Source: Corynebacterium halotolerans
GTDB lineage: Bacteria; Actinomycetota; Actinomycetes; Mycobacteriales; Mycobacteriaceae
Direction of reading: 5' to 3'
Length of the DNA stretch: 64,000 nt
NCBI RefSeq assembly: GCF_001056295.1
Contig: NZ_JVMD01000015.1
Coordinates: forward strand, 62,001-126,000
In this document: one piece after another, positions 1 through 64,000 of the stretch
How positions within the stretch are numbered: the first letter of the stretch is position 1
Layout: every line of letters begins with the position of its first letter
The notes under the pieces: model-generated
Database searches by the model: none
Seen by the model: the letters and a program-made list of their open reading frames with translations, nothing else
What the model was told of the DNA's origin: nothing
Position numbers and translations under genes: made by a program

Positions 1-495
1 CATGCTGGCCTTCTCCGCGACGGCCAGCAGTCCGCGGCGGGCGTGGATCACCCCGGTGAATCCATCCGCCGTGAGCTCCTGCTCCAGGTGGGCGACCGCG
101 GCGACGATGTCGGCGACCTGCGTGGCCGTGACCTTCTTCAGGTCGGTGGCCGCGTGCTTCTCGACGTCGACCTGCTCGGCCAGCCGGAGGGCCTGGGCGG
201 CCCGGGCCTTCGCCTCCTCGTCGGTGATGCCGACGGTGTTGCATTCGTCGGCGGCCCACACGATCGTCGCGTCGACGTCGCGCGGCGCCGGCCGGGGACC
301 GCCCTTGCCCGGGGTATCGCCGGGGGTGGGGCACTCGGTGGGCCACGAACCGTGGGGCCCGTGGTTCGGGGAGTCGACGGTCAGGCCACCGAGGTGCCGG
401 GCCGCGAGGTCGTCGATGAGGGTGGCCGCGTCGTACAGGCCACCGGTGTAGGGGTTGGCCGGGGGCAGGACCACCGGCACGGTGGGAAGCGCCAT
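1..495 (-). CDS. Phage structural-region protein, C-terminally cut by window edge
   Basis: Open from ATG at 495 to the window edge (165 codons, no stop seen). A very strong ribosome binding site (AGGAGGAGGAGG) lies just upstream. The protein starts MALPTVPVV and is rich in Pro, Gly and Ala for about 90 residues. The last part is helical and charged. It follows the major capsid gene in the leftward late operon, where actinophages usually have head or head-tail connector proteins. I do not recognise a family, so the assignment rests on position. Confidence 0.7.
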   Translation of the reverse strand, partial: MALPTVPVVLPPANPYTGGLYDAATLIDDLAARHLGGLTVDSPNHGPHGSWPTECPTPGDTPGKGGPRPAPRDVDATIVWAADECNTVGITDEEAKARAAQALRLAEQVDVEKHAATDLKKVTATQVADIVAAVAHLEQELTADGFTGVIHARRGLLAVAEKASM

Positions 496-525
496 CGCTC
501 CTCCTCCTCCTTCTATGGGATAGGG

Positions 526-576
526 GAAGCGCCCGGCGGGTGGGGGCCATCAAGCCGCCACGCCCCCGGGCGCTTC
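526..576 (-). terminator. Hairpin after capsid gene
   Basis: An 11-bp perfect stem (GAAGCGCCCGG, 526-536, with its complement at 566-576) sits in the 95-bp gap between the capsid stop codon and the next gene. There is no strong T-run after it, so it may attenuate transcription or stabilise the abundant capsid mRNA rather than fully terminate. Confidence 0.45.
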
Positions 577-590
577 ATCAGGGTGAGGTC

Positions 591-2222
591 CTACGCACCA
601 GCCGGGGCCGCCGCGGCGACCGGGCCACGGAGACCGACCATGCCGTCGACCTTCACCGGGATGGTCACGACGCGGGACTCCATGTCGCGGTTGATCACCG
701 CGAGGCCGTCCTCGGTGAACAGCTGGATCTGCTTGTTGGTCTTCAGGAGGGTGGAGTCGTGGGTCACGCCGATGTTGACGACCGGTTCCAGGGCCTTCGC
801 CCACGCTCCGGCGCGCCACAGGGCGACCTTGACCTCCGCCGGCCAGGCCTTCGCCGGGGTCTTCGCCCCGATGACGTCGTTCTGCCAGTCGGCGACGAAC
901 TGCAGGTTCACACCGCGGGTGCGGAAGTGCGCGAGGATGTGCTCGTCGGTCACGAGCTCCGGCAGCACCTCATCGCGGTACGCCAGGTCGGCGCGGAGGA
1001 TCGCGAGCATCCACTCGGGGGCCATGCCCTCCAGCGACTGGTTGCGGCCCAGGCGGTGGCGGGCCCGCATGTCGGCGACCTGCAGTTCCAGGGTCGACAG
1101 CACCGCGCCGGCCGCGCCGAACACGCCGGTGAAGCCGCTGACGTCGGTGGACGCGGCGACGATCTTGCCGATGGTGCGGGCGTTGATCTTGTGCTGGTGC
1201 AGGCGCAGCGCTTCCTCGATGTACTTCTTCGTCAGTTCCGGCCACGCCTTGTCCTGCAGGATGCCGTTGGTGATGCACACGCCGACGGCGTCGAGGCGGG
1301 ACTCCTCGAACTCACCGCACGGAATCTCGTAGCAGGTCTTCTCGGTGTTGGCCTGGGCCTGCGCCTCGGTCTGCTCGAAGCCGATGGCGGCGTACATCGC
1401 GGAGAAGTCCGGCTCCTTCGGCAGCTTGATGCCGCCGCGCTTGACGCCGATTTCCGGCAGCGACAGCAGGCCGGAGACCGGCAGGGTCGGCAGGAAGTCG
1501 TACATCGTCTCGGACGGCGCGCACCAGCCGCCGGCCGCGACGAGGGAACCGCCGGGGAGGCGGGATTCGTCGCCGGCGCGGTTGAACACGTCGATGGCGT
1601 CGGCCTCGTCGCCGATCATGAACTCGTCGGGGATGTCGCGCTCGACGTAGGCCAGGGTGGTTTCGGATCGGCCGTTGGCGCCGATGACGCGGGCGGCACG
1701 GCCGGTGGCGAGATTGCCGAACTCCTTGGCGACGGTCAGCGAGTCGACGATGCCGGTCTCGAAGTTCTGGGCGGACGTGGTGAGGCGGAAGCCGCGCTCG
1801 GGGGCGGGGACCGGCGGGGTCTTGCCGGTGGCGGCGGCGGAGAAGCGGGTGCGGCCGGAGGCGGTGACCGCCTCCTCCTCACCGTCCTCCTCCTCGTCGC
1901 CGGTGGGCGCGGTGCCCTCCTCCTCGGACTCCTCGGCGGGGCCCTCCTCGGCCTCCTCCTCGTCGTCGTTGGCGTCCGGGGTCAGGCCCGCGAACATCTC
2001 CGCCGCGGCGGCAGTGCGCTCCGCGGAGGCGGCCATCTCGCCGGCGGCGTCGTCGATGGTCTTGATCGCGTCGGTGATCGCCTTCATCTCGGCGAACTCC
2101 TCGGCGGACGGGGCGCCGGTGCCGTCGCCGTAGATCTCGTTGAAAGCGTCGACCGCGTCGGCTCGCAGCTGGGCGAGGCCGTCGGCGTCGGTGGGCAGGG
2201 TGTCGGGGAGCTTGAATCCCAT
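591..2222 (-). CDS. Phage major capsid protein with acidic N-terminal scaffold-like region
   Basis: 543 aa from ATG 2222. An in-frame ATG 60 nt upstream is less likely because AGGAAGGACCAGGA precedes 2222. Residues 1-80 are predicted helical. Residues about 84-118 are almost all Asp, Glu, Gly and Pro. The rest (from about residue 150) is a mixed alpha/beta body consistent with an actinophage capsid protein. The position directly downstream of terminase, portal and the MuF/protease fusion supports this. The acidic N-terminal arm is typical of a delta or scaffold domain removed by the maturation protease during head assembly. That protease is probably the C-terminal part of the 2737-6075 gene. 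The call rests on gene order, length and composition. Confidence 0.75.
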   Translation of the reverse strand: MGFKLPDTLPTDADGLAQLRADAVDAFNEIYGDGTGAPSAEEFAEMKAITDAIKTIDDAAGEMAASAERTAAAAEMFAGLTPDANDDEEEAEEGPAEESEEEGTAPTGDEEEDGEEEAVTASGRTRFSAAATGKTPPVPAPERGFRLTTSAQNFETGIVDSLTVAKEFGNLATGRAARVIGANGRSETTLAYVERDIPDEFMIGDEADAIDVFNRAGDESRLPGGSLVAAGGWCAPSETMYDFLPTLPVSGLLSLPEIGVKRGGIKLPKEPDFSAMYAAIGFEQTEAQAQANTEKTCYEIPCGEFEESRLDAVGVCITNGILQDKAWPELTKKYIEEALRLHQHKINARTIGKIVAASTDVSGFTGVFGAAGAVLSTLELQVADMRARHRLGRNQSLEGMAPEWMLAILRADLAYRDEVLPELVTDEHILAHFRTRGVNLQFVADWQNDVIGAKTPAKAWPAEVKVALWRAGAWAKALEPVVNIGVTHDSTLLKTNKQIQLFTEDGLAVINRDMESRVVTIPVKVDGMVGLRGPVAAAAPAGA

Positions 2223-2309
2223 CTGTCCTGGTCCTTCCTGGTTGTGGTGTGCGCCCCGGCCATGCCCGTGGGCTGCATTCATTCGTAGGTGTGGGGGGTG
2301 ACCCGCCGG

Positions 2310-2465
2310 TCAGGAGTCGATGCGGAGGATGGTTCCGCCGCCGGCCGACGTCGCCGCGATGCGGCTTTCCGTCTCTGTGAGATAGATGCGGGTGGAGCCG
2401 TCGGGGAAGGTGACCTCGTACTTCGGGGCCGGGCGGGCGGAGCCGCCGCACATGCCGCAGCTCAC
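2310..2465 (-). CDS. Small phage protein, 51 aa
   Basis: Start chosen at GTG 2465, whose last two bases overlap the stop of the upstream redoxin gene (GTGA), the arrangement used through this operon. An alternative is ATG 2453. The protein begins with Cys-Gly-Met-Cys-Gly-Gly and continues with a short beta-rich region (YEVTFPDGSTRIYL). Similar small proteins with a CGG start followed by a YEVT-PDG motif occur in the head region of actinophages, with no assigned function to my knowledge. The two close cysteines next to a redoxin gene are suggestive, but nothing more can be said. Confidence 0.6.
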   Translation of the reverse strand: MSCGMCGGSARPAPKYEVTFPDGSTRIYLTETESRIAATSAGGGTILRIDS

Positions 2466-2740
2466 GGCAGCACCTCCAGCGCTTCGGTGGCGACGACGAT
2501 GGCGGCGTCGAGCATGTCCGGCCGGTACCCCGACCAATGGTCGAGACCATCCGGCAGGTCGACCGTGACGACGGGCAGCGTCGTGTACCCGAGCTTCTCC
2601 ACAGCGAACCGGCCGACCGCGTCGTCCGTGACGTCGACGAGTTTGAAGTCCACACCCGCGTTACGGAGGTGCCGCTTCGTCGCATGGCACTGCATGCACG
2701 ACGGGGCGGTGTAGACGGTGATGATCCGGTCCGGGGTCAC
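2462..2740 (-). CDS. NrdH/glutaredoxin-like redoxin
   Basis: 92 aa from GTG 2740, overlapping the stop of the MuF/protease gene by GTGA. It begins VTPDRIITVYTAPSCMQC: a beta strand followed by a CxxC redox motif (Cys-Met-Gln-Cys, about residues 15-18). Further on it has the cis-proline turn TTLPVV and a HWSGYRPD segment, as in NrdH and mycoredoxin-type thioredoxin-fold proteins. These pass electrons from thioredoxin reductase or mycothiol to ribonucleotide reductase or protein disulfides. It sits between the head-maturation protease and capsid genes rather than with nucleotide-metabolism genes, so a role in folding or disulfide control of head proteins is possible (inference). Confidence 0.85.
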   Translation of the reverse strand: MTPDRIITVYTAPSCMQCHATKRHLRNAGVDFKLVDVTDDAVGRFAVEKLGYTTLPVVTVDLPDGLDHWSGYRPDMLDAAIVVATEALEVLP

Positions 2741-5700
2741 TGGATGCCTCCCGCGAGCAGCGCGGCGGCCATGCGGCGCGCCTCGACGGTGCGGGCCTCG
2801 GTGGCCTCCGCGGCGGCGCGGCGCGCCTCGTGGCGGCGCAGACCCTCCGCGACTGCGTCGGCGAGCTCGTCGGCACGGGACCGGCGGGGCACCACCGCGG
2901 CGGCGACGAGCGACATCTCCGCACCCGACGTGACCGCGTAGGAGCGGGGCACCGGGAAACCGGGCGTGTTCACGGACAGGGCGGCGACCAGTTCGAGGTT
3001 GCCGCCGACCGCCCGCCAATCACCCGACAGCGGTGCCGACGCGCCAGCGCGGACGGTGGCGGTGTCGGCGTCGGGGTTGATGATTCCGGCGACCCAGATG
3101 CCGTGGGCGTCCTCACCGGCGCGGACGAGGGCCCAGCAGGTGCCCGTCTCGTCGTAGTGGGCGGTGGCGGCGTGCGCCCCATCTCGCGGCCCGGCGTGGC
3201 CGGTGCCGACGGTCAGGCGGCCGACGGAGACGGGGCCCTCGTCGGTGGTGACGGTGGAGACGTGGAAGAGGGCGTAATCCGTCTTCGACCGGGGCGGGGT
3301 GACGCCGCGTCCGATTCCGACGTGCTCGGTGCCCCACAAGGCGAGGTGACCGAACACGCGGCCGTCGTCGGTGACGGTCAGGGCCGTCGGCCCGTCGAGG
3401 CCCGGGTCCGCGAACGCGGCGGAGTCCACCGCCTGATCAACCGGGGCAAGGGCGACGGCCGACGCGACCAGCGCCGCCGTCTCCTCCTCCGCATCGTCCG
3501 GGGAGGCAACCTCGTCGCCGAGGACGATCTTCGCCTCCGCGAACGCCGGCTTGCTGACGAGGGTGGCGGCCATGATGGTGCACGCGCGGACGTGCATCGT
3601 CTCCGACCACGACGGGTCCCACTCGTCGACCTCGGGATCGACCTTCTTGCCGTCGCCGTCGACGACGGTGAAGTCGACGACCATGTCGCACATGTCGACC
3701 GACGGGCGGATGACGCCCTCCTCGAGCAGCTCGATGGCCTCCTTGGCGTCGTCGGTGTCGAAGAGCTCTCCGGTGGCGTGGATCGCGCCCGCGTCGACGA
3801 CGGCGGTGGTGATCTTGCCGACGACGACGGCCGTGTCGTGGCCATTGCTCGTGGCGCGCTGGAACATCAGGGGCTGGGGGAACTCGCGGAAATTGATGTC
3901 GGCGTCGGCGTCGATGACGCGTCCATCGCCGGTGGGCGTATCGATGGGGGCCAAAAGACCCGACCACTGGGTGCGCACGGGGGACTCCTTGTCTGCTGCT
4001 GCGGTGACGGTCTGGGGAACATCGTCGCGGGCACGGGTGACCCCATCAGCGGCCCGCGCATACACCTCGGCCTGCGGGTCACGGCGCGTACCGTCGGCGC
4101 GCTCCCGCTCCGTCTGCCGGTCCCCGTCACCGGGCAGCGGCTCATCAGCGGCGAGGAGCAGGAGGCTGCACCGGCAATTTGCCGCCTCGTGAACAGGGAG
4201 ATGCTGGTCGCCCGGGTGGTCGCACTCGTGGCCACCGATCGTGAACTTCCCGTCGAGGGGGACACGCTGACCGTCGGCCTGGAAGTGCGAATCACGGGTG
4301 CGGCGGTCGAGGGTACAATTATGAACCACCAGGCCATTGGCCTGATACCAGTGCCCAGCCGTCTCAAGGTCGTACACATGCCCAACAAACGAGTACCGCT
4401 CGATGTCGACAAGATCGTCCGCCTCTACGAGTCCGGACACTCCCTCAAGGAGGTCGCCGCCGCCGTCGGATCGAACTACAGCACCGTCAGCCGCCGACTC
4501 GCCGAACGCGGCGTCCGCACCCGAACGGCGGGTGAGGGGACGCGCCTTAGGTTCGATCGCGACCCCGCCGCCGCCGAGCAAGCCCGCGCCGCCCAGAAGC
4601 TCGGAGTCGCGGCCCGGCGACGATCCGACATAGACACTGCGGCCGTCATCGCTGAGTACACCTCCGGAGACTCCCTCAACACTGTCGGCGATCGCCACGG
4701 CACCAGCCACGACGTGATCCGCCGTATTCTCCGGGAAGCCGGGGTTCCCATCCGTGGTCAATCCGCCGCTGGAATCATCCGCGCCAGCCGAGAAGACCCC
4801 GCGGTGAAGTCCGAGAAGTACCGCCGAATCGGAGAAAAGGCCCGCGGTCGACCGATGCCGCCCGGCACCCACCAAAGGTCCGCTCGCACGAAGCACGAGC
4901 GCATGAGCCAGCGCGTCGGCCGAGGTGAGATGGAGGTCGCGGGAGCGCTCCGCTACTACGGCTTCGAGGTTGACCGACAGGTCGCGGTCGGCAACTACAA
5001 CCTCGACATCGTGTGCCTTGGCGTCGACGTTGAGATCCACACCGCTGCGCACGGTCCTCACCTTGGCGTCGGACGCATTCATCGCCGCATCGACGACCTG
5101 ACCAATGCCGGGTGGCGAGTCCTGTACGTCTGGTGCCCCAGGGGTCTGAGCATGGACGACCTGGAAGAGGTTGTCCGACAAGTCAAGATCGCCAGCGGCG
5201 ACCCAGCCACGCCCGGTCAATACCGGATGCTCAGGTGTGAGGGAGAGTTCCCGCCCGCTCGCGGTGGTGATGCGTACAAGGGTGCCTACGTACTCTCGAC
5301 GGGCAGCATGCCGAACGTCGATGGCACCGACAACCGTGTCCGGAGCAACGCATAGCCACGCCTTGTGCATTTCCTCGCCGGTGAGTTGCTGCTCCATCCG
5401 CCCCGCCTGCAGGTCGGCGGCGTTGATCAGGGAGTTCGTTTCGGTGCGGGCGATGGTCTGCGCGCGGCGCCGCCACCGCTCGTACTGGGCGGGGTCGTCC
5501 AGGTCGAGGAACTCCCGCACCAGGGCTGCCCGGTCCTGTGGGTTCATGCCGTCCTTCACGGCCTTCGCCAGGGTCTGCACCATCTCCCGGTACACCGACT
5601 CCGGCATCCCCGACACCCGATTGACCGCGGCACGGGCGTAGTCGTCGATGAAGTCGACCCACGTCGCCGTGTCGATGATCACGGTCATCTGCCCGGTGGC

Positions 5701-6075
5701 GATGCCGGCGCGGGTCATGGCGACCATTGCTTCGTCGAGGGCGTCGGCGAGTTCGTCGCGCAGCCCGGCGGCGCGGGGCAGAGCAGTCACGTCGACGCCC
5801 CTCGCGTCGGTCATTGCTGCGACGCGGGCGGCGATGAGCCCGATCTGCGTCGGCGTCATTTCCTGGGCGAGGACGAGGTCCCATGCGGCGGCTGCGGCGA
5901 GGATCGCCTCGATGTTCGGCATCACCTCTTCGTCGTCGGCGGCGGCGAGAAGTGCCCGGAAGACGTTGGGGAGGACGTGGTCGTCGAGCCAGATGCGGAT
6001 CGCTCGCATCACCGGCTCTTCGAGGATGGCGGCCCATTCGTCGAACGGGTCCGGCAGGAACACGGCCATGGTCAC
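2737..6075 (-). CDS. MuF-like head morphogenesis and capsid maturation protease fusion, interrupted by an intein
   Basis: 1112 aa precursor from GTG 6075 (GTGA overlap with portal). Residues 1-241 plus 587-640 form the MuF (minor head) domain. After the intein the sequence resumes with CTLDRRTRDSH and ends in the conserved CRC motif near residue 635. Residues 242-586 are an intein, so the spliced product is 767 aa. Residues about 700-860 look like a prohead protease (GHDTAVVVGKI; RPSVD). Residues about 895-1065 form a further domain often found in actinophage fusions of this kind, and the tail (about 1065-1105) is a charged, Arg/Ala-rich helix. Gene order (terminase, portal, this gene, capsid) fits. 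The protease part would trim capsid and scaffold during prohead maturation. The protease family and catalytic residues are inferred from position and general pattern. Confidence 0.88.
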   Translation of the reverse strand: MTMAVFLPDPFDEWAAILEEPVMRAIRIWLDDHVLPNVFRALLAAADDEEVMPNIEAILAAAAAWDLVLAQEMTPTQIGLIAARVAAMTDARGVDVTALPRAAGLRDELADALDEAMVAMTRAGIATGQMTVIIDTATWVDFIDDYARAAVNRVSGMPESVYREMVQTLAKAVKDGMNPQDRAALVREFLDLDDPAQYERWRRRAQTIARTETNSLINAADLQAGRMEQQLTGEEMHKAWLCVAPDTVVGAIDVRHAARREYVGTLVRITTASGRELSLTPEHPVLTGRGWVAAGDLDLSDNLFQVVHAQTPGAPDVQDSPPGIGQVVDAAMNASDAKVRTVRSGVDLNVDAKAHDVEVVVADRDLSVNLEAVVAERSRDLHLTSADALAHALVLRASGPLVGAGRHRSTAGLFSDSAVLLGLHRGVFSAGADDSSGGLTTDGNPGFPENTADHVVAGAVAIADSVEGVSGGVLSDDGRSVYVGSSPGRDSELLGGAGLLGGGGVAIEPKARPLTRRSGADAAFGESAADGAVVRSDGGGDLLEGVSGLVEADDLVDIERYSFVGHVYDLETAGHWYQANGLVVHNCTLDRRTRDSHFQADGQRVPLDGKFTIGGHECDHPGDQHLPVHEAANCRCSLLLLAADEPLPGDGDRQTERERADGTRRDPQAEVYARAADGVTRARDDVPQTVTAAADKESPVRTQWSGLLAPIDTPTGDGRVIDADADINFREFPQPLMFQRATSNGHDTAVVVGKITTAVVDAGAIHATGELFDTDDAKEAIELLEEGVIRPSVDMCDMVVDFTVVDGDGKKVDPEVDEWDPSWSETMHVRACTIMAATLVSKPAFAEAKIVLGDEVASPDDAEEETAALVASAVALAPVDQAVDSAAFADPGLDGPTALTVTDDGRVFGHLALWGTEHVGIGRGVTPPRSKTDYALFHVSTVTTDEGPVSVGRLTVGTGHAGPRDGAHAATAHYDETGTCWALVRAGEDAHGIWVAGIINPDADTATVRAGASAPLSGDWRAVGGNLELVAALSVNTPGFPVPRSYAVTSGAEMSLVAAAVVPRRSRADELADAVAEGLRRHEARRAAAEATEARTVEARRMAAALLAGGIQ
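4314..4319 (+). promoter_or_regulatory. Candidate -10 box for the antisense endonuclease gene
   Basis: TACAAT lies at the 3' junction of the intein on the + strand, just before ATG 4321 and 59 nt before the preferred start ATG 4378. It is a good actinobacterial -10 (TAnnnT). No clear -35 is seen at the usual distance. The hexamer also encodes, on the other strand, the last Asn of the intein and the first Cys of the C-extein. Confidence 0.35.
4318..5352 (-). other. Intein in the MuF domain (345 aa, Cys1, His-Asn/Cys+1)
   Basis: Residues 242-586 of the precursor. N-terminal block: CVAPDTVV with Cys1. Block B: TPEHPVLT followed by GRGWVAAGDL. C-terminal blocks: VYDLETAGHWYQANG and LVVHN, followed by extein Cys. 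This is a canonical class 1 splicing set (Cys1, TxxH, penultimate His, terminal Asn, Cys+1). Block B is only about 40 residues after Cys1, so the splicing fold is compact. Between the blocks (residues about 300-560) the sense protein is low-complexity Gly/Ala/Ser/Asp/Val with no LAGLIDADG or HNH motif. This middle is the exact codon-by-codon complement of the antisense endonuclease gene at 4378-5355. Insertion is at the most conserved MuF motif (KAWL/CTLDRRTRDSH), as expected for a homing element. Confidence 0.92.
4378..5355 (+). CDS. Antisense-encoded homing-endonuclease candidate: two HTH motifs plus Vsr-like nuclease
   Basis: 325 aa from ATG 4378 (weak AAGGTC upstream; in-frame ATG 4321 is an alternative). 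It lies entirely opposite the intein of the leftward MuF gene, and its stop (5353-5355) falls on the first extein codon. HTH 1 is at about residues 12-47 (LYESGHSLKEVAAAVG, then STVSRRLAERG). HTH 2 is at about 87-124, clearly related (EYTSGDSLNTVGDRHG, then VIRRILREAGV). Residues about 184-265 match the Vsr/EDxHD endonuclease fold: GEMEVAGAL, YNLDIV (Asp210), VDVEIHTAAH (Glu219, His221), an Arg-rich helix with Asp239/240, and GWRVLYVW. By eye its codons end mostly in C or G, stronger than the complementary frame. Residues about 273-325 are opposite splicing blocks A-B and may be passenger sequence. Confidence 0.8.
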   Translation: MPNKRVPLDVDKIVRLYESGHSLKEVAAAVGSNYSTVSRRLAERGVRTRTAGEGTRLRFDRDPAAAEQARAAQKLGVAARRRSDIDTAAVIAEYTSGDSLNTVGDRHGTSHDVIRRILREAGVPIRGQSAAGIIRASREDPAVKSEKYRRIGEKARGRPMPPGTHQRSARTKHERMSQRVGRGEMEVAGALRYYGFEVDRQVAVGNYNLDIVCLGVDVEIHTAAHGPHLGVGRIHRRIDDLTNAGWRVLYVWCPRGLSMDDLEEVVRQVKIASGDPATPGQYRMLRCEGEFPPARGGDAYKGAYVLSTGSMPNVDGTDNRVRSNA

Positions 6076-7556
6076 GCTCCCTTCGGCGGAGCAGGCGAGG
6101 AGACCGGGGCCTGCGCCACCGGGGCACCGGCGACCGGGCCGACGGTGGAGTCGATGTCGAGGCCGAGGATCGGGGCGAGCATAGGCAGCAGCGACGGGGC
6201 CTTCGACACCATCTGGATCGCCAGCGCCCGCTTCTCAGAGTCGCTCATCTCGTCGGAGGGAGCATCGTCATCACCGAAGCCGAGGGACTGGCGCAGCGTC
6301 ACCGCGCTGATCGCGCCGCGGTCGAAGGCAGCGACGGCGTTCTCCGTCCTGGATGCGCCGTTGGCGAGGTCGGAGACGTCGAACCAGATCGTCACCGCGT
6401 TCGGGTCCTTGTGCCCCGCGCGGGCGAGCAGGGGGCGCAGCACCGCGTCGGTCAGCGCGTCGCAGATGACGGTGAGCATCGGCACCACGTGAGTGTTCAC
6501 CGCCGACGCGTCAATCGCCCACGCCGACCAGTGGTTGCCCTGCGACAGGCCGAGCAGCATCTCCGGCGGCACCTTCAGCGACAGCGCCAGCCGTCGGATC
6601 GCCGAATCACGGGTGCGCAGCGACATCTCCGTCACCTCGGATTCCAGGGTGATGTGCCGCACCTTGTCGAGGTGCTCACCAGGGGCCTTGAGGATGATCG
6701 GCACCATCGCCGCCGCCGACGACGGGTCCTGAATCGCCATCGTCATGACCTGCTGAAGCTGCCCCATCACGTCCTGCGCGGTGACCTGCCGGTCCTCCAT
6801 GACCGGCTGCTCCGGGGCCGGCAGGCCGGGGGCGTCGGGATCGCCGGTCGGCGGGGCGGCCATCGGCATGCTGATTTCCTGCGGCAGCAGAAGGATGCCG
6901 TTGCCCGCGAGGCGGGAGCGAGTCGCACCGCGGATCGACGCGGCCGTGCCGGCGAGCTCGCGCAGCGGTTCGAGGGCGGAGCGCGTCGCGGCGGCGGACT
7001 CGCGGGCGTTGCGCGGGTGGGGGATGTGCACGCGGGTGAGGAGGTCCACGTCGGGGTTGAACACGTGGGAGGTGTCGTCGCCGAGGGTGAGGAGGACTTC
7101 CGAGCCGCGGGTCGTCATCTCGTCGGCGGAGAGGATGTGCCATTCCTCGACGGACCCGAGGTCGGTGTCGCGGGTGAGGATCGCGACCCACGCTTCGCCG
7201 ACGATGGTGAGGTTGGTGGCGAGGCGGCCGAGCATGGTGGATTGGCCGGCGGGGCCCCCGGCGATGTCGGCGACGATGCTGGCGACCGTGGTGTCGTCGG
7301 TGGTGCCGGTTGGCCGTCCGTCGTCGGCGATGTCGGAGGCGATGAGGCGGGCGCGGGAGAGGGCGTCGCCGAGCCAGTCGCAGACGTAGGACAGCTCGCC
7401 GACGGTGTCGTAGAAGTCCCAGGCTTCCTTCTTCCAGCCGGTGGCCTCGGCGACCTTCTTGGTGGAGTTGCCGGTTTTGACCGGGGTGGCGGCGGCGACG
7501 AGGGCAGGGGAGGCGAGTTCGGCGCCGGTGATGGGGCGGCGGGCGACGCGGGGCAT
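6072..7556 (-). CDS. Phage portal protein
   Basis: 494 aa from ATG 7556, which directly follows the stop of the upstream membrane-protein gene (TAA then ATG). It forms the dodecameric ring at the phage head vertex through which DNA is packaged. Length fits actinophage portals. A helical region with GNHWSAWAIDASAVNTHVVPML and a C-terminal Pro/Ala-rich tail are typical of the family in this position. It lies between terminase and the MuF fusion, the classic order. The stop codon overlaps the start of the MuF gene. Confidence 0.88.
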   Translation of the reverse strand: MPRVARRPITGAELASPALVAAATPVKTGNSTKKVAEATGWKKEAWDFYDTVGELSYVCDWLGDALSRARLIASDIADDGRPTGTTDDTTVASIVADIAGGPAGQSTMLGRLATNLTIVGEAWVAILTRDTDLGSVEEWHILSADEMTTRGSEVLLTLGDDTSHVFNPDVDLLTRVHIPHPRNARESAAATRSALEPLRELAGTAASIRGATRSRLAGNGILLLPQEISMPMAAPPTGDPDAPGLPAPEQPVMEDRQVTAQDVMGQLQQVMTMAIQDPSSAAAMVPIILKAPGEHLDKVRHITLESEVTEMSLRTRDSAIRRLALSLKVPPEMLLGLSQGNHWSAWAIDASAVNTHVVPMLTVICDALTDAVLRPLLARAGHKDPNAVTIWFDVSDLANGASRTENAVAAFDRGAISAVTLRQSLGFGDDDAPSDEMSDSEKRALAIQMVSKAPSLLPMLAPILGLDIDSTVGPVAGAPVAQAPVSSPAPPKGA

Positions 7557-7874
7557 TTAGTTGGCCTCCTTCTGGATGGTCAACGACGCGAGGTAGGCGG
7601 TCGTGAGCCATGCGAGTGGGAGCCCGAGCCAGGCGGTGATGCCGAGAATGTCGCTGGCGTGGGTGAGGAACCACACCGGCGGGGTGATCGCGGCGGCAAC
7701 CCAGATGGACGAGCACATGTAGCAGTGGAGGCCGTAGACGATGAGGTGCTCGTGGCCGATGCGGTCGATGATCTTGGCGCGGATCGGCTCCGAGAGCTTG
7801 TCCATCGTGACGAATCGCGTGATGCGGGCGGTGGCGAGGATGCCGAGGGCGAGGACGATGAGGAAGGAGGCCAT
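7557..7874 (-). CDS. DUF1360-like phage membrane protein
   Basis: 105 aa from ATG 7874 (GGGCATGGCCTCC context; upstream in-frame codons give an implausible Arg-rich extension). A hydrophobic N-terminal helix (ASFLIVLALGILATARITRF) is followed by the motif LHCYMCSSIWVA, with two Cys three residues apart, and two more membrane helices. This matches the DUF1360 proteins found beside terminase and portal genes in actinophages. Function unknown, possibly at the inner membrane during DNA entry or superinfection exclusion. Its stop abuts the portal start. Confidence 0.8.
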   Translation of the reverse strand: MASFLIVLALGILATARITRFVTMDKLSEPIRAKIIDRIGHEHLIVYGLHCYMCSSIWVAAAITPPVWFLTHASDILGITAWLGLPLAWLTTAYLASLTIQKEAN

Positions 7875-7996
7875 GCCCAGGAAACTAAGAGCCAGCGGTG
7901 ACCGTGCCGACCCCGCCTGACGAAGGTGGCGCCACTCCTTCGGAAATAGGTCGACCCCCGGGGAGCGGGGGGGGGTGCTCAACCTGGGGGCCTTGC

Positions 7997-8021
7997 CGCC
8001 GCCTCGGGGGGAGGGGCGGCG
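7997..8021 (-). terminator. GC hairpin downstream of terminase
   Basis: A 7-bp stem (CGCCGCC 7997-8003 with GGCGGCG 8015-8021) lies in the G-rich 195-bp gap between the terminase stop and the DUF1360 start. No T-run follows in the leftward direction, so it is a weak terminator candidate. Nothing else recognisable is in this gap. Confidence 0.3.
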
Positions 8022-8069
8022 ACTGCGCACACGATAACCCGGCGGGGGAGGGTGCGCGCGGCGAGGTGG

Positions 8070-10814
8070 TCACCCGATGGGGGATGCCCAGAAGCCGGGC
8101 CCGACACCCGACGACGGGGACGGGGCGGCGGCGGGCGTGCCCGGTGTGGCGATCTGCGCTTCGGCGCCGACGAGCTGCATGCAGCGTTCGAATCCCTGGG
8201 TGAGGGCGTCCATGCGGTCGGGGGAGTCCTGCCCGGGCAGCCACCTTGTGGCTTGCTCTTCGAGCTCCGGGTGCGTGCCGACCATGCGGAGGCGGCCGGT
8301 GGAGGCGGCCTGGCGGGTGCCGGCGGCGCGGGCGACTTTGTCGCCTTTCGCGCGCCATGGGCGGATGCGGAACGGGGGGTCGGTCTGGTCGGGGATGGGG
8401 ACTCCGTCGATCTGGCGGATGGAGGCCAGCGGGTCGGCGGGCCGGTCTTCCTTCCTGGCGTAGGCCAGCGCCGCGGCGGCGAGGTCATTGTTGTGGGTGC
8501 GGAGTAGGCGGGCTTCGTCGCGAACGCGCCGCCATGCTTCCTCGAGGACGCGTTCGTAGGTGGGGCCGGTGGTGAACGCCTCGAACAGCACCTCGGTGGC
8601 CTGGGTAGTGAGTGCGAGGAGGACGGCGGTGCGGGCCCATTCGTCGGATTGCATGCGCCCCGACCGGTCGTCGGTGACCCAGGCCCTACCGTCGGCGGTG
8701 ACGGTGAGGCCGATGATGCCGGCCTCGTCGGCTTTGCCGGTTTCCGCGGGGTCGACGGACACGATGCGGGCGGCGGTGGTGCCGCCGACGTTGGGGGCGC
8801 GGTGCCGGTCGAACCACTCGCGGGCGAACAGGCCACCGCCCGCCGGGGTGGGCTGCCCGAGGTAGAGGGCGGACCAGACGCGTTCGCCAACATCCTGCCG
8901 GATGCGGGCGAAGTCCTCCGGGGTGCGGCCACGGGCCGACTGCATTGCTTCCCCTGCGGGCCGTCCGAGGGCGTCCGGGACGCCCGGGGTGGAGACGGCG
9001 GGGATGTTCACCACCCGCCACGACGACCGGCCGGCCTGCTTATCCTGGGCCAGCACATGCCCGGTGAGGTCGTCCTCGTGCCAACGGGTCTGGATGATGA
9101 TCACGGGGGCGCCGGCGGCGAGGCGGGTCTGCGCGACAGAGTCGTACCAGGTGATCACCTTCTCCCGCTCTACCACCGAGTCGGCCTCGGACATGCCCTT
9201 GAGGGGGTCGTCGATGACTAGCACCTCGGCGCTCTTGCCGGTCAATCCACCGCCGACGCCGACGGCGAAAAGCCCTCCCTTGTGTCCGGCGAGCTGCCAC
9301 GACCCGGCGGAGGCGTTGTCGTCGGCCAGGGCCAGGCCCAGTTTGTCGGCGAGCGTCGCGCCGGTCAGGGGGTCGCGTGCGCCGTGGCCGTGCTCCCGGA
9401 TGATGTTGCGGACCTGGCGGGCCATCCCCCGGGCAAGATGCTCTGCGTAGGAGGCGAGGACGACGCGACGCTCGGGATCCTGGACGAGGGCGCGGACGAC
9501 GCCCCACACGCCCACACGCTGCGAGTTGTGGGTGGGCACCATGGTCCGGCCCACGAGGTACAGGCCGTCGGGTGCGTCGACGGTGATGCACCGGCCGGGC
9601 CGTGGGGGGATGGGCTCGATGCCGGTGATGGGGATGCGGCGGCGGGCGGCGCGGGCGGTGATTCGTCCCTCGTAGCGGGGCAGGCGCGTTGGCACGATGC
9701 CGTCGTGGGGGCTGAATGCGATGCGCCACATCTCCCGCCGCCCGGTGATCTGCTGGCCGTGTACGCCGGTTCCGCCGTCACTGGGGGCGATGGGGCGGTG
9801 TTCGCCGGCGCGGTATCCGAGGGTGCGGACAAGCTCGGCGACGTCGGCGACGAGGCGGCGGTTCGTGTTGTCGAAGCACACCTGGTTGCCCGTGGCGGGA
9901 ACGTGCCCGTCGGAATCGATCAACCCGGCCAGCAGGGCCCGCCGCTGTGCCTCCGACGCCCGCAGGTACGCGGAGGGGATGTGCCTGTTGCTCAGCAGGC
10001 CCAGGGCCCGCAGTGCGGTGAGGAAGCCGCCGCCGAGGTAGTCCTGGACGACGCCGGTGTCCTTGTGCGTCCAGGTGGACGTGACGGGGTAGGCGTACTG
10101 GTAGTCGTCGGCGGCGTCGTGGTGGATGTAGGCGCCGGATGCGCGGCCGTCGCCGAGCCACAGCCCCAGGGTGTACGGGTCAATGGGGAGGTTGGCGTCG
10201 GGGAGGGTGAAGACCTCGCGGTGCGGCAGGTGGCTCAGGTACTTGCATCCCCGACGGCCCGCCGGGCCGGTGGTGATGGCGTGGTCCGCGAGCCATTGAG
10301 TTTCGACCGTGCGGGGGGCGGGGCGGCCGTTGCGGTGGATGGTCCATTCATGCTGGGGGTGGACGTCGATGTGGTCGTTGCCGTCGATGTGGACGCGCAT
10401 GGTGGCCATCGCTTCGGGGTGGATGGCGGTGACGGTGACGGGGCGGCCGGAGGGGTGCATCACCTGGTCGCCGGGGCGGAGCTCGCCGTGCGTGGTCCAG
10501 CCGGTGGGCGTGGGCACGGGGGTGTCGTGGGCGACTAGTTTCCCTTCCTGTGGGGGCATTGAGATTGCGAGGCGGGCGTCGCGGGTCGACAGGGCCCATT
10601 CGAGGGCCTGGTCGATTGCTTCGAGGGCGGGGGTCTGCACCGTCGACGGTTCGATGGCTTGGGCGAGGGCCCCGGCGGTGGGGTGTTGCTGGGCGACGGT
10701 GGCGCGGGTGGTTTCGCGGTCGAGGCGGTGGAGGAGGGCGGCGCGTTGGGCGGGGGACCAGCCGGCGGTTTCGGCGAGGATGGTGCGGCGGATCAGGTCG
10801 GTGTGGTCGGTCAT
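8070..10814 (-). CDS. Terminase large subunit, interrupted by an intein in Walker A
   Basis: 914 aa precursor from ATG 10814. Its ATP-driven motor and nuclease package phage DNA. The P-loop MPPQEGK/S is split: Gly91-Lys92, then intein residues 93-430, then Ser431. Walker B is VLVIDD (about 531-536). RNase-H-like nuclease motif IVSVDPAETG has Asp688, with further acidic residues towards Asp869. The spliced product is 576 aa, a normal length. The segment AGSWQLAGHKGGLFAVGVGGGLTG matches the conserved terminase region before Walker B. ATP binding requires splicing, since the precursor has no complete P-loop. Confidence 0.93.
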   Translation of the reverse strand: MTDHTDLIRRTILAETAGWSPAQRAALLHRLDRETTRATVAQQHPTAGALAQAIEPSTVQTPALEAIDQALEWALSTRDARLAISMPPQEGKLVAHDTPVPTPTGWTTHGELRPGDQVMHPSGRPVTVTAIHPEAMATMRVHIDGNDHIDVHPQHEWTIHRNGRPAPRTVETQWLADHAITTGPAGRRGCKYLSHLPHREVFTLPDANLPIDPYTLGLWLGDGRASGAYIHHDAADDYQYAYPVTSTWTHKDTGVVQDYLGGGFLTALRALGLLSNRHIPSAYLRASEAQRRALLAGLIDSDGHVPATGNQVCFDNTNRRLVADVAELVRTLGYRAGEHRPIAPSDGGTGVHGQQITGRREMWRIAFSPHDGIVPTRLPRYEGRITARAARRRIPITGIEPIPPRPGRCITVDAPDGLYLVGRTMVPTHNSQRVGVWGVVRALVQDPERRVVLASYAEHLARGMARQVRNIIREHGHGARDPLTGATLADKLGLALADDNASAGSWQLAGHKGGLFAVGVGGGLTGKSAEVLVIDDPLKGMSEADSVVEREKVITWYDSVAQTRLAAGAPVIIIQTRWHEDDLTGHVLAQDKQAGRSSWRVVNIPAVSTPGVPDALGRPAGEAMQSARGRTPEDFARIRQDVGERVWSALYLGQPTPAGGGLFAREWFDRHRAPNVGGTTAARIVSVDPAETGKADEAGIIGLTVTADGRAWVTDDRSGRMQSDEWARTAVLLALTTQATEVLFEAFTTGPTYERVLEEAWRRVRDEARLLRTHNNDLAAAALAYARKEDRPADPLASIRQIDGVPIPDQTDPPFRIRPWRAKGDKVARAAGTRQAASTGRLRMVGTHPELEEQATRWLPGQDSPDRMDALTQGFERCMQLVGAEAQIATPGTPAAAPSPSSGVGPGFWASPIG
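9525..10538 (-). other. Class 3 intein with LAGLIDADG endonuclease (338 aa)
   Basis: Residues 93-430 of the terminase precursor. Position 1 is Leu, not Cys or Ser (LVAHDTPVPTPTGW). Block B is VHPQHEW (Trp157), block F is RCITVDAPDGLYL (Cys409), block G is VPTHN then Ser+1 (Thr428). This Trp-Cys-Thr triplet with no N-terminal nucleophile is the signature of class 3 inteins, which use the block F Cys to form the branched intermediate. The two LAGLIDADG motifs are LGLWLGDG (216-223) and LLAGLIDSDG (294-303). Insertion between Lys and Ser of the P-loop is a common intein site. Confidence 0.93.
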
Positions 10815-10846
10815 GCCCGTGATGGTGGCGGGGTGTGGTGACCGGG

Positions 10847-11299
10847 TCAGCGGGGAGTGAGGGCGGCCCAGGTGTAGACGCTGACGATGGTGGCGATGGC
10901 GTGGACGAGGACGACGTCGCGGTGCGTTTCGGGGACGTTGGCGATGGTGGTGATGAAGAAGTCGACGGCGTGGCCGGTGGTGTCGGGGTGCATGGCGTGG
11001 CGGGCGAAGCCGACGCCGATGTCGTGGCCGGTGCGTTGCCACTCGTCGTCGAACATGGTTGACGGTTCGAGTTCGTCGGCGATGGCCCCCACGTCAGGAG
11101 TCGCGCCCATGAGGCGGATGGTGAGGGGCCCGGCGGTCGCGAGGCCGGCGAGGGCGGTGGGGAAGTCGGGCCAGGTGACGACGATCGACGTGATCCGCTG
11201 GCCCAGTGCCTCGGGGGTGAGGTCGGGGTCGGGCCAGCAGATCTCCGCGGCGATGCGCCCGGCGAGATGCCGGATACGCGCACGCCTGTCGGAGGTCAT
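10847..11299 (-). CDS. Phage protein of unknown function, upstream of terminase
   Basis: 150 aa from ATG 11299 (longer in-frame starts lack support). Mixed alpha protein with a C-terminal half rich in hydrophobic and His residues (GFARHAMHPD, then DFFITTIANVPETH). Not recognised. Immediately upstream of the terminase large subunit is where small terminase subunits often lie, but no HTH is visible here, so I do not assign that role. Confidence 0.6.
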   Translation of the reverse strand: MTSDRRARIRHLAGRIAAEICWPDPDLTPEALGQRITSIVVTWPDFPTALAGLATAGPLTIRLMGATPDVGAIADELEPSTMFDDEWQRTGHDIGVGFARHAMHPDTTGHAVDFFITTIANVPETHRDVVLVHAIATIVSVYTWAALTPR

Positions 11300-11309
11300 G
11301 GAGCCGAGT

Positions 11310-11783
11310 CTAGTCGTGGCGTCCGATGCACCAGGACGTGATCTGCGCGATGGGAATGCGAATCCGCTCAAACTCAAGCGGCGCGATGGGTGTGTAGCCG
11401 TTTCCCACCATCTTGGCGTTCTTCAGGTGAATAGCCGTGGGGGGCATTTCGTTGACGGCTTCCGCCTCATTCTGGGGAGCGACATGGTGAGGGAAGAGCT
11501 GTGATGAGATGACCTCGGCGAAGTCATCGGGAAGGCCGTCGCCAGGTTCGATCTCGGCTTCATCAAGTCGTCCGTGGAGTTTGCTTCGCTCGATGTCAGC
11601 GAATTCGTTATACGCCATCGTCGTTCCCTCGATGGTCGCTCCCGGGATGCACAGCGTGACCTCGGTATTGATTGCTCCTGCAAATGCTTCGAGGACTGCA
11701 AGGCGGTGGTCGGGGTGGGTTGCCCAGGCGGCGCGGACGGCGTCGCTGATTTCCATGGGCTGGTGGTCAGGTTGTGTGGTCAT
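11310..11783 (-). CDS. Phage hypothetical protein, 157 aa
   Basis: Start at ATG 11783 (MTTQPDHQPMEISDAV). Acidic in the middle (LDEAEIEPGDGLPDDFAE). No domain recognised. A lower GC content by eye than its neighbours (AT-rich codons such as AATGAA, GAAAT) suggests a more recent acquisition. It is separated from the upstream gene by the hairpin at 11798-11830, so it may be expressed differently from the early genes. Confidence 0.55.
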   Translation of the reverse strand: MTTQPDHQPMEISDAVRAAWATHPDHRLAVLEAFAGAINTEVTLCIPGATIEGTTMAYNEFADIERSKLHGRLDEAEIEPGDGLPDDFAEVISSQLFPHHVAPQNEAEAVNEMPPTAIHLKNAKMVGNGYTPIAPLEFERIRIPIAQITSWCIGRHD

Positions 11784-11797
11784 GGTGGGGACGATAA

Positions 11798-11830
11798 CGA
11801 ACGCCCCGGGAAAAGTCCCGGTGGCGTTCG
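11798..11830 (-). terminator. Hairpin between small genes
   Basis: Stem CGAACGCC (11798-11805) pairs with GGCGTTCG (11823-11830), extended inside by CGGGA/TCCCG around an AAA loop. On the leftward transcript it is followed by TTATCG. It fills the 53-bp gap after the 11837-12004 gene and probably ends or attenuates the early transcript before the terminase block. Confidence 0.5.
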
Positions 11831-11836
11831 AATGGG

Positions 11837-12004
11837 TTAGCGACGGTAGGCGTCGGCGGCGGTCCATTTGGGGTCGTCGCGGGTGATGCCGGTGGTGGGG
11901 TTGCGCCAGGTGTCGTGGTCGTGGACCCACAGGTGCCCGCAGTAGTCGACGCGGGCCACAGGGGGGAATGTGCTGGGGAGTTGCTGAAAGAGTCCGACGC
12001 TCAT
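11837..12004 (-). CDS. Small phage protein, 55 aa
   Basis: ATG 12004 overlaps the upstream stop as ATGA, which decides the start. Contains Cys-Gly-His-Leu-Trp-Val-His-Asp-His, a possible single metal-binding cluster, then DDPKWTAADAYRR. The pattern of a short His/Trp-rich protein is common among phage early genes. Function not known. Confidence 0.6.
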   Translation of the reverse strand: MSVGLFQQLPSTFPPVARVDYCGHLWVHDHDTWRNPTTGITRDDPKWTAADAYRR

Positions 12005-12192
12005 CGTGCCCACCTGAAGACGGACTCGATCCACTTGGTGACGTACAAGTGCGCGGATTCGAGGGGGACGTCCTTATCGGCGAGTTCGTGGTGCAGGGCG
12101 GCGATGGTTGCGGCGAACGGGGCGATCTCGGCGCGGGTTTGGTCGTCGGGAGTCATACCGAGGCGGTTGAGGAAGTCATCGGGGTTGGTCAT
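12001..12192 (-). CDS. Small phage protein, 63 aa
   Basis: Start ATG 12192 overlaps the upstream stop (ATGA), and its own stop overlaps the next ATG in the same way. Predicted all-helical (MTNPDDFLNRLGMTPDDQTR). No recognised domain. Part of a translationally coupled trio with the genes on either side. Confidence 0.6.
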   Translation of the reverse strand: MTNPDDFLNRLGMTPDDQTRAEIAPFAATIAALHHELADKDVPLESAHLYVTKWIESVFRWAR

Positions 12193-12575
12193 TCGCCGGC
12201 CTCCTTGAGTGCTTGTCGTGCGGCGCGGACCTGCTCGCCGGTAGCGACCACCACGGCGGGGAATACCGGGCTAGATTCGCCCAGCGGGTAGAACGTACGC
12301 ACCCAGCCAGCAAGTCGCGGCCTGTCGCAGTCGCCGTAGTACCTGGGTATGGCGACCAGCGTGTCGGGGTCGAGGGCGGCGAGCTCGTCGGCGGTGCGGA
12401 TGATTCGGGGCGGGGCGGGGATGCGGGCGTCGGTGCGGATCATGCGCAGCACCTCGTCAATCTCGGCGTCGGTGAGGGTGTCGCCGTAGCACTCGACCAG
12501 GTTGACGCGCCAGAAGTCACGCAGGTGCTCGCGGGCCTCCCGCTCGGCGATCTTGCGCAGTCGGTCGGTGGTCAT
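12189..12575 (-). CDS. Phage hypothetical protein, 128 aa
   Basis: ATG 12575 has an excellent ribosome site (TGGAGGAAGC). N-terminal half charged and helical (TDRLRKIAEREAREHLRD), followed by TLTDAEIDEVLRMI. The second half includes a beta-rich segment with Tyr-Gly-Asp-Cys-Asp. Not recognised. First gene of the 12575-to-11837 coupled group. Confidence 0.6.
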   Translation of the reverse strand: MTTDRLRKIAEREAREHLRDFWRVNLVECYGDTLTDAEIDEVLRMIRTDARIPAPPRIIRTADELAALDPDTLVAIPRYYGDCDRPRLAGWVRTFYPLGESSPVFPAVVVATGEQVRAARQALKEAGE

Positions 12576-12605
12576 GCTTCCTCCATTTCTTGTCGGGCGG
12601 GGCGG

Positions 12606-12896
12606 TCAGAAGTCGAAGTCATCGGAGTCGCCCCACGGGATCGGGTCTAGTGGTGGTGGGGTGAATCCGAGGGCCGTCATCGCGTCGGCGGCGCGGCGTT
12701 GGCAATTGGCGTGCCACCCTTCGGCGTTGACGTAGCCGACGCAGGGCGTGGGGCACGTGAGGATTTGGAACAGCTGCCAGATCACCCGCTCGTCCCACCT
12801 CCCGAGTCCGGGGAAGGTGTCGGCGAGTGGTGCGGCGAGGGCGTCGGCAATCTGCTTCGCGTCGAACTCGGGGTCGTGGCGATGGTGCTTACCCAT
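12606..12896 (-). CDS. Phage hypothetical protein, 96 aa
   Basis: ATG 12896 with AAAGGAACCC upstream. Residues include CPTPCVGY and a later Cys, spaced like a possible zinc site, and an acidic C-terminal end (GDSDDFDF). A 12-codon ORF (ATG 12927 to TAA 12889) starts on the stop of the preceding membrane peptide and ends over this start. It may serve only to couple translation. Function unknown. Confidence 0.6.
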   Translation of the reverse strand: MGKHHRHDPEFDAKQIADALAAPLADTFPGLGRWDERVIWQLFQILTCPTPCVGYVNAEGWHANCQRRAADAMTALGFTPPPLDPIPWGDSDDFDF

Positions 12897-12923
12897 GGGG
12901 TTCCTTTGCGTTGTCGCGGTCTG

Positions 12924-13025
12924 TCATGGCGCGCACCCCATGGCGGTTTCGGCAACGATGGCGAGGAATCCGCAGATGGTGATGAGGGCGATGAGGGCCG
13001 CGAGACGGCGGGGAATGTCGTTCAT
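12924..13025 (-). CDS. Single-pass membrane peptide, 33 aa
   Basis: ATG 13025 overlaps the stop of the upstream gene (ATGA), and its own stop overlaps the next ATG. After a short charged start (MNDIPRR) there is one strongly hydrophobic helix (LAALIALITICGFLAIVAE) and a short tail. Too small for most gene finders, but the coupling on both sides supports translation. Function unknown. Small phage membrane peptides often modify host membrane proteins or exclude other phages. Confidence 0.55.
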   Translation of the reverse strand: MNDIPRRLAALIALITICGFLAIVAETAMGCAP

Positions 13026-13441
13026 GCTTCCTCCCATTCGCCGACGTGGCGGCGCATGATTCGGGTGTACGGGCGGACCTTCGCCAATAGCTGATCCCTC
13101 CGACGTTGCGCGGCGGCTAGCGTCTTGTACCCCTCGTCCAGCATGTCGATGTTGCCGTCCCGGTCGAGGTATGCAATGGCGTACTCGGTGCGCATTCCGG
13201 CGGCCAGGGCGGCCAGGGTCGGGGCGGCGGAGATCATGTCGGCGGTTGCCTTATCTGGCATTTCGAGGGTGTCCGTCCATACGTCCGGCTCTCCGGTCTC
13301 GGGGTGCTCTTCGTCGATTTCCAGGAGGACGTAGTGCTCGATGTGCTGGTATCCGTCCGCCAGGCCGTAGGTCTCGTAATCGGCGGTGAGTCGTCGGCCC
13401 TCAAACGATGCGACAAGGTCGCGGGCTTTGTCGGGGGTCAC
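13022..13441 (-). CDS. Phage hypothetical protein, 139 aa
   Basis: Start GTG 13441 overlaps the upstream stop as GTGA. An N-terminal helix is followed by an acidic beta-rich middle (LLEIDEEHPETGEPDVWTDT), then a C-terminal Arg-rich helix (AAAQRRRDQLLAKVRPY). No recognised family. Downstream member of the coupled early-gene run. Confidence 0.6.
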   Translation of the reverse strand: MTPDKARDLVASFEGRRLTADYETYGLADGYQHIEHYVLLEIDEEHPETGEPDVWTDTLEMPDKATADMISAAPTLAALAAGMRTEYAIAYLDRDGNIDMLDEGYKTLAAAQRRRDQLLAKVRPYTRIMRRHVGEWEEA

Positions 13442-13683
13442 TGGTCGACCTCCGTGTGTGTCGCGGTGAAGCGGCCGACGATCCGCCACCCGGCGGTGAT
13501 GTGCCCTTCGTAGCCGTCTCCGGCGGGCCACGCCTCCACGTCCACGTCACTGGAAAAGAGGAACCGGCGGGCGTACTTGAGGATGCGGCTGCTTAGCTCG
13601 TTGGAGGGGACTCCCGTCAACGGTGTGGCGCGGTTGCCTCTCCCGATTTTGTTGTCGCGGAATTGCACGGTGAAGGTGGTCAC
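13438..13683 (-). CDS. Phage hypothetical protein, 81 aa
   Basis: GTG 13683 overlaps the upstream stop (GTGA). Mostly beta-strand pattern (TTFTVQFRDNKIG; GWRIVGRFTATH). Not recognised. Same operon as its neighbours. Confidence 0.6.
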   Translation of the reverse strand: MTTFTVQFRDNKIGRGNRATPLTGVPSNELSSRILKYARRFLFSSDVDVEAWPAGDGYEGHITAGWRIVGRFTATHTEVDQ

Positions 13684-13970
13684 TGGTCGGCCTCCGCTTC
13701 TTCCTTGATCAGTCGGTCAACGGCCTTCATGCATTCCCGGTAGACCGGGCCACCTGTCGGCACAATGGTGAGGTTTCGGCGGTTGATGAGCCTGCCGGCG
13801 GCGCGATACGGCGCTTCGGCGTTGTCGTAGTCCGGGCTGGCGTAGTGGTAGTGCTGCCTGTCGTATTCGTCGTTGCGATTCCTGTACCAGATTCCGAAGT
13901 CTCCGAGGTTCTGGGAGTCGCTCGTGTCGAGTCGGTGCGCGACGTATGCGTATTCGGCGCGAGGCTTCAC
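13680..13970 (-). CDS. Phage hypothetical protein, 96 aa
   Basis: Start GTG 13970 by GTGA overlap. Tyr- and His-rich (YRNRNDEYDRQHYHYASPDY). The C-terminal helix is charged. No domain recognised. Confidence 0.6.
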   Translation of the reverse strand: MKPRAEYAYVAHRLDTSDSQNLGDFGIWYRNRNDEYDRQHYHYASPDYDNAEAPYRAAGRLINRRNLTIVPTGGPVYRECMKAVDRLIKEEAEADQ

Positions 13971-14563
13971 TGGTCGGCCTCCCGTCCGGCGTGGATGATC
14001 GTGTACGGCTCGTAGCCGCAGCTGGGCAACCCCTGAGTCCACCATCCCTCGTCCTCACTCCACACAGACACATCGCCCTCACAGTCGGCCACGACGATCT
14101 GGCCCCGCCCAGACGTCTCACACGCCAGGGTGAGCGAGTCGATATCTCCCCACACACTGCCGACCGTGAGCGTCGCCGGGGTCGGGGTGGGCGTGTCGCC
14201 GGGCCATTCCATGCGGGGGAGGTCCGGGCGCGGGGTGATGCGGGTGTGCCCCTCGTAAACAGCGTTTCCCCGTCGGCTAAGTAGTCCGGCGCGTCCCCCG
14301 TTCGGGCAGGGGTTAACGATGACGACTCGGCCCCGCGTCTCCGTGTCGGCTTGCATCCACTGGCACGCGGCGCGTTCCTCCGGGGACATGTCCGCCAGCG
14401 TCGGGCGCTTCGGTAGGACCGCGAGGAGGACGCGGGCGGCGTGGACGACCGTCTTGTCCTGCACCTCCGCGCCACGGGCGCGCTCGGCCCATTCGCGTAC
14501 AGCCTGCGCTTCGTCGCTGGTGAGTCCGGCGGGGATCGTATGGGGCTGGTCATTCGTGGTCAT
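13967..14563 (-). CDS. Phage hypothetical protein, 198 aa
   Basis: ATG 14563 has a clear ribosome site (AAGGAGAAGACC), which fixes the start inside the end of the upstream gene (14-nt overlap). The N-terminal third is helical, and the rest is beta-rich with Gly/Trp turns (VWSEDEGWWTQGLPS). Not recognised. The strong site suggests it is made in larger amounts than its neighbours. Confidence 0.6.
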   Translation of the reverse strand: MTTNDQPHTIPAGLTSDEAQAVREWAERARGAEVQDKTVVHAARVLLAVLPKRPTLADMSPEERAACQWMQADTETRGRVVIVNPCPNGGRAGLLSRRGNAVYEGHTRITPRPDLPRMEWPGDTPTPTPATLTVGSVWGDIDSLTLACETSGRGQIVVADCEGDVSVWSEDEGWWTQGLPSCGYEPYTIIHAGREADQ

Positions 14564-14834
14564 GGTCTTCTCCTTCGGGTTCGTAGCCGGCGTCACGGAT
14601 CGCGTCGACGTGGGTTTTCGTTTCTCCGCGGACTCCACCAAGCTCAGTCCACGAGGTGACGGCTCCGTACTTGTCCGAGGGGAACGCGAGGATTTCCCAC
14701 CCCAGGTACGGGTCGTGGTACCGGCTGGTGATGATGTAGTTGCCGTCGCTGGTTGCCCACAGGACACGTTTTCGCTGCCCTGCTTCGTAGCCCAGGGCGT
14801 ACCCGGTGGGGGCCGCAGTCTTCCGGGTGGTCAT
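14550..14834 (-). CDS. Phage hypothetical protein, 94 aa
   Basis: ATG 14834 (MTTRKTAAPTGYALGYEAG). A short beta-rich protein with aromatic residues, ending in an acidic His-containing tail (EGEDHDHE). The stop overlaps the start of the next gene. Function unknown. Confidence 0.6.
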   Translation of the reverse strand: MTTRKTAAPTGYALGYEAGQRKRVLWATSDGNYIITSRYHDPYLGWEILAFPSDKYGAVTSWTELGGVRGETKTHVDAIRDAGYEPEGEDHDHE

Positions 14835-15154
14835 CGGGTTTCGTCCTTTCGGCACGTGCAAGGCTCTCCTCCCGGTCCCATCGGTCCCGTGTATCCACGA
14901 GGGCCGCGGAGCGCGCGCATGACTTCCTCGGCCGTCGGTGTGTACGCGGGGGCGAGGTCGGAGATGGTGTCGAGGCAGTACTCCTCGGCTTCCAGCCCCG
15001 GGATGTTCATGTCGGGGTCGAGCGGGGTGGAGTAGACGAGGAGGTCGCCGCCTCGGCTGAATTCGAGGCATCCTCCGGCGTCGCGGAAAAGGTCTTGGGT
15101 GCGGGTGAGTTCTCGGGGGATTCGGTAGAGCGGGTGCGCTCGGTGGATGGTCAT
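14831..15154 (-). CDS. Phage hypothetical protein with short collagen-like stretch, 107 aa
   Basis: ATG 15154 overlaps the upstream stop (ATGA). The first 80 residues are an ordinary globular sequence. Near the C-terminus is a run of five Gly-X-Y triplets (GPRGYTGPMGPGGEP) followed by two close Cys (CTC). Collagen-like repeats usually appear in phage tail or fibre proteins, so their presence in a small early protein is unusual, though too short to form a triple helix alone. Confidence 0.6.
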   Translation of the reverse strand: MTIHRAHPLYRIPRELTRTQDLFRDAGGCLEFSRGGDLLVYSTPLDPDMNIPGLEAEEYCLDTISDLAPAYTPTAEEVMRALRGPRGYTGPMGPGGEPCTCRKDETR

Positions 15155-15276
15155 CGGTCACCACCAAGGCCGGTGGTGGCGTCGCGGAGGCAGGTCATGG
15201 CGATGATGTCTCCGGTCTGCGGGGGCCTGCGGTTCATCCACCGGCGTTTGGCGCCTTCGATGGTGGGCATGGTCAC
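15151..15276 (-). CDS. Small phage protein, 41 aa
   Basis: Starts either at GTG 15276 (GTGA overlap with ssb) or ATG 15270. Basic N-terminal half ([13 protein letters not shown]), then a short hydrophobic core ([13 protein letters not shown]). Coupled on both sides. No function recognised. Confidence 0.5.
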
Positions 15277-15749
15277 CACGGCGGCTCGGTGTCGCCGCCG
15301 GCGTGGCTGCCGCCTTGGGCGGCGGAGTTCCACGAATCACCGGCCTGCCGCTGGCCGCCACCGCCGCCCTGTCCGCCGGTGCGGGGGTTGCGGGTGACCT
15401 GGGCCGAAGCGAACTTGAGGGACGGGCCGACCTCGTCGACCTCGATCTCGTACACGGTGCGCTTCTCGCCCTCGCGGGTGTCGTAGCTCCGCTGGCGCAA
15501 GCGACCCTGGACGATGACGCGCATGCCCTTCGACAGGGTTTCCATGACGTTTTCCGCGGCTTCGCGCCAGATGTTGCAGGTGAGGAACAGGCCTTCCTGG
15601 TCCTCCCATTGTCCGGACTCGCGGTTGAAGGCGCGGGGCGTCGACGCGACGCGGAAGTTTGCGACCGCGGCACCCGACGGGGTGTAGCGCAGCTCCGGGT
15701 CGGCGACGATGTTGCCGACCAGCGTGATTGGGGTCTCTCCTTGAGCCAT
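15273..15749 (-). CDS. ssb: Single-stranded DNA-binding protein
   Basis: 158 aa from ATG 15749 (AAGGAG upstream). An OB-fold typical of [22 protein letters not shown], then [19 protein letters not shown] and [15 protein letters not shown]. The C-terminal third is a Gly/Gln-rich linker. It ends in DTEPPW rather than the usual DDxPF, with acidic residues and a final aromatic that could still bind partner proteins. It binds ssDNA during phage replication and recombination, alongside RecT and the exonuclease in this prophage. Confidence 0.95.
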
Positions 15750-15763
15750 GATGAAAACTCCTT

Positions 15764-16213
15764 CTAGAGGTAGTGGGTGTGCATGTGGTGGGTGGGGTCC
15801 AGGTCGTAGCCCTGGTAGGTGGTTTTGCCTTCGCGGATGCGCCAGTGGTGGGCGCGGTCCTGCTCGGCGGCGGTGACGGCGATGGAACAGGACTGCGGTA
15901 GGCGGCAGCAGTGTGTGGTGCCGTCGGGGTCCGCGGCGGTGACGCTGCGGGCGGTCCAGTCCTGGTGGCTGGTGTCGGTGCTGACGATGCGACGCCACCG
16001 CACCGACGCCGCCGTTGAGGCCCGGTCATCGGGGCGGCACCAGATCAGCCGCCCGGCGAAACCGTCATGCAGGCTGGCGGATTCGATCGACGCCCGCCGT
16101 GCCGGTGGTTCGTAGCCGTGTCCGTCGGCCTGGGCGGTGAGGGCGCCGCACTGGTCGGCGGGTGCCGGGGCGAGGGGCGTCGACGCGAACAACTCCAACT
16201 GCGGTGCGGTCAC
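15764..16213 (-). CDS. Phage hypothetical protein, 149 aa
   Basis: Start GTG 16213 overlaps the methyltransferase stop (GTGA). The N-terminus is Pro/Ala-rich ([18 protein letters not shown]), a form like the clamp-binding QLxLF peptide; this is a resemblance, not proof. The rest includes [13 protein letters not shown] and a His-rich end ([11 protein letters not shown]) suggesting metal binding. Function unknown. Confidence 0.6.
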
Positions 16214-16683
16214 GATGTCTCCTTGATGAACGCGATCCAGTGGGTCTTGCTCGCACGCCCGGAGCGATGCCCGTACAGGGGCTTCGCGTCGGTCAGTGCC
16301 AGCACCTCGCCAACGGGGATCTGGTCCTCGTTCCACTTGAAGATCAGCGTCCCGCCGGCGCGGAGCACGCGGAAGCACTCAGCGAACCCGGCGGCGAGGT
16401 CATCGCGCCACGTCGGGAAAAGTGCGCCGTACTTCACGCGGGTCCATGAGGTTTCGCCCAAGCGCTTGAGGTGTGGCGGGTCGAAGACGACGTGGAAGAA
16501 CTGCTCGTCGGGGAACGGCAGGTTCCGGAAGTCGGCCTGGATGTCGGGACTGACGGTGACGGTGCGTCCGTCGCAGACCTCCGCGGACTCGACGCGCTCG
16601 TCGACGAACAGCGCTCGGTCGTCGTCCGAGTCGAACCACATCATGCGGCTACCGGCGGTGACGTCGAGGACGGGCGCGGTCAT
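16210..16683 (-). CDS. SAM-dependent methyltransferase, DNA-methylase-like
   Basis: 157 aa from ATG 16683 (overlap with the upstream stop). Starts VLDVTAGSRMMWFD, a form of the SAM-binding motif I (DxxAG). Motif IV is FDPPHL, a DPPx catalytic loop as in amino-group DNA methylases. Then GFAECFRVLRAGGTLIFKWNE, the typical later strand. It lacks a separate target-recognition domain, so the substrate is not clear. Such short phage methyltransferases usually protect phage DNA from restriction. Confidence 0.8.
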   Translation of the reverse strand: MTAPVLDVTAGSRMMWFDSDDDRALFVDERVESAEVCDGRTVTVSPDIQADFRNLPFPDEQFFHVVFDPPHLKRLGETSWTRVKYGALFPTWRDDLAAGFAECFRVLRAGGTLIFKWNEDQIPVGEVLALTDAKPLYGHRSGRASKTHWIAFIKETS

Positions 16684-16901
16684 GTGATCACCTCGAACTG
16701 GGTGTCGGGGGCGCACCCGATCTCCACCAGGCCGCCATGGGCCGTGTTCTTCCCACGGACGAGGAGATCGGACTTGCCCAGCGGGTCGACGCAGTCCACC
16801 GCGAACGCCGGCCCGCCGTTGCGGGACACGGCCATGCCCTTCATGAGGTGCCGGGCCTCGATGAACACCCGCCCGAAAAGGTCCGGCTGAGGCAGGCTCA
16901 T
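16680..16901 (-). CDS. Small phage protein, 73 aa
   Basis: ATG 16901 (ATGA overlap with upstream gene). N-terminal PQPDLFGRVF peptide, then a beta-rich body (GLVEIGCAPDTQFEVIT). The QxxLF-like N-terminal peptide resembles the one in the gene at 16213. Unknown function. Confidence 0.55.
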   Translation of the reverse strand: MSLPQPDLFGRVFIEARHLMKGMAVSRNGGPAFAVDCVDPLGKSDLLVRGKNTAHGGLVEIGCAPDTQFEVIT

Positions 16902-17131
16902 GATTCTTCCTTGGTCGTGATGTCGAGGTGCCGGGCACCGCCGAGTGCCGCGGGGGCCGCGGCGGGGTCGTCCGGGGTAAACGTCGCCTGGATAAACACC
17001 ACGTCTCCGGGGGCGGACGAAGAGAAGCGCTCGACCTCGATGGTCCCGGGGATGCGAGTTCCGTCCTCGAGGAGGAGGGCAGGCCCCAGCGGGTATGGGC
17101 CATAGCCGACAACGGCCTGCTTCCCGGTCAT
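16898..17131 (-). CDS. Phage hypothetical protein, 77 aa
   Basis: Start ATG 17131 overlaps the stop of the upstream membrane peptide (ATGA). Beta-rich (PALLLEDGTRIPGTIEVERF, then GDVVFIQATFTPDD). Not recognised. Confidence 0.55.
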   Translation of the reverse strand: MTGKQAVVGYGPYPLGPALLLEDGTRIPGTIEVERFSSSAPGDVVFIQATFTPDDPAAAPAALGGARHLDITTKEES

Positions 17132-17268
17132 AGCGCGCCCGCCACGATGATGACGACGATCAGGACCAGCAGGACGTACAGGTACGGCAGGCACCCGACC
17201 TCCGGGCCCTCCGGGCGGCGCGGCGGACGATCCGCGGTGTAGTCGTACGGTTCGCGCATCAGCGGCAT
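17128..17268 (-). CDS. Single-pass membrane protein, 46 aa
   Basis: ATG 17268 follows a strong AAGGACTCGTC site. The soluble N-terminus is Pro/Arg-rich (ADRPPRRPEGPEVG), followed by one membrane helix (LPYLYVLLVLIVVIIVAGAL) at the very C-terminus. Its stop overlaps the next start (ATGA). Too small to assign. Similar peptides are common in phage early regions. Confidence 0.6.
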   Translation of the reverse strand: MPLMREPYDYTADRPPRRPEGPEVGCLPYLYVLLVLIVVIIVAGAL

Positions 17269-17354
17269 GACGAGTCCTTTCGGTGGAGGTGGTGGAGGAT
17301 GCGGCCTTCGGCGCGCAGGATCAGGTGGTTGATTCGGCGGAGTCGGCGGATCAC
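17259..17354 (-). CDS. Very small basic peptide, 31 aa
   Basis: GTG 17354 overlaps the stop of the upstream HTH gene (GTGA). The peptide is MIRRLRRINHLILRAEG and continues basic with several His, ending SSCR. It overlaps the start of the next gene by 10 nt. The coupling argues for translation, but the size leaves room for it being only a coupling ORF. Confidence 0.4.
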   Translation of the reverse strand: MIRRLRRINHLILRAEGRILHHLHRKDSSCR

Positions 17355-18058
17355 GCGGCGCACGCCCGCTCGTAGCTCATGGCCGTGCGGGACCGCAGGC
17401 GCTGCAGATTCCCGAGGACCGTCGCCCGGGTCGACAGGCGGGTCTTGCCGGCGGCGCGGAGCCGCTGGATTCGATTCGGGTCCATGCCGGTCGCTTCGCA
17501 CACCGCACGGAGGCCGTGGGTGGCGATGGTGCGGTCGATGGACTCGATGACCGGGGCGGACGGGACGAACGCGTCGCCGTGGAGGTCGGTCGCGGGGTCG
17601 TCGATGTCGTCCCATTCCCACGGCACGGCCCACCCGCGGCGGATGATCTTCGGGTCCGGGGTGGTGACGGGCCGGTCCTTGTGGGATCGCCACACCTCGT
17701 CGATCTTGAGGAACGTGGAGGTCTCCATGCGGGTGAAGCGGGCGTTGGCGATCATCGCGATGTACGACCGGCCGGTGCCGACCTCGTCGGCGATGTGCTG
17801 GTAGCGCATGCCGGCGGCGGCGAGTGCCCGGACGCGTCGGGTGGCGCGCCAGGCGGGTTGGCACGGGGCGCGGTTCATGTCGACGTGCGTCACGGCGTGG
17901 AGGACGGGCCGGGTGACGGTGCCGCGGCGGCGGGCGACGATGAGGGTGCTGGCTGCGAGTCCTGCGGCGCGGCTGATGGCGGTGAGCGGGTATCCGGCGT
18001 CGAGGAGCGGTCGGATGTGGGACTCGGGGAACGGGATCGTGGCGGGCGGGGCGGCCAT
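17351..18058 (-). CDS. Phage helix-turn-helix DNA-binding protein
   Basis: 235 aa from ATG 18058, which overlaps the preceding stop (TGATG). Contains an HTH-like segment near the N-terminus (PLLDAGYPLTAISRAAGLAA) and a second one (LAAAGMRYQHIADEVGTGRS), followed later by a third such pattern (GLRAVCEATGMDPNRIQRLR). Repeated HTH elements of this kind are a known actinophage family, probably a regulator of the early or middle operon. Confidence 0.75.
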   Translation of the reverse strand: MAAPPATIPFPESHIRPLLDAGYPLTAISRAAGLAASTLIVARRRGTVTRPVLHAVTHVDMNRAPCQPAWRATRRVRALAAAGMRYQHIADEVGTGRSYIAMIANARFTRMETSTFLKIDEVWRSHKDRPVTTPDPKIIRRGWAVPWEWDDIDDPATDLHGDAFVPSAPVIESIDRTIATHGLRAVCEATGMDPNRIQRLRAAGKTRLSTRATVLGNLQRLRSRTAMSYERACAA

Positions 18059-18237
18059 CACGCGGTCGCTTCCAGGATGGCGGTGAGGTGCTGGTCGGCT
18101 TGGTGTCCGATCCACAGGGTGATCGTGAGGGTGGTGATGGTGATCAGGGCCCAGGTGAGGTGGGTGCGCCAGCGCGGTCGGGCAGGTGGGTTCATGACGC
18201 CGACGGCGACGGCGAGTGCGGTGATGTCGTGGTCCAT
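18058..18237 (-). CDS. Small membrane protein, 59 aa
   Basis: ATG 18237 has a strong site (AAAGGACCCGCC). One membrane helix after an Arg-containing segment (HLTWALITITTLTITLWIG), then a soluble tail (HQADQHLTAILEATA). Begins a new transcript segment after the structured gap at 18238-18521. Function unknown. Confidence 0.6.
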   Translation of the reverse strand: MDHDITALAVAVGVMNPPARPRWRTHLTWALITITTLTITLWIGHQADQHLTAILEATA

Positions 18238-18281
18238 GGCGGGTCCTTTCGGGTCGAGGGGTGGGTGTTTTGGTGGTGCGC

Positions 18282-18332
18282 AGCCCCGCCGGCCCTTTCA
18301 CGAAAGGGGGAGGGGGCCATTGGGGCGGGGCT
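18282..18332 (-). terminator. Nested hairpin in the 284-bp gap
   Basis: AGCCCCGCC (18282-18290) pairs with 18324-18332. Inside, GGCCC pairs with GGGCC (18314-18318), and CCCTTT-CACG-AAAGGG forms a separate tetraloop hairpin. No T-run follows on the leftward strand. It may end the transcript of the 18522-19226 gene. Confidence 0.4.
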
Positions 18333-18371
18333 TGGCGGTATGTCCAGCCGCTTTGACGCACCGGCTCGGTG

Positions 18372-18460
18372 AGGGGCAGGGGCCCGGTGGGCGCCGGGGT
18401 GGGCCCTGGTTGTCCGGGTGAGAAAGGGAGGATTTCCTATCTGGGAAGTCCCCTGCCCCT
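18372..18460. repeat. 11-bp perfect inverted repeat around a 67-nt spacer
   Basis: AGGGGCAGGGG (18372-18382) and its exact complement (18450-18460) bound a non-coding spacer that itself contains GC-rich pairing segments. Located in the gap between the 18522-19226 gene and the 18058-18237 gene. No ORF covers it convincingly. Could be a structured RNA, a terminator arm or a protein-binding site. Confidence 0.5.
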
Positions 18461-18521
18461 CAGCGCCCCGCTCCGGCCATGACGCCGGTGCCCGCCTGCG
18501 CGGGTGCGGGGCTGCCGCTGG

Positions 18522-19226
18522 TTAGGCGGCGGCGATGGTGTGGCGGTGCCGCAGCGTCCACGCCCGGGCAGCGAGCGCCTCGATGTGGTTGATCAGACCC
18601 GCGCGGATGTCGTCGCCGGTGACCAGCCGCGGGGTGCACAGCTCGGTGAACGCCGGCGGCTGGCCGATGGCGGCGAGCTCGTCGTCGAGGTGGGCGGCGA
18701 GGTGGAGGGCGTCGTACAGGATCACTCCGGCCCACAGGCCGTCGATCCAGGCGCCAGTGGTGCTGCGCTTGGTGAGGTCGCGGACGGTGGAGTTCCAGCG
18801 GACGAAGCCGGGGTTGCGGCCGGAGCAGGCGGGGTCCGCGGTCCACGGCATGACGACTTCGGGGGTGCCGTCGAGGTAGGTGTCGAGGATCTGGGCGAGC
18901 ATCTCGGCGGGGATGGTGAGGTCCATGCTCACGTCGGATTCGTCGACGCCGTGGGGGATCGCGCCCTGGGTGATGTCGGACAGGGCGATGGTGGGGTCGG
19001 TGCCCGGGGTCCAGTCGGTGTGGTCGGTGGCGGTGTACTCGACGGGGTCGTTGCGGTAGGAGGTGCCGACGCCGTCGGAGTAGGCGGTGAGGGTGGTGCC
19101 GCCGTTGATTTCGATGTCGACGATGATCGTCGGCTCGGTGGTGGTGTGGATGGTGATCTGGCCGACGCAGGGGCAGGACGAGGTTTCGTAGAGGGCGTCG
19201 GTGATGAGGTCGCGGAGGGTGAGCAT
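18522..19226 (-). CDS. Phage hypothetical protein, 234 aa
   Basis: ATG 19226 follows GAAAGGGACCCCCG. Long-lived beta/alpha pattern with SSCPCVGQITIHTTTEPT near the N-terminus (two Cys spaced by one), then an acidic middle. The C-terminal half is helical (FTELCTPRLVTGDDIRAGLI). Not recognised. Transcribed from a promoter that carries a copy of the phage operator (19318-19335), so probably repressor-controlled early expression. Confidence 0.6.
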   Translation of the reverse strand: MLTLRDLITDALYETSSCPCVGQITIHTTTEPTIIVDIEINGGTTLTAYSDGVGTSYRNDPVEYTATDHTDWTPGTDPTIALSDITQGAIPHGVDESDVSMDLTIPAEMLAQILDTYLDGTPEVVMPWTADPACSGRNPGFVRWNSTVRDLTKRSTTGAWIDGLWAGVILYDALHLAAHLDDELAAIGQPPAFTELCTPRLVTGDDIRAGLINHIEALAARAWTLRHRHTIAAA

Positions 19227-19255
19227 CGGGGGTCCCTTTCGGTGGGGTGTGCGTG

Positions 19256-19267
19256 ATTGTGCGTAAT
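19256..19267 (-). promoter_or_regulatory. ATTGTGCGTAAT motif, copy A
   Basis: 12-bp motif repeated exactly at 20229-20240. It contains the half-site GCGTAATT/A of the larger operator. It lies 30 bp upstream of the start at 19226 and could be an extra repressor or Cro site. Confidence 0.45.
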
Positions 19268-19313
19268 GGGTGGGCGCTTGATTCGTGGTGGCGTGGTCGC
19301 TTGCCTGCCCACG

Positions 19314-19335
19314 AGAATACGCGCAATTACGCGTA
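19314..19335 (-). promoter_or_regulatory. Operator-like near-palindrome with -10 box (copy 2)
   Basis: TACGCGCAATTACGCGTA (19318-19335) is identical over 18 bp to the operator in the immunity region (24258-24275) and is palindromic except for one pair. Leftward, it is followed by TATTCT (19319-19314), a good -10, so a bound repressor would block RNA polymerase. Confidence 0.7.
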
Positions 19336-19701
19336 ATGCGAATGTGGGGGTAATCCCTGGGGGGGATTCCGGGACCTCGCCAACGCATCACGCTCCGCCA
19401 CCACCCGCCGCGCCATCGCCTCCGCATCCACCGCCCGACGCTCGCACCCCACCGCCCGCGACCGCTCCTCCGCAAATGCCCGCATCACCCGCACCACCGG
19501 CCGCGCCCGCACCCGCTTCACATGCCGCGGCGTACACCCCAACGCCCGCGCAATCTCCGCGACCGTCCGCCGCCGCGCACTGAGTTCCGCCACCACCCAG
19601 TTGGTGTCCTCCGTCGACAAATCCGCAATCCGCCGCCGGCCCTGCAGCACCTGCTCGGTCACCACTGGATCCGGCTCCCACCAGCACTCCGCATCACTCA
19701 C
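19327..19701 (-). CDS. Phage helix-turn-helix protein, 124 aa
   Basis: Start GTG 19701 overlaps the preceding stop by 8 nt; an upstream ATG (19722) is an alternative. HTH at about residues 45-65 (RTVAEIARALGCTPRHVKRV), followed by an Arg/Ala/Glu-rich coiled-coil-like C-terminus (AVDAEAMARRVVAERDALARS). Coupled to the gene upstream, which is also an HTH protein. Its 3' end runs into the operator at 19318-19335. Probably a regulator, target unknown. Confidence 0.65.
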   Translation of the reverse strand: MSDAECWWEPDPVVTEQVLQGRRRIADLSTEDTNWVVAELSARRRTVAEIARALGCTPRHVKRVRARPVVRVMRAFAEERSRAVGCERRAVDAEAMARRVVAERDALARSRNPPQGLPPHSHYA

Positions 19702-20143
19702 CGCCGACCACCTCGTCCCCATGCTTCGACACCGCATCGGCCACCGCCATGATCCGCGCGACCGTCGCATCCAGGTCCACGTCAACGCCGGTGACCTCCA
19801 CCTGCTGCGGCGCATCCAGGCCAAGCATCTTCGCCCGCCGGTCGATGACCTTCAGCGCCCGGTCAATCGCCGACAGGTCACCGCGCACGGCGTCGTCCCA
19901 GCAGGCGTTTTGCAGCTTGTCGAGGCGCGCGATCTCCTGCTTCCGCAGCTCGTCGGCGCTCGCTTTCGGGATGTCCGACAGGCACCTGCGGATGTCCTCG
20001 TGCGTCGTGGAGATCGACACGCCGTGCGCTTCGGCGATCTCTGCGAGCGTCGCGCCGGCGATGCGTAGGTCGAGTGCGCGTTTGCGGCGTTCGGCGAGGG
20101 CTTTCTTCTCGGGTGGGGTCAGGGGGCCTTTGGGGCGTGCCAT
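19694..20143 (-). CDS. HTH protein, possibly terminase-small-subunit-like
   Basis: 149 aa from ATG 20143 (GGAATCCTG upstream). A Lys/Arg-rich N-terminus is followed by an HTH (ATLAEIAEAHGVSISTTHED) and a helical region with ARLDKLQNACWDDAVRGDLS and IDRRAKMLGLD. The pattern HTH plus RAKMLGLDAP is often seen in proteins annotated as small terminase subunits or phage DNA-binding proteins. It is far from the large subunit here, so regulatory use is equally likely. Confidence 0.65.
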   Translation of the reverse strand: MARPKGPLTPPEKKALAERRKRALDLRIAGATLAEIAEAHGVSISTTHEDIRRCLSDIPKASADELRKQEIARLDKLQNACWDDAVRGDLSAIDRALKVIDRRAKMLGLDAPQQVEVTGVDVDLDATVARIMAVADAVSKHGDEVVGGE

Positions 20144-20228
20144 CAGGATTCCTTTCGGGTGTTGGTGGGCTGATCATCGCCGGGGCGGGTGGCCTTTCGG
20201 CGGGTTTGTGTTCGGTGCGCTGTGCGCC

Positions 20229-20240
20229 ATTGTGCGTAAT
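20229..20240 (-). promoter_or_regulatory. ATTGTGCGTAAT motif, copy B
   Basis: Exact copy of the 12-mer at 19256-19267, placed 86 bp upstream of the start at 20143 in the 106-bp gap before that gene. Leftward it reads ATTACGCACAAT, where CACAAT could also serve as a -10. Probable control site of the 20143 transcript. Confidence 0.45.
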
Positions 20241-20249
20241 TGTGGGGGT

Positions 20250-20675
20250 TTAGGGGTGGTCGGGTGGCGGGGTGTGGGTGTTCGGGCGCGAGAGGCCCCG
20301 AATTTTGAGTTTTAGGGCCATGCGCGAGTTGTTGGGGCCGGGGGCTTCGCGGGATGGGGGGTCGATGGTGGGAATGGTTTCGGTGACGTACTCCGGGGTG
20401 TCGTCGGCGACGAGGCCGGCGTCGACGAGACCGTCGACGACGGCTTTCTGCGTTGGCATGAGGTTCGAGGCGTCGCGGCGCCGTCGGTCGCGCGGGGTGT
20501 AGTGCAGTTCGATCGTGACGTGCTCGACGCCCTGGGGGAGTTTCGCGGCGCGGGCCAGCAGCATCGCGGTGCGGCGGACGTCGGCGGTAGTGCGGGCCTT
20601 GGCGGCCCAGTGGAGGCGTTGGTTCGCGGTGAGCGGCGGGGTGGCGTAGGGCAGCCACAGGGTGTGCCAGGTCAT
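20250..20675 (-). CDS. rusA: RusA-like Holliday-junction resolvase
   Basis: 141 aa from ATG 20675, overlapping the replication-protein stop. Opening strand PYATPPLTANQRLHWAAKAR matches the RusA family start. The conserved acidic metal site appears as RRRDASNLMPTQKAVVDGL followed by VADDTPEYV. Resolves four-way junctions formed during phage recombination, consistent with RecT and exonuclease upstream. Confidence 0.88.
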   Translation of the reverse strand: MTWHTLWLPYATPPLTANQRLHWAAKARTTADVRRTAMLLARAAKLPQGVEHVTIELHYTPRDRRRRDASNLMPTQKAVVDGLVDAGLVADDTPEYVTETIPTIDPPSREAPGPNNSRMALKLKIRGLSRPNTHTPPPDHP

Positions 20676-21712
20676 GCGGAGGTCCTTTGCTGGGCGAGTC
20701 GGGCCCGGAGTTCGCGGGCTTGGGCGGCGGCTTTGGCGGCACGGTCACGGCGCTCCGCTTCGGCGGCGGCCTCGGCCTCCGCGCGCTGGTGGGCGTCGAG
20801 GATGATCTCGGCGTTGGCGTCCTCGTCGTGGGTGCAGGCGAGGGACGGGGCGAGGGGTGCTCCGTTGTCGCCGACGATCTGCCCGGTGTCGTCGCACAGG
20901 GAGCAGGCGGCGATCGTCTGCCGGCGGGTAGCTGCTGCCGACCGACGTTCGGCGTCGCGGTCGTCTTGGGCGGCTTCGGCTGCTTCGCGGGCGGTGGCGC
21001 ATCCACCGCATGGCGGTGGGTACTCGTCCGTGGCGTGCTTGTGGCAGCGGGCCAACCCGGGGTTGTCGATCCATGCCTCCGGGATGACGGGTTTTGGGGG
21101 AGGGGGGTTGTTGTCCTCGCGCGCGGTAGTACCTTCCCTGACCTCCGTAACCCCCTCCTGTTCCCTGTTCCCTGTTCCTATGTTCCCTGTTCCAGGGCCG
21201 GAACTCTGCGGTGCTTCCGACGACTTCCGCCGGGTAGCGTCGGAATTTCCTACGATTTCCGCCGGACGCTGGGGGGCTTCGGAAAACCCCTGGTAGATCA
21301 CCGAATCTGGATCGTCGGACCGAGGGTGGCGCTCCTTCGCTGTGCGCTCGGCGCGCTGGTGCTTCGACCACGTAGGAATTTCATAGAACTTCCGCCCACG
21401 GTGCTCGAAAACCACGATTCCGAAGCCTCCTACGACTTCCGCCAGCAGCCCCATGAACTTCCGCCGCTCACCGTCGGAATTTCCTACGATTTCCGCCGGA
21501 GCCTCTTCCGCCGGGTGATCGAGAGCCCAATCGAGCCACGGATCATCCTCCGGGAAGGCGAACGCACGCAGCTGCATCGCGTTGAGCTCACCCCGGCCGT
21601 GGTCGTCCGCCCAGGACCACATTGCGATGTAGAGAAGCCGCGCGGCGTGGGAGACGTGGGCCGTGTCGGGGCTGGTGAAGAACTCGGGTTTGATCGTCCT
21701 GATTCGGGCCAT
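20672..21712 (-). CDS. Phage replication initiator / replisome-organiser protein
   Basis: 346 aa from ATG 21712 (MARIRTIKPEFFTS, a hallmark start of phage replication proteins with a winged-helix N-terminus). Residues about 1-120 are the DNA-binding part. The middle (about 130-200) is low-complexity and encoded by iteron-like DNA repeats. The C-terminal half has CGGCATAREA and CSLCDDTGQI, possible zinc ligands, then a Glu/Ala/Arg coiled coil. Likely binds the phage origin, which may lie inside this gene, and recruits host helicase. Confidence 0.8.
   Translation of the reverse strand: MARIRTIKPEFFTSPDTAHVSHAARLLYIAMWSWADDHGRGELNAMQLRAFAFPEDDPWLDWALDHPAEEAPAEIVGNSDGERRKFMGLLAEVVGGFGIVVFEHRGRKFYEIPTWSKHQRAERTAKERHPRSDDPDSVIYQGFSEAPQRPAEIVGNSDATRRKSSEAPQSSGPGTGNIGTGNREQEGVTEVREGTTAREDNNPPPPKPVIPEAWIDNPGLARCHKHATDEYPPPCGGCATAREAAEAAQDDRDAERRSAAATRRQTIAACSLCDDTGQIVGDNGAPLAPSLACTHDEDANAEIILDAHQRAEAEAAAEAERRDRAAKAAAQARELRARLAQQRTSA
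21209..21513. repeat. Iteron-like repeats inside the replication gene (candidate phage origin)
   Basis: A 29-bp perfect direct repeat at 21238-21266 and 21472-21500 (contains GGAATTTCCTACGATTTCCG). Degenerate copies with the same GGAATTTC-N-AYTTCCGCC layout occur at about 21376-21397, 21428-21440 and 21452-21464. The core TTCCGCC recurs seven times in about 290 bp. In the protein the perfect pair encodes PAEIVGNSD twice. Repeats of this type in the initiator gene parallel the lambda O-gene origin. Confidence 0.65.
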
Positions 21713-21715
21713 GGT

Positions 21716-21991
21716 CTAGGTGTCCTGTCGGTGTTGGTGGGCGATGGAGTGGAGCCGGCGGGTGTCCTCGGGACGCTGCCGCCCGGCGGCGGTACCGGGC
21801 CAGAGGCACACTCCGGCGCGGATGACGTAGGCGTCCCCGGCGTCGGCGGCGTCGGTGGCGCAGTCGGCGATGACGGGGCATCCGCGGCAGACGAGGCGGC
21901 AGGCGGTTTCGGCGTCGCCGCGGGTGCGGTAGGTGTCCAGGTCGAAGGGGCGGGGGTCACCACCGCACCTGGCGCGGGCAGCCCACGTCAT
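21716..21991 (-). CDS. WhiB-family iron-sulfur regulator (phage-encoded)
   Basis: 91 aa from ATG 21991. Four Cys in the WhiB spacing: Cys9, then CRLVCRGCPVIADC (C-x2-C-x5-C), the [4Fe-4S] ligands. Followed by a GVCLWPG turn replacing the usual GVWGG, and an Arg-rich end. WhiB proteins bind the sigma factor SigA and tune transcription. Phage versions (for example WhiBTM4) are known to disturb host WhiB function and cell division. Located between recT and the replication gene. Confidence 0.85.
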   Translation of the reverse strand: MTWAARARCGGDPRPFDLDTYRTRGDAETACRLVCRGCPVIADCATDAADAGDAYVIRAGVCLWPGTAAGRQRPEDTRRLHSIAHQHRQDT

Positions 21992-22800
21992 CAGACGAGC
22001 TCGCCGTCCATGACCTCCCCGTCCTCGGTGGGCGGGGCCTCGTCCTTCGGGGTGGAGAGCAGTTCGGCGATGCCCGTGATGTCGTCGAGCATGTCCGTGT
22101 ACCCGGCGGCGCGAGCCTCGCGCCAGATAGCCCGGGTGCGGTCGACGGTCAGCGAGTCGATGTCGGCGAGTTCATCGGCGATCTCCTCGCGGCTCCGCGG
22201 TGTGCTGTCGCCCGAGACGGGCTGCTGCTTCGGGTGCGGGCGCGTCGCCTCGGCGCGCACCGGGGACGGTTCCGCGAAGTCCATCACCTCGTCCGGGGTG
22301 TAGGCGACGCCGCCCATCACCTCGTAGCACGCCTCGCGTACGCACTCGGACAGGGCACGATTCTTGAGCATCAGCTCGGGGTTCTTCTTCCAGTGGCCCT
22401 TACCCCACAGGCCGTGGTCCTCGGCCTTCTTCCGATCCCACTCCGCGACATGCTCGAAGTCGGGATCGTCGTGGCGGAGGATGACCGCCCGGGCGGTGCC
22501 GGTGTCCTTGTCGAAGGACTCGCGGAGGCGGTGTCCGGCCTGGCGGACCCGGGAGCGCATGAACTTCGCGGAGAACGAGGGCTTGCCGCCGATGACGGAC
22601 ATCTCCGACATCACAGTCCACACCGACTCCTCGAGTTCAGTGGCGATCTCGCGGGCGATGAAGACGTTGGCGGGCTTGCCGCGGAAGCTGTCGGGGGCGA
22701 GGCCGGCGGCGGAGACCGCTTCGCAGTAGCGCATGGCCTCGTCGATGGTGGCGATCTGCAGGCCGGTTTCGCGGTGGGCGGGGAGGTTGGAGGTGGTCAT
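21991..22800 (-). CDS. recT: RecT-like single-strand annealing protein
   Basis: 269 aa from ATG 22800. Conserved RecT core: EAMRYCEAVSAAGLAPDSF, then KPANVFIAREIATELEESVW, GGKPSFSAKFMRSRVRQAGH and KNPELMLKNRALSECVREA. The C-terminus is acidic (DEAPPTEDGEVMDGELV). It anneals complementary single strands during phage recombination. It lies directly downstream of the YqaJ-like exonuclease, its usual partner. Confidence 0.92.
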   Translation of the reverse strand: MTTSNLPAHRETGLQIATIDEAMRYCEAVSAAGLAPDSFRGKPANVFIAREIATELEESVWTVMSEMSVIGGKPSFSAKFMRSRVRQAGHRLRESFDKDTGTARAVILRHDDPDFEHVAEWDRKKAEDHGLWGKGHWKKNPELMLKNRALSECVREACYEVMGGVAYTPDEVMDFAEPSPVRAEATRPHPKQQPVSGDSTPRSREEIADELADIDSLTVDRTRAIWREARAAGYTDMLDDITGIAELLSTPKDEAPPTEDGEVMDGELV

Positions 22801-22817
22801 GATGTGGTCCTTTCGGG

Positions 22818-23711
22818 CTAGGCGTCGATGCGCGTGGGGGAGAGGAGTTTGCCGGGCGTGACCGCGGTGACGGAGCACTTCTCGGCGATCTCGGGGAAGT
22901 CGGCCTTGATGGCCTTGGTGTCGATGCGGGTGGTGGTGGTCGGCGCGGTCTGCTTGACCTGCCAGGTGCCCGAGGACCAGGCCCCGGCGTCGGTGCCGAT
23001 GAGGGCATGGAGGTCGTCGGAGGCTGCCTTGATGTCGGCCTTGATCTGCTTCTCGAGTTCCTTGAGGGACGCCCAGCGATCAATGGCTTCGGAGATCTGC
23101 TCGTCGTGGGTCTGGGCAACGGCGGGGCCGTCTCCGAGGAACCGCTCGGCGATGGCCACGAGCTCGGCCTGACGGGCGGGGTCGCGGGGCAGGATCGCGT
23201 GACGGGTACCGATGATCTCCGTCATCCCGTCGTGTTCCTCGACGGCGAAGATGCACTCCTGGGCGCCGGTGACGAGCATTTCCCACTGGCACTGGTCGTA
23301 GTACCGCTGGCTGGGGTTGGCTGGGTCGAGGTCGTGGTTGCTGGTCTTCGCCTGGGCGGTGACGAGTCCGTCGTCGGAGATCGCGTCGGGGGTTGCGGCC
23401 CACCGGGCGTCGGCCGAGGAGACGATGAGACGGTGGTTGGGTTCGATGGTGGGGTCGATGGAGCGGCAGTAGTCGATGATGTGCGGCTCGCGGGCGTGGC
23501 CCCAGTCGGTGGAGCGATTGCCGCCGAAGCCGGCGTCTCCGGCCTTTTCCTGGCGGATGCGTCGCCATTCGGAGGGGCGCAGCGTCGCGAGCCGTGCTGC
23601 GTCGGTCGCGGTGATGTGCAGTCGGCGGGCGGCCTTCCATTCGGCTTCGGTGGTGGTGTCGATGATGTGGAATCGCCCGTGGGGCGGGGTGATGGTGTCG
23701 AACGTGGTCAT
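22818..23711 (-). CDS. YqaJ-type viral recombinase / exonuclease
   Basis: 297 aa from ATG 23711 (CGAAAGGACCACACC). Start LHITATDAARLATLRPSEW and GHAREPHIIDYC match the YqaJ family. PD-(D/E)xK-like core: ATPDAISDDGLVTAQAKTS, where the usual Glu of ExK appears as Gln. Then YYDQCQWEMLVTGAQEC. It resects 5' ends to make ssDNA for RecT. The C-terminal third is helical and extended beyond the nuclease core. Confidence 0.88.
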   Translation of the reverse strand: MTTFDTITPPHGRFHIIDTTTEAEWKAARRLHITATDAARLATLRPSEWRRIRQEKAGDAGFGGNRSTDWGHAREPHIIDYCRSIDPTIEPNHRLIVSSADARWAATPDAISDDGLVTAQAKTSNHDLDPANPSQRYYDQCQWEMLVTGAQECIFAVEEHDGMTEIIGTRHAILPRDPARQAELVAIAERFLGDGPAVAQTHDEQISEAIDRWASLKELEKQIKADIKAASDDLHALIGTDAGAWSSGTWQVKQTAPTTTTRIDTKAIKADFPEIAEKCSVTAVTPGKLLSPTRIDA

Positions 23712-23728
23712 GGTGTGGTCCTTTCGGG

Positions 23729-24007
23729 CTAGGCGGCGGTGCGGGTGCGCATCCAGTGGTCGAGGACGTCGCGGTGGTAGCGGATGACCCGGCCGTGGCG
23801 GGCGTACGGCGGGCCGGATCCTTCCGCGCGCCAGCGGGCGAGCGTCGAGGAGGATGCGCCGATGAGGTCGGCGGCGGCGCCGGTGGACAGCCATTCGTCA
23901 GCGTCGAGCGTCACCGGTTCGGGGGTGTTCATCGCGGCGAGTTCTTCGCGGATGGTGGCGCGGACGGCGTCGGTGATTTCGGCGATCAGCGGGTCGAGGG
24001 CGCTCAT
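23729..24007 (-). CDS. MerR-like HTH protein, probable excisionase
   Basis: 92 aa from ATG 24007, overlapping the upstream cro-like stop. The motif EWLSTGAAADLIGASSSTLA followed by WRAEG and RHGRVIRYHRDVLDHWM is the excisionase/HTH_17 fold. Its place just inside the early operon next to the immunity switch suits a directionality factor for integrase or an early regulator. Confidence 0.8.
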   Translation of the reverse strand: MSALDPLIAEITDAVRATIREELAAMNTPEPVTLDADEWLSTGAAADLIGASSSTLARWRAEGSGPPYARHGRVIRYHRDVLDHWMRTRTAA

Positions 24008-24246
24008 GCTGCACCCCCGATGAATTCGCCGACGAGGTCGTCGAGGCGCTGCTTTTGCTTGAGGGCGTCGGAGACGATGACGTGGTCGATGGACGCGAGG
24101 ATGTGGGGGCTTGCTCCGGTTTTACCTGCGAGGACGGCGCGAATGTGGGACTCGGAGCATCCGGTGCGGCGGGCGGTTTCATGGAGGCCGAGGCGGGATG
24201 CTTTGCGGATCCTGTTCAGCTCGGCGGGGGTGCGGGAGGTGGTCAT
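24004..24246 (-). CDS. Cro-like HTH regulator, divergent from repressor
   Basis: 80 aa from ATG 24246. ATGs at 24252 and 24255 are possible, but 24246 lies exactly 7 nt after the TAACAT -10 box, as expected of a leaderless mRNA. HTH: LGLHETARRTGCSESHIRAV. Transcribed leftward as first gene of the early operon, divergent from the repressor, with the palindromic operator overlapping its promoter. Best read as the lytic-side (Cro) regulator. Confidence 0.75.
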   Translation of the reverse strand: MTTSRTPAELNRIRKASRLGLHETARRTGCSESHIRAVLAGKTGASPHILASIDHVIVSDALKQKQRLDDLVGEFIGGAA

Positions 24247-24253
24247 GAACATC

Positions 24254-24275
24254 ATGTTACGCGCAATTACGCGTA
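24254..24275. promoter_or_regulatory. Early promoter and operator (copy 1)
   Basis: Leftward -10 TAACAT (24259-24254), seven nt before ATG 24246. The 18-bp near-palindrome 24258-24275 (TACGCGCAATTACGCGTA) overlaps it and recurs identically at 19318-19335. In the same 127-bp intergenic region further TGCGCGTA, CCGTAATG and GCGTAAAA elements (24336-24366) lie before the repressor gene. This is the probable genetic-switch operator region. Confidence 0.75.
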
Positions 24276-24360
24276 AGCACAAGCGTGTGACATGTGCTGA
24301 CGCGAATTGAATTGCAGCATTGGTATTCGCGCACATGCGCGTATTGCCCGTAATGCCGCG

Positions 24361-24366
24361 TAAAAT
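24361..24366 (+). promoter_or_regulatory. -10 box of repressor gene (leaderless)
   Basis: TAAAAT ends seven nt before ATG 24374, the same geometry as the divergent cro-like gene, so the repressor mRNA is probably leaderless. Three GCGTA/CCGTAAT elements just upstream could be the autoregulatory sites. No convincing -35 is visible. Confidence 0.55.
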
Positions 24367-24373
24367 CCACCTC

Positions 24374-24844
24374 ATGGACGTCCCCGAAGGCATCACCCCA
24401 GCCCCCGAGGGCGCGCTCATCCGACAAGCGCGCACCGCGCTCTGGCCGCCGATCTCCGCCACTGCTGCCGCAAAAAAGGCCGGGATCAGCCCCTCGCGCT
24501 GGCAAACCGTCGAACGCGGCTGGCGCTGGGCCTCCAAGGGGGACGCGATCGTCGACCATCCGCCGGCGACGACCCTGGCCACTATCGCTGCGACGGTTGG
24601 AATACAGCCGAAGGACCTCATTGCTGTCGGGCGGGCCGATGCGGCCACGGAGCTAAAGTCGCTCCTTGCTGCCCAGGAGAAAGCCGGAGCCCCCGTTGAT
24701 CTGTCCGACGTTGACTCGGACGACCTTCTCGAGGAGTTGCGCCGGCGCCTGAACGGTGGGGCTGTGGCCATTCCGGAGCCTCCGCATCTTGCCGCAGCCC
24801 GCGAACTCGACCCGAACGACTCTTCGACGTTCTACCAGGATTAG
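24374..24844 (+). CDS. Phage immunity repressor, HTH protein
   Basis: 156 aa from ATG 24374, leaderless. HTH of the Cro/C1 type at about residues 25-50 (SATAAAKKAGISPSRWQTVE) followed by a helical bundle (PATTLATIAATVGIQPKDLI). The C-terminal half is acidic and contains LSDVDSDDLLEELRRRLNG. First gene of the rightward lysogeny cassette, divergent from the cro-like gene. Likely holds the early promoters off by binding the GCGTAATT-type sites. Confidence 0.78.
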   Translation: MDVPEGITPAPEGALIRQARTALWPPISATAAAKKAGISPSRWQTVERGWRWASKGDAIVDHPPATTLATIAATVGIQPKDLIAVGRADAATELKSLLAAQEKAGAPVDLSDVDSDDLLEELRRRLNGGAVAIPEPPHLAAARELDPNDSSTFYQD

Positions 24845-24896
24845 CGAGGCGGGGTAGGCCATGACCAGGCATGTTCGAATTATTGCACACCCGCGT

Positions 24897-24912
24897 TCGA
24901 AAACATGTGCTA
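24897..24912 (+). promoter_or_regulatory. Possible LexA/SOS-like box before the metalloprotease gene
   Basis: TCGAAAACATGTGCTA resembles the left half and centre of the corynebacterial LexA site (TCGAA-A/C-A-NN-TGTTCGA), and a second TTCGAA lies 20 bp upstream. The right half is poor. It sits 12-27 nt before ATG 24924. If real it would link prophage induction to DNA damage. Confidence 0.3.
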
Positions 24913-24923
24913 GAACATCGGGC

Positions 24924-25352
24924 ATGACCTGGAATCCCATCGACCACACCCAGGGCCTCCGAATCATCAGCAGCCTGCCCCTGCCCGCAGGCATCGCAGG
25001 CCTCACCGACGGCCACACCATCTGGCTCAACCCCAACCTCACGCCCGCCGGGCGCCGCTGCACGCTGGCCCACGAACTCATCCACATCGAACGCGGCGTC
25101 ATCCACCACCTCCCCGACGTCCTCGCCGCCCGCGAAGAGGCCACCGTCGACCGCATCGCCGCCCACCGGCTCATCTCCATCGACGACCTCGTCACCGCCA
25201 TCGTCTGGGCCCAGGGCGACCACGACCGGCACAGCATCGCCATCGACACCGACGTCGACCTTTCGACCCTCGATGTCCGCCTGCGCACCGTCACCCCGGA
25301 CGAAGCCGCCGCCATCAACCGCGCGCTCGCCGACCTCGAGCAGGTGGCGTGA
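24924..25352 (+). CDS. ImmA/IrrE-type metallopeptidase
   Basis: 142 aa from ATG 24924. The zinc motif HELIH is at residues 50-54 (CTLAHELIHIERG), with a downstream Glu in EEATVDRIAAHRL, as in ImmA/IrrE. ImmA proteins cleave phage repressors to trigger excision. Here the gene lies between repressor and integrase. Stop overlaps the integrase start. Confidence 0.88.
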   Translation: MTWNPIDHTQGLRIISSLPLPAGIAGLTDGHTIWLNPNLTPAGRRCTLAHELIHIERGVIHHLPDVLAAREEATVDRIAAHRLISIDDLVTAIVWAQGDHDRHSIAIDTDVDLSTLDVRLRTVTPDEAAAINRALADLEQVA

Positions 25353-26560
25353 TGGCTGGCCGACCCCGCACCCCCATCGGCACGTGGGGCGACATCAACG
25401 TCCGCCAGGTAGCAGAAGGCACCCACGAAGCCCGCGCCCGCTTCCGCGACCCCAACGGCCGCCTCCGCCTCGTCTCCGCCCGCGGCCCCAGCGCCAGCGC
25501 CGCGAAAGCCGCACTGCGCGACCGCCTCGCCGCGCGCGCCGCCACCACGGCCCCCGCCGCCGGACTTGGCCCCGCCACCACGATCACCGACCTCTGCGCC
25601 ACCTGGATCGCAACGAAGGCCGGGGAGATCCTGCCCCAGTCGATCGACGACTACGAGCAGACCATCAGCAGCCTCATCCGCCCGCGTATCGGCGAGGTCA
25701 CGCTCATTGAGGCCACCCCGGGGCGCATCGCGAAGTTCCTCGACGGCCTGCCCGAATCCCAACGAGTCCGTGCCCGGACCATCCTGTCGCAGGCATTCGC
25801 CCTCGCCCTAGCCCACGACGCCGTCACGGCGAACCCCGTCCGCCCGCTGCCGAAGAAGCGAGCCCCCGAGCCCGACGTCGTCGTCCTGACCCCCGCGCAG
25901 TTCCTCGAGCTGCGAGCCGGCGTCGTCGACTGGATGGCCGTGCGCATCGCAGACGATGGGCGCCCGGTTGAACGGGTCAACCTACGGTCGGTGGGCCGGG
26001 CACATGACCTGCTGGACTTCGTTGACATGCTGCTGGCCACCGGGGCCCGGCCGGGGGAGATCGCCGCCCTGCGGTGGTGCGACATCGACCTCGACGCCGC
26101 GACGCCGACGGTGACCATCGCGGCGACGATGGTGTGGATCAAGGGGGAGGGGCTCGTGCGCCAAGAGCACACCAAGGCCCGCGACATCCGCGAGCTCGTG
26201 CTGCCGCCGTTCGCGGTGCAACTGTTGGCGACGATGCGGGCAACGCAGATGACCCCGATCGGCATCGCCCCCGTCTTCCCGACGGCGGACGGCGGGCATC
26301 GGGACCCGGGCAACATCCGCAAGCAGTGGCGCACCGCGCGCCGCGCGGCGGGCCGGGGAGACGCGGAGAAGTGGGACTGGGTCGAGTTCCGGACGATGCG
26401 CCGTTCGGTGGCCACGCTCGTCGACTCGGCCTCAGGTGACGAGGACGCGGCGGCGCAGCTCGGGCACGCGTCGACGGCGATGACGCGCCGACATTACATC
26501 GCGGCGAAGGCGAAGCGCGCCCCGGACCTCACGGCCATCCTCCAGCGCTTCGCTGGGTGA
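25349..26560 (+). CDS. int: Tyrosine integrase
   Basis: 403 aa from GTG 25349 (GTGA overlap), or 402 aa from ATG 25352. N-terminal arm-binding region, SAM-like core (about 75-160), catalytic domain from about 180: Arg234 (TGARPGE), Lys276, Arg351 in FRTMRRSVATL, His373 (LGHAS) and nucleophile Tyr383 (RHYIAAK). The usual His of the HxxR box is replaced by Arg348. It ends 126 bp from the tRNA-Arg 3' end, its probable target. Confidence 0.95.
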   Translation: MMAGRPRTPIGTWGDINVRQVAEGTHEARARFRDPNGRLRLVSARGPSASAAKAALRDRLAARAATTAPAAGLGPATTITDLCATWIATKAGEILPQSIDDYEQTISSLIRPRIGEVTLIEATPGRIAKFLDGLPESQRVRARTILSQAFALALAHDAVTANPVRPLPKKRAPEPDVVVLTPAQFLELRAGVVDWMAVRIADDGRPVERVNLRSVGRAHDLLDFVDMLLATGARPGEIAALRWCDIDLDAATPTVTIAATMVWIKGEGLVRQEHTKARDIRELVLPPFAVQLLATMRATQMTPIGIAPVFPTADGGHRDPGNIRKQWRTARRAAGRGDAEKWDWVEFRTMRRSVATLVDSASGDEDAAAQLGHASTAMTRRHYIAAKAKRAPDLTAILQRFAG

Positions 26561-26642
26561 TTCGCACGCCCGTCCATCGCCGCAGGTCGTCAAAGTGATG
26601 GATAAATGATGGAGAAGGCATTTCGGGCCCCATTCACAAAGG

Positions 26643-26680
26643 AACCCCCGCCCTGCTTGTGTGCAGGTCGGGGGTTGTTT
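26643..26680. terminator. Bidirectional terminator between integrase and tRNA-Arg
   Basis: Stem AACCCCCG-c-CCTGC (26643-26655) with GCAGG-t-CGGGGGTT (26663-26676), followed by GTTT on the + strand. On the - strand the hairpin follows the tRNA 3' end by 9 nt. It can stop both the rightward integrase transcript and the leftward tRNA transcript. Confidence 0.85.
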
Positions 26681-26685
26681 CGCGG

Positions 26686-26758
26686 TGCCCCAGAGAGGAA
26701 TCGAACCTCCGACACCGGCTTTAGGAGAGCCGTGCTCTATCCACTGAGCTACTGGGGC
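26686..26758 (-). tRNA. tRNA-Arg (anticodon CCT), prophage attachment site
   Basis: 73 nt, cloverleaf with acceptor GCCCCAG/CTGGGGC, discriminator A, D-stem AGCTCAGTGGATAGAGC, anticodon stem CGGCT/AGCCG with loop CTCCTAA (anticodon CCT, reads AGG), and T-arm GGAGGTTCGATTCCTC. CCA is not encoded. Its 3' end faces the integrase gene, so the 3' half is the likely att core, restored by the phage on integration. The second att copy is outside the window. Confidence 0.97.
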
Positions 26759-27074
26759 GATCGTCGGCTGCGGGCGTGGTTTCCGCGGGCTTTCCGCGGA
26801 CTTTACGCGGGAATTTCCACGGAAGCTCGGCGTGCTTTCCGCGCGCGCCCCCGCTGCGACGCCACAACTTTACCCCACTGGCCGGGTGGGGCCGAAAGCC
26901 GTGATCATCGCTACATTTGTCCGGCATCGTCCCAGCGTGCGTGAATCACGGCTAACGCCGGTCCCCCCGTCGCGTCCGAGGGCCGGGCCGCGGCCCCCGG
27001 CCCCGACTACCATGGGATTCACGGCCCCGTCGACCACCGGCGGCGGCCGAATCGAGAATAGCGAGGTCCAGAAA
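26759..27074. other. Gene-free stretch with short phased repeats
   Basis: About 315 bp between the tRNA and the next gene. The first 70 bp contain five related 10-11-bp units (TTTCCGCGGG, TTTCCGCGGA, TTTACGCGGG, ATTTCCACGG, TTTCCGCGCG) between 26780 and 26843, roughly in phase with the DNA helix and just upstream of the tRNA on its own strand. Beyond this I see only a possible -10 (TACCAT, 27007-27012) for the following gene. Confidence 0.5.
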
Positions 27075-27365
27075 GTGCTGAAGCCCACGTTCACCGACGT
27101 CAACGGCATCCAGTTCGTGTGCCAGGTGACCAACGATGCGGAATCCCCGCATCTCGTCGTCTCCGCCCTGCAGGACGATGGCACGCTGAAGCCGGTGATG
27201 GTCCTCAACAACTACGACGCCAAGTACCTGGGCAACGCCTGCGACGTGTACCTGAAACAGTCGTGGGCCAACCGCTACACCGCCGGCACGCTGTCGGCCC
27301 TGAGCCCCGAGGAGATGAACGGCGCGTTCGGCGCCGACGCCACCTCCGCGGGCGCGGCGCGCTAG
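27075..27365 (+). CDS. Conserved-type hypothetical protein, 96 aa
   Basis: Start chosen at GTG 27075, which has GCGAGG eight nt upstream. ATG 27012 would add 21 residues but overlaps a likely -10. Sequence begins VLKPTFTDVNGIQFVCQV, with later VMVLNNYDAKYLGNACDVYL. A small soluble alpha/beta protein, not recognised. Three bases before the cobF start, so possibly co-transcribed. Confidence 0.65.
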   Translation: MLKPTFTDVNGIQFVCQVTNDAESPHLVVSALQDDGTLKPVMVLNNYDAKYLGNACDVYLKQSWANRYTAGTLSALSPEEMNGAFGADATSAGAAR

Positions 27366-27368
27366 CCC

Positions 27369-28163
27369 GTGGGAGACGCCGCATCGGCCGTTCTGGCCAT
27401 CGACGTCATCGGCATGGGCGCCGGCAGCCCCGCGCATCTGACGCTTGAGGCCATCGAGGCGCTCCGCGGCGCGGACGTGGTGTTCGCGCTGGACAAGGGC
27501 GAGGCGAAGTCCGATCTGCTGGACGCCCGCCGCGCCATCCTCGCCGCCCACGCTCCGTACGTGGAGCTGGTCGCCGTGCCGGATCCCCCGCGCGACCGCG
27601 ACCCGGCCGATTACGGCGGGGAGGTCCGCGATTGGCATCGGGCGCGGGCCGAGCTGCTTCACGACGCCATGGTGCGCTCCCTGACCGCCGATGGCCGCGG
27701 TCCGCGGCGCGGCGCGTTTCTGGTGTGGGGCGATCCGTCGCTGTACGACTCGACGCTGCGCATCCTCGACCGCATCCGGGGGCTCGGGGCGACGCTCGAC
27801 GTCCGGGTCATCCCGGGCATCACGGCGGTGCAGGCGCTCACCGCGGCGCACGCGACGACGCTCAACCGCATCGGCCGCCCGATCCTGGTGACCACCGGCC
27901 GCCGGCTGGGCGAGCGCCCCGCCGGCACCGACGCCGTGGTCATGCTCGACGGGGGAGCGGCGTGGCTCGACCATGCCGCCGATGACGAGGAGATCCTGTG
28001 GGGCGCCTACCTGGGCACCCCGATGCAGGAGCTGCGCCGGGGCCGCGTCGGCGACATCGGCGCGGAGCTGGCCGACCTGAAGGCGGCCTTGCGCGCCGAG
28101 CACGGGTGGATCATGGACATTTACCTGCTGCGCCCGGCGGGGACGACGGACGCGGGGGCGTGA
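27369..28163 (+). CDS. cobF: Precorrin-6A synthase (deacetylating)
   Basis: 264 aa from GTG 27369. Tetrapyrrole methylase fold: DVIGMGAGSPAHLTLEAIEA at the SAM-binding start, VVFALDKGEAKSDLLDAR typical of CobF, GDPSLYDSTLRIL, and RVIPGITAVQALTA. CobF methylates precorrin-5 at C-1 with loss of acetate in aerobic cobalamin synthesis. No other cob genes are adjacent, as is usual for cobF in corynebacteria. Confidence 0.92.
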   Translation: MGDAASAVLAIDVIGMGAGSPAHLTLEAIEALRGADVVFALDKGEAKSDLLDARRAILAAHAPYVELVAVPDPPRDRDPADYGGEVRDWHRARAELLHDAMVRSLTADGRGPRRGAFLVWGDPSLYDSTLRILDRIRGLGATLDVRVIPGITAVQALTAAHATTLNRIGRPILVTTGRRLGERPAGTDAVVMLDGGAAWLDHAADDEEILWGAYLGTPMQELRRGRVGDIGAELADLKAALRAEHGWIMDIYLLRPAGTTDAGA

Positions 28164-28245
28164 CGCGGGGGAGGGAGCAGTGCACCCGTCCCGTCCGCCC
28201 CGCCCCGCGTGAGCGGCGGAGCAGTCCTTCAACCGCCCCGGCGGA

Positions 28246-29823
28246 TCAGTCCTCCACCCAGTCGAGGGTGCGCTCGACGGCCTTGCCCCATTCCGCGAAC
28301 AACGCGTCGCGCCGCTCGGCGTCCATGGCGGGCTCGAAGGTCACGTCCTCGCGCCACATCGCCCGGATTTCGTCGGTGGATTCCCAGAACCCCACGGTCA
28401 AGCCGGCCGCGTAGGCCGCGCCGAGCGCGGTCGTCTCGGTGATCACGGGCCGCGTCACCGGCACGTCGAGGATGTCCGCCTGGAACTGCATGAGCAGGTC
28501 GTTGGGCACCATGCCGCCGTCGACGCGCAGGGCGGTCAGCGTCACGCCGGAGTCCCGGTTCATGGCCTCGACGACCTCGCGCGTCTGGTAGGCGGTGGCC
28601 TCCAGTGCGGCGCGGGCGATGTGGCCCTTGTTGATGAACCTGGTCAGCCCCGCGATCACGCCCCGCGCGTCGGGCCGCCAATGCGGCGCCAGCAGCCCGG
28701 AGAACGCCGGCACGATGTAGCACCCGCCGTTGTCGTCGACCGTTTTCGCGAGCTTTTCGACGGACGGCGCATCCGGGATCAGGCCGAGGTTGTCGCGGAG
28801 CCATTGGATGAGCGACCCCGTCACCGCGATGGACCCTTCGAGCGCGTAGACGGGCAGTTCGTCGCCGATCCGGTAGGCGACCGTCGTGATCAGCCCGTGG
28901 TCGGAGCGCTGCGCGACCGTGCCCGTGTTGAGCAGCAGGAAGTTGCCCGTGCCGTACGTGTTCTTCGCCTCGCCGGGTTCCAGGCAGGCCTGGCCGAACG
29001 TGGCGGCCTGCTGGTCGCCGAGGATGCCGCCGATGGCCACGCCGTGCAGCGGCCCGTTCCACCGCACCTTGCCCAGGTACTGCGACGAGCTCGCGATGGC
29101 CGGCAGCATCTCCATGGGGATGCCCATGGCCTCGCACAGTCCCTGGTCCCACTCGAGGGTCTCCAGGTTCATGAGCATCGTCCGCGACGCGTTGGTGACG
29201 TCGGTGACGTGCAGCGCCCGGCCCTCGCGGCGGGTGAGGTTCCACGTCAGCCACGTGTCGACGGTGCCGAACAACAGATCGCCGGCCTCCGCCCGCCGGC
29301 GGGCACCCTCCACGTTGTCCAGGATCCAGGCGATCTTCGGGCCCGAGAAATACGTCGAGACCGGAAGACCGGTGATGCGGCGGACCCTCTCCTCGCCGAC
29401 CTCGTCGCGAAGCTTCCTGCACATCTCCTCGGTGCGGGTGTCCTGCCAGACGATGGCGTTGTAGATGGCGCGGCCGGTGTGCCGGTCCCACACGATCGTG
29501 GTCTCGCGCTGGTTGGTGATGCCGACGGCGGCGACGTCGGCGGCCGTCCACTCCTCGTCCGCCATGACGTCCGCGATGACGCGGCGGGTGTTGCGCCAGA
29601 TCTCCTCCGGATCATGCTCGACCCACCCCGGCCGCGGCATGATCTGCCGGTGCTCCATCTGGCTGGTGCCGCGGCGCCGGCCCTCCCTGTCGAACAGGAT
29701 GCACCGCGTCGACGTCGTGCCCTGGTCGATTGCCGCGACGACGGCTCCGCCGCCCGGCTGGAACAGCGCGCGGGCCTGCGCGTCGAACTCGGTTTTGAAC
29801 TGCCCGGGGATTCTCACGCCCAT
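28246..29823 (-). CDS. glpK: Glycerol kinase
   Basis: 525 aa from ATG 29823, about 20 residues longer at the N-terminus than most GlpK. FGGY kinase signatures: [16 protein letters not shown] (phosphate loop), [41 protein letters not shown] and [18 protein letters not shown]. Phosphorylates glycerol to glycerol 3-phosphate with ATP for catabolism or lipid synthesis. A single gene with its own promoter region; no facilitator gene next to it. Confidence 0.95.
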
Positions 29824-29848
29824 GAGTCTACGGGCCGGGCGCCGCGCA

Positions 29849-31282
29849 TCAGGTGCCAATCCCCGTGCCGGGCTCGGCGTGCCCGTACGGGACGGACGGC
29901 GAGACGTTCTCGTCGATGAGCACCGCCGTGCCCGCCGGCGGGAACGCCCGCTGCATGCAGGCCGTCCGCGGGCACGTCGCGCAGCCGGGGCCGATGGGCA
30001 CCGCCCGGTCCGGATTGAGCTCCAGCCCCCGCGAGTACACCAGCCGGTGGGCGTCGTCGAGATCGCAGCCCAGGCCGATGGAGTACTCGGTGGGGTCGAC
30101 GCCGAAACCCCCGCGCGGGTGCGCGACGGTGCGGGCTATCCACAGGTAGGCGCGGCCATCGGGCATGCTCGACACCTGCCGCACGATCGTCTGCGGCTGA
30201 TCGAACGCGCGGTGCAGGACCCACAGCGGGCACGACCCGCCGTGGCGCGAAAAGTGGAACGCCGTGGCCGACTGGCGCTTGGAGATGTTGCCGGCGCGGT
30301 CGGACCGCAGCAGGAACAGCGGCACCCCCGACATCCCGGGCCGCTGCAGCGTGGACAGGCGCTGGGCGATGGTTTCGAAGCCGGCGCCGAACCGGATCTT
30401 GAGCTGGTCGATGTCGTACGCGAGTTTCTCGGCCTCCCGGATGAAGGGCGCGTACGGCAGGACGACCGCCGCCGCGAAATACTGGGCCAGCCCGAAGGTG
30501 GCCAGCTCCATGGAGTCGGCGGTCGGCAGCGCACCCGGGTCCAGCTGCCCGCGCAGCAGCTCCCCGTGGCGCAGGAACGCCAGCTGCATGGCCATCTCGA
30601 ACGTCGCCTGCGTGCGGGTCAGATCGCCGCGCAGGCGCAGGTTCCGGGCGGCGGCGTCGTACACGCGGCGCGGCAGCAGGTGCCCGTCGCCCGAGTCGTC
30701 GGCGACGGGCGTCCGGGTGACCGTGATGCCGTGCTCGGATTCGAGGATGCGCCGGAGCGCGTCGGCCCGTTCGCCGCGGGGCACGGGCAGGCGCTCGGAC
30801 AGCGCCTCGGCTTCCCGGTCGACGGCGTCGAAGTAGTTGGCGTTGGCGTGGAAGAAGTCCCTGACCAGCTCATGCGGGGGAGCGGAGGGTTCCTGCGCCG
30901 CCGGCGGGCCGCCCGGTTCCGGGGCCGCCGACCGCGCCGACGCGAGCCGGGACATGGTCAGCATGTCCTGCGCGAGATCGGGGAACCGCGTGGCGAAGTT
31001 CGACAGCTCCCCGAGCGCCGGCGTGCGCCCCAGGGCGTCGGACAGCGACTGCTGCAGGGCGGTGGCGGTGCGGGAGGCGCGTTCGCCGGAGAAATACTCG
31101 GCCGGCACGTCGAACACGGACGTCAGGCGCATCAGCGTCGTCACCGTCAGCGGCCGGTGATCGTTCTCCAGCTGATTGAGGTAGCTCGTCGAAAAGCCGA
31201 GCTTCCGTGCCATCTCGACCTGCGTCAGCCCGCGCTCCTTTCGCATCGCGCGGATGCGCGCACCCGCGAAAACCCGTGACAT
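29849..31282 (-). CDS. prpR: PrpR/RamB-type regulator of propionate and acetate metabolism
   Basis: 477 aa from ATG 31282. HTH of the XRE type at residues about 16-45 ([20 protein letters not shown]), then a long region and a C-terminal domain with Cys434, Cys437 and Cys442 (CATCPRTAC), the pattern of the [4Fe-4S] cluster of mycobacterial PrpR. Divergent from prpDBC, as Rv1129c in M. tuberculosis, so PrpR is preferred over the paralogue RamB. In PrpR of mycobacteria a short-chain acyl-CoA is the ligand. Confidence 0.88.
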
Positions 31283-31330
31283 GCATCCTCCTTCCCCGGC
31301 ACCGTGCGATGCCGAAATGCCTTCTCACCA

Positions 31331-31352
31331 GGCAATTACGCAAGTTTCGCAA
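31331..31352. promoter_or_regulatory. Candidate PrpR operator
   Basis: In the 207-bp divergent prpR-prpD gap: GGCAATTACGCAAGTTTCGC then AATTTCGC. On the other strand ATTGCGAAACTTGCGTAATTGCC gives three TTGC(G) elements 8-9 bp apart, similar to the TTTGC-type motifs of RamB/PrpR. It lies 50 bp upstream of prpR and 140 bp upstream of prpD. Confidence 0.45.
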
Positions 31353-31489
31353 TTTCGCTCTCCTGTGGAAACAAAAATACGCGATGGGAAACTCTATCGG
31401 TGTCGAATGTCACTGCTTAGGTTCGGCTGTGACGCAGATCTCCCCGGATGGGTGGGGGATCGACCAGACCTAGGAGCATCACCAGCACC

Positions 31490-32992
31490 ATGGAGAACCA
31501 CATCGTCCGCACCCGCCGTTCCGCCGAGGAGTTCCCGCGCGGCGAACACCTCGCGTGGAAGATCGCCGAGGTCGCGGTGGATCCGGTGGCGGTCCCCGCC
31601 GACGTCGAAGAGATGATCGTCAACCGCATCATCGACAACGCGGCCGTCGCCGCGGCGTCGGTCCTGCGCCGCCCGGTGTCCACCGCCCGCGCGCAGGCCC
31701 TGGCCCACCCGGCGGCGCCCGGCGCGACCGTCTTCGGGGTCGGCGACGCGGTCTCGCCCGAGTGGGCCGCCTGGGCGAACGGGGTCGCCGTGCGCGAACT
31801 CGACTTCCACGACACGTTCCTCGCCGCCGAGTACTCGCACCCGGGCGACAACATCCCGTCGATCCTCGCCGTCGCCCAGCACAAGGGCCTCGGCGGCGCC
31901 GATCTGATCCGCGGCATCGCCACCGGCTACGAGATCCAGGTCGACCTGGTGCGCGGCATCTGCCTCCACGAGCACAAGATCGACCACGTCGCCCACCTCG
32001 GCCCGTCGGCCGCCGCCGGCATCGGCACCCTGCTGGGCCTCGACGCCGAAACGATCTACCAGGCCGTCGGCCAGGCGCTGCACACGACCACCGCGACGCG
32101 CCAGTCGCGGAAGGGCGAGATCAGCTCCTGGAAGGCGTTCGCCCCGGCCTTCGCGGGCAAGATGGCCGTCGAGGCCGTGGACCGCGCGATGCGCGGCGAG
32201 GGCGCCCCGTCCCCGATCTGGGAGGGCGAGGACGGCGTCATCGCCTGGCTGCTCGGCGGCCCGGAGAAGGAGTACACGGTGCCGCTGCCCGCCGCGGGCG
32301 AGGAGAAGCGGGCCATCCTGGACACCTACACCAAGGAGCATTCCGCGGAGTACCAGTCGCAGGCGCCCATCGACCTCGCCCGGCGCATGCGCGACCGGAT
32401 CGGCGATCTGTCGCAGGTGGAGTCCATCGTGCTCCACACGTCGCACCACACCCACGTGGTCATCGGCACCGGCTCGAACGACCCGCAGAAGTTCGATCCG
32501 AAGGCCTCGCGCGAGACCCTCGACCACTCGGTCATGTACATCTTCGCCGTCGCGCTGGAGGACGGCGGCTGGCACCACGAGGACAGCTACGCCCCGGAGC
32601 GCGCCGCCCGCCCGTCGACCGTCGAGCTGTGGAACAAGATCTCCACCGTCGAGGATCCCGAGTGGACCCGCCGCTACCACTCGCAGGACCCGAACGAGAA
32701 GGCCTTCGGCTGCCGCGCGGAGGTCACGCTGAAGGACGGCACGGTCATCGCCGACGAGCTGGCCATCGCCGACGCCCATCCGCTCGGCGACCGCCCCTTC
32801 GCCCGCGAGCAGTACGAGAACAAGTTCCGAGTCCTCGCCGAGGGCATCGTCGACGACGCGGAGCAGGACCGCTTCCTGGAGGCCGCCCGCAACGCGGCCG
32901 ACCTGGCGCCGGGCGAGCTCGGCCGGCTCGGCTTCGTGCTTTCCGACGACGTGCTCGCCCGCGCCCCGCAGATTCCCGGGGGCATCTTCTGA
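31490..32992 (+). CDS. prpD: 2-methylcitrate dehydratase
   Basis: 500 aa from ATG 31490 (AGGAGCATCACCAGC upstream). MmgE/PrpD family: [59 protein letters not shown] [16 protein letters not shown] and [17 protein letters not shown]. Removes water from 2-methylcitrate to give cis-2-methylaconitate. First gene of the operon; its stop overlaps prpB (TGATG). Confidence 0.95.
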
Positions 32993-33939
32993 TGGCCGCC
33001 GACGCAACTTCTGCCGCAACCTCCGGCGCCGGTTCGCCGTTCAGTCCCGCGGCGAGCCCGGCAGATCGCCGCCGGGCGTTCCGCGACGGGCTGGCCTCCG
33101 GGCGCATCCAGCGTTTCGTCGGGGCGATGAACCCGCTGACGGCGCGCCTCATCGAGGACATCGGCTTCGAGGGCGTCTACGTCTCCGGGGCGGTCGTCGC
33201 CGCCGACATGGCGCTGCCGGACATCGGGCTGACCACGCTGACCGAGGTGGCCCACCGCGGACGCCAGGTCGCCCGGGTCACCGGGCTGCCGGTGCTGATC
33301 GACGCCGACACCGGGTTCGGCGAGCCCATGTCCGCGGCGCGCACGGTCGTCGAGATGGAGGATGCCGGCATCGCGGGCCTCCACCTGGAGGACCAGGTCA
33401 ACCCGAAGCGCTGCGGCCATCTCGACGGAAAGGACGTCGTGCCGGCCGACGAGATGGTGCGGCGCATCGGGGCGGCCGCGGCCGCGCGCAGGGACCCGGA
33501 CTTCGTCATCTGCGCCCGCACCGACGCCCGCGGCGTGGAGGGCCTCGACTCCGCGATCGACCGGGCGCGCGCCTACGCCGACGCGGGCGCCGACCTCATC
33601 TTCACCGAGGCCCTCGCCGACGAGTCCGAGTTCGAGGCGTTCCGCGAAGCCGTCGACGTGCCCCTGCTGGCCAACATGACGGAGTTCGGGAAGTCCGAGC
33701 TCATCGACGCCGGAACCCTCGAGCGCATCGGGTACGAGGCCGTCATCTACCCGGTCACCACCCTCCGCGTCGCCATGGGCGCGGTGGAGGAGGCCCTTCG
33801 GGACCTCGCCGCCGACGGCACCCAGGCCGCCTGGCTCGACCGGATGCAGCACCGCAGCCGGCTCTACGAGCTCAACTGCTACGCCGATTTCAATTCCTTC
33901 GATTCCACCCTCTTCACGTACGGAGCCTCCAATGACTGA
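32992..33939 (+). CDS. prpB: 2-methylisocitrate lyase
   Basis: 315 aa from ATG 32992. ICL/PEP-mutase family: RIQRFVGAMNPLTARLIED, YVSGAVVAADMALPDIGLTT, DADTGFGE (metal site), LEDQVNPKRCGHLDGK (the KRCGH catalytic loop) and ICARTDARGVEGLDSAI. Splits 2-methylisocitrate into pyruvate and succinate. Overlaps prpD (1 nt) and prpC (8 nt). Confidence 0.96.
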   Translation: MAADATSAATSGAGSPFSPAASPADRRRAFRDGLASGRIQRFVGAMNPLTARLIEDIGFEGVYVSGAVVAADMALPDIGLTTLTEVAHRGRQVARVTGLPVLIDADTGFGEPMSAARTVVEMEDAGIAGLHLEDQVNPKRCGHLDGKDVVPADEMVRRIGAAAAARRDPDFVICARTDARGVEGLDSAIDRARAYADAGADLIFTEALADESEFEAFREAVDVPLLANMTEFGKSELIDAGTLERIGYEAVIYPVTTLRVAMGAVEEALRDLAADGTQAAWLDRMQHRSRLYELNCYADFNSFDSTLFTYGASND

Positions 33940-35080
33940 TCACACCCCCGACGTCCGCAAGGGCCTCAACGGCGTCATCGCCGACTACACCGCCGTCTCG
34001 AAGGTCATGCCCGAGACCAACTCCCTGACCTACCGCGGCTACGCGGTCCAGGATCTCGTCGCCAACTGCAGTTTCGAGGAGGTCTTCTACCTCCTGTGGA
34101 ACGGCGAGCTGCCCACCGCCGAGCAGCTGCGCGAGTTCAACGAGAAGGGCCGCTCCTACCGCAGCCTCGATCCGGGCCTGATCGCCCTCATCCACTCGCT
34201 GCCGCGGGACTGCCACCCGATGGACGTCATGCGCACCGCCGTGTCCTACATGGGCACCAAGGACCAAGATCACTTCACGCCGGACGCCGAGCACATCACC
34301 GAGGTCGGCCACCGCCTGCTGGCCCAGCTGCCGATGGTCCTGGCCATGGACATCCGCCGCCGCGAGGGCAAGGACATCGTCGCCCCCGACCCGTCGAAGT
34401 CCGTCGCCGAGAACCTCCTGTCGATGGTCTTCGGCAACGGCTCCGACTCCCCGGCGTCGAACGTCGACGACGTCCGCGATTTCGAGAAGTCGCTGATCCT
34501 CTACGCCGAGCACTCCTTCAACGCGTCGACGTTCACCGGCCGCGTGATCACCTCGACCCGCTCCGACGTGTACTCGGCCATCACCGGCGCCATCGGCGCG
34601 CTGAAGGGGCCGCTCCACGGCGGCGCCAACGAGTTCGTCATGCACACGATGCTCGAGATCGACGACCCGGACAAGGCCGCGCAGTGGGTCAACGATGCGC
34701 TGGACAACAAGGACCTGATCATGGGCTTCGGGCACCGCGTGTACAAGAAGGGCGATTCCCGCGTGCCGTCGATGGAGGCCTCCTTCCGGGCCCTGGCCGA
34801 GCGCCACGACGGGGCGAAGTGGGTGGCCATGTACGAGAACATGCGCGACGCCATGGACGAGCGGACGGGCATCAAGCCCAACCTCGATTTCCCCGCCGGC
34901 CCGGCCTACCACCTGCTCGGTTTCCCGGTGGACTTCTTCACCCCGCTGTTCGTCATCGCCCGCGTCGCCGGGTGGACGGCGCACATCGTGGAGCAGTACC
35001 GCGACAACTCGCTGATCCGCCCGCTGAGCGCCTACAACGGCCCGGAGCAGCGCGAGATCGGAAGCCCGTCGGCGGCGTAG
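33932..35080 (+). CDS. prpC: 2-methylcitrate synthase
   Basis: 382 aa from ATG 33932. Citrate-synthase fold: LTYRGYAVQDLV, FYLLWNGELPTAEQL, LKGPLHGGANEFVMHT (first catalytic His), MGFGHRVYKKGDSR (second His region), and LDFPAGPAYHLLGFP with the catalytic Asp. Condenses propionyl-CoA with oxaloacetate. It comes last in a prpDBC operon, so it is called PrpC rather than GltA. Confidence 0.93.
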   Translation: MTDHTPDVRKGLNGVIADYTAVSKVMPETNSLTYRGYAVQDLVANCSFEEVFYLLWNGELPTAEQLREFNEKGRSYRSLDPGLIALIHSLPRDCHPMDVMRTAVSYMGTKDQDHFTPDAEHITEVGHRLLAQLPMVLAMDIRRREGKDIVAPDPSKSVAENLLSMVFGNGSDSPASNVDDVRDFEKSLILYAEHSFNASTFTGRVITSTRSDVYSAITGAIGALKGPLHGGANEFVMHTMLEIDDPDKAAQWVNDALDNKDLIMGFGHRVYKKGDSRVPSMEASFRALAERHDGAKWVAMYENMRDAMDERTGIKPNLDFPAGPAYHLLGFPVDFFTPLFVIARVAGWTAHIVEQYRDNSLIRPLSAYNGPEQREIGSPSAA

Positions 35081-35097
35081 GGCCGACGTTCCCGGCC

Positions 35098-35131
35098 CCG
35101 CGCCGGCGGCCCTCCGCGGCCGCCGGCGCGG
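35098..35131. terminator. 14-bp perfect hairpin between prpC and pyc
   Basis: CCGCGCCGGCGGCC (35098-35111) pairs completely with 35118-35131 around a 6-nt loop. No T-run follows, and pyc starts 31 nt later. It probably lowers read-through from the propionate operon into pyc or protects the prp mRNA end. Confidence 0.5.
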
Positions 35132-35162
35132 CGACCATCAGACGAAAAGGAGATTGTGGACA

Positions 35163-38100
35163 GTGAATCAGGGTACGGGCGCGCCTCCGGCGCATCGCCC
35201 CATCCGAAAGATGTTGGTGGCCAATCGCGGTGAAATCGCCGTCCGTGCGTTTCGGGCGGCCGCGGAGATGGGCATCGGCACGGTGGCGGTGTATCCGTGG
35301 GAGGACCGCAATGCGGTGCACCGCGCGAAGGCCGACGAATCGCACCAGATCGGCGAGGAGGGCCATGCCGTCCGCGCTTACCTGGACGTCGGGGCCATCG
35401 TGGAGGCGGCCCGCGGCGCGGGCGCCGACGCCGTGTACCCCGGTTACGGTTTCCTCAGCGAGAACGCCGATTTCGCCAGGGCGTGCGCCGGGGCCGGGCT
35501 GACGTTCATCGGCCCGGACCCGGAGGTCCTCGATCTCACGGGGGACAAGGCGGCGGCCGTCGCGGCGGCCCGGGCGGCGGGCTTGCCGACGCTCGCGTCG
35601 TCCGATCCCACCGACGACCTCGATGCGCTCGCGGACGCCGCGCGGGGGATGACGTTCCCGCTGTTCGTCAAGGCCGTCGCCGGCGGCGGCGGGCGCGGCA
35701 TGCGGTTCGTGGGCGGCCCGGATGAACTGGCCTCCGCCGCGGCCGCGGCCTCCCGCGAGGCGCTGGCGGCGTTCGGCGACGGCGCCGTGTACCTGGAGGA
35801 GGCGGTCATCGAGCCGCGCCACATCGAGGTGCAGATCCTCGGCGATGCCACCGGCGAGGTCATCCACCTGTACGAGCGCGATTGTTCCGTGCAGCGCCGG
35901 CACCAGAAGGTCGTGGAGATCGCCCCGGCCCCGGACCTCGACCCCGACTTGCGCGACCGCATCTGCGCGGACGCCGTCGCGTTCGCGCGCGACATCGGCT
36001 ACCGCGGGGCCGGCACCGTCGAATTCCTCGTCGATGCCTCGGGGCGCCACGTGTTCATCGAGATGAACCCGCGCATCCAGGTCGAGCACACCGTCACCGA
36101 GGAGATCACCGACGTCGACCTCGTCGCCGCGCAGCTGCGCATCGCGGCGGGGGAGACCCTCGCGGACCTCGGTCTCGCGCAGGACGGGATCCGGATCCGC
36201 GGCGCCGCCCTGCAGTGCCGCATCACCACGGAGGACCCGGCCAACGATTTCCGCCCGGACACCGGCCGCATCACCGTCTACCGGTCGCCCGGCGGCGCGG
36301 GCGTGCGCCTGGATTCCGCGGCGCAGCTCGGCGGAGAGGTGTCCCCGCACTTCGACTCGATGCTGGTGAAGCTCACCTGCCGCGGCAAGGATTTGCCCGC
36401 CGCGGTGGCCCGGGCGCGCCGGGCGCTCGCGGAGTTCCGCATCCGCGGCGTCGCCACGAACCTCGGTTTCCTGCGGGCGCTGCTGGAGGAACCCGATTTC
36501 CTCGGCGGGCGGGTCAGCACCTCCTTCATCGCCGACCACCCGGCCCTGCTCGCGGGCCGGCCGTCGGCCGACCGGGCGTCGAAGCTGCTCAATTACCTCG
36601 TCGACGTCACCGTCAACCAGCCCAACGGCCCGCGCCCGGACGCCGTGCGGCCCTCCACGAAACTCCCCGCCGTAGATTTGTCGCAGCCCCCGCCGCCGGG
36701 GTCGCGCCGGCTGCTCCGCGAACTGGGGCCCGAGGGGTTCGCCCGCCGGCTTAGGCAGAGCGATGCCGTCGCGGTCACGGACACCACCTACCGCGATGCG
36801 CACCAATCGCTGCTCGCGACACGTCTGCGCACGTCGGGTCTGGAGCGGGCCGCCGCGCATTCGGCGCGCCTGCTGCCGGGGATCTGGTCGGCCGAGGTGT
36901 GGGGCGGCGCCACCTACGACGTCGCGTTGCGCTTCCTCCACGAGGACCCGTGGGAGCGGCTCGACCGCATCCGCGCGGCCATGCCGGACACGTGCCTGCA
37001 GATGCTCATCCGCGGCCGCAACACCGTCGGCTACGCGCCGTACCCGGCCCCGGTGGTCGACGCCTTCGTCGCCGAAGCCGCCGAATCGGGCATCGACGTG
37101 TTCCGCATCTTCGACGCCCTCAACGACGTCGACCGGATGCGCCCCGCGATCGATGCGGTGCGGGCCACCGGCACGTCGGTCGCCGAGGTCGCGCTCGCGT
37201 ACACCGGGGACCTGTCCGACCCGGCCGAGGACCTCTACACGTTGGACTACTACCTGCGCCTCGCGGAGAAGGCGGTCGACGCGGGCGCCCACGTGCTGGC
37301 CATCAAGGACATGGCCGGTCTGCTGCGGCCGTCGGCGGCCGCCACCCTCGTGCGTTCGCTGCGTTCGGAGTTCGACCTGCCGGTCCACGTCCACACCCAC
37401 GACACCGCCGGTGGGCAGCTGGCCACCTATCTGGCGGCCATCGAAGCCGGAGCGGACGCCGTCGACGTGGCCGCGTCGCCGCTGGCGGGCACCACCAGCC
37501 AACCCTCCATGGCGGCGCTGGTGGCGGCGCTGGCGCACACGGGCCGCGACACCGGCATCGACCTGGCCGCCGTGCAGTCCATGGAGCCGTACTGGGAGGC
37601 GGTGCGCGCCATCTACGCGCCGTTCGAATCCGGCATCCCCGGACCCACCGGCCGCGTCTACGACCATGAGATCCCCGGCGGGCAGCTGTCCAACCTGCGC
37701 ACCCAGTCCGGGGCACTCGGCCTCGCGGGCAGGTTCGAGCAGGTGGAGGACGCCTATGCGGGCGTGAACCGGATCCTCGGCCGCCCTCCGAAGGTGACGC
37801 CGTCGTCGAAGGTCGTCGGCGACCTGGCCCTCCAGCTCGTCGCGGCGGGCGTCGGAGCCGAGGAGTTCGCGGACGACCCCGGCATCATCGACCTGCCGGA
37901 TTCCGTTCTCGGGTTCCTCCGCGGCGATCTCGGCGTGCCGCCCGGGGGATGGCCGGAGCCGCTGCGCAGCCGCATCCTCGACGGCCGCACCGTGCCGCCG
38001 GAGCCGGCGATCGACGTGGATCCGGGCGATGAGCGGATCCTGGCGGCGGGCGCGGGCGCCGGGGGAGAGGGCCGCGCCGAATTGCGCGGCACACTCGACC

Positions 38101-38615
38101 GGATCCTCTTCCCCGGACCGGCGAAGGAGTTCCGGGAGCACCGGGACGCCTACGGGGACGTGTCGGTGCTCACCGCCACGCAGTTCTTCTACGGGCTCCG
38201 GGAAGGAGAGGAAACCGTCGTCCACCTCGATGGCGGCGTGGACCTCATCGTCCGGCTGGAATCGTCGTCCGGCCCGGACGGGAAAGGCCTGCGCACCGCG
38301 ATGTGCACGGTCAACGGCCAGCTGCGGCCCGTCACGGTCCGGGACCGCTCCGTGGAGACGGCCACTCCCCAGCGCGAGCGCGCGGATGAGTCGAATCCGG
38401 GCCACGTCGCGGCGCCGTTCGCGGGTGTCGTCACCGTCACCGCCGAACCGGGCACCCGGGTGTCCAAGGGCGACCAGGTCGGCGGCATCGAGGCGATGAA
38501 GATGGAGGGCGCGATCTCCGCGCCCTGCGACGGCGTCGTCGAGCGGGTGGCCCTCACCGGCCCGACGCGCGTCGAGGGCGGCGACCTCCTGCTCGTGGTG
38601 GCCCCGGCGGAGTAG
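35163..38615 (+). CDS. pyc: Pyruvate carboxylase
   Basis: 1150 aa from GTG 35163 (AAAAGGAG eleven nt upstream; TTG 35154 lies too near the site). Biotin carboxylase domain: [46 protein letters not shown]. Carboxyltransferase: DTTYRDAHQSLLATRLRT, ALNDVDRMRP, HTHDTAGGQLATYLAAIEAG. Biotin carrier at the C-terminus with Lys about 1113 (EAMKMEG). Carboxylates pyruvate to oxaloacetate, the co-substrate of PrpC and the main anaplerotic step in corynebacteria. Confidence 0.96.
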   Translation: MNQGTGAPPAHRPIRKMLVANRGEIAVRAFRAAAEMGIGTVAVYPWEDRNAVHRAKADESHQIGEEGHAVRAYLDVGAIVEAARGAGADAVYPGYGFLSENADFARACAGAGLTFIGPDPEVLDLTGDKAAAVAAARAAGLPTLASSDPTDDLDALADAARGMTFPLFVKAVAGGGGRGMRFVGGPDELASAAAAASREALAAFGDGAVYLEEAVIEPRHIEVQILGDATGEVIHLYERDCSVQRRHQKVVEIAPAPDLDPDLRDRICADAVAFARDIGYRGAGTVEFLVDASGRHVFIEMNPRIQVEHTVTEEITDVDLVAAQLRIAAGETLADLGLAQDGIRIRGAALQCRITTEDPANDFRPDTGRITVYRSPGGAGVRLDSAAQLGGEVSPHFDSMLVKLTCRGKDLPAAVARARRALAEFRIRGVATNLGFLRALLEEPDFLGGRVSTSFIADHPALLAGRPSADRASKLLNYLVDVTVNQPNGPRPDAVRPSTKLPAVDLSQPPPPGSRRLLRELGPEGFARRLRQSDAVAVTDTTYRDAHQSLLATRLRTSGLERAAAHSARLLPGIWSAEVWGGATYDVALRFLHEDPWERLDRIRAAMPDTCLQMLIRGRNTVGYAPYPAPVVDAFVAEAAESGIDVFRIFDALNDVDRMRPAIDAVRATGTSVAEVALAYTGDLSDPAEDLYTLDYYLRLAEKAVDAGAHVLAIKDMAGLLRPSAAATLVRSLRSEFDLPVHVHTHDTAGGQLATYLAAIEAGADAVDVAASPLAGTTSQPSMAALVAALAHTGRDTGIDLAAVQSMEPYWEAVRAIYAPFESGIPGPTGRVYDHEIPGGQLSNLRTQSGALGLAGRFEQVEDAYAGVNRILGRPPKVTPSSKVVGDLALQLVAAGVGAEEFADDPGIIDLPDSVLGFLRGDLGVPPGGWPEPLRSRILDGRTVPPEPAIDVDPGDERILAAGAGAGGEGRAELRGTLDRILFPGPAKEFREHRDAYGDVSVLTATQFFYGLREGEETVVHLDGGVDLIVRLESSSGPDGKGLRTAMCTVNGQLRPVTVRDRSVETATPQRERADESNPGHVAAPFAGVVTVTAEPGTRVSKGDQVGGIEAMKMEGAISAPCDGVVERVALTGPTRVEGGDLLLVVAPAE

Positions 38616-38648
38616 CGGCTGCCGCTCGTCGCCCCGGCCGGGCGGTGC

Positions 38649-39095
38649 CTACCGCTCGTCGACGGGGCGCGTCTGGCCCTGGTGCCCGGGGAACGGGCGC
38701 GGCGCCATGGGTTTACGCCCCAGGTACCCCTCGATCCAGCGGCCCACGACGTGCTTGGCGGCGTCCGCCGCGTCGGCGACGGTCACCGGCTCCAGCGTCG
38801 GGTCATCCACCTCGACGACGCGGTCCGGGTCGCCCGCGACGTGGATGACCACCTCGGCGCCGTCGTCGCCGACGAGCGTCACCGCGACTTCCGCCAGCAA
38901 CTCGATGTTCGTCTGCTCGGCGACGGCCCAGCGGTAGACGCGGTCGTTCTCCCAGTCCGCGCGGGCGTCCTCGAAGTACTCGGGGTAGACGCCGCGGCCA
39001 TGCGCGATGGTGAGCGCCGGCGCGTCGTCGACGCGGCCGTCCTGGCGCAGCGGGCGGAGATGGAAACGGCCGGCATTGAGTTCCATGGGTTCCAT
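38649..39095 (-). CDS. Conserved-type hypothetical protein, 148 aa
   Basis: ATG 39095 with GAGAGGAATGCCCCC upstream. Begins MEPMELNAGRFHLRPL, contains DDAPALTIAHGRGVYPEYFE, and has a regular acidic middle (VVIHVAGDPDRVVEVDDP), ending in a basic tail. Located between pyc and accBC, converging on pyc. Family not recognised. Confidence 0.7.
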   Translation of the reverse strand: MEPMELNAGRFHLRPLRQDGRVDDAPALTIAHGRGVYPEYFEDARADWENDRVYRWAVAEQTNIELLAEVAVTLVGDDGAEVVIHVAGDPDRVVEVDDPTLEPVTVADAADAAKHVVGRWIEGYLGRKPMAPRPFPGHQGQTRPVDER

Positions 39096-39243
39096 GGGGG
39101 CATTCCTCTCATGCGGCGGTGCGTTCAGGGAGGGCGCACCGCGAATCGAACCGCCCGAAAGAGGCGATGTCACTGCCCTCCAGGGTAGTGGAATCGGTTG
39201 ACGTAATCGGCTGCCGCGGCAACGGCCCGGCGGGCGCGGCGCC

Positions 39244-39288
39244 GAAAAAAGCGGTCCCCGCCGCACCGGATGGTGCGGCGGGGACCGC
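39244..39288 (-). terminator. Rho-independent terminator of accBC
   Basis: 17-bp perfect stem (39251-39267 with 39272-39288) and a GGAT loop, followed leftward by TTTTTT (39250-39245). Lies 40 bp after the accBC stop. One of the strongest terminators in the window. Confidence 0.93.
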
Positions 39289-39327
39289 CGTGGTTCGTTT
39301 CCGGCCGCGGGGCCGGAGGAGCGGAGC

Positions 39328-41106
39328 CTACTTCAGCTCCATCAGGACGTCGCCCTTGCCGACGCCCGCGCCCGCCTCGGCCGCCAGGCCGGTGACGGTG
39401 CCCGACTTGTGGGCCTTGACCGGGTTCTCCATCTTCATGGCCTCGAGCACGACCACGGTGTCGCCCTCGTTGACCTCCTGGCCTTCCTCGACCTCGACCT
39501 TGATGACGGTGCCCTGCATCGGCGCCACCACGGCGTCACCGGAGGCGGCCTTCTTCGAACCGCCGGAGCGGCGCTTCTTGGCCTTCTTGCGGGCGCCGCC
39601 GGCGCCGCCGCCCAGGGCCAGATCGCCCGGCAGGGCGACCTCGACGCGGCGGCCGTCGATCTCGACGGTGACCTTCTGCGACGGCACGGCCTCGTCCTCG
39701 TCGACCTCGGAGTCGCCGGCGTACGGCTCGATGGGGTTGTCCCACTCCTCCTCGATCCACTTGGTGTAGACGTCGAACTTCTCGCCGTCGCCGACGAACG
39801 CCGGGTTCTCGACGATGTGGCGGTGGAACGGGATGACCGTCGCCAGGCCCTCGACGTTGTACTCGGCCAGGGCGCGCGCGGAGCGGCGGAGGGCCTCATC
39901 GCGGTCCTTGCCCCACACGATCAGCTTGGCCAGCATCGAGTCGAACTGGCCGCCGATGACGTCGCCCTCGCGGATGCCGGTGTCCATGCGGACGCCCGGG
40001 CCCGACGGCTCCTCGTACTTGGTGATGGTGCCCGGGGCCGGCATGAAGTTGGTGCCGGCGTCCTCGCCGTTGATGCGGAACTCGAAGGCGTGGCCGTGGA
40101 GCTCCGGGTCCTCCTTGAGGGTGAGCTCGCGGCCCTCGGCGATGTTGAACTGCTCGCGGACCAGGTCCAGGCCGGTGACCTCCTCGGTGACCGGGTGCTC
40201 GACCTGGAGGCGGGTGTTGACCTCGAGGAAGGAGATCAGGCCGTCGGAACCGACCAGGTACTCGACGGTGCCGGCGCCGTAGTAGCCGGCCTCCTTGCAG
40301 ATCGCCTTGGCGGACTCGCGCAGGCGCTGGTCCTGCTCCTCGGTGAGGAACGGGGCCGGGGCCTCCTCGACCAGCTTCTGGAAGCGGCGCTGGAGGGAGC
40401 AGTCGCGGGTGGAGGCGACGATGACGTTGCCGTGCTTGTCGGCCAGGACCTGGCACTCCACGTGGCGGGCCTTGTCCAGGTAGCGCTCCACGAAGCACTC
40501 GCCGCGGCCGAAGGCGGCGACGGCCTCGCGGGTGGCGGACTCGAAGAGGTCCTTGACCTCCGACATCTCGTAGGCGACCTTCATGCCGCGGCCGCCGCCG
40601 CCGAAGGCGGCCTTGATGGCGATCGGCAGACCGTACTCCTCGGCGAAGGCGACGACCTCGTCGGCGTCCTTGACCGGCTCCTTGGTGCCCGGGGCCATCG
40701 GCGCGTCGGCCTTCAGCGCGATGTGGCGCGCGGTGACCTTGTCGCCGAGGGAGCGGATGGACTCCGGCGAGGGGCCGATCCAGATCAGGCCGGCGTTCTC
40801 GACGGCCTCGGCGAAGTCGCCGTTCTCGGACAGGAAGCCGTAGCCCGGGTGGATGGCGTTGGCGCCGGACTTCTTGGCGGCGTCGAGGATCTTGTCGAAG
40901 ACGAGGTAAGACTCCGCGGACGTCTGGCCGCCCAGCGCGAACGCCTCGTCGGCCATCGTCACGAAGGGCGCGTTGGCGTCCGGCTCCGCGTAAACGGCGA
41001 CCGACGGGATGCCGGCGTCCTTGGCTGCGCGGATGACGCGAACGGCGATCTCGCCGCGGTTGGCGACGAGAACCTTCGTGATCTTCTCGGTGGTCTGCTC
41101 GGACAC
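39328..41106 (-). CDS. accBC: Acyl-CoA carboxylase alpha subunit (biotin carboxylase and biotin carrier)
   Basis: 592 aa from GTG 41106 (CAGGAGGGTTTC), the length of C. glutamicum Acc[25 protein letters not shown]-grasp glycine loop [31 protein letters not shown]. Lys-rich linker ([14 protein letters not shown]) before the carrier domain, with the biotinylated Lys about 558 in EAMKMEN. Pairs with the DtsR/AccD beta subunits at 44973-48383 to make malonyl-CoA or methylmalonyl-CoA and the carboxylated precursor of mycolic acids. Confidence 0.96.
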
Positions 41107-41573
41107 GAAACCCTCCTGTTTTCGTGGGCGCCGGACGGCTCGTCCGACCGGCGTTGGTGCGACAGTCATCGGGGTTCGACGGTTGCGCGCGTCACATGCT
41201 TCATGCGCATGTACGGGCTAACACCGTCCAACCCAATACGCCCATTCTGTCACAGGTGGCGGCGGCGGCCTTTGTCGGCCCACCCCACGATGGGGACGCC
41301 CCGTGAACTTGAACGACGTTCGACACGCGCCCCGATTTCGCCCCGATGCTTCCCCCGGGCAAACATCGCATTTCATCGCACGGCCCGAAGCCGCGGGAAC
41401 CCCCGGAGCGACGCCCTTCCCCGGGGTGCCGAGTCTGGGATGCGCCCGGTTTCGGGGGGATCGCGGCGGGGGTGAATGAGGTTCGGGAACGGAAGCGGCG
41501 AACCCGCCCCGATGGCGTCGTCAAGCAAACGAGACGACCCGCGCGACCGCCCCGTGGCCCACGCCCGCGGCGC
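41107..41573. other. Gene-free stretch upstream of accBC
   Basis: 467 bp between accBC (leftward) and the 3' end of the rhodanese gene. It must hold the accBC promoter, but I find no convincing -35/-10 pair. ORFs here (for example 41201-41524 on the - strand) have no ribosome site and a composition of Pro, Arg, Ser and Gly typical of chance frames. Nothing else recognised. Confidence 0.5.
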
Positions 41574-42467
41574 CTACGCTTGCGGCGCCTCGCCCGGCTC
41601 CATGCCGCGGGCGATGGGCATGCGGATCATGTTGCCCCACTCGACCCACGAACCGTCGTAGTTGCGCACGTTCCCGTGGCCCAGCAGATGATGGAGCACG
41701 AACCACGTGTGGGCGGAACGCTCGCCGATGCGGCAGTACACGATCGTCTCGTCGTCCGCGCCGACGCCCGAATAGATGGCCTCCAGCTCCTCGCGCGAGC
41801 GGAACCGCGAATTCGGGTGCACCGACTGGTTCCACGGCACGTTGACCGCGGTGGGGATGTGGCCGCCGCGCAGCACGCCCTCCTGCGGGTAATCCACCAT
41901 GTGCGTGCGGTTGCCGGAGTACTCCTCGGGCGTGCGCACGTCGATGAGGTTGCCCCGGCCCATCATCTCCCGCGCATCGGCGGCATAGGCGCGCAGCGTG
42001 GCGTCGTCGCGCTCGACCACCGGGTAATCGGTGCGCGGGTACTCCGGCACCTCGAAGCTGGTGTCGCGCTCCTCGGTCATCCACGCGTCGCGGCCGCCGT
42101 TGAGCAGGCGCACGTCCGGGTGGCCGAACAGCTCGAACACCCACAGCGTGTACGCGGCCCACCAGTTGGACTTGTCGCCGTAGACGACCACGGTGTCGTC
42201 GCGCGAAATGCCCTTCGAGCGCATGAGTTCCGCGAAGGCCTCGGCGTCGACGTAATCGCGCATCGTCGCGTCGTTGAGGTCGGAATGCCAGTCGATGCGG
42301 ACCGCGCCCGGGATGTGCCCGATGTCGTACAGCAGCATGTCCTCGTCGGATTCGACGACGCGCAGACCGGGCGAACCCAGGCGGGCGGCCAGCCAATTGC
42401 TGGACACCAGGCGCTCGGGGTGCGCGTACTGCTGGAACTGAGGGTGCGGGTCGAACGGGACCGCCAT
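41574..42467 (-). CDS. sseA: Thiosulfate sulfurtransferase (two-domain rhodanese)
   Basis: 297 aa from ATG 42467 (AAGGAG upstream; ATG 42470 is adjacent and also possible). Two rhodanese domains. The N-terminal, inactive one has [32 protein letters not shown]. The C-terminal one has [12 protein letters not shown] and the active Cys about 245 in [11 protein letters not shown]. Transfers sulfane sulfur from thiosulfate to acceptors. Beside accBC as in C. glutamicum. Confidence 0.93.
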
Positions 42468-42758
42468 CATTGCTCCTTCGTGAGGGTGCCGCGCCGGCGC
42501 GGTCGGCGCATTACGGTGATCACCACCTTACGGCCATCGCCCCGGCCGCCCCCGCACCCGCCCACATGTGCGGCGTGAACTGGCCTTTCCGCACCGGAGG
42601 GGGCCGGGGGTGACGGCGGCCGCCATTGGCCCGATGACTTCGCCGCCGAGGTTTTAAAATTATCGCGGAACGTGCACCCACCCCGCGTGTTCCGGGGCCC
42701 CGACCAGTACGGGGATTCGGTGCCGGCGACCCCGGCCCCATGCTTTGAAGGAGCAAAA

Positions 42759-43838
42759 ATGCACAAGAAGATCGTCGTCTTCGAGGTCGAGGGCGGATCC
42801 GACAAATACTTCGACGGCCATCGCCGCGACACCATGCCCATCGTCGAATCGATCCGGGCCCGGGGCTGGGGCGCCGACGTCGTCTACTACCGCCCGGAGT
42901 GGGCCGAGGCGCTGTACTCGCACGTGTCGGCCAACTACGACGGCTACATTTCCCGCGTCAACCCGGGCAACATCCCCGGCGGGGAGAAGGGCTACTTCGA
43001 ACTGCTGACGCGGCTTTCCGACGACGCCGGCCTGGTCGGCATGTCGACCCCCGAGGAAATGATGGCCTACGGCGCCAAGGACGCGCTGGTGAAGCTCAAC
43101 GGCACGGACCTGGTGCCCACCGACACCGCGGCCTACTACGACGTGGAGTCGTTCCACGAGACCTTCCCCGCGTCCCTGTCCTACGGCGAGCGGGTGCTCA
43201 AGCAGAACCGCGGCTCCACGGGGTCGGGCATCTGGCGCGTGCAGCTGGAGGACAAGGAGCTCGCCGCGACCGTCGAGCCCGGCACCGCCCTGCCGCTCGA
43301 CACGAAGCTCAAGTGCACCGAGGCCGTGGACAACCACACGGAGATCCGCGAGCTCGGCGAGTTCATGGATTTCTGCGACCAGTACATCGTCGGCGACAAC
43401 GGCATGCTGGTGGACATGCGTTTCATGCCCCGCATCGTCGAGGGCGAGGTCCGCGTGCTCATGGTCGGCCCGCACCCGGTGTTCGTGGTGCACAAGAAGC
43501 CGGCGGCCGGCGGCGACAACTTCTCCGCGACCCTCTTCTCCGGCGCGACGTACACCTACGACAAGCCGGAGGACTGGCGGGAACTCGTGGACCTGTTCGC
43601 CGAGGCCCGCCCCGTCATCGCCGAAAAGCTCGGCGGCGACAACATCCCGCTGATCTGGACGGCGGACTTCATGCTCGACGACGCCGAGGACGGCGGCGAC
43701 GCCTACGTCCTGGGCGAGATCAACTGCTCGTGCGTCGGCTTCACGTCGGAGCTGGACATGGGCATCCAGGAGCTCGTCGCCGACGAGGCCATCAAGCGCG
43801 TCACCGAGAGGTTCGGCGCCGAGCAGGCCTCCGCGTAG
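42759..43838 (+). CDS. Cj0069-type protein with ATP-grasp-like fold
   Basis: 359 aa from ATG 42759 (GAAGGAGCAAAA). IVVFEVEGGSDKYFDGHRRD, VDVVYYRPEW-like segments, then VLKQNRGSTGSGIWRVQLED, an ATP-grasp-like nucleotide loop, DMRFMPRIVEGEVRVLMVG and AYVLGEINCSCVGF with the final E-I-N metal site. The exact substrate is unknown. I recall proteins of this type as the Cj0069 family. Transcribed alone. Confidence 0.75.
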   Translation: MHKKIVVFEVEGGSDKYFDGHRRDTMPIVESIRARGWGADVVYYRPEWAEALYSHVSANYDGYISRVNPGNIPGGEKGYFELLTRLSDDAGLVGMSTPEEMMAYGAKDALVKLNGTDLVPTDTAAYYDVESFHETFPASLSYGERVLKQNRGSTGSGIWRVQLEDKELAATVEPGTALPLDTKLKCTEAVDNHTEIRELGEFMDFCDQYIVGDNGMLVDMRFMPRIVEGEVRVLMVGPHPVFVVHKKPAAGGDNFSATLFSGATYTYDKPEDWRELVDLFAEARPVIAEKLGGDNIPLIWTADFMLDDAEDGGDAYVLGEINCSCVGFTSELDMGIQELVADEAIKRVTERFGAEQASA

Positions 43839-43877
43839 TTCCCCGCCGGGTACGCGGGGGCGCGGGCCAACGGCGGG

Positions 43878-44543
43878 TCAGGCGGCCCCCGACGGCCGGT
43901 TCCAGAACGCCGAGACGTCCAGGCCCCAGCCGGCCAGCGTCCGGCGGATCAGCGGCAGCGACAGCCCCAGCACGCTCGACGGGTCGCCGTCGATCCCGTC
44001 GATGAACCAGCCGCCGAGTGCCTCGAGGGTGAACGCGCCAGCGCAGCCGAGTGGTTCGCCGGACTCCGCGTAGGCCGCGATGTCCGCGTCCGACGGTTCG
44101 CCGAAGCGCACGACGGTCGACACCGCCTCCGTCGCGGAGCGGACGCTCCCGTCGGGCAGCACCGCGGTGATGGAATGGCCCGTCACCAGCTCGGCGTTGC
44201 GGCCCCGCTGCGCACGCCACCGCCGCACCGTTTCGTCCACGGTGTGCGGCTTGCCGGACAATTCCCCGCCCATCAGCAGCATCGAATCGCACGCGATGAC
44301 CACCGTCGCACCCGTGCCGGGGGCGGGGGACAGGTCGCCGGCCACCGCGGCCGCCTTCGCCTCCGCGAGCGCCTTGACGACGGTGCCCGCGTCCGCCCCG
44401 CGAGCGGCCAACTCGTCGAGGATCGCGTCCTCGTCGACCTCCGGCGGCGACACCTCCGGTTCGACGCCCGCCGAACGCAGGACCATGAGGCGGGACGGGG
44501 AACTGGAGGCCAGGACGATGCGGTGGGCGTGTTCCGTGCTCAT
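43878..44543 (-). CDS. maf: Maf-like nucleotide pyrophosphatase
   Basis: 221 aa from ATG 44543. LASSSPSRLMVLRSAGVEPE is the Maf signature start, VVIACDSMLLMGGELSGKP the catalytic loop, and DIAAYAESGEPLGCAGAFTLEALGG the conserved final part. It hydrolyses non-canonical or modified NTPs. It is the last gene of the dtsR-accE cluster, as in C. glutamicum. Confidence 0.92.
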   Translation of the reverse strand: MSTEHAHRIVLASSSPSRLMVLRSAGVEPEVSPPEVDEDAILDELAARGADAGTVVKALAEAKAAAVAGDLSPAPGTGATVVIACDSMLLMGGELSGKPHTVDETVRRWRAQRGRNAELVTGHSITAVLPDGSVRSATEAVSTVVRFGEPSDADIAAYAESGEPLGCAGAFTLEALGGWFIDGIDGDPSSVLGLSLPLIRRTLAGWGLDVSAFWNRPSGAA

Positions 44544-44576
44544 GGCAGACAACGGTAGCGGGTCGAAACGGCGAAA

Positions 44577-44607
44577 CCGCCGCCTCCCCGGTGAAGGGAG
44601 ACGGCGG
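44577..44607 (-). terminator. Hairpin between accE and maf
   Basis: CCGCCGCCTCCC (44577-44588) pairs with 44596-44607 with one mismatch and a 7-nt loop. Followed leftward by GGTTTCG. It separates the accD-accE transcript from maf. Confidence 0.5.
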
Positions 44608-44715
44608 CGTCGTCGCAAAGCGGGCGCGCGGGGCGCCCCCGCGGCCCAGTGGAAGTGGCGCCGGGGGAAGTGTCCCAGCGGAAGCGGCCCGGTGGAGCGG
44701 CCCCGGGGAAGCTGC

Positions 44716-44976
44716 CTAGTAGAACTGGACGTTCTGGAAGCTGCCCGGGTTGAAGCTCAGCGGCTGCTGCAGGCGCTCGTCCAGGTTGCCCCACTGATTG
44801 CGGGGGCCCTTCGGGCCGGCGTCGGCGGCGCCGTTGGCCATTCCGGCGAACAGCACGGCCAGCGTCGCGACCTGCGCATCGGTCGGATTGCCCTTGAGGA
44901 CCTTGAGGAACGGGGCCTTGGCGGCCTCCTGCCCCTCGGCGTTGTCGGCGGTGGTGTCGGTGGCGTTATCGGTCAC
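44716..44976 (-). CDS. accE: Acyl-CoA carboxylase epsilon subunit
   Basis: 86 aa from GTG 44976, overlapping the dtsR1 stop (GTGA). After an acidic Thr/Asp/Ala N-terminus: [29 protein letters not shown], then [16 protein letters not shown]. This short form with GNPT-DEEVAAL and W motifs is the AccE family that bridges the AccBC and AccD subunits. Confidence 0.93.
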
Positions 44977-46601
44977 AGCGGAATGTTCCCATGCTTCTTG
45001 GCGGGCACGTTGACGACCTTGCGGTCGAGCAGGCGCAGGCCCTCGATGATCTGGCCGCGGGTCTCCGACGGCGGGATGACGGCGTCGATGAAGCCGCGCT
45101 CGGCGGCCATGTACGGGTTGACCAGGGTCTCCTCGTACTCGGCCTCGTACTCCTTCTGCACCGCGGCGACGTCCTTGCCCTCCGCGGCGGCGGCCTTCAG
45201 CTCCTTGCGGTAGATGAAGCCCACGGCGCCCGACGCGCCCATGACGGCGATCTGAGCCGTCGGCCACGCCAGGTTGATGTCGGCGCCCATGTCCTTGGAG
45301 CCCATGACGCAGTACGCTCCGCCGTACGCCTTGCGGGTGATGACCGTGATCTTGCCGACGGTCGCCTCGGCGTAGGCGTACAGCAGCTTCGCGCCGCGGC
45401 GGATGATGCCGTCGAACTCCTGGGACGTGCCCGGCAGGAAGCCCGGGACGTCGACCAGCATGATGATCGGGATGTTGAAGGCGTCGCAGGTGCGCACGAA
45501 GCGCGCGGCCTTCTCCGACGCCTTGATGTCCAGGCAGCCGGCGAACTGGATCGGCTGGTTGGCCACGAAGCCGACCGAGCGGCCCTCGACGCGGCCGAAG
45601 CCGATGACGACGTTCTGCGCGTAGTCCTCCTGGATCTCCAGGAAGTCGCCGTCGTCCACCAGGCGGGTGATGACGTCCTTGATGTCGTACGGCTGGTTCG
45701 GGGAATCCGGGATCAGCGTGTCGAGCTCGAGGTCCGTCTCGTTGATGTTGTCGGCGATGGAGCCCTCGAACGGCTCGGCCTCCATGCGCGGCGGCTCGGC
45801 GCGGTTGTTCGACGGCAGGTAGCCGACCAGCTCCTGGACGAAGGACAGGGCGTCCTCGTCGTCGGAGGCGGTGTAGTGCGAGGTGCCCGAGGTGGCCATG
45901 TGGGTGCCGGCGCCGCCGAGCTCCTCCTGGGTGACCTCCTCGCCCGTGACCGTCTTGATGACGTCCGGGCCGGTGATGAACATCTTCGAGGTGCCGTCGA
46001 CCATGACGATGAAGTCGGTCAGGGCCGGGGAGTACACGTGGCCGCCGGCGCAGGCGCCCATGATCAGCGAGATCTGCGGGATGACGCCCGAGGCCTGGGT
46101 GTTGCGGAAGAAGATCTGGGAGTACAGGCCCAGGGAGACGACGCCCTCCTGGATGCGGGCGCCGGCGCCCTCGTTGATGCCGATGATCGGCACGCCGGTC
46201 TTGATGGCCAGGTCCATGATCTTGACGATCTTCTCGCCGTAGACCTCGCCGAGCGCGCCACCGAAGATCGCGCCGTCCTGGGAGAACACGCAGACCTTGC
46301 GGCCGTCGATGGTTCCGTAGCCGGTGACCACGCCATCGGTGACCGGACGCCGTGAGTCCAGGCCGAAGTTCTTGGAGCGGTGGCGGGCCAGGGCGTCGAT
46401 CTCGACGAAGGAACCGTCGTCGAGGAGGAACTCGATGCGCTCGCGGGCGGTGAGCTTGCCGTTGTCGTGGACGCGATCGATGGACGCCTGGCCCATGGGG
46501 GCCTGGGTCTCGGCGAGGCGCGCGCGCAGATCGGCGAGCTTGCCAGCGGTGGTGGACTTGTCCGGCTCGGTGCCGGTGGAGGTGTTTGCGGCAGTCGTCA
46601 T
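44973..46601 (-). CDS. dtsR1: Acyl-CoA carboxylase beta subunit (DtsR1/AccD type)
   Basis: 542 aa from ATG 46601. Carboxyltransferase signatures: [79 protein letters not shown] and [20 protein letters not shown]. Works with AccBC and AccE. Best match by context to DtsR1, needed for fatty-acid synthesis. Confidence 0.93.
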
Positions 46602-46730
46602 GTTCACGAGTCTACGTTCAGGGAACTTCGGTACGGGAAATGGGGGCAACCGGCGTTCGCTTTGGGGAGTATCGGGGGGCGTCGCGGGGGTGGCCGGAAA
46701 ACGCTCCGGCCACCGCCCCGCGGGCGGCCG

Positions 46731-48383
46731 CTACAGCGGCATGTTGCCGTGCTTGCGGGCGGGCCAGGAGACCTTTTTGTCGCGCAGCAGGCGCAGGTTG
46801 CGGGCGATGCGGGTGCGGGTCTCCGACGGGAGGATGACCTCGTCGATGAGCCCGCGCTCGGCGGCGAGGTACGGGTTGAGCATGTGGTCCTCGTAGGCCT
46901 GCTCGTACTCCTTGACCAGCTCCGACGCGTCGCCGTCGCGCTCGAGCGCGGCCTTGATCTCGCGGCGGTGCAGGAAGCCCACGGCGCCGGCGGCGCCCAT
47001 GACGGCGATCTGCGCGGTCGGCCACGCCAGGTTCAGGTCGGCGCCCAGGCCCTTGGAGCCCATGACGCAGTACGCGCCGCCGTAGGCCTTGCGCATGGTC
47101 ACGGTGATCTTCGGGACGGAGGCCTCGGCGTAGGCGTACAGCAGCTTCGCGCCGCGGCGCAGGATGCCCTGGTACTCCTGGTCCGAGCCGGGCAGGAAGC
47201 CCGGGACGTCGACGAGCAGGACCAGCGGGATGTTGAAGGCGTCGCAGGTGCGCACGAAGCGCGCGGCCTTCTCGGAGGCGTCGATGTCCAGGCAGCCGGC
47301 GAACTGCAGCGGCTGGTTGGCCACGAAGCCGACCACGCGGCCCTCGATGCGGCCGAACGCGATGACGACGTTGTCGGCGCGGCCCTCCTGGATCTCCATG
47401 AAGTCGCCGTCGTCGGCGATGGCGCCGATGACGTCGCGGACGTCGTACGGCTGGGACGGGTTGTCGGGGATGATCGAGTCGAGGGCGAGGTCGTCCTCGT
47501 TGACCTCGTGGTCGAAGTCGTCCTCGATGATCTCCGGGATGACCCGGTTGTTGTCCGGCAGGTGGTCGAGGAGGTCGCGGACCCAGTCGAGGGCGTCCTC
47601 GTCGTCGGTGGCGGTGTAGTGGGTGTTGCCCGCCAGCTCCATGTGGGTGGTCGCGCCGCCCAGCTCTTCCTGGCTGATCTCTTCGCCGGTGACGGTCTTG
47701 ATGACGTCGGGGCCGGTGACGAACATGCGCGATGAGTTCTCCACCATGACCACGAAGTCGGTCAGGGCGGGGGAGTAGGCGTTGCCGCCGGCGCAGGCGC
47801 CGAAGATGACGGAGATCTGGGGGACGACGCCGGAGGCCTTGACGTTGTAGTGGAAGGTCTGGGCGATGTAGTCGAGGGACACGGCGCCGTCCTGGATGCG
47901 GGCGCCGGCGCCCTCGTACAGGCCGACGATCGGGCGGCCGGTCTTGATGGCCAGCTGCTGCAGCTTGACCATCTTCTCGCCGTAGACCTCGCCGAGGGCG
48001 CCGCCGAAGACGGTGCCGTCCTGCGAGAAGACGCAGACCTCGCGGCCGTCGACGGTGCCCCAGCCGGTGACGATGCCGTCGGTGGCGGGGCGCTTGGCGT
48101 CCATGCCGAAGTCCTTGGTGCGGTGGCGGGCCAGCGCGTCGGTCTCGACGAAGGAGCCCTCGTCGAGGAGGTGCGCGATGCGGTCGCGCGCGGTCATCCG
48201 GCCCTTGTCGCGGACCTTCTGGTGCGCGGCGGGGCCGACGGGCATGGTGGCCTCGGCTCGGCGGCGGAGCAGGTCCTCGTTCTTCGCCGCGGTGGTCTGC
48301 GGCGGGCGGTCGTCGCCGAACTCGGCGGCGGACGCGGCGGCGGTGTCCTGATCGGCGGGGAGCAAACGTGAGGAGAAGGTCAT
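46731..48383 (-). CDS. dtsR2: Acyl-CoA carboxylase beta subunit (DtsR2/AccD type)
   Basis: 550 aa from ATG 48383 with possible -10 TATCTT upstream. Paralogue of the downstream gene, with the same motifs ([60 protein letters not shown]). The two differ mainly in the acyl-binding stretches, so they probably prefer different acyl-CoAs (acetyl- versus propionyl-CoA). The pair reads leftward with 130 bp between them. Confidence 0.92.
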
Positions 48384-48430
48384 GTTTGAGGAAGATAGCG
48401 TTTGGGAGCGAAAAGGTGAAGCCAACGTTG

Positions 48431-48446
48431 TGTGACAAATGTCACT
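48431..48446. promoter_or_regulatory. GlxR/CRP-type binding site
   Basis: TGTGACAAATGTCACT fits the GlxR consensus TGTGA-N6-TCACA with one mismatch, and its core GTGACA/TGTCAC is a perfect palindrome. It lies 47 bp upstream of dtsR2 and 147 bp upstream of birA, in their divergent region. GlxR is the cAMP-dependent global regulator of corynebacteria. Confidence 0.7.
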
Positions 48447-48592
48447 TGCCAAAACCGTAACTTGCTGGATGGGGAACGGCGTTTTCCATACGTCCAGGTC
48501 ACGGGAAAATAACGGGATCATAACGGCCGCGGTCGAACGCCGGAGTTTTTCGCGTTCGGGTTGATCCGCACCCCCGGCTAGACTGCGTTGCC

Positions 48593-49465
48593 ATGAGCCA
48601 TGACCCCCGATCCCCGTTGGATTCCGCCGCGTTGCGCGCCGCCCTGCCGCGGTGGCGCCGGGTGCTGGCCGTGGAGTCGACGGGTTCCACGAACGTCGAC
48701 GTCACGCGCATGGTGGCGGAGGGCGCGCCGGACCGCGTGGCCCTCGTCGCCTCCGAGCAGACCGCGGGCCGCGGCCGCCTGTCCCGTTCGTGGACGGCCC
48801 CCGCGGGCGCGTCCATCGCGGCGTCGGCCCTGTTCCGGCCCGAGGGCGTGCGCCCGGAGGATCTCGGCCTGCTGCCGCTGGTCGCGGGCTTGGCCGTGGT
48901 GGACATGGTCCGCGATGTCGCGGGGCTGCCGGTCGCGGGCGAGGGGGAGGGGCTTGACGACGACGCCGCGGCGCGCCCCGAGGTCGGCCTGAAGTGGCCC
49001 AACGACGTCCTGCTCGGCGGCCGCAAGCTGTGCGGCATCCTCGTCGAGGCCGCGTCGATCGCCCCGCCTGCGCTGGTGGTGGGCATCGGCGTCAACGTGG
49101 ATCTGCGCGAGGACGAGCTGCCCGTGCCGCATGCGACGTCGCTGGCCCTGGCGGGGGCGTCCAATCTGGACCGCACGAAGCTGGCGGCGGGCCTGCTCGA
49201 CGCCCTCGACCGCCGCGAGCGGCAGTGGCGCTTCGACCGGGAGGCCATGATGGCCGATTACCGCGCCACTTGCCTGACCCTGGGCACCCGCGTGCGCGTG
49301 GAACTGCCGGGCGGCGGCGACGTGGTCGGCGAAGCCGTGGGCATCCTCGACGACGGTGAGCTGGTCGTGCGCGACGGCGACGGCGTGGAACGCACCGTCA
49401 CCGCCGGCGACGTGCGGCACCTGCGCTCCGCCGACGGCGGGTACGCCGGGGAGGCCGCGAAGTAG
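48593..49465 (+). CDS. birA: Biotin-protein ligase
   Basis: 290 aa from ATG 48593, eight nt after a TAGACT -10 box, so nearly leaderless. No N-terminal HTH (monofunctional). Core: [32 protein letters not shown] (biotinoyl-AMP loop), [19 protein letters not shown] and GIGVNVD. An acidic insertion ([15 protein letters not shown]) precedes KWPND. Biotinylates AccBC and Pyc, whose genes are nearby. Confidence 0.95.
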
Positions 49466-49467
49466 GC

Positions 49468-49929
49468 ATGGCGTTTCCCTGGGATGAGATGGACGACGAC
49501 GAAGACGTCCTGGTGGACACCAACCCGGTGTTCGGCCGCCTGACCTGGCCGTTGCTGGAACTCGCGGCGATCACGGGCGTGATCTGGCTGCTCATCGGGT
49601 TCATCGACTCGCCCCGCATCGCGCCGGGCGATCTCGCGGGCCTGCGCGACTTCCTCCTGATGATGTGGCCGATCCTGGTCGCGTGGCGCGTCATCAAGCC
49701 CGCCCTGGAGTGGCTGGGCGAGCGGTTCGTGCTGACGGACCGGCGGATCATCCTGCGGCGGGGGCTGCTGCGGCCGCGCGTGGTGACCGTCGATCTGCGC
49801 ACCGTGCACGGCGTCGACCGGCGCGGCAACGTCCTGCAGCTGCGGGTGTCGCCGTTCGGGCCGCCGATGGCGATCCGGGACGTCCCCGCCACCCGCAAGG
49901 TGGCGAAGATGGTCCACCGCATGACCTGA
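49468..49929 (+). CDS. PH-domain membrane protein
   Basis: 153 aa from ATG 49468, two bases after birA. Acidic start (DEMDDDEDVLVDTNP), two membrane helices (LLELAAITGVIWLLIGFI; LLMMWPILVAWRVI), then a bacterial PH domain: RFVLTDRRIILRRGLLRPRV and VDLRTVHGVDR. Conserved beside birA in corynebacteria. Function unknown. Confidence 0.85.
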   Translation: MAFPWDEMDDDEDVLVDTNPVFGRLTWPLLELAAITGVIWLLIGFIDSPRIAPGDLAGLRDFLLMMWPILVAWRVIKPALEWLGERFVLTDRRIILRRGLLRPRVVTVDLRTVHGVDRRGNVLQLRVSPFGPPMAIRDVPATRKVAKMVHRMT

Positions 49930-49994
49930 CGGCGTTCATCCGTTCGCGGCGGATTCCCCGGCGGAGCCCTCCGCCCCGCCGCGGCCTCCGTCCC

Positions 49995-51491
49995 CTACCG
50001 CTTCCGGTAGAGCTGCTTGACCTGGTACTCCGGCTCGGAGGTGACCAGGATGCCCAGGTGGCGGAAGATGCCCTCGTCCACGGAACCGAGGATGGTCGTG
50101 GTGTGGGCGTCGCAGCCGCGCAGGTTCGCCAGCTCGTCGAGCGCGCGGCGGGCGTTGTCGTCGCCGTCGGCCGAGACGGACAGCGCGATGAGCACCTCGT
50201 CGGTGTGGAGGCGCGGGTTGCGGCTGCCCAGGTGGCGGGTCTTCAGCGTCTGGATCGGCGCGATCGACGACGGCGCGAGCAGGTCCACGCGCGGGTCGAT
50301 GCCGGCCAGGTGCTTCAGGGCGTTGAGCAGCATTGCGGCGGAGCAGCCCAGCAGCGGGGAGGTCTTGCCCACGATGATCTCGCCGTCGGCCAGCTGGATC
50401 GACGACGCGGGGGCGCCGGTGGCCGCCGCCAGCTCCAGGGCCGGCTCGACGACCGGCCGGGAGCGGCGGTTGAGGCCCAGCTTGCCCATGATGATGGCGA
50501 TCCGGTCCGAGACGATCGGGTCCGCCTCGTCGCGGCGCTCGTCGACCAGCGCCTTGTAGTAGCGGCGGACCACCTCCTGCTCGGCGGCGTGGCGGCACAC
50601 GTCGTCGTCGGAGATGGCGAAGCCGGCCATGTTCACGCCCATGTCCGTCGGCGATTCGTAGGGCGAGCGGCCCGAAATGAGCTCCAGAAGGTGCTTGAGC
50701 AGCGGGAAGACCTCGACGTCGCGGTTGTAGTTGACCGCCTGCTCGCCGTGGGCGGACAGGTGGAAGGGGTCGATCATGTTGACGTCGTCGAGGTCGGCGG
50801 TGGCGGCCTCGTACGCCATGTTCACCGGGTGGCCGAGCGGCAGGTTCCAGATGGGGAACGTCTCGAACTTCGCGTAGCCGGAGGGGGTGCCCCGCACGTG
50901 CTCGTGGTAGATCTGCGACAGGCAGGTGGCCAGCTTCCCGGAGCCGGGGCCCGGGGCGGTGACCACGACGACGTCGCGGGTGGTTTCGGCGTATTCGTTG
51001 CGGCCGAAGCCGTCCTCGCCGACGATCTTCTCGGCGTCGGCCGGGTACCCGGGGATGATGTAGTGCAGCGACACCTTCATGCCCAGGCGCTCGAGGCGGG
51101 TGCGGAACGCCGCGGCGGCCGCGTTGCCTTCCTCGTATTGGGTGAGCACCACGTGCTCGGTGAGGAACCCCCGCTCGCGGAAGACGTCGACCAGCCGCAG
51201 CAGATCCTCCTCGTAGGGGATGCCCAGGTCGGCGCGGACCTTGTTGCGCTGCAGGTCCCGGGCGTTGATGCACACCAGGATCTCCATGTCGTCCTTGATG
51301 CGCTCGAGCATGGCGATTTTGTTGTCCGGCGTGAAGCCGGGCAGGACGCGGGAGGCGTGCATGTCGTCGAAGAGCTTGCCGCCCATTTCCAGGTAGAGGC
51401 GGCCGCCCACGGATTCTCGGCGCCTGCGGATGTGCTCGGATTGGAGGTTGATGTACTGGTCGCGATCGAATCCCACGGCATGAACCTGCAT
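49995..51491 (-). CDS. DUF1846-family protein
   Basis: 498 aa from ATG 51491. [60 protein letters not shown] and [20 protein letters not shown] are characteristic of the DUF1846 (UPF0371) family. A P-loop-like GPGSGK is visible. The function is not established. Convergent with the PH-domain gene. Confidence 0.9.
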
Positions 51492-51565
51492 GGGCACCAA
51501 TCCTAGCCGCCCCGGGAACGGCCGCCGGGGCGGGCGCCGTCGAGGGGCGGTGCCGGGGCGCCGCC

Positions 51566-51571
51566 TATGAT
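51566..51571 (+). promoter_or_regulatory. -10 box of purK
   Basis: TATGAT, six nt before GTG 51578. The mRNA would start at or next to the start codon, so purK is probably leaderless. No clear -35 is seen. Confidence 0.6.
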
Positions 51572-51577
51572 GGATGC

Positions 51578-52882
51578 GTGACCGCACCGGAGAACAGCCA
51601 GAACGAATCCGCCGACGAATCCGCCGACCGTCCCGTGCCCGCCAATCCGGCGCACGCGCCGGGCATGCCCGTCGTCGCCGTCATCGGCGATGGCCAGCTG
51701 GCCCGCATGATGCAGACCGCCGCCATCGAGATCGGCCAGTCCGTGCGCCTGCTGGCGGGGTCCCGCGATTCCTCGGCCGCCCAGATCTGCCGCGACGTGG
51801 AGCTGGGGGATTACCGGGAGCTGGAGGACCTGCGCCGGGCCGCGCGCGTTCGCGCCGACGGCACGATCCGCCCGGTCGACGCCGTGACCTTCGACCACGA
51901 GCACGTGCCCACCGAGCACCTCCGCGCGCTGCAGGCCGACGGCATCTCCGTCCAGCCCGGCCCGGATGCGCTGGTGCATGCGCAGGACAAGCTGGTCATG
52001 CGCCGGAAGCTGCGGGAGATCGGCGCCCCGGTGCCGCCGTTCGCCGCCATCGAGTCGGTCGACGATGCCCGCGGCTTCTCGGAGGCCGTCGGCGGCGAGG
52101 TCTGCCTGAAGGCCCGCCGCGGCGGTTACGACGGCCACGGCGTGTGGTTCCCGGACGCCGATGAGCTGCCCGGTCTCGTCGAAAAGCTGCTGGCGGACGG
52201 GGTCCCGCTGATGGCGGAGAAGAAGGTCGACCTCTCCCGCGAGCTGTCCGCGATGTGCGCCCGCACGCCGTCCGGCGAGGTCGCGGCCTGGCCGGTCGTG
52301 GAATCGGTGCAGCGCGACGGCATCTGCGTGGAGGCCATCGCCCCCGCTCCGCGGCTTGGCGACGGCCTGGCGTCGCGCGCCCGCGACCTTTCCGTGCGCA
52401 TCGCCGAAGAACTCGGTGTGACGGGAGTGCTGGCGGTGGAGCTGTTCGAGACGCGGGATGCCGCGGGGCAGCCGGAGATCTACGTCAACGAGCTGGCCAT
52501 GCGCCCGCACAACACCGGCCACTGGACGCAGGACGGGGCGGCGACCGGCCAGTTCGAGCAGCACATGCGCGCCGTGCTTGACTACCCGCTCGGCGATGTC
52601 GCCCCGACCGCGGCGGTGACCGTGATGGCCAACGCCCTCGGCGCCGATGAGGACCCGGACATGCCCATGCGCGAGCGCTTCGCCGCCGTGTGGCGCCGCT
52701 TCCCGCACGCGAAGATCCACTGGTACGGCAAGGGGTACCGCGCCGGCCGCAAGCTCGGCCACGTCAACGTCCCGGGCCGGGATGGTTCGCCCGAGGGCGT
52801 CGCGGCGACGCGGCGCGAGGCGGACCTGGCGGCGGGCTACATTGTCACCGCGGTGTGGGCCGACGGGTACGTGGAGAAGTAG
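51578..52882 (+). CDS. purK: N5-carboxyaminoimidazole ribonucleotide synthase
   Basis: 434 aa from GTG 51578. The first 30 residues are a low-complexity Asn/Glu/Pro lead. Then [23 protein letters not shown]-grasp core with [54 protein letters not shown] [18 protein letters not shown]. Carboxylates AIR with bicarbonate and ATP to N5-CAIR in purine synthesis, the substrate of PurE. Confidence 0.95.
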
Positions 52883-52884
52883 AG

Positions 52885-52972
52885 CCGGCGCCGGACGGAA
52901 CCGGCACGAAGCAGAACCGGCGCCGGACGGAGCCGGCACGAAACAGGACCGGCACGAAGCACACGAAGCAGA
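52885..52972 (+). repeat. 32-bp tandem repeats between purK and purE
   Basis: Two nearly identical 32-bp units (52885-52916, 52917-52948) beginning CCGGCGCCGGACGG and ending CACGAAGCAGAA or CACGAAACAGGA, then a partial third unit. The GC-rich start of each unit can form short hairpins. Occupies almost the whole 101-bp gap before purE. Confidence 0.8.
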
Positions 52973-52983
52973 GGATGGGAAAC

Positions 52984-53508
52984 ATGACCGCGAAGTTGAA
53001 TGGCGTCGACGGGCCGCTGGTCGGCCTGATCATGGGCAGCGACTCCGACTGGCCGACCATGCAGCCGGCCGCCGAGGCACTGGCCGAATTCGGCGTGCCC
53101 TTCGAGGTGGGCGTCGTGTCCGCCCACCGCACCCCGGAGCGGATGCTCGATTACGCGAAGTCGGCGGCCGGGCGCGGTCTGAAGGTCATCATCGCCGGCG
53201 CCGGCGGGGCCGCCCACCTGCCGGGGATGGTCGCGTCGGCGACGCCGCTGCCGGTCATCGGCGTGCCGCGCGCCCTGGAAAACCTCGAGGGCATGGATTC
53301 GCTGCTGTCCATCGTGCAGATGCCCGGCGGCGTGCCCGTGGCCACCGTCGGCGTGGGCGGTGCGAAGAACGCCGGCCTGCTGGCCGTGCGCATCCTCTCC
53401 GCCGGCCACCCCGAGCTCGTCGAGGCGATGGAGAAGTACCAGGCCGACATGCGCGACGCCGTGCTGCGGAAGGACAAGAACCTCCGCGACAGCCTCATGG
53501 GGGAATAG
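52984..53508 (+). CDS. purE: N5-CAIR mutase
   Basis: 174 aa from ATG 52984 (AGAGG nine nt upstream; ATG 52975 is an alternative). [20 protein letters not shown] and [14 protein letters not shown] are the PurE active-site motifs. Then [18 protein letters not shown]. Converts N5-CAIR to CAIR. Pairs with PurK. Confidence 0.95.
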
Positions 53509-53530
53509 GGCCCGGCACCGGACCGGGCCC
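53508..53530. terminator. Hairpin between purE and S41 peptidase gene
   Basis: GGGCCCGG (53508-53515) with CCGGGCCC (53523-53530). Lies over the purE stop region and between convergent genes. No T-run, so only a possible terminator. Confidence 0.4.
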
Positions 53531-53577
53531 GTGCCCCCGGGCCCCGCGCCCCGGGGCGCCGACCGCTCACGCTCCGC

Positions 53578-54630
53578 CTACCGACCGCAGCCCCGCGTGG
53601 ACAACCACGCGAGCGCCGCGGTTTTCGCGTCTTCGGGGGACTGCCCCGTCACCTCGTCGGGGTGGACGGGGTCGTCCATGTGGACGGCGCCCGTGCGGTC
53701 CCGGTCCTTGGCCACGGTGAGCATGAGCTTCGCGCCGCCCGGGAATTCATGGGTCATGTTCGCGGAGGCGTAGCCGGCGGTCGGGGCGCCGAAGGACCGC
53801 GAGCCGTCCAGGCCGCGGAACGTCAGCATCGTGGCCTCTCCGGAGCTGGCGGTGCCGCCGTCGACGAGCACCGCCACGGGGATCTCCGCCTTCGGGCCGG
53901 CGTCGACGGTGATGTTGGAGCCGCCGCCCTGGATCGAACCGCCCGTCAGCGTCACCGCGGTGGAGTAGCCGCGGCCGTCGAACCACAGCAATTCACCGTC
54001 GGGGAGCAGCGCCGACAGTCCCGCGACCATCGGCCCCATGTCGCCGCCGTTGTTGCCGCGCAGGTCCACGATGGCGCCGCAGGCGCCGGCCTTCACCTCG
54101 CGGGCGACGCCGGACGCGAGGGCATCGGCGTAGCGCTGGGACTCCGGGCCACCGCCGTCGCCGCCGTGCGTGGGGACGGTCGCCGTGAGCACGCGCGCCC
54201 CGCCGCCCTCGCCCTGCGCCGGCTCGGACGTCACGGTCGGTTCCGCGTCCGCGGAACCCGAGCCCCCGGTGCCGTTGCCGCCGTCGGGACGGAGCACCTT
54301 GGAGTGCTTGCCGCCCGCCGCGTTGATCGACAGGTCGAGCGCCGGCCACGTGTCCGAATAGTCCTTGAGATCGGCGGAGTCGAGCATCCGCTCGGCCTCG
54401 GCCCGCGCCTCGGCGAACTCCGGTGAATCGCCGTGGATGCCCTGGCTCTCCATGAGGTCCAGGGCGGCCGACGCGTACCGTTCGGGCGATGGCGGAACCA
54501 GGAAGATGGGTTTGCCCGTGAGCATCGCGCCCATCGTCGGGCCGAGCACCCACACGAGGGCGAACCCGGCCACGACGATGACGGCGGCGATGCCTCCGAG
54601 CCATGCGAGGATTTTCGTGCGCTTCTTCAT
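53578..54630 (-). CDS. S41-family peptidase, membrane-anchored
   Basis: 350 aa from ATG 54630 (MKKRTKILAWLGG). One N-terminal membrane helix (IAAVIVVAGFALVWVLGPTM), then an extracytoplasmic helical part and a low-complexity linker (GGNGTGGSGSADAEP). The tail-specific protease domain has GAIVDLRGNNGGDMGPMVAG, the Ser site GTASSGEAT and a GSRSFGAPTAG strand. Likely cleaves cell-envelope or exported proteins. Confidence 0.88.
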   Translation of the reverse strand: MKKRTKILAWLGGIAAVIVVAGFALVWVLGPTMGAMLTGKPIFLVPPSPERYASAALDLMESQGIHGDSPEFAEARAEAERMLDSADLKDYSDTWPALDLSINAAGGKHSKVLRPDGGNGTGGSGSADAEPTVTSEPAQGEGGGARVLTATVPTHGGDGGGPESQRYADALASGVAREVKAGACGAIVDLRGNNGGDMGPMVAGLSALLPDGELLWFDGRGYSTAVTLTGGSIQGGGSNITVDAGPKAEIPVAVLVDGGTASSGEATMLTFRGLDGSRSFGAPTAGYASANMTHEFPGGAKLMLTVAKDRDRTGAVHMDDPVHPDEVTGQSPEDAKTAALAWLSTRGCGR

Positions 54631-54704
54631 GACCCCATCCGAGCACGGCGGAGGTCCCGGCGCATCCGACCACGGTCTGATGTTCGGGCCGGGCGCCGCC
54701 GCGG

Positions 54705-54920
54705 CTACGCCATGGTGCGCCACTTCCGCCAGATCGCCACGTCGACGATGACGAAGACCAGCAGCATGAAACTGAGCGCCACCGACGGCTCCCCGACGGC
54801 GATGCGGTAGACCGCCCAACCTCCGACGACGAGGGTCCAGAAAAACATGAACCCCGCCACCGCCTCCACCCGCATCCTGCGGGCCTTGGCGTCGTGGCGG
54901 GGCTGGTGCATTCCGGTCAT
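54705..54920 (-). CDS. Small two-helix membrane protein, 71 aa
   Basis: ATG 54920. Basic His-containing N-terminus (MHQPRHDAKARRMRVE), then two membrane helices (AGFMFFWTLVVGGWAVYRIA; VALSFMLLVFVIVDVAIW). Conserved-looking but not recognised. Confidence 0.7.
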   Translation of the reverse strand: MTGMHQPRHDAKARRMRVEAVAGFMFFWTLVVGGWAVYRIAVGEPSVALSFMLLVFVIVDVAIWRKWRTMA

Positions 54921-54977
54921 GTGAAGTCAGTCTAGGCGGTGCACGCGGTGCGGCGGGCCGTCGTCAAGCGAAAACCG

Positions 54978-55820
54978 TCATGCCTTCACGCCGCCGGCCG
55001 TCAAGCCGGAGACGATCCACTTCTGGAAGATCAGCACCATGATCACCAGCGGAATGGTCACCAGGGCGCCGGCGGCCATGGTCGCCGCGTACGGGTACTC
55101 GAACGCCGACGGGCCGGTGAACCGGGCGATGGCGACGGTGACGGGCTCCGTGGCCGTGTTCGACAGCTGGCGGGCGAGCATGAACTCGTTCCACGTGGCC
55201 ACGAACGCCAGGATCGCCGTGGTGAACAGTGCAGGCGTGGCCAGCGGGAGGATCACCATGCGGAACGCCTGGCCGCGAGTGGCGCCGTCGACGCGGGCGG
55301 CCTCCTCCAGCTCCCAGGGCAGATCGCGGAAGAAGCTCGTCAGCGTGTACACCGTCAGCGGCAGGACGAACGAGATGTTCGGGATGATCAGCGCCTGGTA
55401 GGTGCCGATCCACTTCAGCTCGCCGAAGAGCTGGAACAGCGGCGTGACCAGCGCGATGCCGGGGAACATCGACGCCGCGAGGATGATGCCGGTGACGAAG
55501 CCCTTGCCGGCGAAATCCACCCGCGCCAACGCGTAGGCGGTGAAGACGCCGACCGCCAGCGCGATCAGCGTCGTCGCCGCGCCGATCACCAGCGAGTTGA
55601 CGATGGCGCCCAGGAAGTCGTTGCCCTTGTCTGTGGCCAGGGCATCCTCGAAGTTCTGCAGGGTCACGTGCGTGAACCACGGGGTGGTGTCGAACGTGTG
55701 CGCCTTGTCCCGCAGCGCGGTGACCAGCATCCAGTAGAAGGGCGCCAGGCCCCACACCAGGATCAGGATGACGGCCAAGTAGTTCCCCGCCCACGAGCGC
55801 ATTCGCTTGGCGACGGTCAT
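54978..55820 (-). CDS. tusG: Sugar ABC transporter permease (MalG/SugB type)
   Basis: 280 aa from ATG 55820, overlapping tusF (ATGA). Six membrane helices. The EAA coupling loop is ELEEAARVDGATRGQAF followed by LPLATPALF. Downstream permease of the trehalose-like importer. Order ATPase, binding protein, permease, permease, and the genomic neighbourhood, match the C. glutamicum tus locus. Trehalose specificity is inferred from that. Confidence 0.88.
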   Translation of the reverse strand: MTVAKRMRSWAGNYLAVILILVWGLAPFYWMLVTALRDKAHTFDTTPWFTHVTLQNFEDALATDKGNDFLGAIVNSLVIGAATTLIALAVGVFTAYALARVDFAGKGFVTGIILAASMFPGIALVTPLFQLFGELKWIGTYQALIIPNISFVLPLTVYTLTSFFRDLPWELEEAARVDGATRGQAFRMVILPLATPALFTTAILAFVATWNEFMLARQLSNTATEPVTVAIARFTGPSAFEYPYAATMAAGALVTIPLVIMVLIFQKWIVSGLTAGGVKA

Positions 55821-56902
55821 TGCTTCGCCTCCGTGCTCTCGCTCTTCTTGGATTTCTTCATTCCGCGCGAGCCCGAGACGTCGGCGCCGAGGAAACGGAT
55901 CATGACGAACGCGACGCCGAAGATCAGCAGGAACACCAGCGTCGACAGCGCCGACGCCGAGTTGAAGTTGCCCTGCCGCATGTCATCGACGACGAGCTGC
56001 GAGATCGTGGCGGTCGGGGAGTTGGACGACGAGGAGATCATGATCACCGGGAGGTCGTACATGCGCAGCGCATCCAGCGTGCGGAACAGCACCGCCACCA
56101 TCAGCGCAGGCTTCACCAGCGGAAGCGTGATGTGCAGGAACCGCTGCCACGGGGTGGCGCCGTCGACGCGGGCCGCCTCGTGGACGTCGCGGGGGATCAT
56201 CTGCAGGCCGGCGAGGATGAGCAGCGCCATGAACGGCGCCGTCTTCCACACGTCGGCGACGATGACCGCCGAGCGCGCCGCCCACGGGTCGGTGGTCCAG
56301 CGGATGGTTTCGCCGGTCAGCGGCGACAGCAGCTTGTTGGCGATCCCGTAGTCCGCGAAGATGAACTGCCACAGCTTCGCCGTCACGGCCGTCGGGATGG
56401 CCCAGGGGACCAGCACCGCCGCGCGCAGCATGCCGCGCCCCGCGAAATCGCGGGCCATGACCAGCGCCATGCCCAGGCCCAGAAGGGTTTCCAGGGTGAC
56501 CGTCACGACCGCGAAGAACAGCGTGATGCCCACCGCGGGCCAGAAGTCCGTGGATAACGTGCCCGGGGCGCAGGTGCCCACGGTGCCGTCGGAAAGCATG
56601 CACCGCTGCGTGATCCAGTACAGGTAGTGCTGGAACCCCGCGAACCCGCCCTCGACGAACATCCCCGTGCCGGGGTCGATGTGCCGGTCGGCCTGGAACG
56701 AGAGCCAGATGGCGCGGATGACCGGGTAGCCGATCACCACCGCCAGCACCGCGAGCGCGGGGCCGACCAACAGCGGGACCTTCAGCCGCGATCTCCACCG
56801 GGAACGCGTCCCGCCCATGGTCATGCCATCGCCGAAATCCGACTCTTCGGCGTGGTCCGGCGGCACCCGATCACTGTGCTCGCCGACGGTCGACGTGGAC
56901 AC
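55817..56902 (-). CDS. tusF: Sugar ABC transporter permease (MalF/SugA type)
   Basis: 361 aa from ATG 56902. A soluble acidic N-terminus (about 35 residues), then six membrane helices. The EAA loop is DVHEAARVDGATPWQRF then TLPLVKPALM. A periplasmic loop with two Cys (RCMLSDGTVGTCAPG) lies between the first two helices. Pairs with TusG. The C-terminus is Lys/Ser/Glu-rich. Confidence 0.88.
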   Translation of the reverse strand: MSTSTVGEHSDRVPPDHAEESDFGDGMTMGGTRSRWRSRLKVPLLVGPALAVLAVVIGYPVIRAIWLSFQADRHIDPGTGMFVEGGFAGFQHYLYWITQRCMLSDGTVGTCAPGTLSTDFWPAVGITLFFAVVTVTLETLLGLGMALVMARDFAGRGMLRAAVLVPWAIPTAVTAKLWQFIFADYGIANKLLSPLTGETIRWTTDPWAARSAVIVADVWKTAPFMALLILAGLQMIPRDVHEAARVDGATPWQRFLHITLPLVKPALMVAVLFRTLDALRMYDLPVIMISSSSNSPTATISQLVVDDMRQGNFNSASALSTLVFLLIFGVAFVMIRFLGADVSGSRGMKKSKKSESTEAKQ

Positions 56903-56980
56903 GCTCGACTCTCCTTCGATGTTCGGTCATGACCCGCGTGACGGGCGCTGGATCCCGGTTTTCGCGGCTTTTGGGGAGGG

Positions 56981-57056
56981 GCCCCGTCGCCGGGGATCCG
57001 GTTGTCGGGGGCCCCGTCGCCGGGGACTCGGTTGTCGGGCACCCGTCGCCGGGGGC
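56981..57056 (-). repeat. 30-bp tandem hairpin repeats between tusE and tusF
   Basis: Units at 56981-57010 and 57011-57040 differ at four positions, with a partial third unit to 57056. Each starts GCCCCGTCGCCGGGG, a small hairpin (CCCCG-TCGC-CGGGG). The array lies in the 165-bp gap directly downstream of the binding-protein gene and before the permeases. Confidence 0.85.
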
Positions 57057-57067
57057 ACCGCGCCCCG

Positions 57068-58327
57068 CTACTTCGAGGCCTGCTCCAGGGCGGCCTTCAT
57101 GTCGGCGATGGCCTTGTCCACGTCCTTGCTGCCGTTGATGGCGGCGTACGCGTTGTCCTGGATGGCCTTGGACATGGCGTTGTAGTACGGCGACACCGGG
57201 CGCGGCTTGGCGTTCTCCAGCGACTCCTTCAGCGCCGGCAGGTACGGGAACTTCTCGATCAGCTTCTGATCGTCGTAGATCGAGGCCAGCACCGGCGGGA
57301 AGGACTCCTCGGCGAAGCCCATCTGGCTCTGCTCGGAGATGACGTACTCGATGAAGTCGCGGGCCGTGGCCTTGTGCTTCGAGTGGGCGTTGATGCCGTT
57401 GTTGTAGCCGCCCAGGGTGGACGCGCCGACGCCGTTCGGGCCGACCAGCGGGGTGACCTCGAACTTGCCGGCCACCGGCGTCTCGCCGGCGGCGTCGAAC
57501 ATGTACGGCCAGTTCACGGCGTACGCGGACTTCTCGTTGGTGAAGGCCTGCATGGTCTCCTCCTCCGTCGCGCCCGTGGACTCCTTGGTGATGGTGCCGT
57601 CGCCGTAGGCGTCGACCAGCGCCTGCAGGCCCGCCTTCGCCTCGGGGGAGTCGACCGTGACCTTGCCCTGGTCATCGATGAGGGAACCGCCCCAGGCGTG
57701 GATGGCGTCGAGGGTGTTGACGCTCAGGCCCTCGTACTGCGACAGCTGCAGCGTCAGGCAGCCCTTGTCCTCCGGCAGCGGCTCGCAGGACTTGCGCAGG
57801 CCCTCCCAGTCCTTCGGGGCCTCGGGGATCAGCTCGGTGTTGCGGAACAGCAGCTGGCCGTTGGTGTTCTGCGGCACCGCGTAGAGGGTGCCGTTGTAGG
57901 TGGCGGACTCGACGGCCGGCTTCAGCAGCCCGTCGGTGTCGACCTTCATGGCGTCCTGCAGGGGCACGAGGTACCCGTTGGCGGCGAACTCCGCGGTCCA
58001 CGTGACGTCCAGGGCCATCACGTCGAACTCGCCCGACGAGGCCTCCAGCGACTGGACGAGGGCCTCGCGCTGCGCGTCGGCCTCGCCGGCCAGCTCGTGG
58101 ACCTTGACCTTCTCGTCGGGATGCTCCGCGTTCCAGCGCTCGGCGATCTTCTGCACCTTCTCGATGTCGTTCTTGCCCATCGCGAAGGTGATCGGGCCGC
58201 GGGCGTCCTGGCCCTCGTTGGCCGCGGCGTTGCCGGCGCCGCCGCCGTCGCCATCGGCGGAACAGCCGGCGAGCACCAGGCCGGTGGCGGTGATGCCGGC
58301 GAGGAGCGACTTGCGGAATGAGACCAT
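57068..58327 (-). CDS. tusE: Sugar-binding lipoprotein of ABC transporter
   Basis: 419 aa from ATG 58327 (CGAAAGGACGACCATC). Signal peptide with lipobox LVLAGC (Cys22), followed by a Gly/Asp-rich linker. Periplasmic-binding-protein fold of the extracellular family 1 type (EEVYVHELAGEADAQ-like KVKVHELAGEADAQ, PQNTNGQLLFRNTELI, NAHSKHKATARDFIEYV). Binds the disaccharide outside the membrane and passes it to TusFG. First gene of the tusE-F-G transcript. Confidence 0.9.
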   Translation of the reverse strand: MVSFRKSLLAGITATGLVLAGCSADGDGGGAGNAAANEGQDARGPITFAMGKNDIEKVQKIAERWNAEHPDEKVKVHELAGEADAQREALVQSLEASSGEFDVMALDVTWTAEFAANGYLVPLQDAMKVDTDGLLKPAVESATYNGTLYAVPQNTNGQLLFRNTELIPEAPKDWEGLRKSCEPLPEDKGCLTLQLSQYEGLSVNTLDAIHAWGGSLIDDQGKVTVDSPEAKAGLQALVDAYGDGTITKESTGATEEETMQAFTNEKSAYAVNWPYMFDAAGETPVAGKFEVTPLVGPNGVGASTLGGYNNGINAHSKHKATARDFIEYVISEQSQMGFAEESFPPVLASIYDDQKLIEKFPYLPALKESLENAKPRPVSPYYNAMSKAIQDNAYAAINGSKDVDKAIADMKAALEQASK

Positions 58328-58381
58328 GATGGTCGTCCTTTCGTGTCCGTGATCGTCCCCGGCAATCCGGGAACGTGTTTG

Positions 58382-58410
58382 AGTCTAAAGGTTATGTGGG
58401 GCGAATCACA
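58382..58410 (-). promoter_or_regulatory. Promoter of tusE-F-G
   Basis: -35 TGTGAT (58410-58405), 17-bp spacer, -10 TAGACT (58387-58382), 54 nt before ATG 58327. The -10 is good, the -35 is moderate. The promoter is between tusK and tusE, so tusK is transcribed separately upstream. Confidence 0.55.
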
Positions 58411-58503
58411 GGGTCGTTTAAGGTGCGGGGGCGGGCGTGACGCGCGGAGGCAACGGGTAGGCGTGGCGGGCGGGCGTGCAGCCGGCGGGCGCACGGCCGC
58501 GGT

Positions 58504-59658
58504 TCAGTTCAGTCGGTTTCCCGTGGCCGCGTCGAAGAGATGCAGCTTCGCCGGGTCCGGCACGAGGACGACGCGCGAACCGAGCGGCGGCGCGGCGCCG
58601 TCGCCGACCCGGGCGATGAGCGGCTCGGCCGCGGCGGTGCCGGAATCCCCGCGGCCGCCGGTGATCGCGTCATCCGGGTGGGCGTAGACGTAGGAATCCG
58701 CGCCGAGCTCCTCCACCAGCACCACGGTTGCGCCGATGCCGCCGGCCCTTCCTGCGCCGGCCTCGCCCGCGCCGGGCGCCCCCGCCTCCGCGGCCACCGC
58801 CGTGTCCTCCGGGCGCACGCCGACGATGACGTCCCCGGAGTGCCCGCCGAGCCCGCCGACCACGGCCGGGTCCGCGGGGATGCGGCGTCCCCCGATCACG
58901 ACCGCGCCGTCGTCAAGCCGGCCCCGCATCAGGTTCATCGACGGCGAACCGATGAACCCGGCGACGAACACGTTGGCCGGCCGGGCGTACAGCTCCTTCG
59001 GCGGCGCGACCTGCTGCAGGACCCCGTGGTCGAGCACGGCCACCCGGTCGCCCATGGTCATGGCCTCCACCTGGTCATGGGTGACGTAGACCGTCGTCAC
59101 GCCCAGCTCGCGCTGGAGTGCGGCGACCTGCGTGCGGGTCTGCACGCGGAGCTTCGCGTCGAGGTTCGACAGCGGCTCATCCATGAGGAACACCTGCGGC
59201 TCGCGGACGATCGCCCGCCCCATGGCCACGCGCTGGCGCTGGCCACCGGACAGGTCCTTCGGCTTGCGGTCCAGGTAGGGGGTGAGGTCGAGCATCGCGG
59301 CGGCCTTCTCCACGCGCCCGTTGCGCTCCGCCTTGCCCACCTTCGCCAGCTTCAGCGCGAATCCCATGTTTTCGCGCACCGACATGTGCGGGTACAGGGC
59401 GTAGTTCTGGAACACCATCGCGATGTCCCGGTCCTTCGGGTCGTCGCGGGTGACGTCGCGGCCGTCGATGAGGATCCGGCCCCCGGTCACCTCCTCCAGC
59501 CCCGCGAGCATCCGCAGCGACGTGGACTTCCCGCAGCCGGAGGGGCCGACGAGGACCAGGAATTCGCCGTCCGCGATGTCCAGATCCAGGTTCTTGACGG
59601 TGGGCTCGTCCGCGCCCGGGTAGGTGAGCTGTGCTCGCTCGAATGTGACGGTCGCCAT
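58504..59658 (-). CDS. tusK: ABC transporter ATPase (MsiK/UgpC type)
   Basis: 384 aa from ATG 59658. Walker A GPSGCGKST (38-46), Q-loop VFQNYALYP, signature LSGGQ (136-140), Walker B VFLMDEPLSNLDA (Asp160-Glu161), switch VTHDQ. The C-terminal regulatory TOBE-like region has a Gly/Ala-rich insertion (AEAGAPGAGEAGAGRAGG). Energises sugar uptake with TusEFG; ATPases of this type may serve several importers. Confidence 0.92.
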   Translation of the reverse strand: MATVTFERAQLTYPGADEPTVKNLDLDIADGEFLVLVGPSGCGKSTSLRMLAGLEEVTGGRILIDGRDVTRDDPKDRDIAMVFQNYALYPHMSVRENMGFALKLAKVGKAERNGRVEKAAAMLDLTPYLDRKPKDLSGGQRQRVAMGRAIVREPQVFLMDEPLSNLDAKLRVQTRTQVAALQRELGVTTVYVTHDQVEAMTMGDRVAVLDHGVLQQVAPPKELYARPANVFVAGFIGSPSMNLMRGRLDDGAVVIGGRRIPADPAVVGGLGGHSGDVIVGVRPEDTAVAAEAGAPGAGEAGAGRAGGIGATVVLVEELGADSYVYAHPDDAITGGRGDSGTAAAEPLIARVGDGAAPPLGSRVVLVPDPAKLHLFDAATGNRLN

Positions 59659-59755
59659 GCGCTCAAGTTAGCAGAACATAAGAAAAAGCTGGGTGGCCGC
59701 GGGCTCATACTCCGGCATGATCCGGCGGCGCCCGCCGGCGCATTAGCGTGGGAGC

Positions 59756-61186
59756 ATGTCCGAAGGTCCATCCGAACAGCGAAAAACGCCCCGGTGGGCG
59801 GATCGCCGCCTGGAGTTGCCCGCGTGGTTGCGGGCGGTGGTCGACGGGGCCGGGGCGTTCGTCGCCCTGGCCATGACCCGCAGCCTGGATCAGCAGTACA
59901 TTTTCGGCCCGAACGCGTGGTGGCCGCAGTCTTTCCTCGACTACCCGGAGTGGATGTCGCCCGCCCATCTGGCGTGGGTGATCGCCTCCGGGGCGGTGCT
60001 GACCGTCCGGCGGCTGCTGCCCATGTTCACCTCCGTGGCGCTGCCCGTGCTGCTGTTCATCCACCTGCTCGCGTTGCCGACCACGTATTCAGCGTTCGTG
60101 GTCACGGCCTTCGCCATGTTCCACCTGGGCCGCCATTGCCCCGTGCGGTGGCGCCGGCCCGCCTGGGCCGCGGTGGCGGTGTTCGTGCCCGCGGCGATGG
60201 TGCTGCGCGGTGAAGCGCTGGTCGTTTCGTGGCAGGTCGCGCTGCTGCAGACCTTGCCCGCCCTGTGCGTGCTGGGCTTCTTCTGGATGTGGGGTTCCAA
60301 CCGCCGCCGCCGCGACCAGGAGTTGACGGCCCTTCGCGACCGCGCCGAGCTCGCCGCCATCGCGGAGCGCACGCGCATCGCGCGGGAGATGCACGACATC
60401 GTCGCCCACTCGCTCACGGCCGTGATCGCGCAGGCCGACGGCGGCAGGTTCATCGCCGCCAAGCACCCCGACAAGGCCGTGGAGGCGCTGGAGAACATCG
60501 CTTCCACCGCCCGCGATTCCCTGGGGCAGATGCGGCAGTTGCTGTCGGTGCTCCGGGATCCGGCCGAGGACGGGGCGGTTGCCCCGCTTGACGACGGCCC
60601 GGCGTCGGCCCGGTCCGGCCACGCGGCGGATTCGGCCGCGGGTGAGTCGGGCGGCGGTGAGTCGGCTCGCGGTGAGTCGGGCGGCGGTGAGTCGGTTCGC
60701 GGTGAGTCGGGCGGGGGTGAGTCGGGACGGGGCGCGTCGGGTGGGGGCGCTGCGGAGGTGCAGTTCGCCCCCATGCCCGGCCTGGATGCGCTGCCGCAGC
60801 TCGTCGCGGAATCGACGAGGGCGGGACTCCGCGTGACCTTCGAGGAAGAGGGGCCGCGCCCGGTGGTGGGGGCGACGACGCAGCTGACCATCTACCGCAT
60901 CATCCAGGAATCCCTGACCAACGCGCTGAAACATGCGGGCCACGTTGCGGTCGACGTGCGGTTGGAGTGGGGCAGGCGCGGCTGCGCGGTCACGGTGCAC
61001 AACGACGCGGGGCCGGGCAACGTCGAGGTGGAGGCGTCGCGAAGCAGAAGCGGCGCGCCGCGCATCGGCCGGGGCATCACGGGAATGCGGGAGCGCGTGG
61101 CGCTGCATGGCGGCACGCTGGACATCGATGACGCGCCGGGCGGATACACGGTCACCGCGCGGCTGCCGGAGGAAGGGACGCGATGA
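59756..61186 (+). CDS. Sensor histidine kinase, NarL family
   Basis: 476 aa from ATG 59756. N-terminal sensor with about five membrane helices (to residue 178), no large external loop. HisKA_3 box EMHDIVAHS with His213, and HATPase with NALKHAGH and GRGITGMRERVALHGG. Between them lies a low-complexity linker (residues 296-331) of GESGGGES-x-RG repeats encoded by 30-bp DNA repeats. Overlaps its response regulator (ATGA). Confidence 0.92.
   Translation: MSEGPSEQRKTPRWADRRLELPAWLRAVVDGAGAFVALAMTRSLDQQYIFGPNAWWPQSFLDYPEWMSPAHLAWVIASGAVLTVRRLLPMFTSVALPVLLFIHLLALPTTYSAFVVTAFAMFHLGRHCPVRWRRPAWAAVAVFVPAAMVLRGEALVVSWQVALLQTLPALCVLGFFWMWGSNRRRRDQELTALRDRAELAAIAERTRIAREMHDIVAHSLTAVIAQADGGRFIAAKHPDKAVEALENIASTARDSLGQMRQLLSVLRDPAEDGAVAPLDDGPASARSGHAADSAAGESGGGESARGESGGGESVRGESGGGESGRGASGGGAAEVQFAPMPGLDALPQLVAESTRAGLRVTFEEEGPRPVVGATTQLTIYRIIQESLTNALKHAGHVAVDVRLEWGRRGCAVTVHNDAGPGNVEVEASRSRSGAPRIGRGITGMRERVALHGGTLDIDDAPGGYTVTARLPEEGTR
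60641..60748 (+). repeat. In-frame 30-bp repeats in histidine-kinase linker
   Basis: About three and a half units of GGTGAGTCGGGCGGC followed by GGTGAGTCGG and CTCGC or TTCGC. The length is a multiple of three, so gain or loss of a unit changes linker length without a frameshift. It lies between the phosphoacceptor and ATPase domains. Confidence 0.85.
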
Positions 61187-62004
61187 ATGGGGCAGAGGCG
61201 ATGAACGGCAGCGGCGGAGGCGACGGCGTGATCCGGGTGGCGCTGGCCGATGATCAGTCGCTGGTGCGCGCCGGTTTCGCGATGGTCGTCGATTCGCAGG
61301 ATGACATGGAGGTTTCGTGGCAGGCCGATGATGGCGCGGGCGCCGTGGCGCTGGCCGCCCACGACGCGCCCGACGTGATCCTCATGGACATCCGGATGCC
61401 CGGCGTCGACGGCATCGAGGCCACCAGGCGGATTCTCGGCGCGGCCGGCCCCCGGGGTGCGGTCGATGCGCAAGGAGGGGATGAGGCGCAGGGTGCGGAT
61501 GGGCCGGGTGGCGGCCCGAGGATCCTCGTGCTGACCACCTTCGACATCGACGAATACGTCACCGATGCCATCGCCGCCGGCGCCTCCGGGTTCCTGCTCA
61601 AGGATGCGGCGCCGGAAGAGTTGCTCGCCGCCATCCGCGACGTCGCCGCGGGTGATTCGGCGCTGTCGGCGAGGTCGGCCGCGCGCCTGATCGCGCAGGT
61701 CCGGCCGATGCTCGGGAAGGGCACGGAAACGAGGGGCGATGGGCCGTCGTCAAGCGGGACCGCCGGGGAGACGGGGATCCGCGACGACCTGCCGGACCCG
61801 CTGACGCTGCGCGAAGAGGAGATTCTGCGGCTGATCGCGCTCGGGCGGACGAACGCCGAGATCGCGGAGGAGCTGTACATCGCGATGCCGACCGTGAAGA
61901 CGCACGTCGGGCGCATCCTGATGAAAACCGGCGCCCGCGACCGCGTCCACGCCGTGCTGTTCGCGCTGAGCACCGGGCGCGTCGGCGTCGGCGAGCTGGA
62001 GTAG
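61183..62004 (+). CDS. Response regulator, NarL/LuxR family
   Basis: 273 aa from ATG 61183 (or ATG 61201, more in line with family length). Receiver: VALADDQSLVRAGFAMV, phosphoacceptor Asp69 (VILMDIRMPGVDGIEATRR), TTFDIDEYV, GFLLKDAAPEELL. C-terminal LuxR HTH: LTLREEEILRLIALGRTNAE, IAEELYIAMPTVKTHVGRIL. Two Gly/Ala/Asp-rich insertions lengthen the receiver and the linker. Target genes unknown. Confidence 0.92.
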   Translation: MNGAEAMNGSGGGDGVIRVALADDQSLVRAGFAMVVDSQDDMEVSWQADDGAGAVALAAHDAPDVILMDIRMPGVDGIEATRRILGAAGPRGAVDAQGGDEAQGADGPGGGPRILVLTTFDIDEYVTDAIAAGASGFLLKDAAPEELLAAIRDVAAGDSALSARSAARLIAQVRPMLGKGTETRGDGPSSSGTAGETGIRDDLPDPLTLREEEILRLIALGRTNAEIAEELYIAMPTVKTHVGRILMKTGARDRVHAVLFALSTGRVGVGELE

Positions 62005-62333
62005 GGGAGGGGCGCTGCGGGGCGGGGACGTTGCGGGAGTTGGCTGGGAATCTCGGAAGGCGAACCGGGGAATTTGGGCAGGCGGACAGCCGAGCGAAGA
62101 GCGTGCATGAGGCGCGCTAAATCGAACGAGGAATCGATATCCGTGTCGGCGCTCGAAAATGCAACGATGGGTGCAGTGTGTGTGTGGGGGTAATGGCCTT
62201 TCTGGCATGCAACGTTGGTAAAACGTGTGCGGGAAGCGCGATGTGGGCGGCCGCTTTGTCGGGTTCATATGAGATCGAAAAATAGTTCGGGTTTCGGCTG
62301 GCCATCGTCGTGAAGCTCCGTGATGATGGGGGC
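62005..62333. other. Gene-free stretch
   Basis: About 330 bp between the response regulator and the HNH gene. It turns AT-richer after 62120 and contains short G/T runs (TGTGTGTGTGGGGG at about 62175). A TAGTTC 48 nt before ATG 62334 could be a -10. No hairpin terminator with a T-run is found. Confidence 0.4.
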
Positions 62334-64000
62334 ATGACCGGACCAGCGGGATGTGCCACGGACCTCCTCGCCGCCATCGCCACCATCGGCGAGGCGGTCG
62401 AGGTGGCGACCGGTGGGTGGGACCGGCTGGATCGGCAGCAGGTCGACGACGCGTACGCGGCCCTGGAGCGGGCCCGCAAGAGGATGGCCATCATCGACGC
62501 GGAGTTCATGAAGGTGCTTCGGACGCATCACCATGTGCCGGATCGGGCGGTGGCGAAAAGGTTCGCGGAGTGCGCGAACACGTCGCGCGCCGAGGGTCGC
62601 CGGCGTGCCGCGGCGCACCATCGGCTGCATCAGTGGGAGCCCCAGTACGATTCCTCCACCAATCCCGAGTACATGCCCGCGGTGCGGGAGAAGGTAGAAC
62701 AGGGAGTCATCGGCGCCGACGCCGTGGAGAAGATCGACCGGGCGATTCGCTCCATGCCATTCAAAATCCAGGCGGAACTCACCGAAAAGGCCGATCCCCA
62801 CATCGCCGAATTGGTGGAGAAGATCCGCGTCGATGACCTCGATCAGCTCGGGACGATGCTGCGCGCGCTGTTCGGGATCGATGACCCGTACACCGACGAG
62901 GATCGCAAGCGGAACCGTTCGATCCGCGTGGGCAAGCAGGGCCACGAAGGCATGAGCAAGATCTACGGCCATCTCACGCCGCATCTGGCCGCGCTGTTCA
63001 AGAGGCTCGCCGCCGATCATGGGCGCCCCGGTGGTTTGCTTGACGACGCCGCGGATGACCTGCGCACACCTTCCCAGCGCCTTCACGACGCCGTGGAATC
63101 CGCGCTGGCCGCGGGGTTCGGTCGCGGCGCCGACCCGACCGGTGGTGAAGGGTGGGGTTCGGATCCGGACGGTGGAGCACCCGAGGGTGGTGTGGACTCC
63201 GCGGGAGGTTCTCGGCCGCAAAATGACGAGGACCCCGACGTGGACCCTTGCCCGGGAGATGGCATGGCGCCCGAGGGCGGTGGCAGGCCCGAGGATGATT
63301 CCCCGTTGGGTCGCGGTGGCGCGGTCGTCGATCCGAGCTTCGGTGCGGATTCCGATACGTGCTACGGGATCTCCGACCGTGACGGCGGGCGGACGCACAA
63401 GCGGAAGCGTGGTCGTCTGGCGCCGGCGCGGGGGACGACCTCGATCGTCGCGGTAACCACGTTGGCGGAGCTGCTGGCGCTCAACGGAACTGCGTCAACT
63501 GACACGAACGTGCAGATGACGGTGGCCGATGCCGTCGAGCGTTGCGATGCTCGCAACCTGTTCCTCCAGGTTCTCGATTTCCGGGGCCGGACCCTGTACT
63601 TCGGGCGGTCGCGGAGGCTCGGATCGATGGATCAGTACCTCGCCCTCTTCGGAGAGGAGGGGATGAGCTCGGCACCGATGTCCTCGGCGCCGGCGGCGTC
63701 GTGCCACATGCACCACATCCAGGGCTGGAAGTTCGGCGGCAAGACCGATCTGCCGAACTTCACGTTCGTCGACCCCGGCACCCACGCGAACACCGACGAC
63801 TCGAGGACCGACCCCGACAAGTGGTGGTCCCGCCCGGGTAATGGCACGGAGGAACCCCGGGTCGTGTGGGATCCACCGAGATCCATGGACCCCGAGCGCA
63901 ATCCGGCCGAAAACGAGCATCCGGCGGGGTGGTGCAATCCCGGCCGGGTGATTCGCAGGGAGAATCGCAGGCGAGAGCGGCGCCCCGACCCCGAAGGCGA
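62334..64000 (+). CDS. DUF222/HNH endonuclease-motif protein, cut by window edge
   Basis: At least 555 aa from ATG 62334, no stop before the edge. The N-terminal DUF222-like helical part (about 1-260) has VDDAYAALERARKRMAIIDA and a low-complexity acidic Gly/Pro/Asp linker (about 270-340). The HNH site is CHMHHIQGWKFGGKTDLPNF. Family members are multicopy in actinobacteria and their biological role is unclear; some may be relics of mobile elements. A poor ribosome site is seen. Confidence 0.85.
   Translation, partial: MTGPAGCATDLLAAIATIGEAVEVATGGWDRLDRQQVDDAYAALERARKRMAIIDAEFMKVLRTHHHVPDRAVAKRFAECANTSRAEGRRRAAAHHRLHQWEPQYDSSTNPEYMPAVREKVEQGVIGADAVEKIDRAIRSMPFKIQAELTEKADPHIAELVEKIRVDDLDQLGTMLRALFGIDDPYTDEDRKRNRSIRVGKQGHEGMSKIYGHLTPHLAALFKRLAADHGRPGGLLDDAADDLRTPSQRLHDAVESALAAGFGRGADPTGGEGWGSDPDGGAPEGGVDSAGGSRPQNDEDPDVDPCPGDGMAPEGGGRPEDDSPLGRGGAVVDPSFGADSDTCYGISDRDGGRTHKRKRGRLAPARGTTSIVAVTTLAELLALNGTASTDTNVQMTVADAVERCDARNLFLQVLDFRGRTLYFGRSRRLGSMDQYLALFGEEGMSSAPMSSAPAASCHMHHIQGWKFGGKTDLPNFTFVDPGTHANTDDSRTDPDKWWSRPGNGTEEPRVVWDPPRSMDPERNPAENEHPAGWCNPGRVIRRENRRRERRPDPEG

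Follow-up and report, generated by a model that had tools for sequence, protein, structure and literature searches.

We are confident, from comparisons of sequences, that the intein in the MuF-type head morphogenesis gene of the window (the whole 64,000-nucleotide stretch of Corynebacterium halotolerans DNA that was analysed) encodes its likely homing endonuclease in a gene of its own on the other strand, in codon register with the intein, and that selection acts mainly on the antisense protein in the linker of this intein and on the intein frame at its two ends. The observations behind this reading are two open frames sharing one register, their conservation in dozens of lineages, a switch of the selected strand within the intein, a start codon at block F, the avoidance of codons that mirror stops, and intein-less alleles. 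In the mechanism that we propose, translation of the antisense ORF would begin at its own start and give a free nuclease, the nuclease would bind an intein-less site through its helix-turn-helix (HTH) units and then cut it, and repair from the occupied copy would insert the intein. Antisense expression, cleavage and homing are what we infer by analogy with known mobile elements. With the nuclease gene on the antisense strand, its expression could plausibly be separated from that of the late structural host gene; the intein would also be left with a long linker that mainly needs to stay stop-free.

If this reading is true, it describes a new mobile-intein design, in which nuclease and splicing domain lie on the same DNA and belong to different polypeptides and transcripts. 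It would also offer a widespread natural example of antisense genes that overlap over their full length, in which the switch of selection from one strand to the other can be measured. Moreover, it suggests that a conserved protein-splicing motif doubles as a translation start for the opposite strand, and large, seemingly nuclease-less phage inteins may hide antisense nucleases.

The intein in the MuF gene

The features are listed in Table 1. The long C-terminal part of the window MuF protein matches head-protease-type PHROG families. The earlier note on this DNA had recognized splicing blocks at both ends of the MuF intein, and all three profiles scored above their cut-offs: TIGR01445 for the N-terminal splicing region (27.2 bits, cut-off 24.5), TIGR01443 for the C-terminal splicing region (20.2, cut-off 15.6) and Pfam Intein_splicing (36.7, cut-off 35.8). 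In the predicted structure, residues 1-60 and 311-345 form a HINT fold with block means of pLDDT of 89-98, and the middle of the intein (residues ~154-306) has no predicted fold (pLDDT < 50). The best 50 rows of a Foldseek search with the intein were 48 inteins and 2 hedgehog autoprocessing domains, none at E <= 0.001. Among the inteins of our survey, C1 and H42 were invariant in 38 aligned sequences and Cys was the first residue in 63/63 distinct inteins. An end of the form xN followed by C, S or T was located in all 60 inteins examined (of the 63), with a pattern that demanded it and with a doubtful end in L030. By analogy with known inteins, that of the window would excise itself from the MuF protein. 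The family phrog_15127, labelled head protein in PHROG, matches the N region and the linker of the window intein; part of that profile therefore seems to be intein, and it perhaps includes the mirror of the nuclease active site.

Table 1. Features of the MuF intein and its antisense gene in the window, and of related loci
Feature	Sequence	Position	Strand	Remarks
MuF-type head morphogenesis host gene	window	2737-6075	-	Phage_Mu_F above Pfam cut-off
Intein in MuF gene, 345 aa (C1...HN), blocks at both ends	window	4318-5352	-	TIGR/Pfam profiles, predicted fold
Intein block B, TPEHPVLT including His42	window	5215-5238	-	
Intein block F, GHVYDLET	window	4360-4383	-	
Intein C-terminal His-Asn, block G	window	4318-4323	-	HN followed by C
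Cys+1, first extein residue after the intein	window	4315-4317	-	
Antisense homing-endonuclease-like gene, 325 aa, ATG start, TAG stop	window	4378-5355	+	register 0 to intein
Shine-Dalgarno-like AAGGT, 7 nt before ATG	window	4366-4370	+	mirror of block F codons
ATG start	window	4378-4380	+	opposite CAT of intein His325 in block F
First HTH region, residues 10-43	window	4405-4506	+	
Second HTH region, residues 87-120	window	4636-4737	+	
Predicted Vsr/I-Bth0305I-like nuclease core, residues 182-275	window	4921-5202	+	E184, D210, E219 conserved
C-terminal tail, residues 276-325	window	5203-5352	+	opposite intein blocks A and B
Unrelated endonuclease gene, antisense in intein-like insert	L105, Gordonia phage Nordenberg	1082-1792	-	MuF site, register 0
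Two inteins, each with an antisense nuclease frame	L024	2984-3724 and 3947-5083	+	L025 likewise
Free-standing nuclease relative	L139, Acinetobacter phage BUCT629	2330-3223	+	tail to tail with intein-less head-morphogenesis gene

The antisense gene and its protein

The codon boundaries of the + strand ORF coincide with those of the - strand intein gene, as the earlier note had stated (register 0), and the TAG stop (5353-5355) lies opposite the last N-extein codon. The same note had placed the core of the nuclease (its residues 8-265) exactly opposite the part of the intein that splicing does not need. The ORF as a whole is not confined to that part, since its start is within block F and blocks A and B face its last ~60 residues. 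The protein tail has mostly low model confidence from residue ~290.

The product had been described as a protein with HTH motifs and a Vsr/EDxHD-like nuclease domain, and a comparison with HMMs of nuclease families had been suggested as a check. EDxHD is the motif name for Vsr-like homing endonucleases. The HTH part was upheld by Pfam, with HTH_58 above its cut-off (E 5e-11). The nuclease part stood on other grounds than Pfam, in which MTES_1575 and DUF559 scored under Pfam's own cut-offs: the family profile matched, and together with the predicted fold it predicts a Vsr/I-Bth0305I-like nuclease. A homing-endonuclease catalytic domain was among the best fold matches, and among 42 sequences D210 and E219 were invariant and E184 was present in > 90%. 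The HTH units (residues 11-50) resemble the CRISPR repeat-binding protein Cbp1 (NF040595, 3.2e-10, under cut-off; profile match to 2lvs).

Distribution of the antisense nuclease

Homologues, whose absence would have refuted the reading of the earlier note, were found in the protein database, in phages and in bacterial genomes. Of the six entries returned by a protein database search, one is a 99% copy and the others have 78, 48, 41, 30 and 27% identity; tblastn matched 90 phage records. In the ten records fetched first, from phages of Mycobacterium, Gordonia, Cronobacter, Edwardsiella, Pseudomonas, Salmonella and Shigella, the nuclease frame was antisense and in register 0 inside an annotated gene in 10/10. 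These genes were annotated as head morphogenesis, head, minor capsid, capsid maturation protease, structural or hypothetical protein, and the antisense gene itself was annotated in none of the ten; in some of the records outside these ten, further small features are annotated where the match lies.

The six-frame ORFs of 102 sequences were then scanned with profiles for the nuclease and for both intein regions (N and C), and nuclease matches of over 100 bits were counted as strong. This first batch gave 84 strong matches in 82 sequences, including the window, its copies and other re-fetched contigs. The intein N region was on the opposite strand in 84/84 and the C region in 81/84, and neither was found on the same strand; in the three without a C region (L040, L041, L091) the match is near the contig end. 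Every row was in register 0 with a stop-free intein frame. The 84 matches correspond to 63 different intein DNAs in which both regions are present, and these fall into 47 clusters. In a second batch, 20 of 22 loci had the same arrangement, in register 0 and with no stop in the intein frame (L122 and L127 repeat first-batch loci). Over both batches, 104 of the 106 strong matches, some of them re-fetched, had an opposite-strand intein N region, always in register 0. The two exceptions are L135, which is at a contig end and has the intein C region without the N region, and L139, a free-standing gene beside an intein-less MuF gene. The latter points to a mini-intein that captured a neighbouring nuclease gene, or to the reverse, an escape. 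Twenty loci with weak matches (HTH repeats or a partial nuclease, no intein N region) had been dropped before these counts. Among 396 genomes of the window's phylum, with only 5-6 candidates scored per genome, the same five hold both the nuclease (> 100 bits) and the intein, and eleven more gave only weak or partial matches to the nuclease profile.

The host gene is not always MuF. A scan of eleven host genes identified the terminase large subunit (L020, L036), a head maturation protease (L044, L051), dCMP deaminase (L053), a phage metallopeptidase-like protein (L078) and minor capsid protein 2 (L056). In L024 and L025 one gene contains two inteins, each with its own antisense nuclease frame, the second of which has no start codon at block F.

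Frame openness and stop avoidance

An open antisense frame is weak evidence for a gene in the window, because the MuF gene is GC-rich and its antisense frame is open for 876 codons. Given the sense residues, the chance of an open antisense frame across the window intein is P = 0.47, and openness was rejected as evidence for the window ORF. The case for a real gene is made by homology, conservation and codon-position patterns in the sequences compared. Among 15 loci the chance of openness was high in some (1 in L028, 0.47 in the window, 0.32 in L008) and negligible in those of lower GC (8e-8 in L042, 5e-16 in L050). The high values, together with three inteins that have no start codon at block F (L024, L036 and L055), would suit an inactive nuclease whose frame is open only by chance or through constraint on the intein. 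We regard this as very improbable, since the antisense frame was open over the matched stretch in 84/84 and 22/22 strong matches, also where chance openness is negligible, and the third-position bias described below indicates ongoing constraint.

TTA, CTA and TCA codons in the nuclease frame would place stops in the intein frame, and the earlier note predicted that they would be avoided. Among the Leu and Ser codons (836 and 702) that face the linkers of the 63 inteins, none of the three occurred, compared with 124.6 expected from extein codon usage. The free-standing relative L139, with no detected intein and an uninterrupted head gene next to it, has 12 such codons, which are stops in the mirror frame. 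By enumeration, register 0 is the only antisense phase that can encode every dipeptide without an opposite stop. The other two phases forbid only 5 or 6 of 400 dipeptides, and thus shared ancestry and stop avoidance are both possible reasons for register 0.

Block F as the predicted antisense start

Opposite the His of the block F motif (GHVYDL or GHVYNL), the antisense frame has ATG against CAT in 46 inteins and GTG against CAC in 8. L050 also has ATG, and five more inteins have ATG one codon further on, giving a start at block F in 60/63 inteins. Since both His codons mirror a start codon, conservation of the His in itself serves the antisense gene. The choice between the two codons was also biased: His is at this place in 41 of the 47 clusters and is encoded by CAT in 35 of these 41, against 13.8 expected from extein codon usage. 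Just upstream, the Shine-Dalgarno-like match had a mean of 4.68 bases, compared with 3.75 expected for the same residues. No sigma-70-like promoter site was found in window positions 4000-5700, and the three such sites found in L012 were all on the host-gene strand.

Selection on the two strands

Where codons coincide, sense position 1 faces antisense position 3. Changes are given below for sense positions 1/2/3. In 10 hand-picked disjoint pairs the nuclease core had 599/260/388 changes, the N block 88/48/146 and the C block 87/44/141. The gap-free pair L006/L069 had 31/3/10 in the core, 0/0/4 in the N block and 1/1/8 in the C block. Variable sites among six enterobacterial relatives were 85/16/34 in the core and 13/3/33 in both blocks together (Fisher 9e-7 on positions 1 and 3), and 60/42/138 over 150 codons of extein, the latter an ungapped comparison with possibly misaligned stretches, to which we give no weight. 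For nine Salmonella/Shigella phage sequences, from eight phages with LSPA1 represented twice, the counts were 34/8/9 (core), 6/2/8 (N block) and 2/2/4 (C block). Over 145 pairs with 45-98.5% antisense identity, which overlap and hence are not independent, position 1 exceeded position 3 in the core in 141 and tied in 4, and position 3 exceeded position 1 in the N block in 114. Thus, in these alignments selection changes strand within the intein, as changes are concentrated at the antisense third position in the middle and at the sense third position in the splicing blocks. In the test of selection on both frames that the earlier note had proposed, the antisense frame and not the sense linker proved to be conserved: antisense identity was above sense linker identity in 145/145 pairs and the reverse occurred in none.

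These comparisons also bear on whether the + strand ORF is a mirror artefact, with selection on the linker and an antisense frame that only seems conserved through the register. Open register-0 antisense frames are indeed common in GC-rich DNA, as the window itself illustrates. We nevertheless consider an artefact extremely unlikely. It is the antisense protein and not the linker that matches HTH families and a nuclease fold; changes in the core region gather at the third position of antisense codons; the linker is without predicted structure; linker identity never exceeded antisense identity in the close pairs; and a free-standing relative exists outside any detected intein.

Of the 9 intein bases at which the window and L002 differ, 7 are at sense position 1. 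In the terminase intein region of these two prophages (320 codons, with a sense-frame LAGLIDADG) the changes were 0/6/9. The flanks of this pair are mosaic, and therefore the comparison is no more than suggestive of homing.

Intein-less alleles

Close relatives without the intein were found for three phages, each with the exact site uninterrupted: Dori for Sejanus (116/120 flank bases identical), Geodirt for Fosterous (118/120) and SETP13 for SGPC (100/120). Mask, likewise without the intein, is 98.6% identical to Sejanus in the remaining sequence. One MuF site of Gordonia phages occurs in four states, empty (Geodirt) or with an intein of the Fosterous, Kewpiedoll or Nordenberg type.

The antisense ORF might be a real gene with another role, such as a DNA-binding regulator of the head gene or a superinfection-exclusion nuclease directed against intein-less relatives. 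The HTH matches of the window protein are stronger than its nuclease matches, and a nuclease that cuts the MuF genes of competitors would also be favoured. We think this unlikely as a replacement for homing. The nuclease-type residues D210, E219 and E184 are conserved, the best fold matches include a homing-endonuclease catalytic domain, and the location in an intein, the presence/absence polymorphism at the exact site and the several host genes are what homing predicts. Moreover, homing and the exclusion of competitors can coexist.

A second predicted antisense endonuclease

The insert of Gordonia phage Nordenberg (L105) has the form C...HN followed by C and occupies the same MuF site, and it is of a different type, with Pfam Hint and intein scores under cut-off. 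Its antisense protein has 236 aa; the first start common to phage Barsten is an ATG further in. The protein matched phrog_5046 (labelled HNH endonuclease, E 3.6e-15), is related to a free-standing gene of Cyanophage PP and had a short match of 25 residues to I-MsoI (3fd2, E 6e-4). It had no relevant match in Pfam, and no relatives of it were found in viral contigs. We tentatively assign it to the LAGLIDADG endonucleases. Between Nordenberg and Barsten the core had 38/4/9 changes, the N block 11/6/21, the C end 7/12/18 and the upstream extein 3/1/23.

Since this unrelated nuclease is also antisense, the antisense placement of nuclease genes in inteins probably has two or more origins. We consider it likely that the antisense, in-register nuclease is a general and repeatedly evolved intein architecture, with at least two unrelated nuclease families, block F serving as ribosome-binding site and start, and the linker being a stop-free mirror of the nuclease.

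Comparison with known systems

The antisense nucleases resemble Vsr-like homing endonucleases such as I-Bth0305I in predicted nuclease fold and profile similarity. I-Bth0305I presumably comes from a group I intron. It is described in the PDB as a mobile intron protein, whereas here the nuclease is antisense in an intein. An antisense homing endonuclease gene is also present in the nuclear group I intron L2066 of Didymium squamulosum, for which expression and cleavage are reported (PMC9548176). As here, the nuclease gene is on the strand opposite the host gene. However, there the host element is a ribozyme in rDNA and the nuclease is of the His-Cys type, whereas in the inteins the opposite strand is an open intein frame and both strands are coding over the whole nuclease. 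The ShiLan element in a phage methylase (PMC11855218) is similar in that an insertion keeping the host frame open hides an endonuclease in another frame; there the endonuclease is out of frame and the insertion has no splicing domain. In a partial coverage of the literature, we found no published description of an intein with an antisense endonuclease.

Canonical mobile inteins share with these elements the splicing blocks, HINT-type ends, insertion at conserved residues and empty alleles, but they carry an in-frame LAGLIDADG or HNH domain, whereas here the nuclease is a separate polypeptide from the other strand. The terminase gene of the window (8073-11042, - strand) contains an intein of the canonical kind, with a sense-frame LAGLIDADG (Pfam LAGLIDADG_3, 8.6e-11). 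Its first residue is apparently neither Cys nor Ser, which may suggest a class 3 intein.
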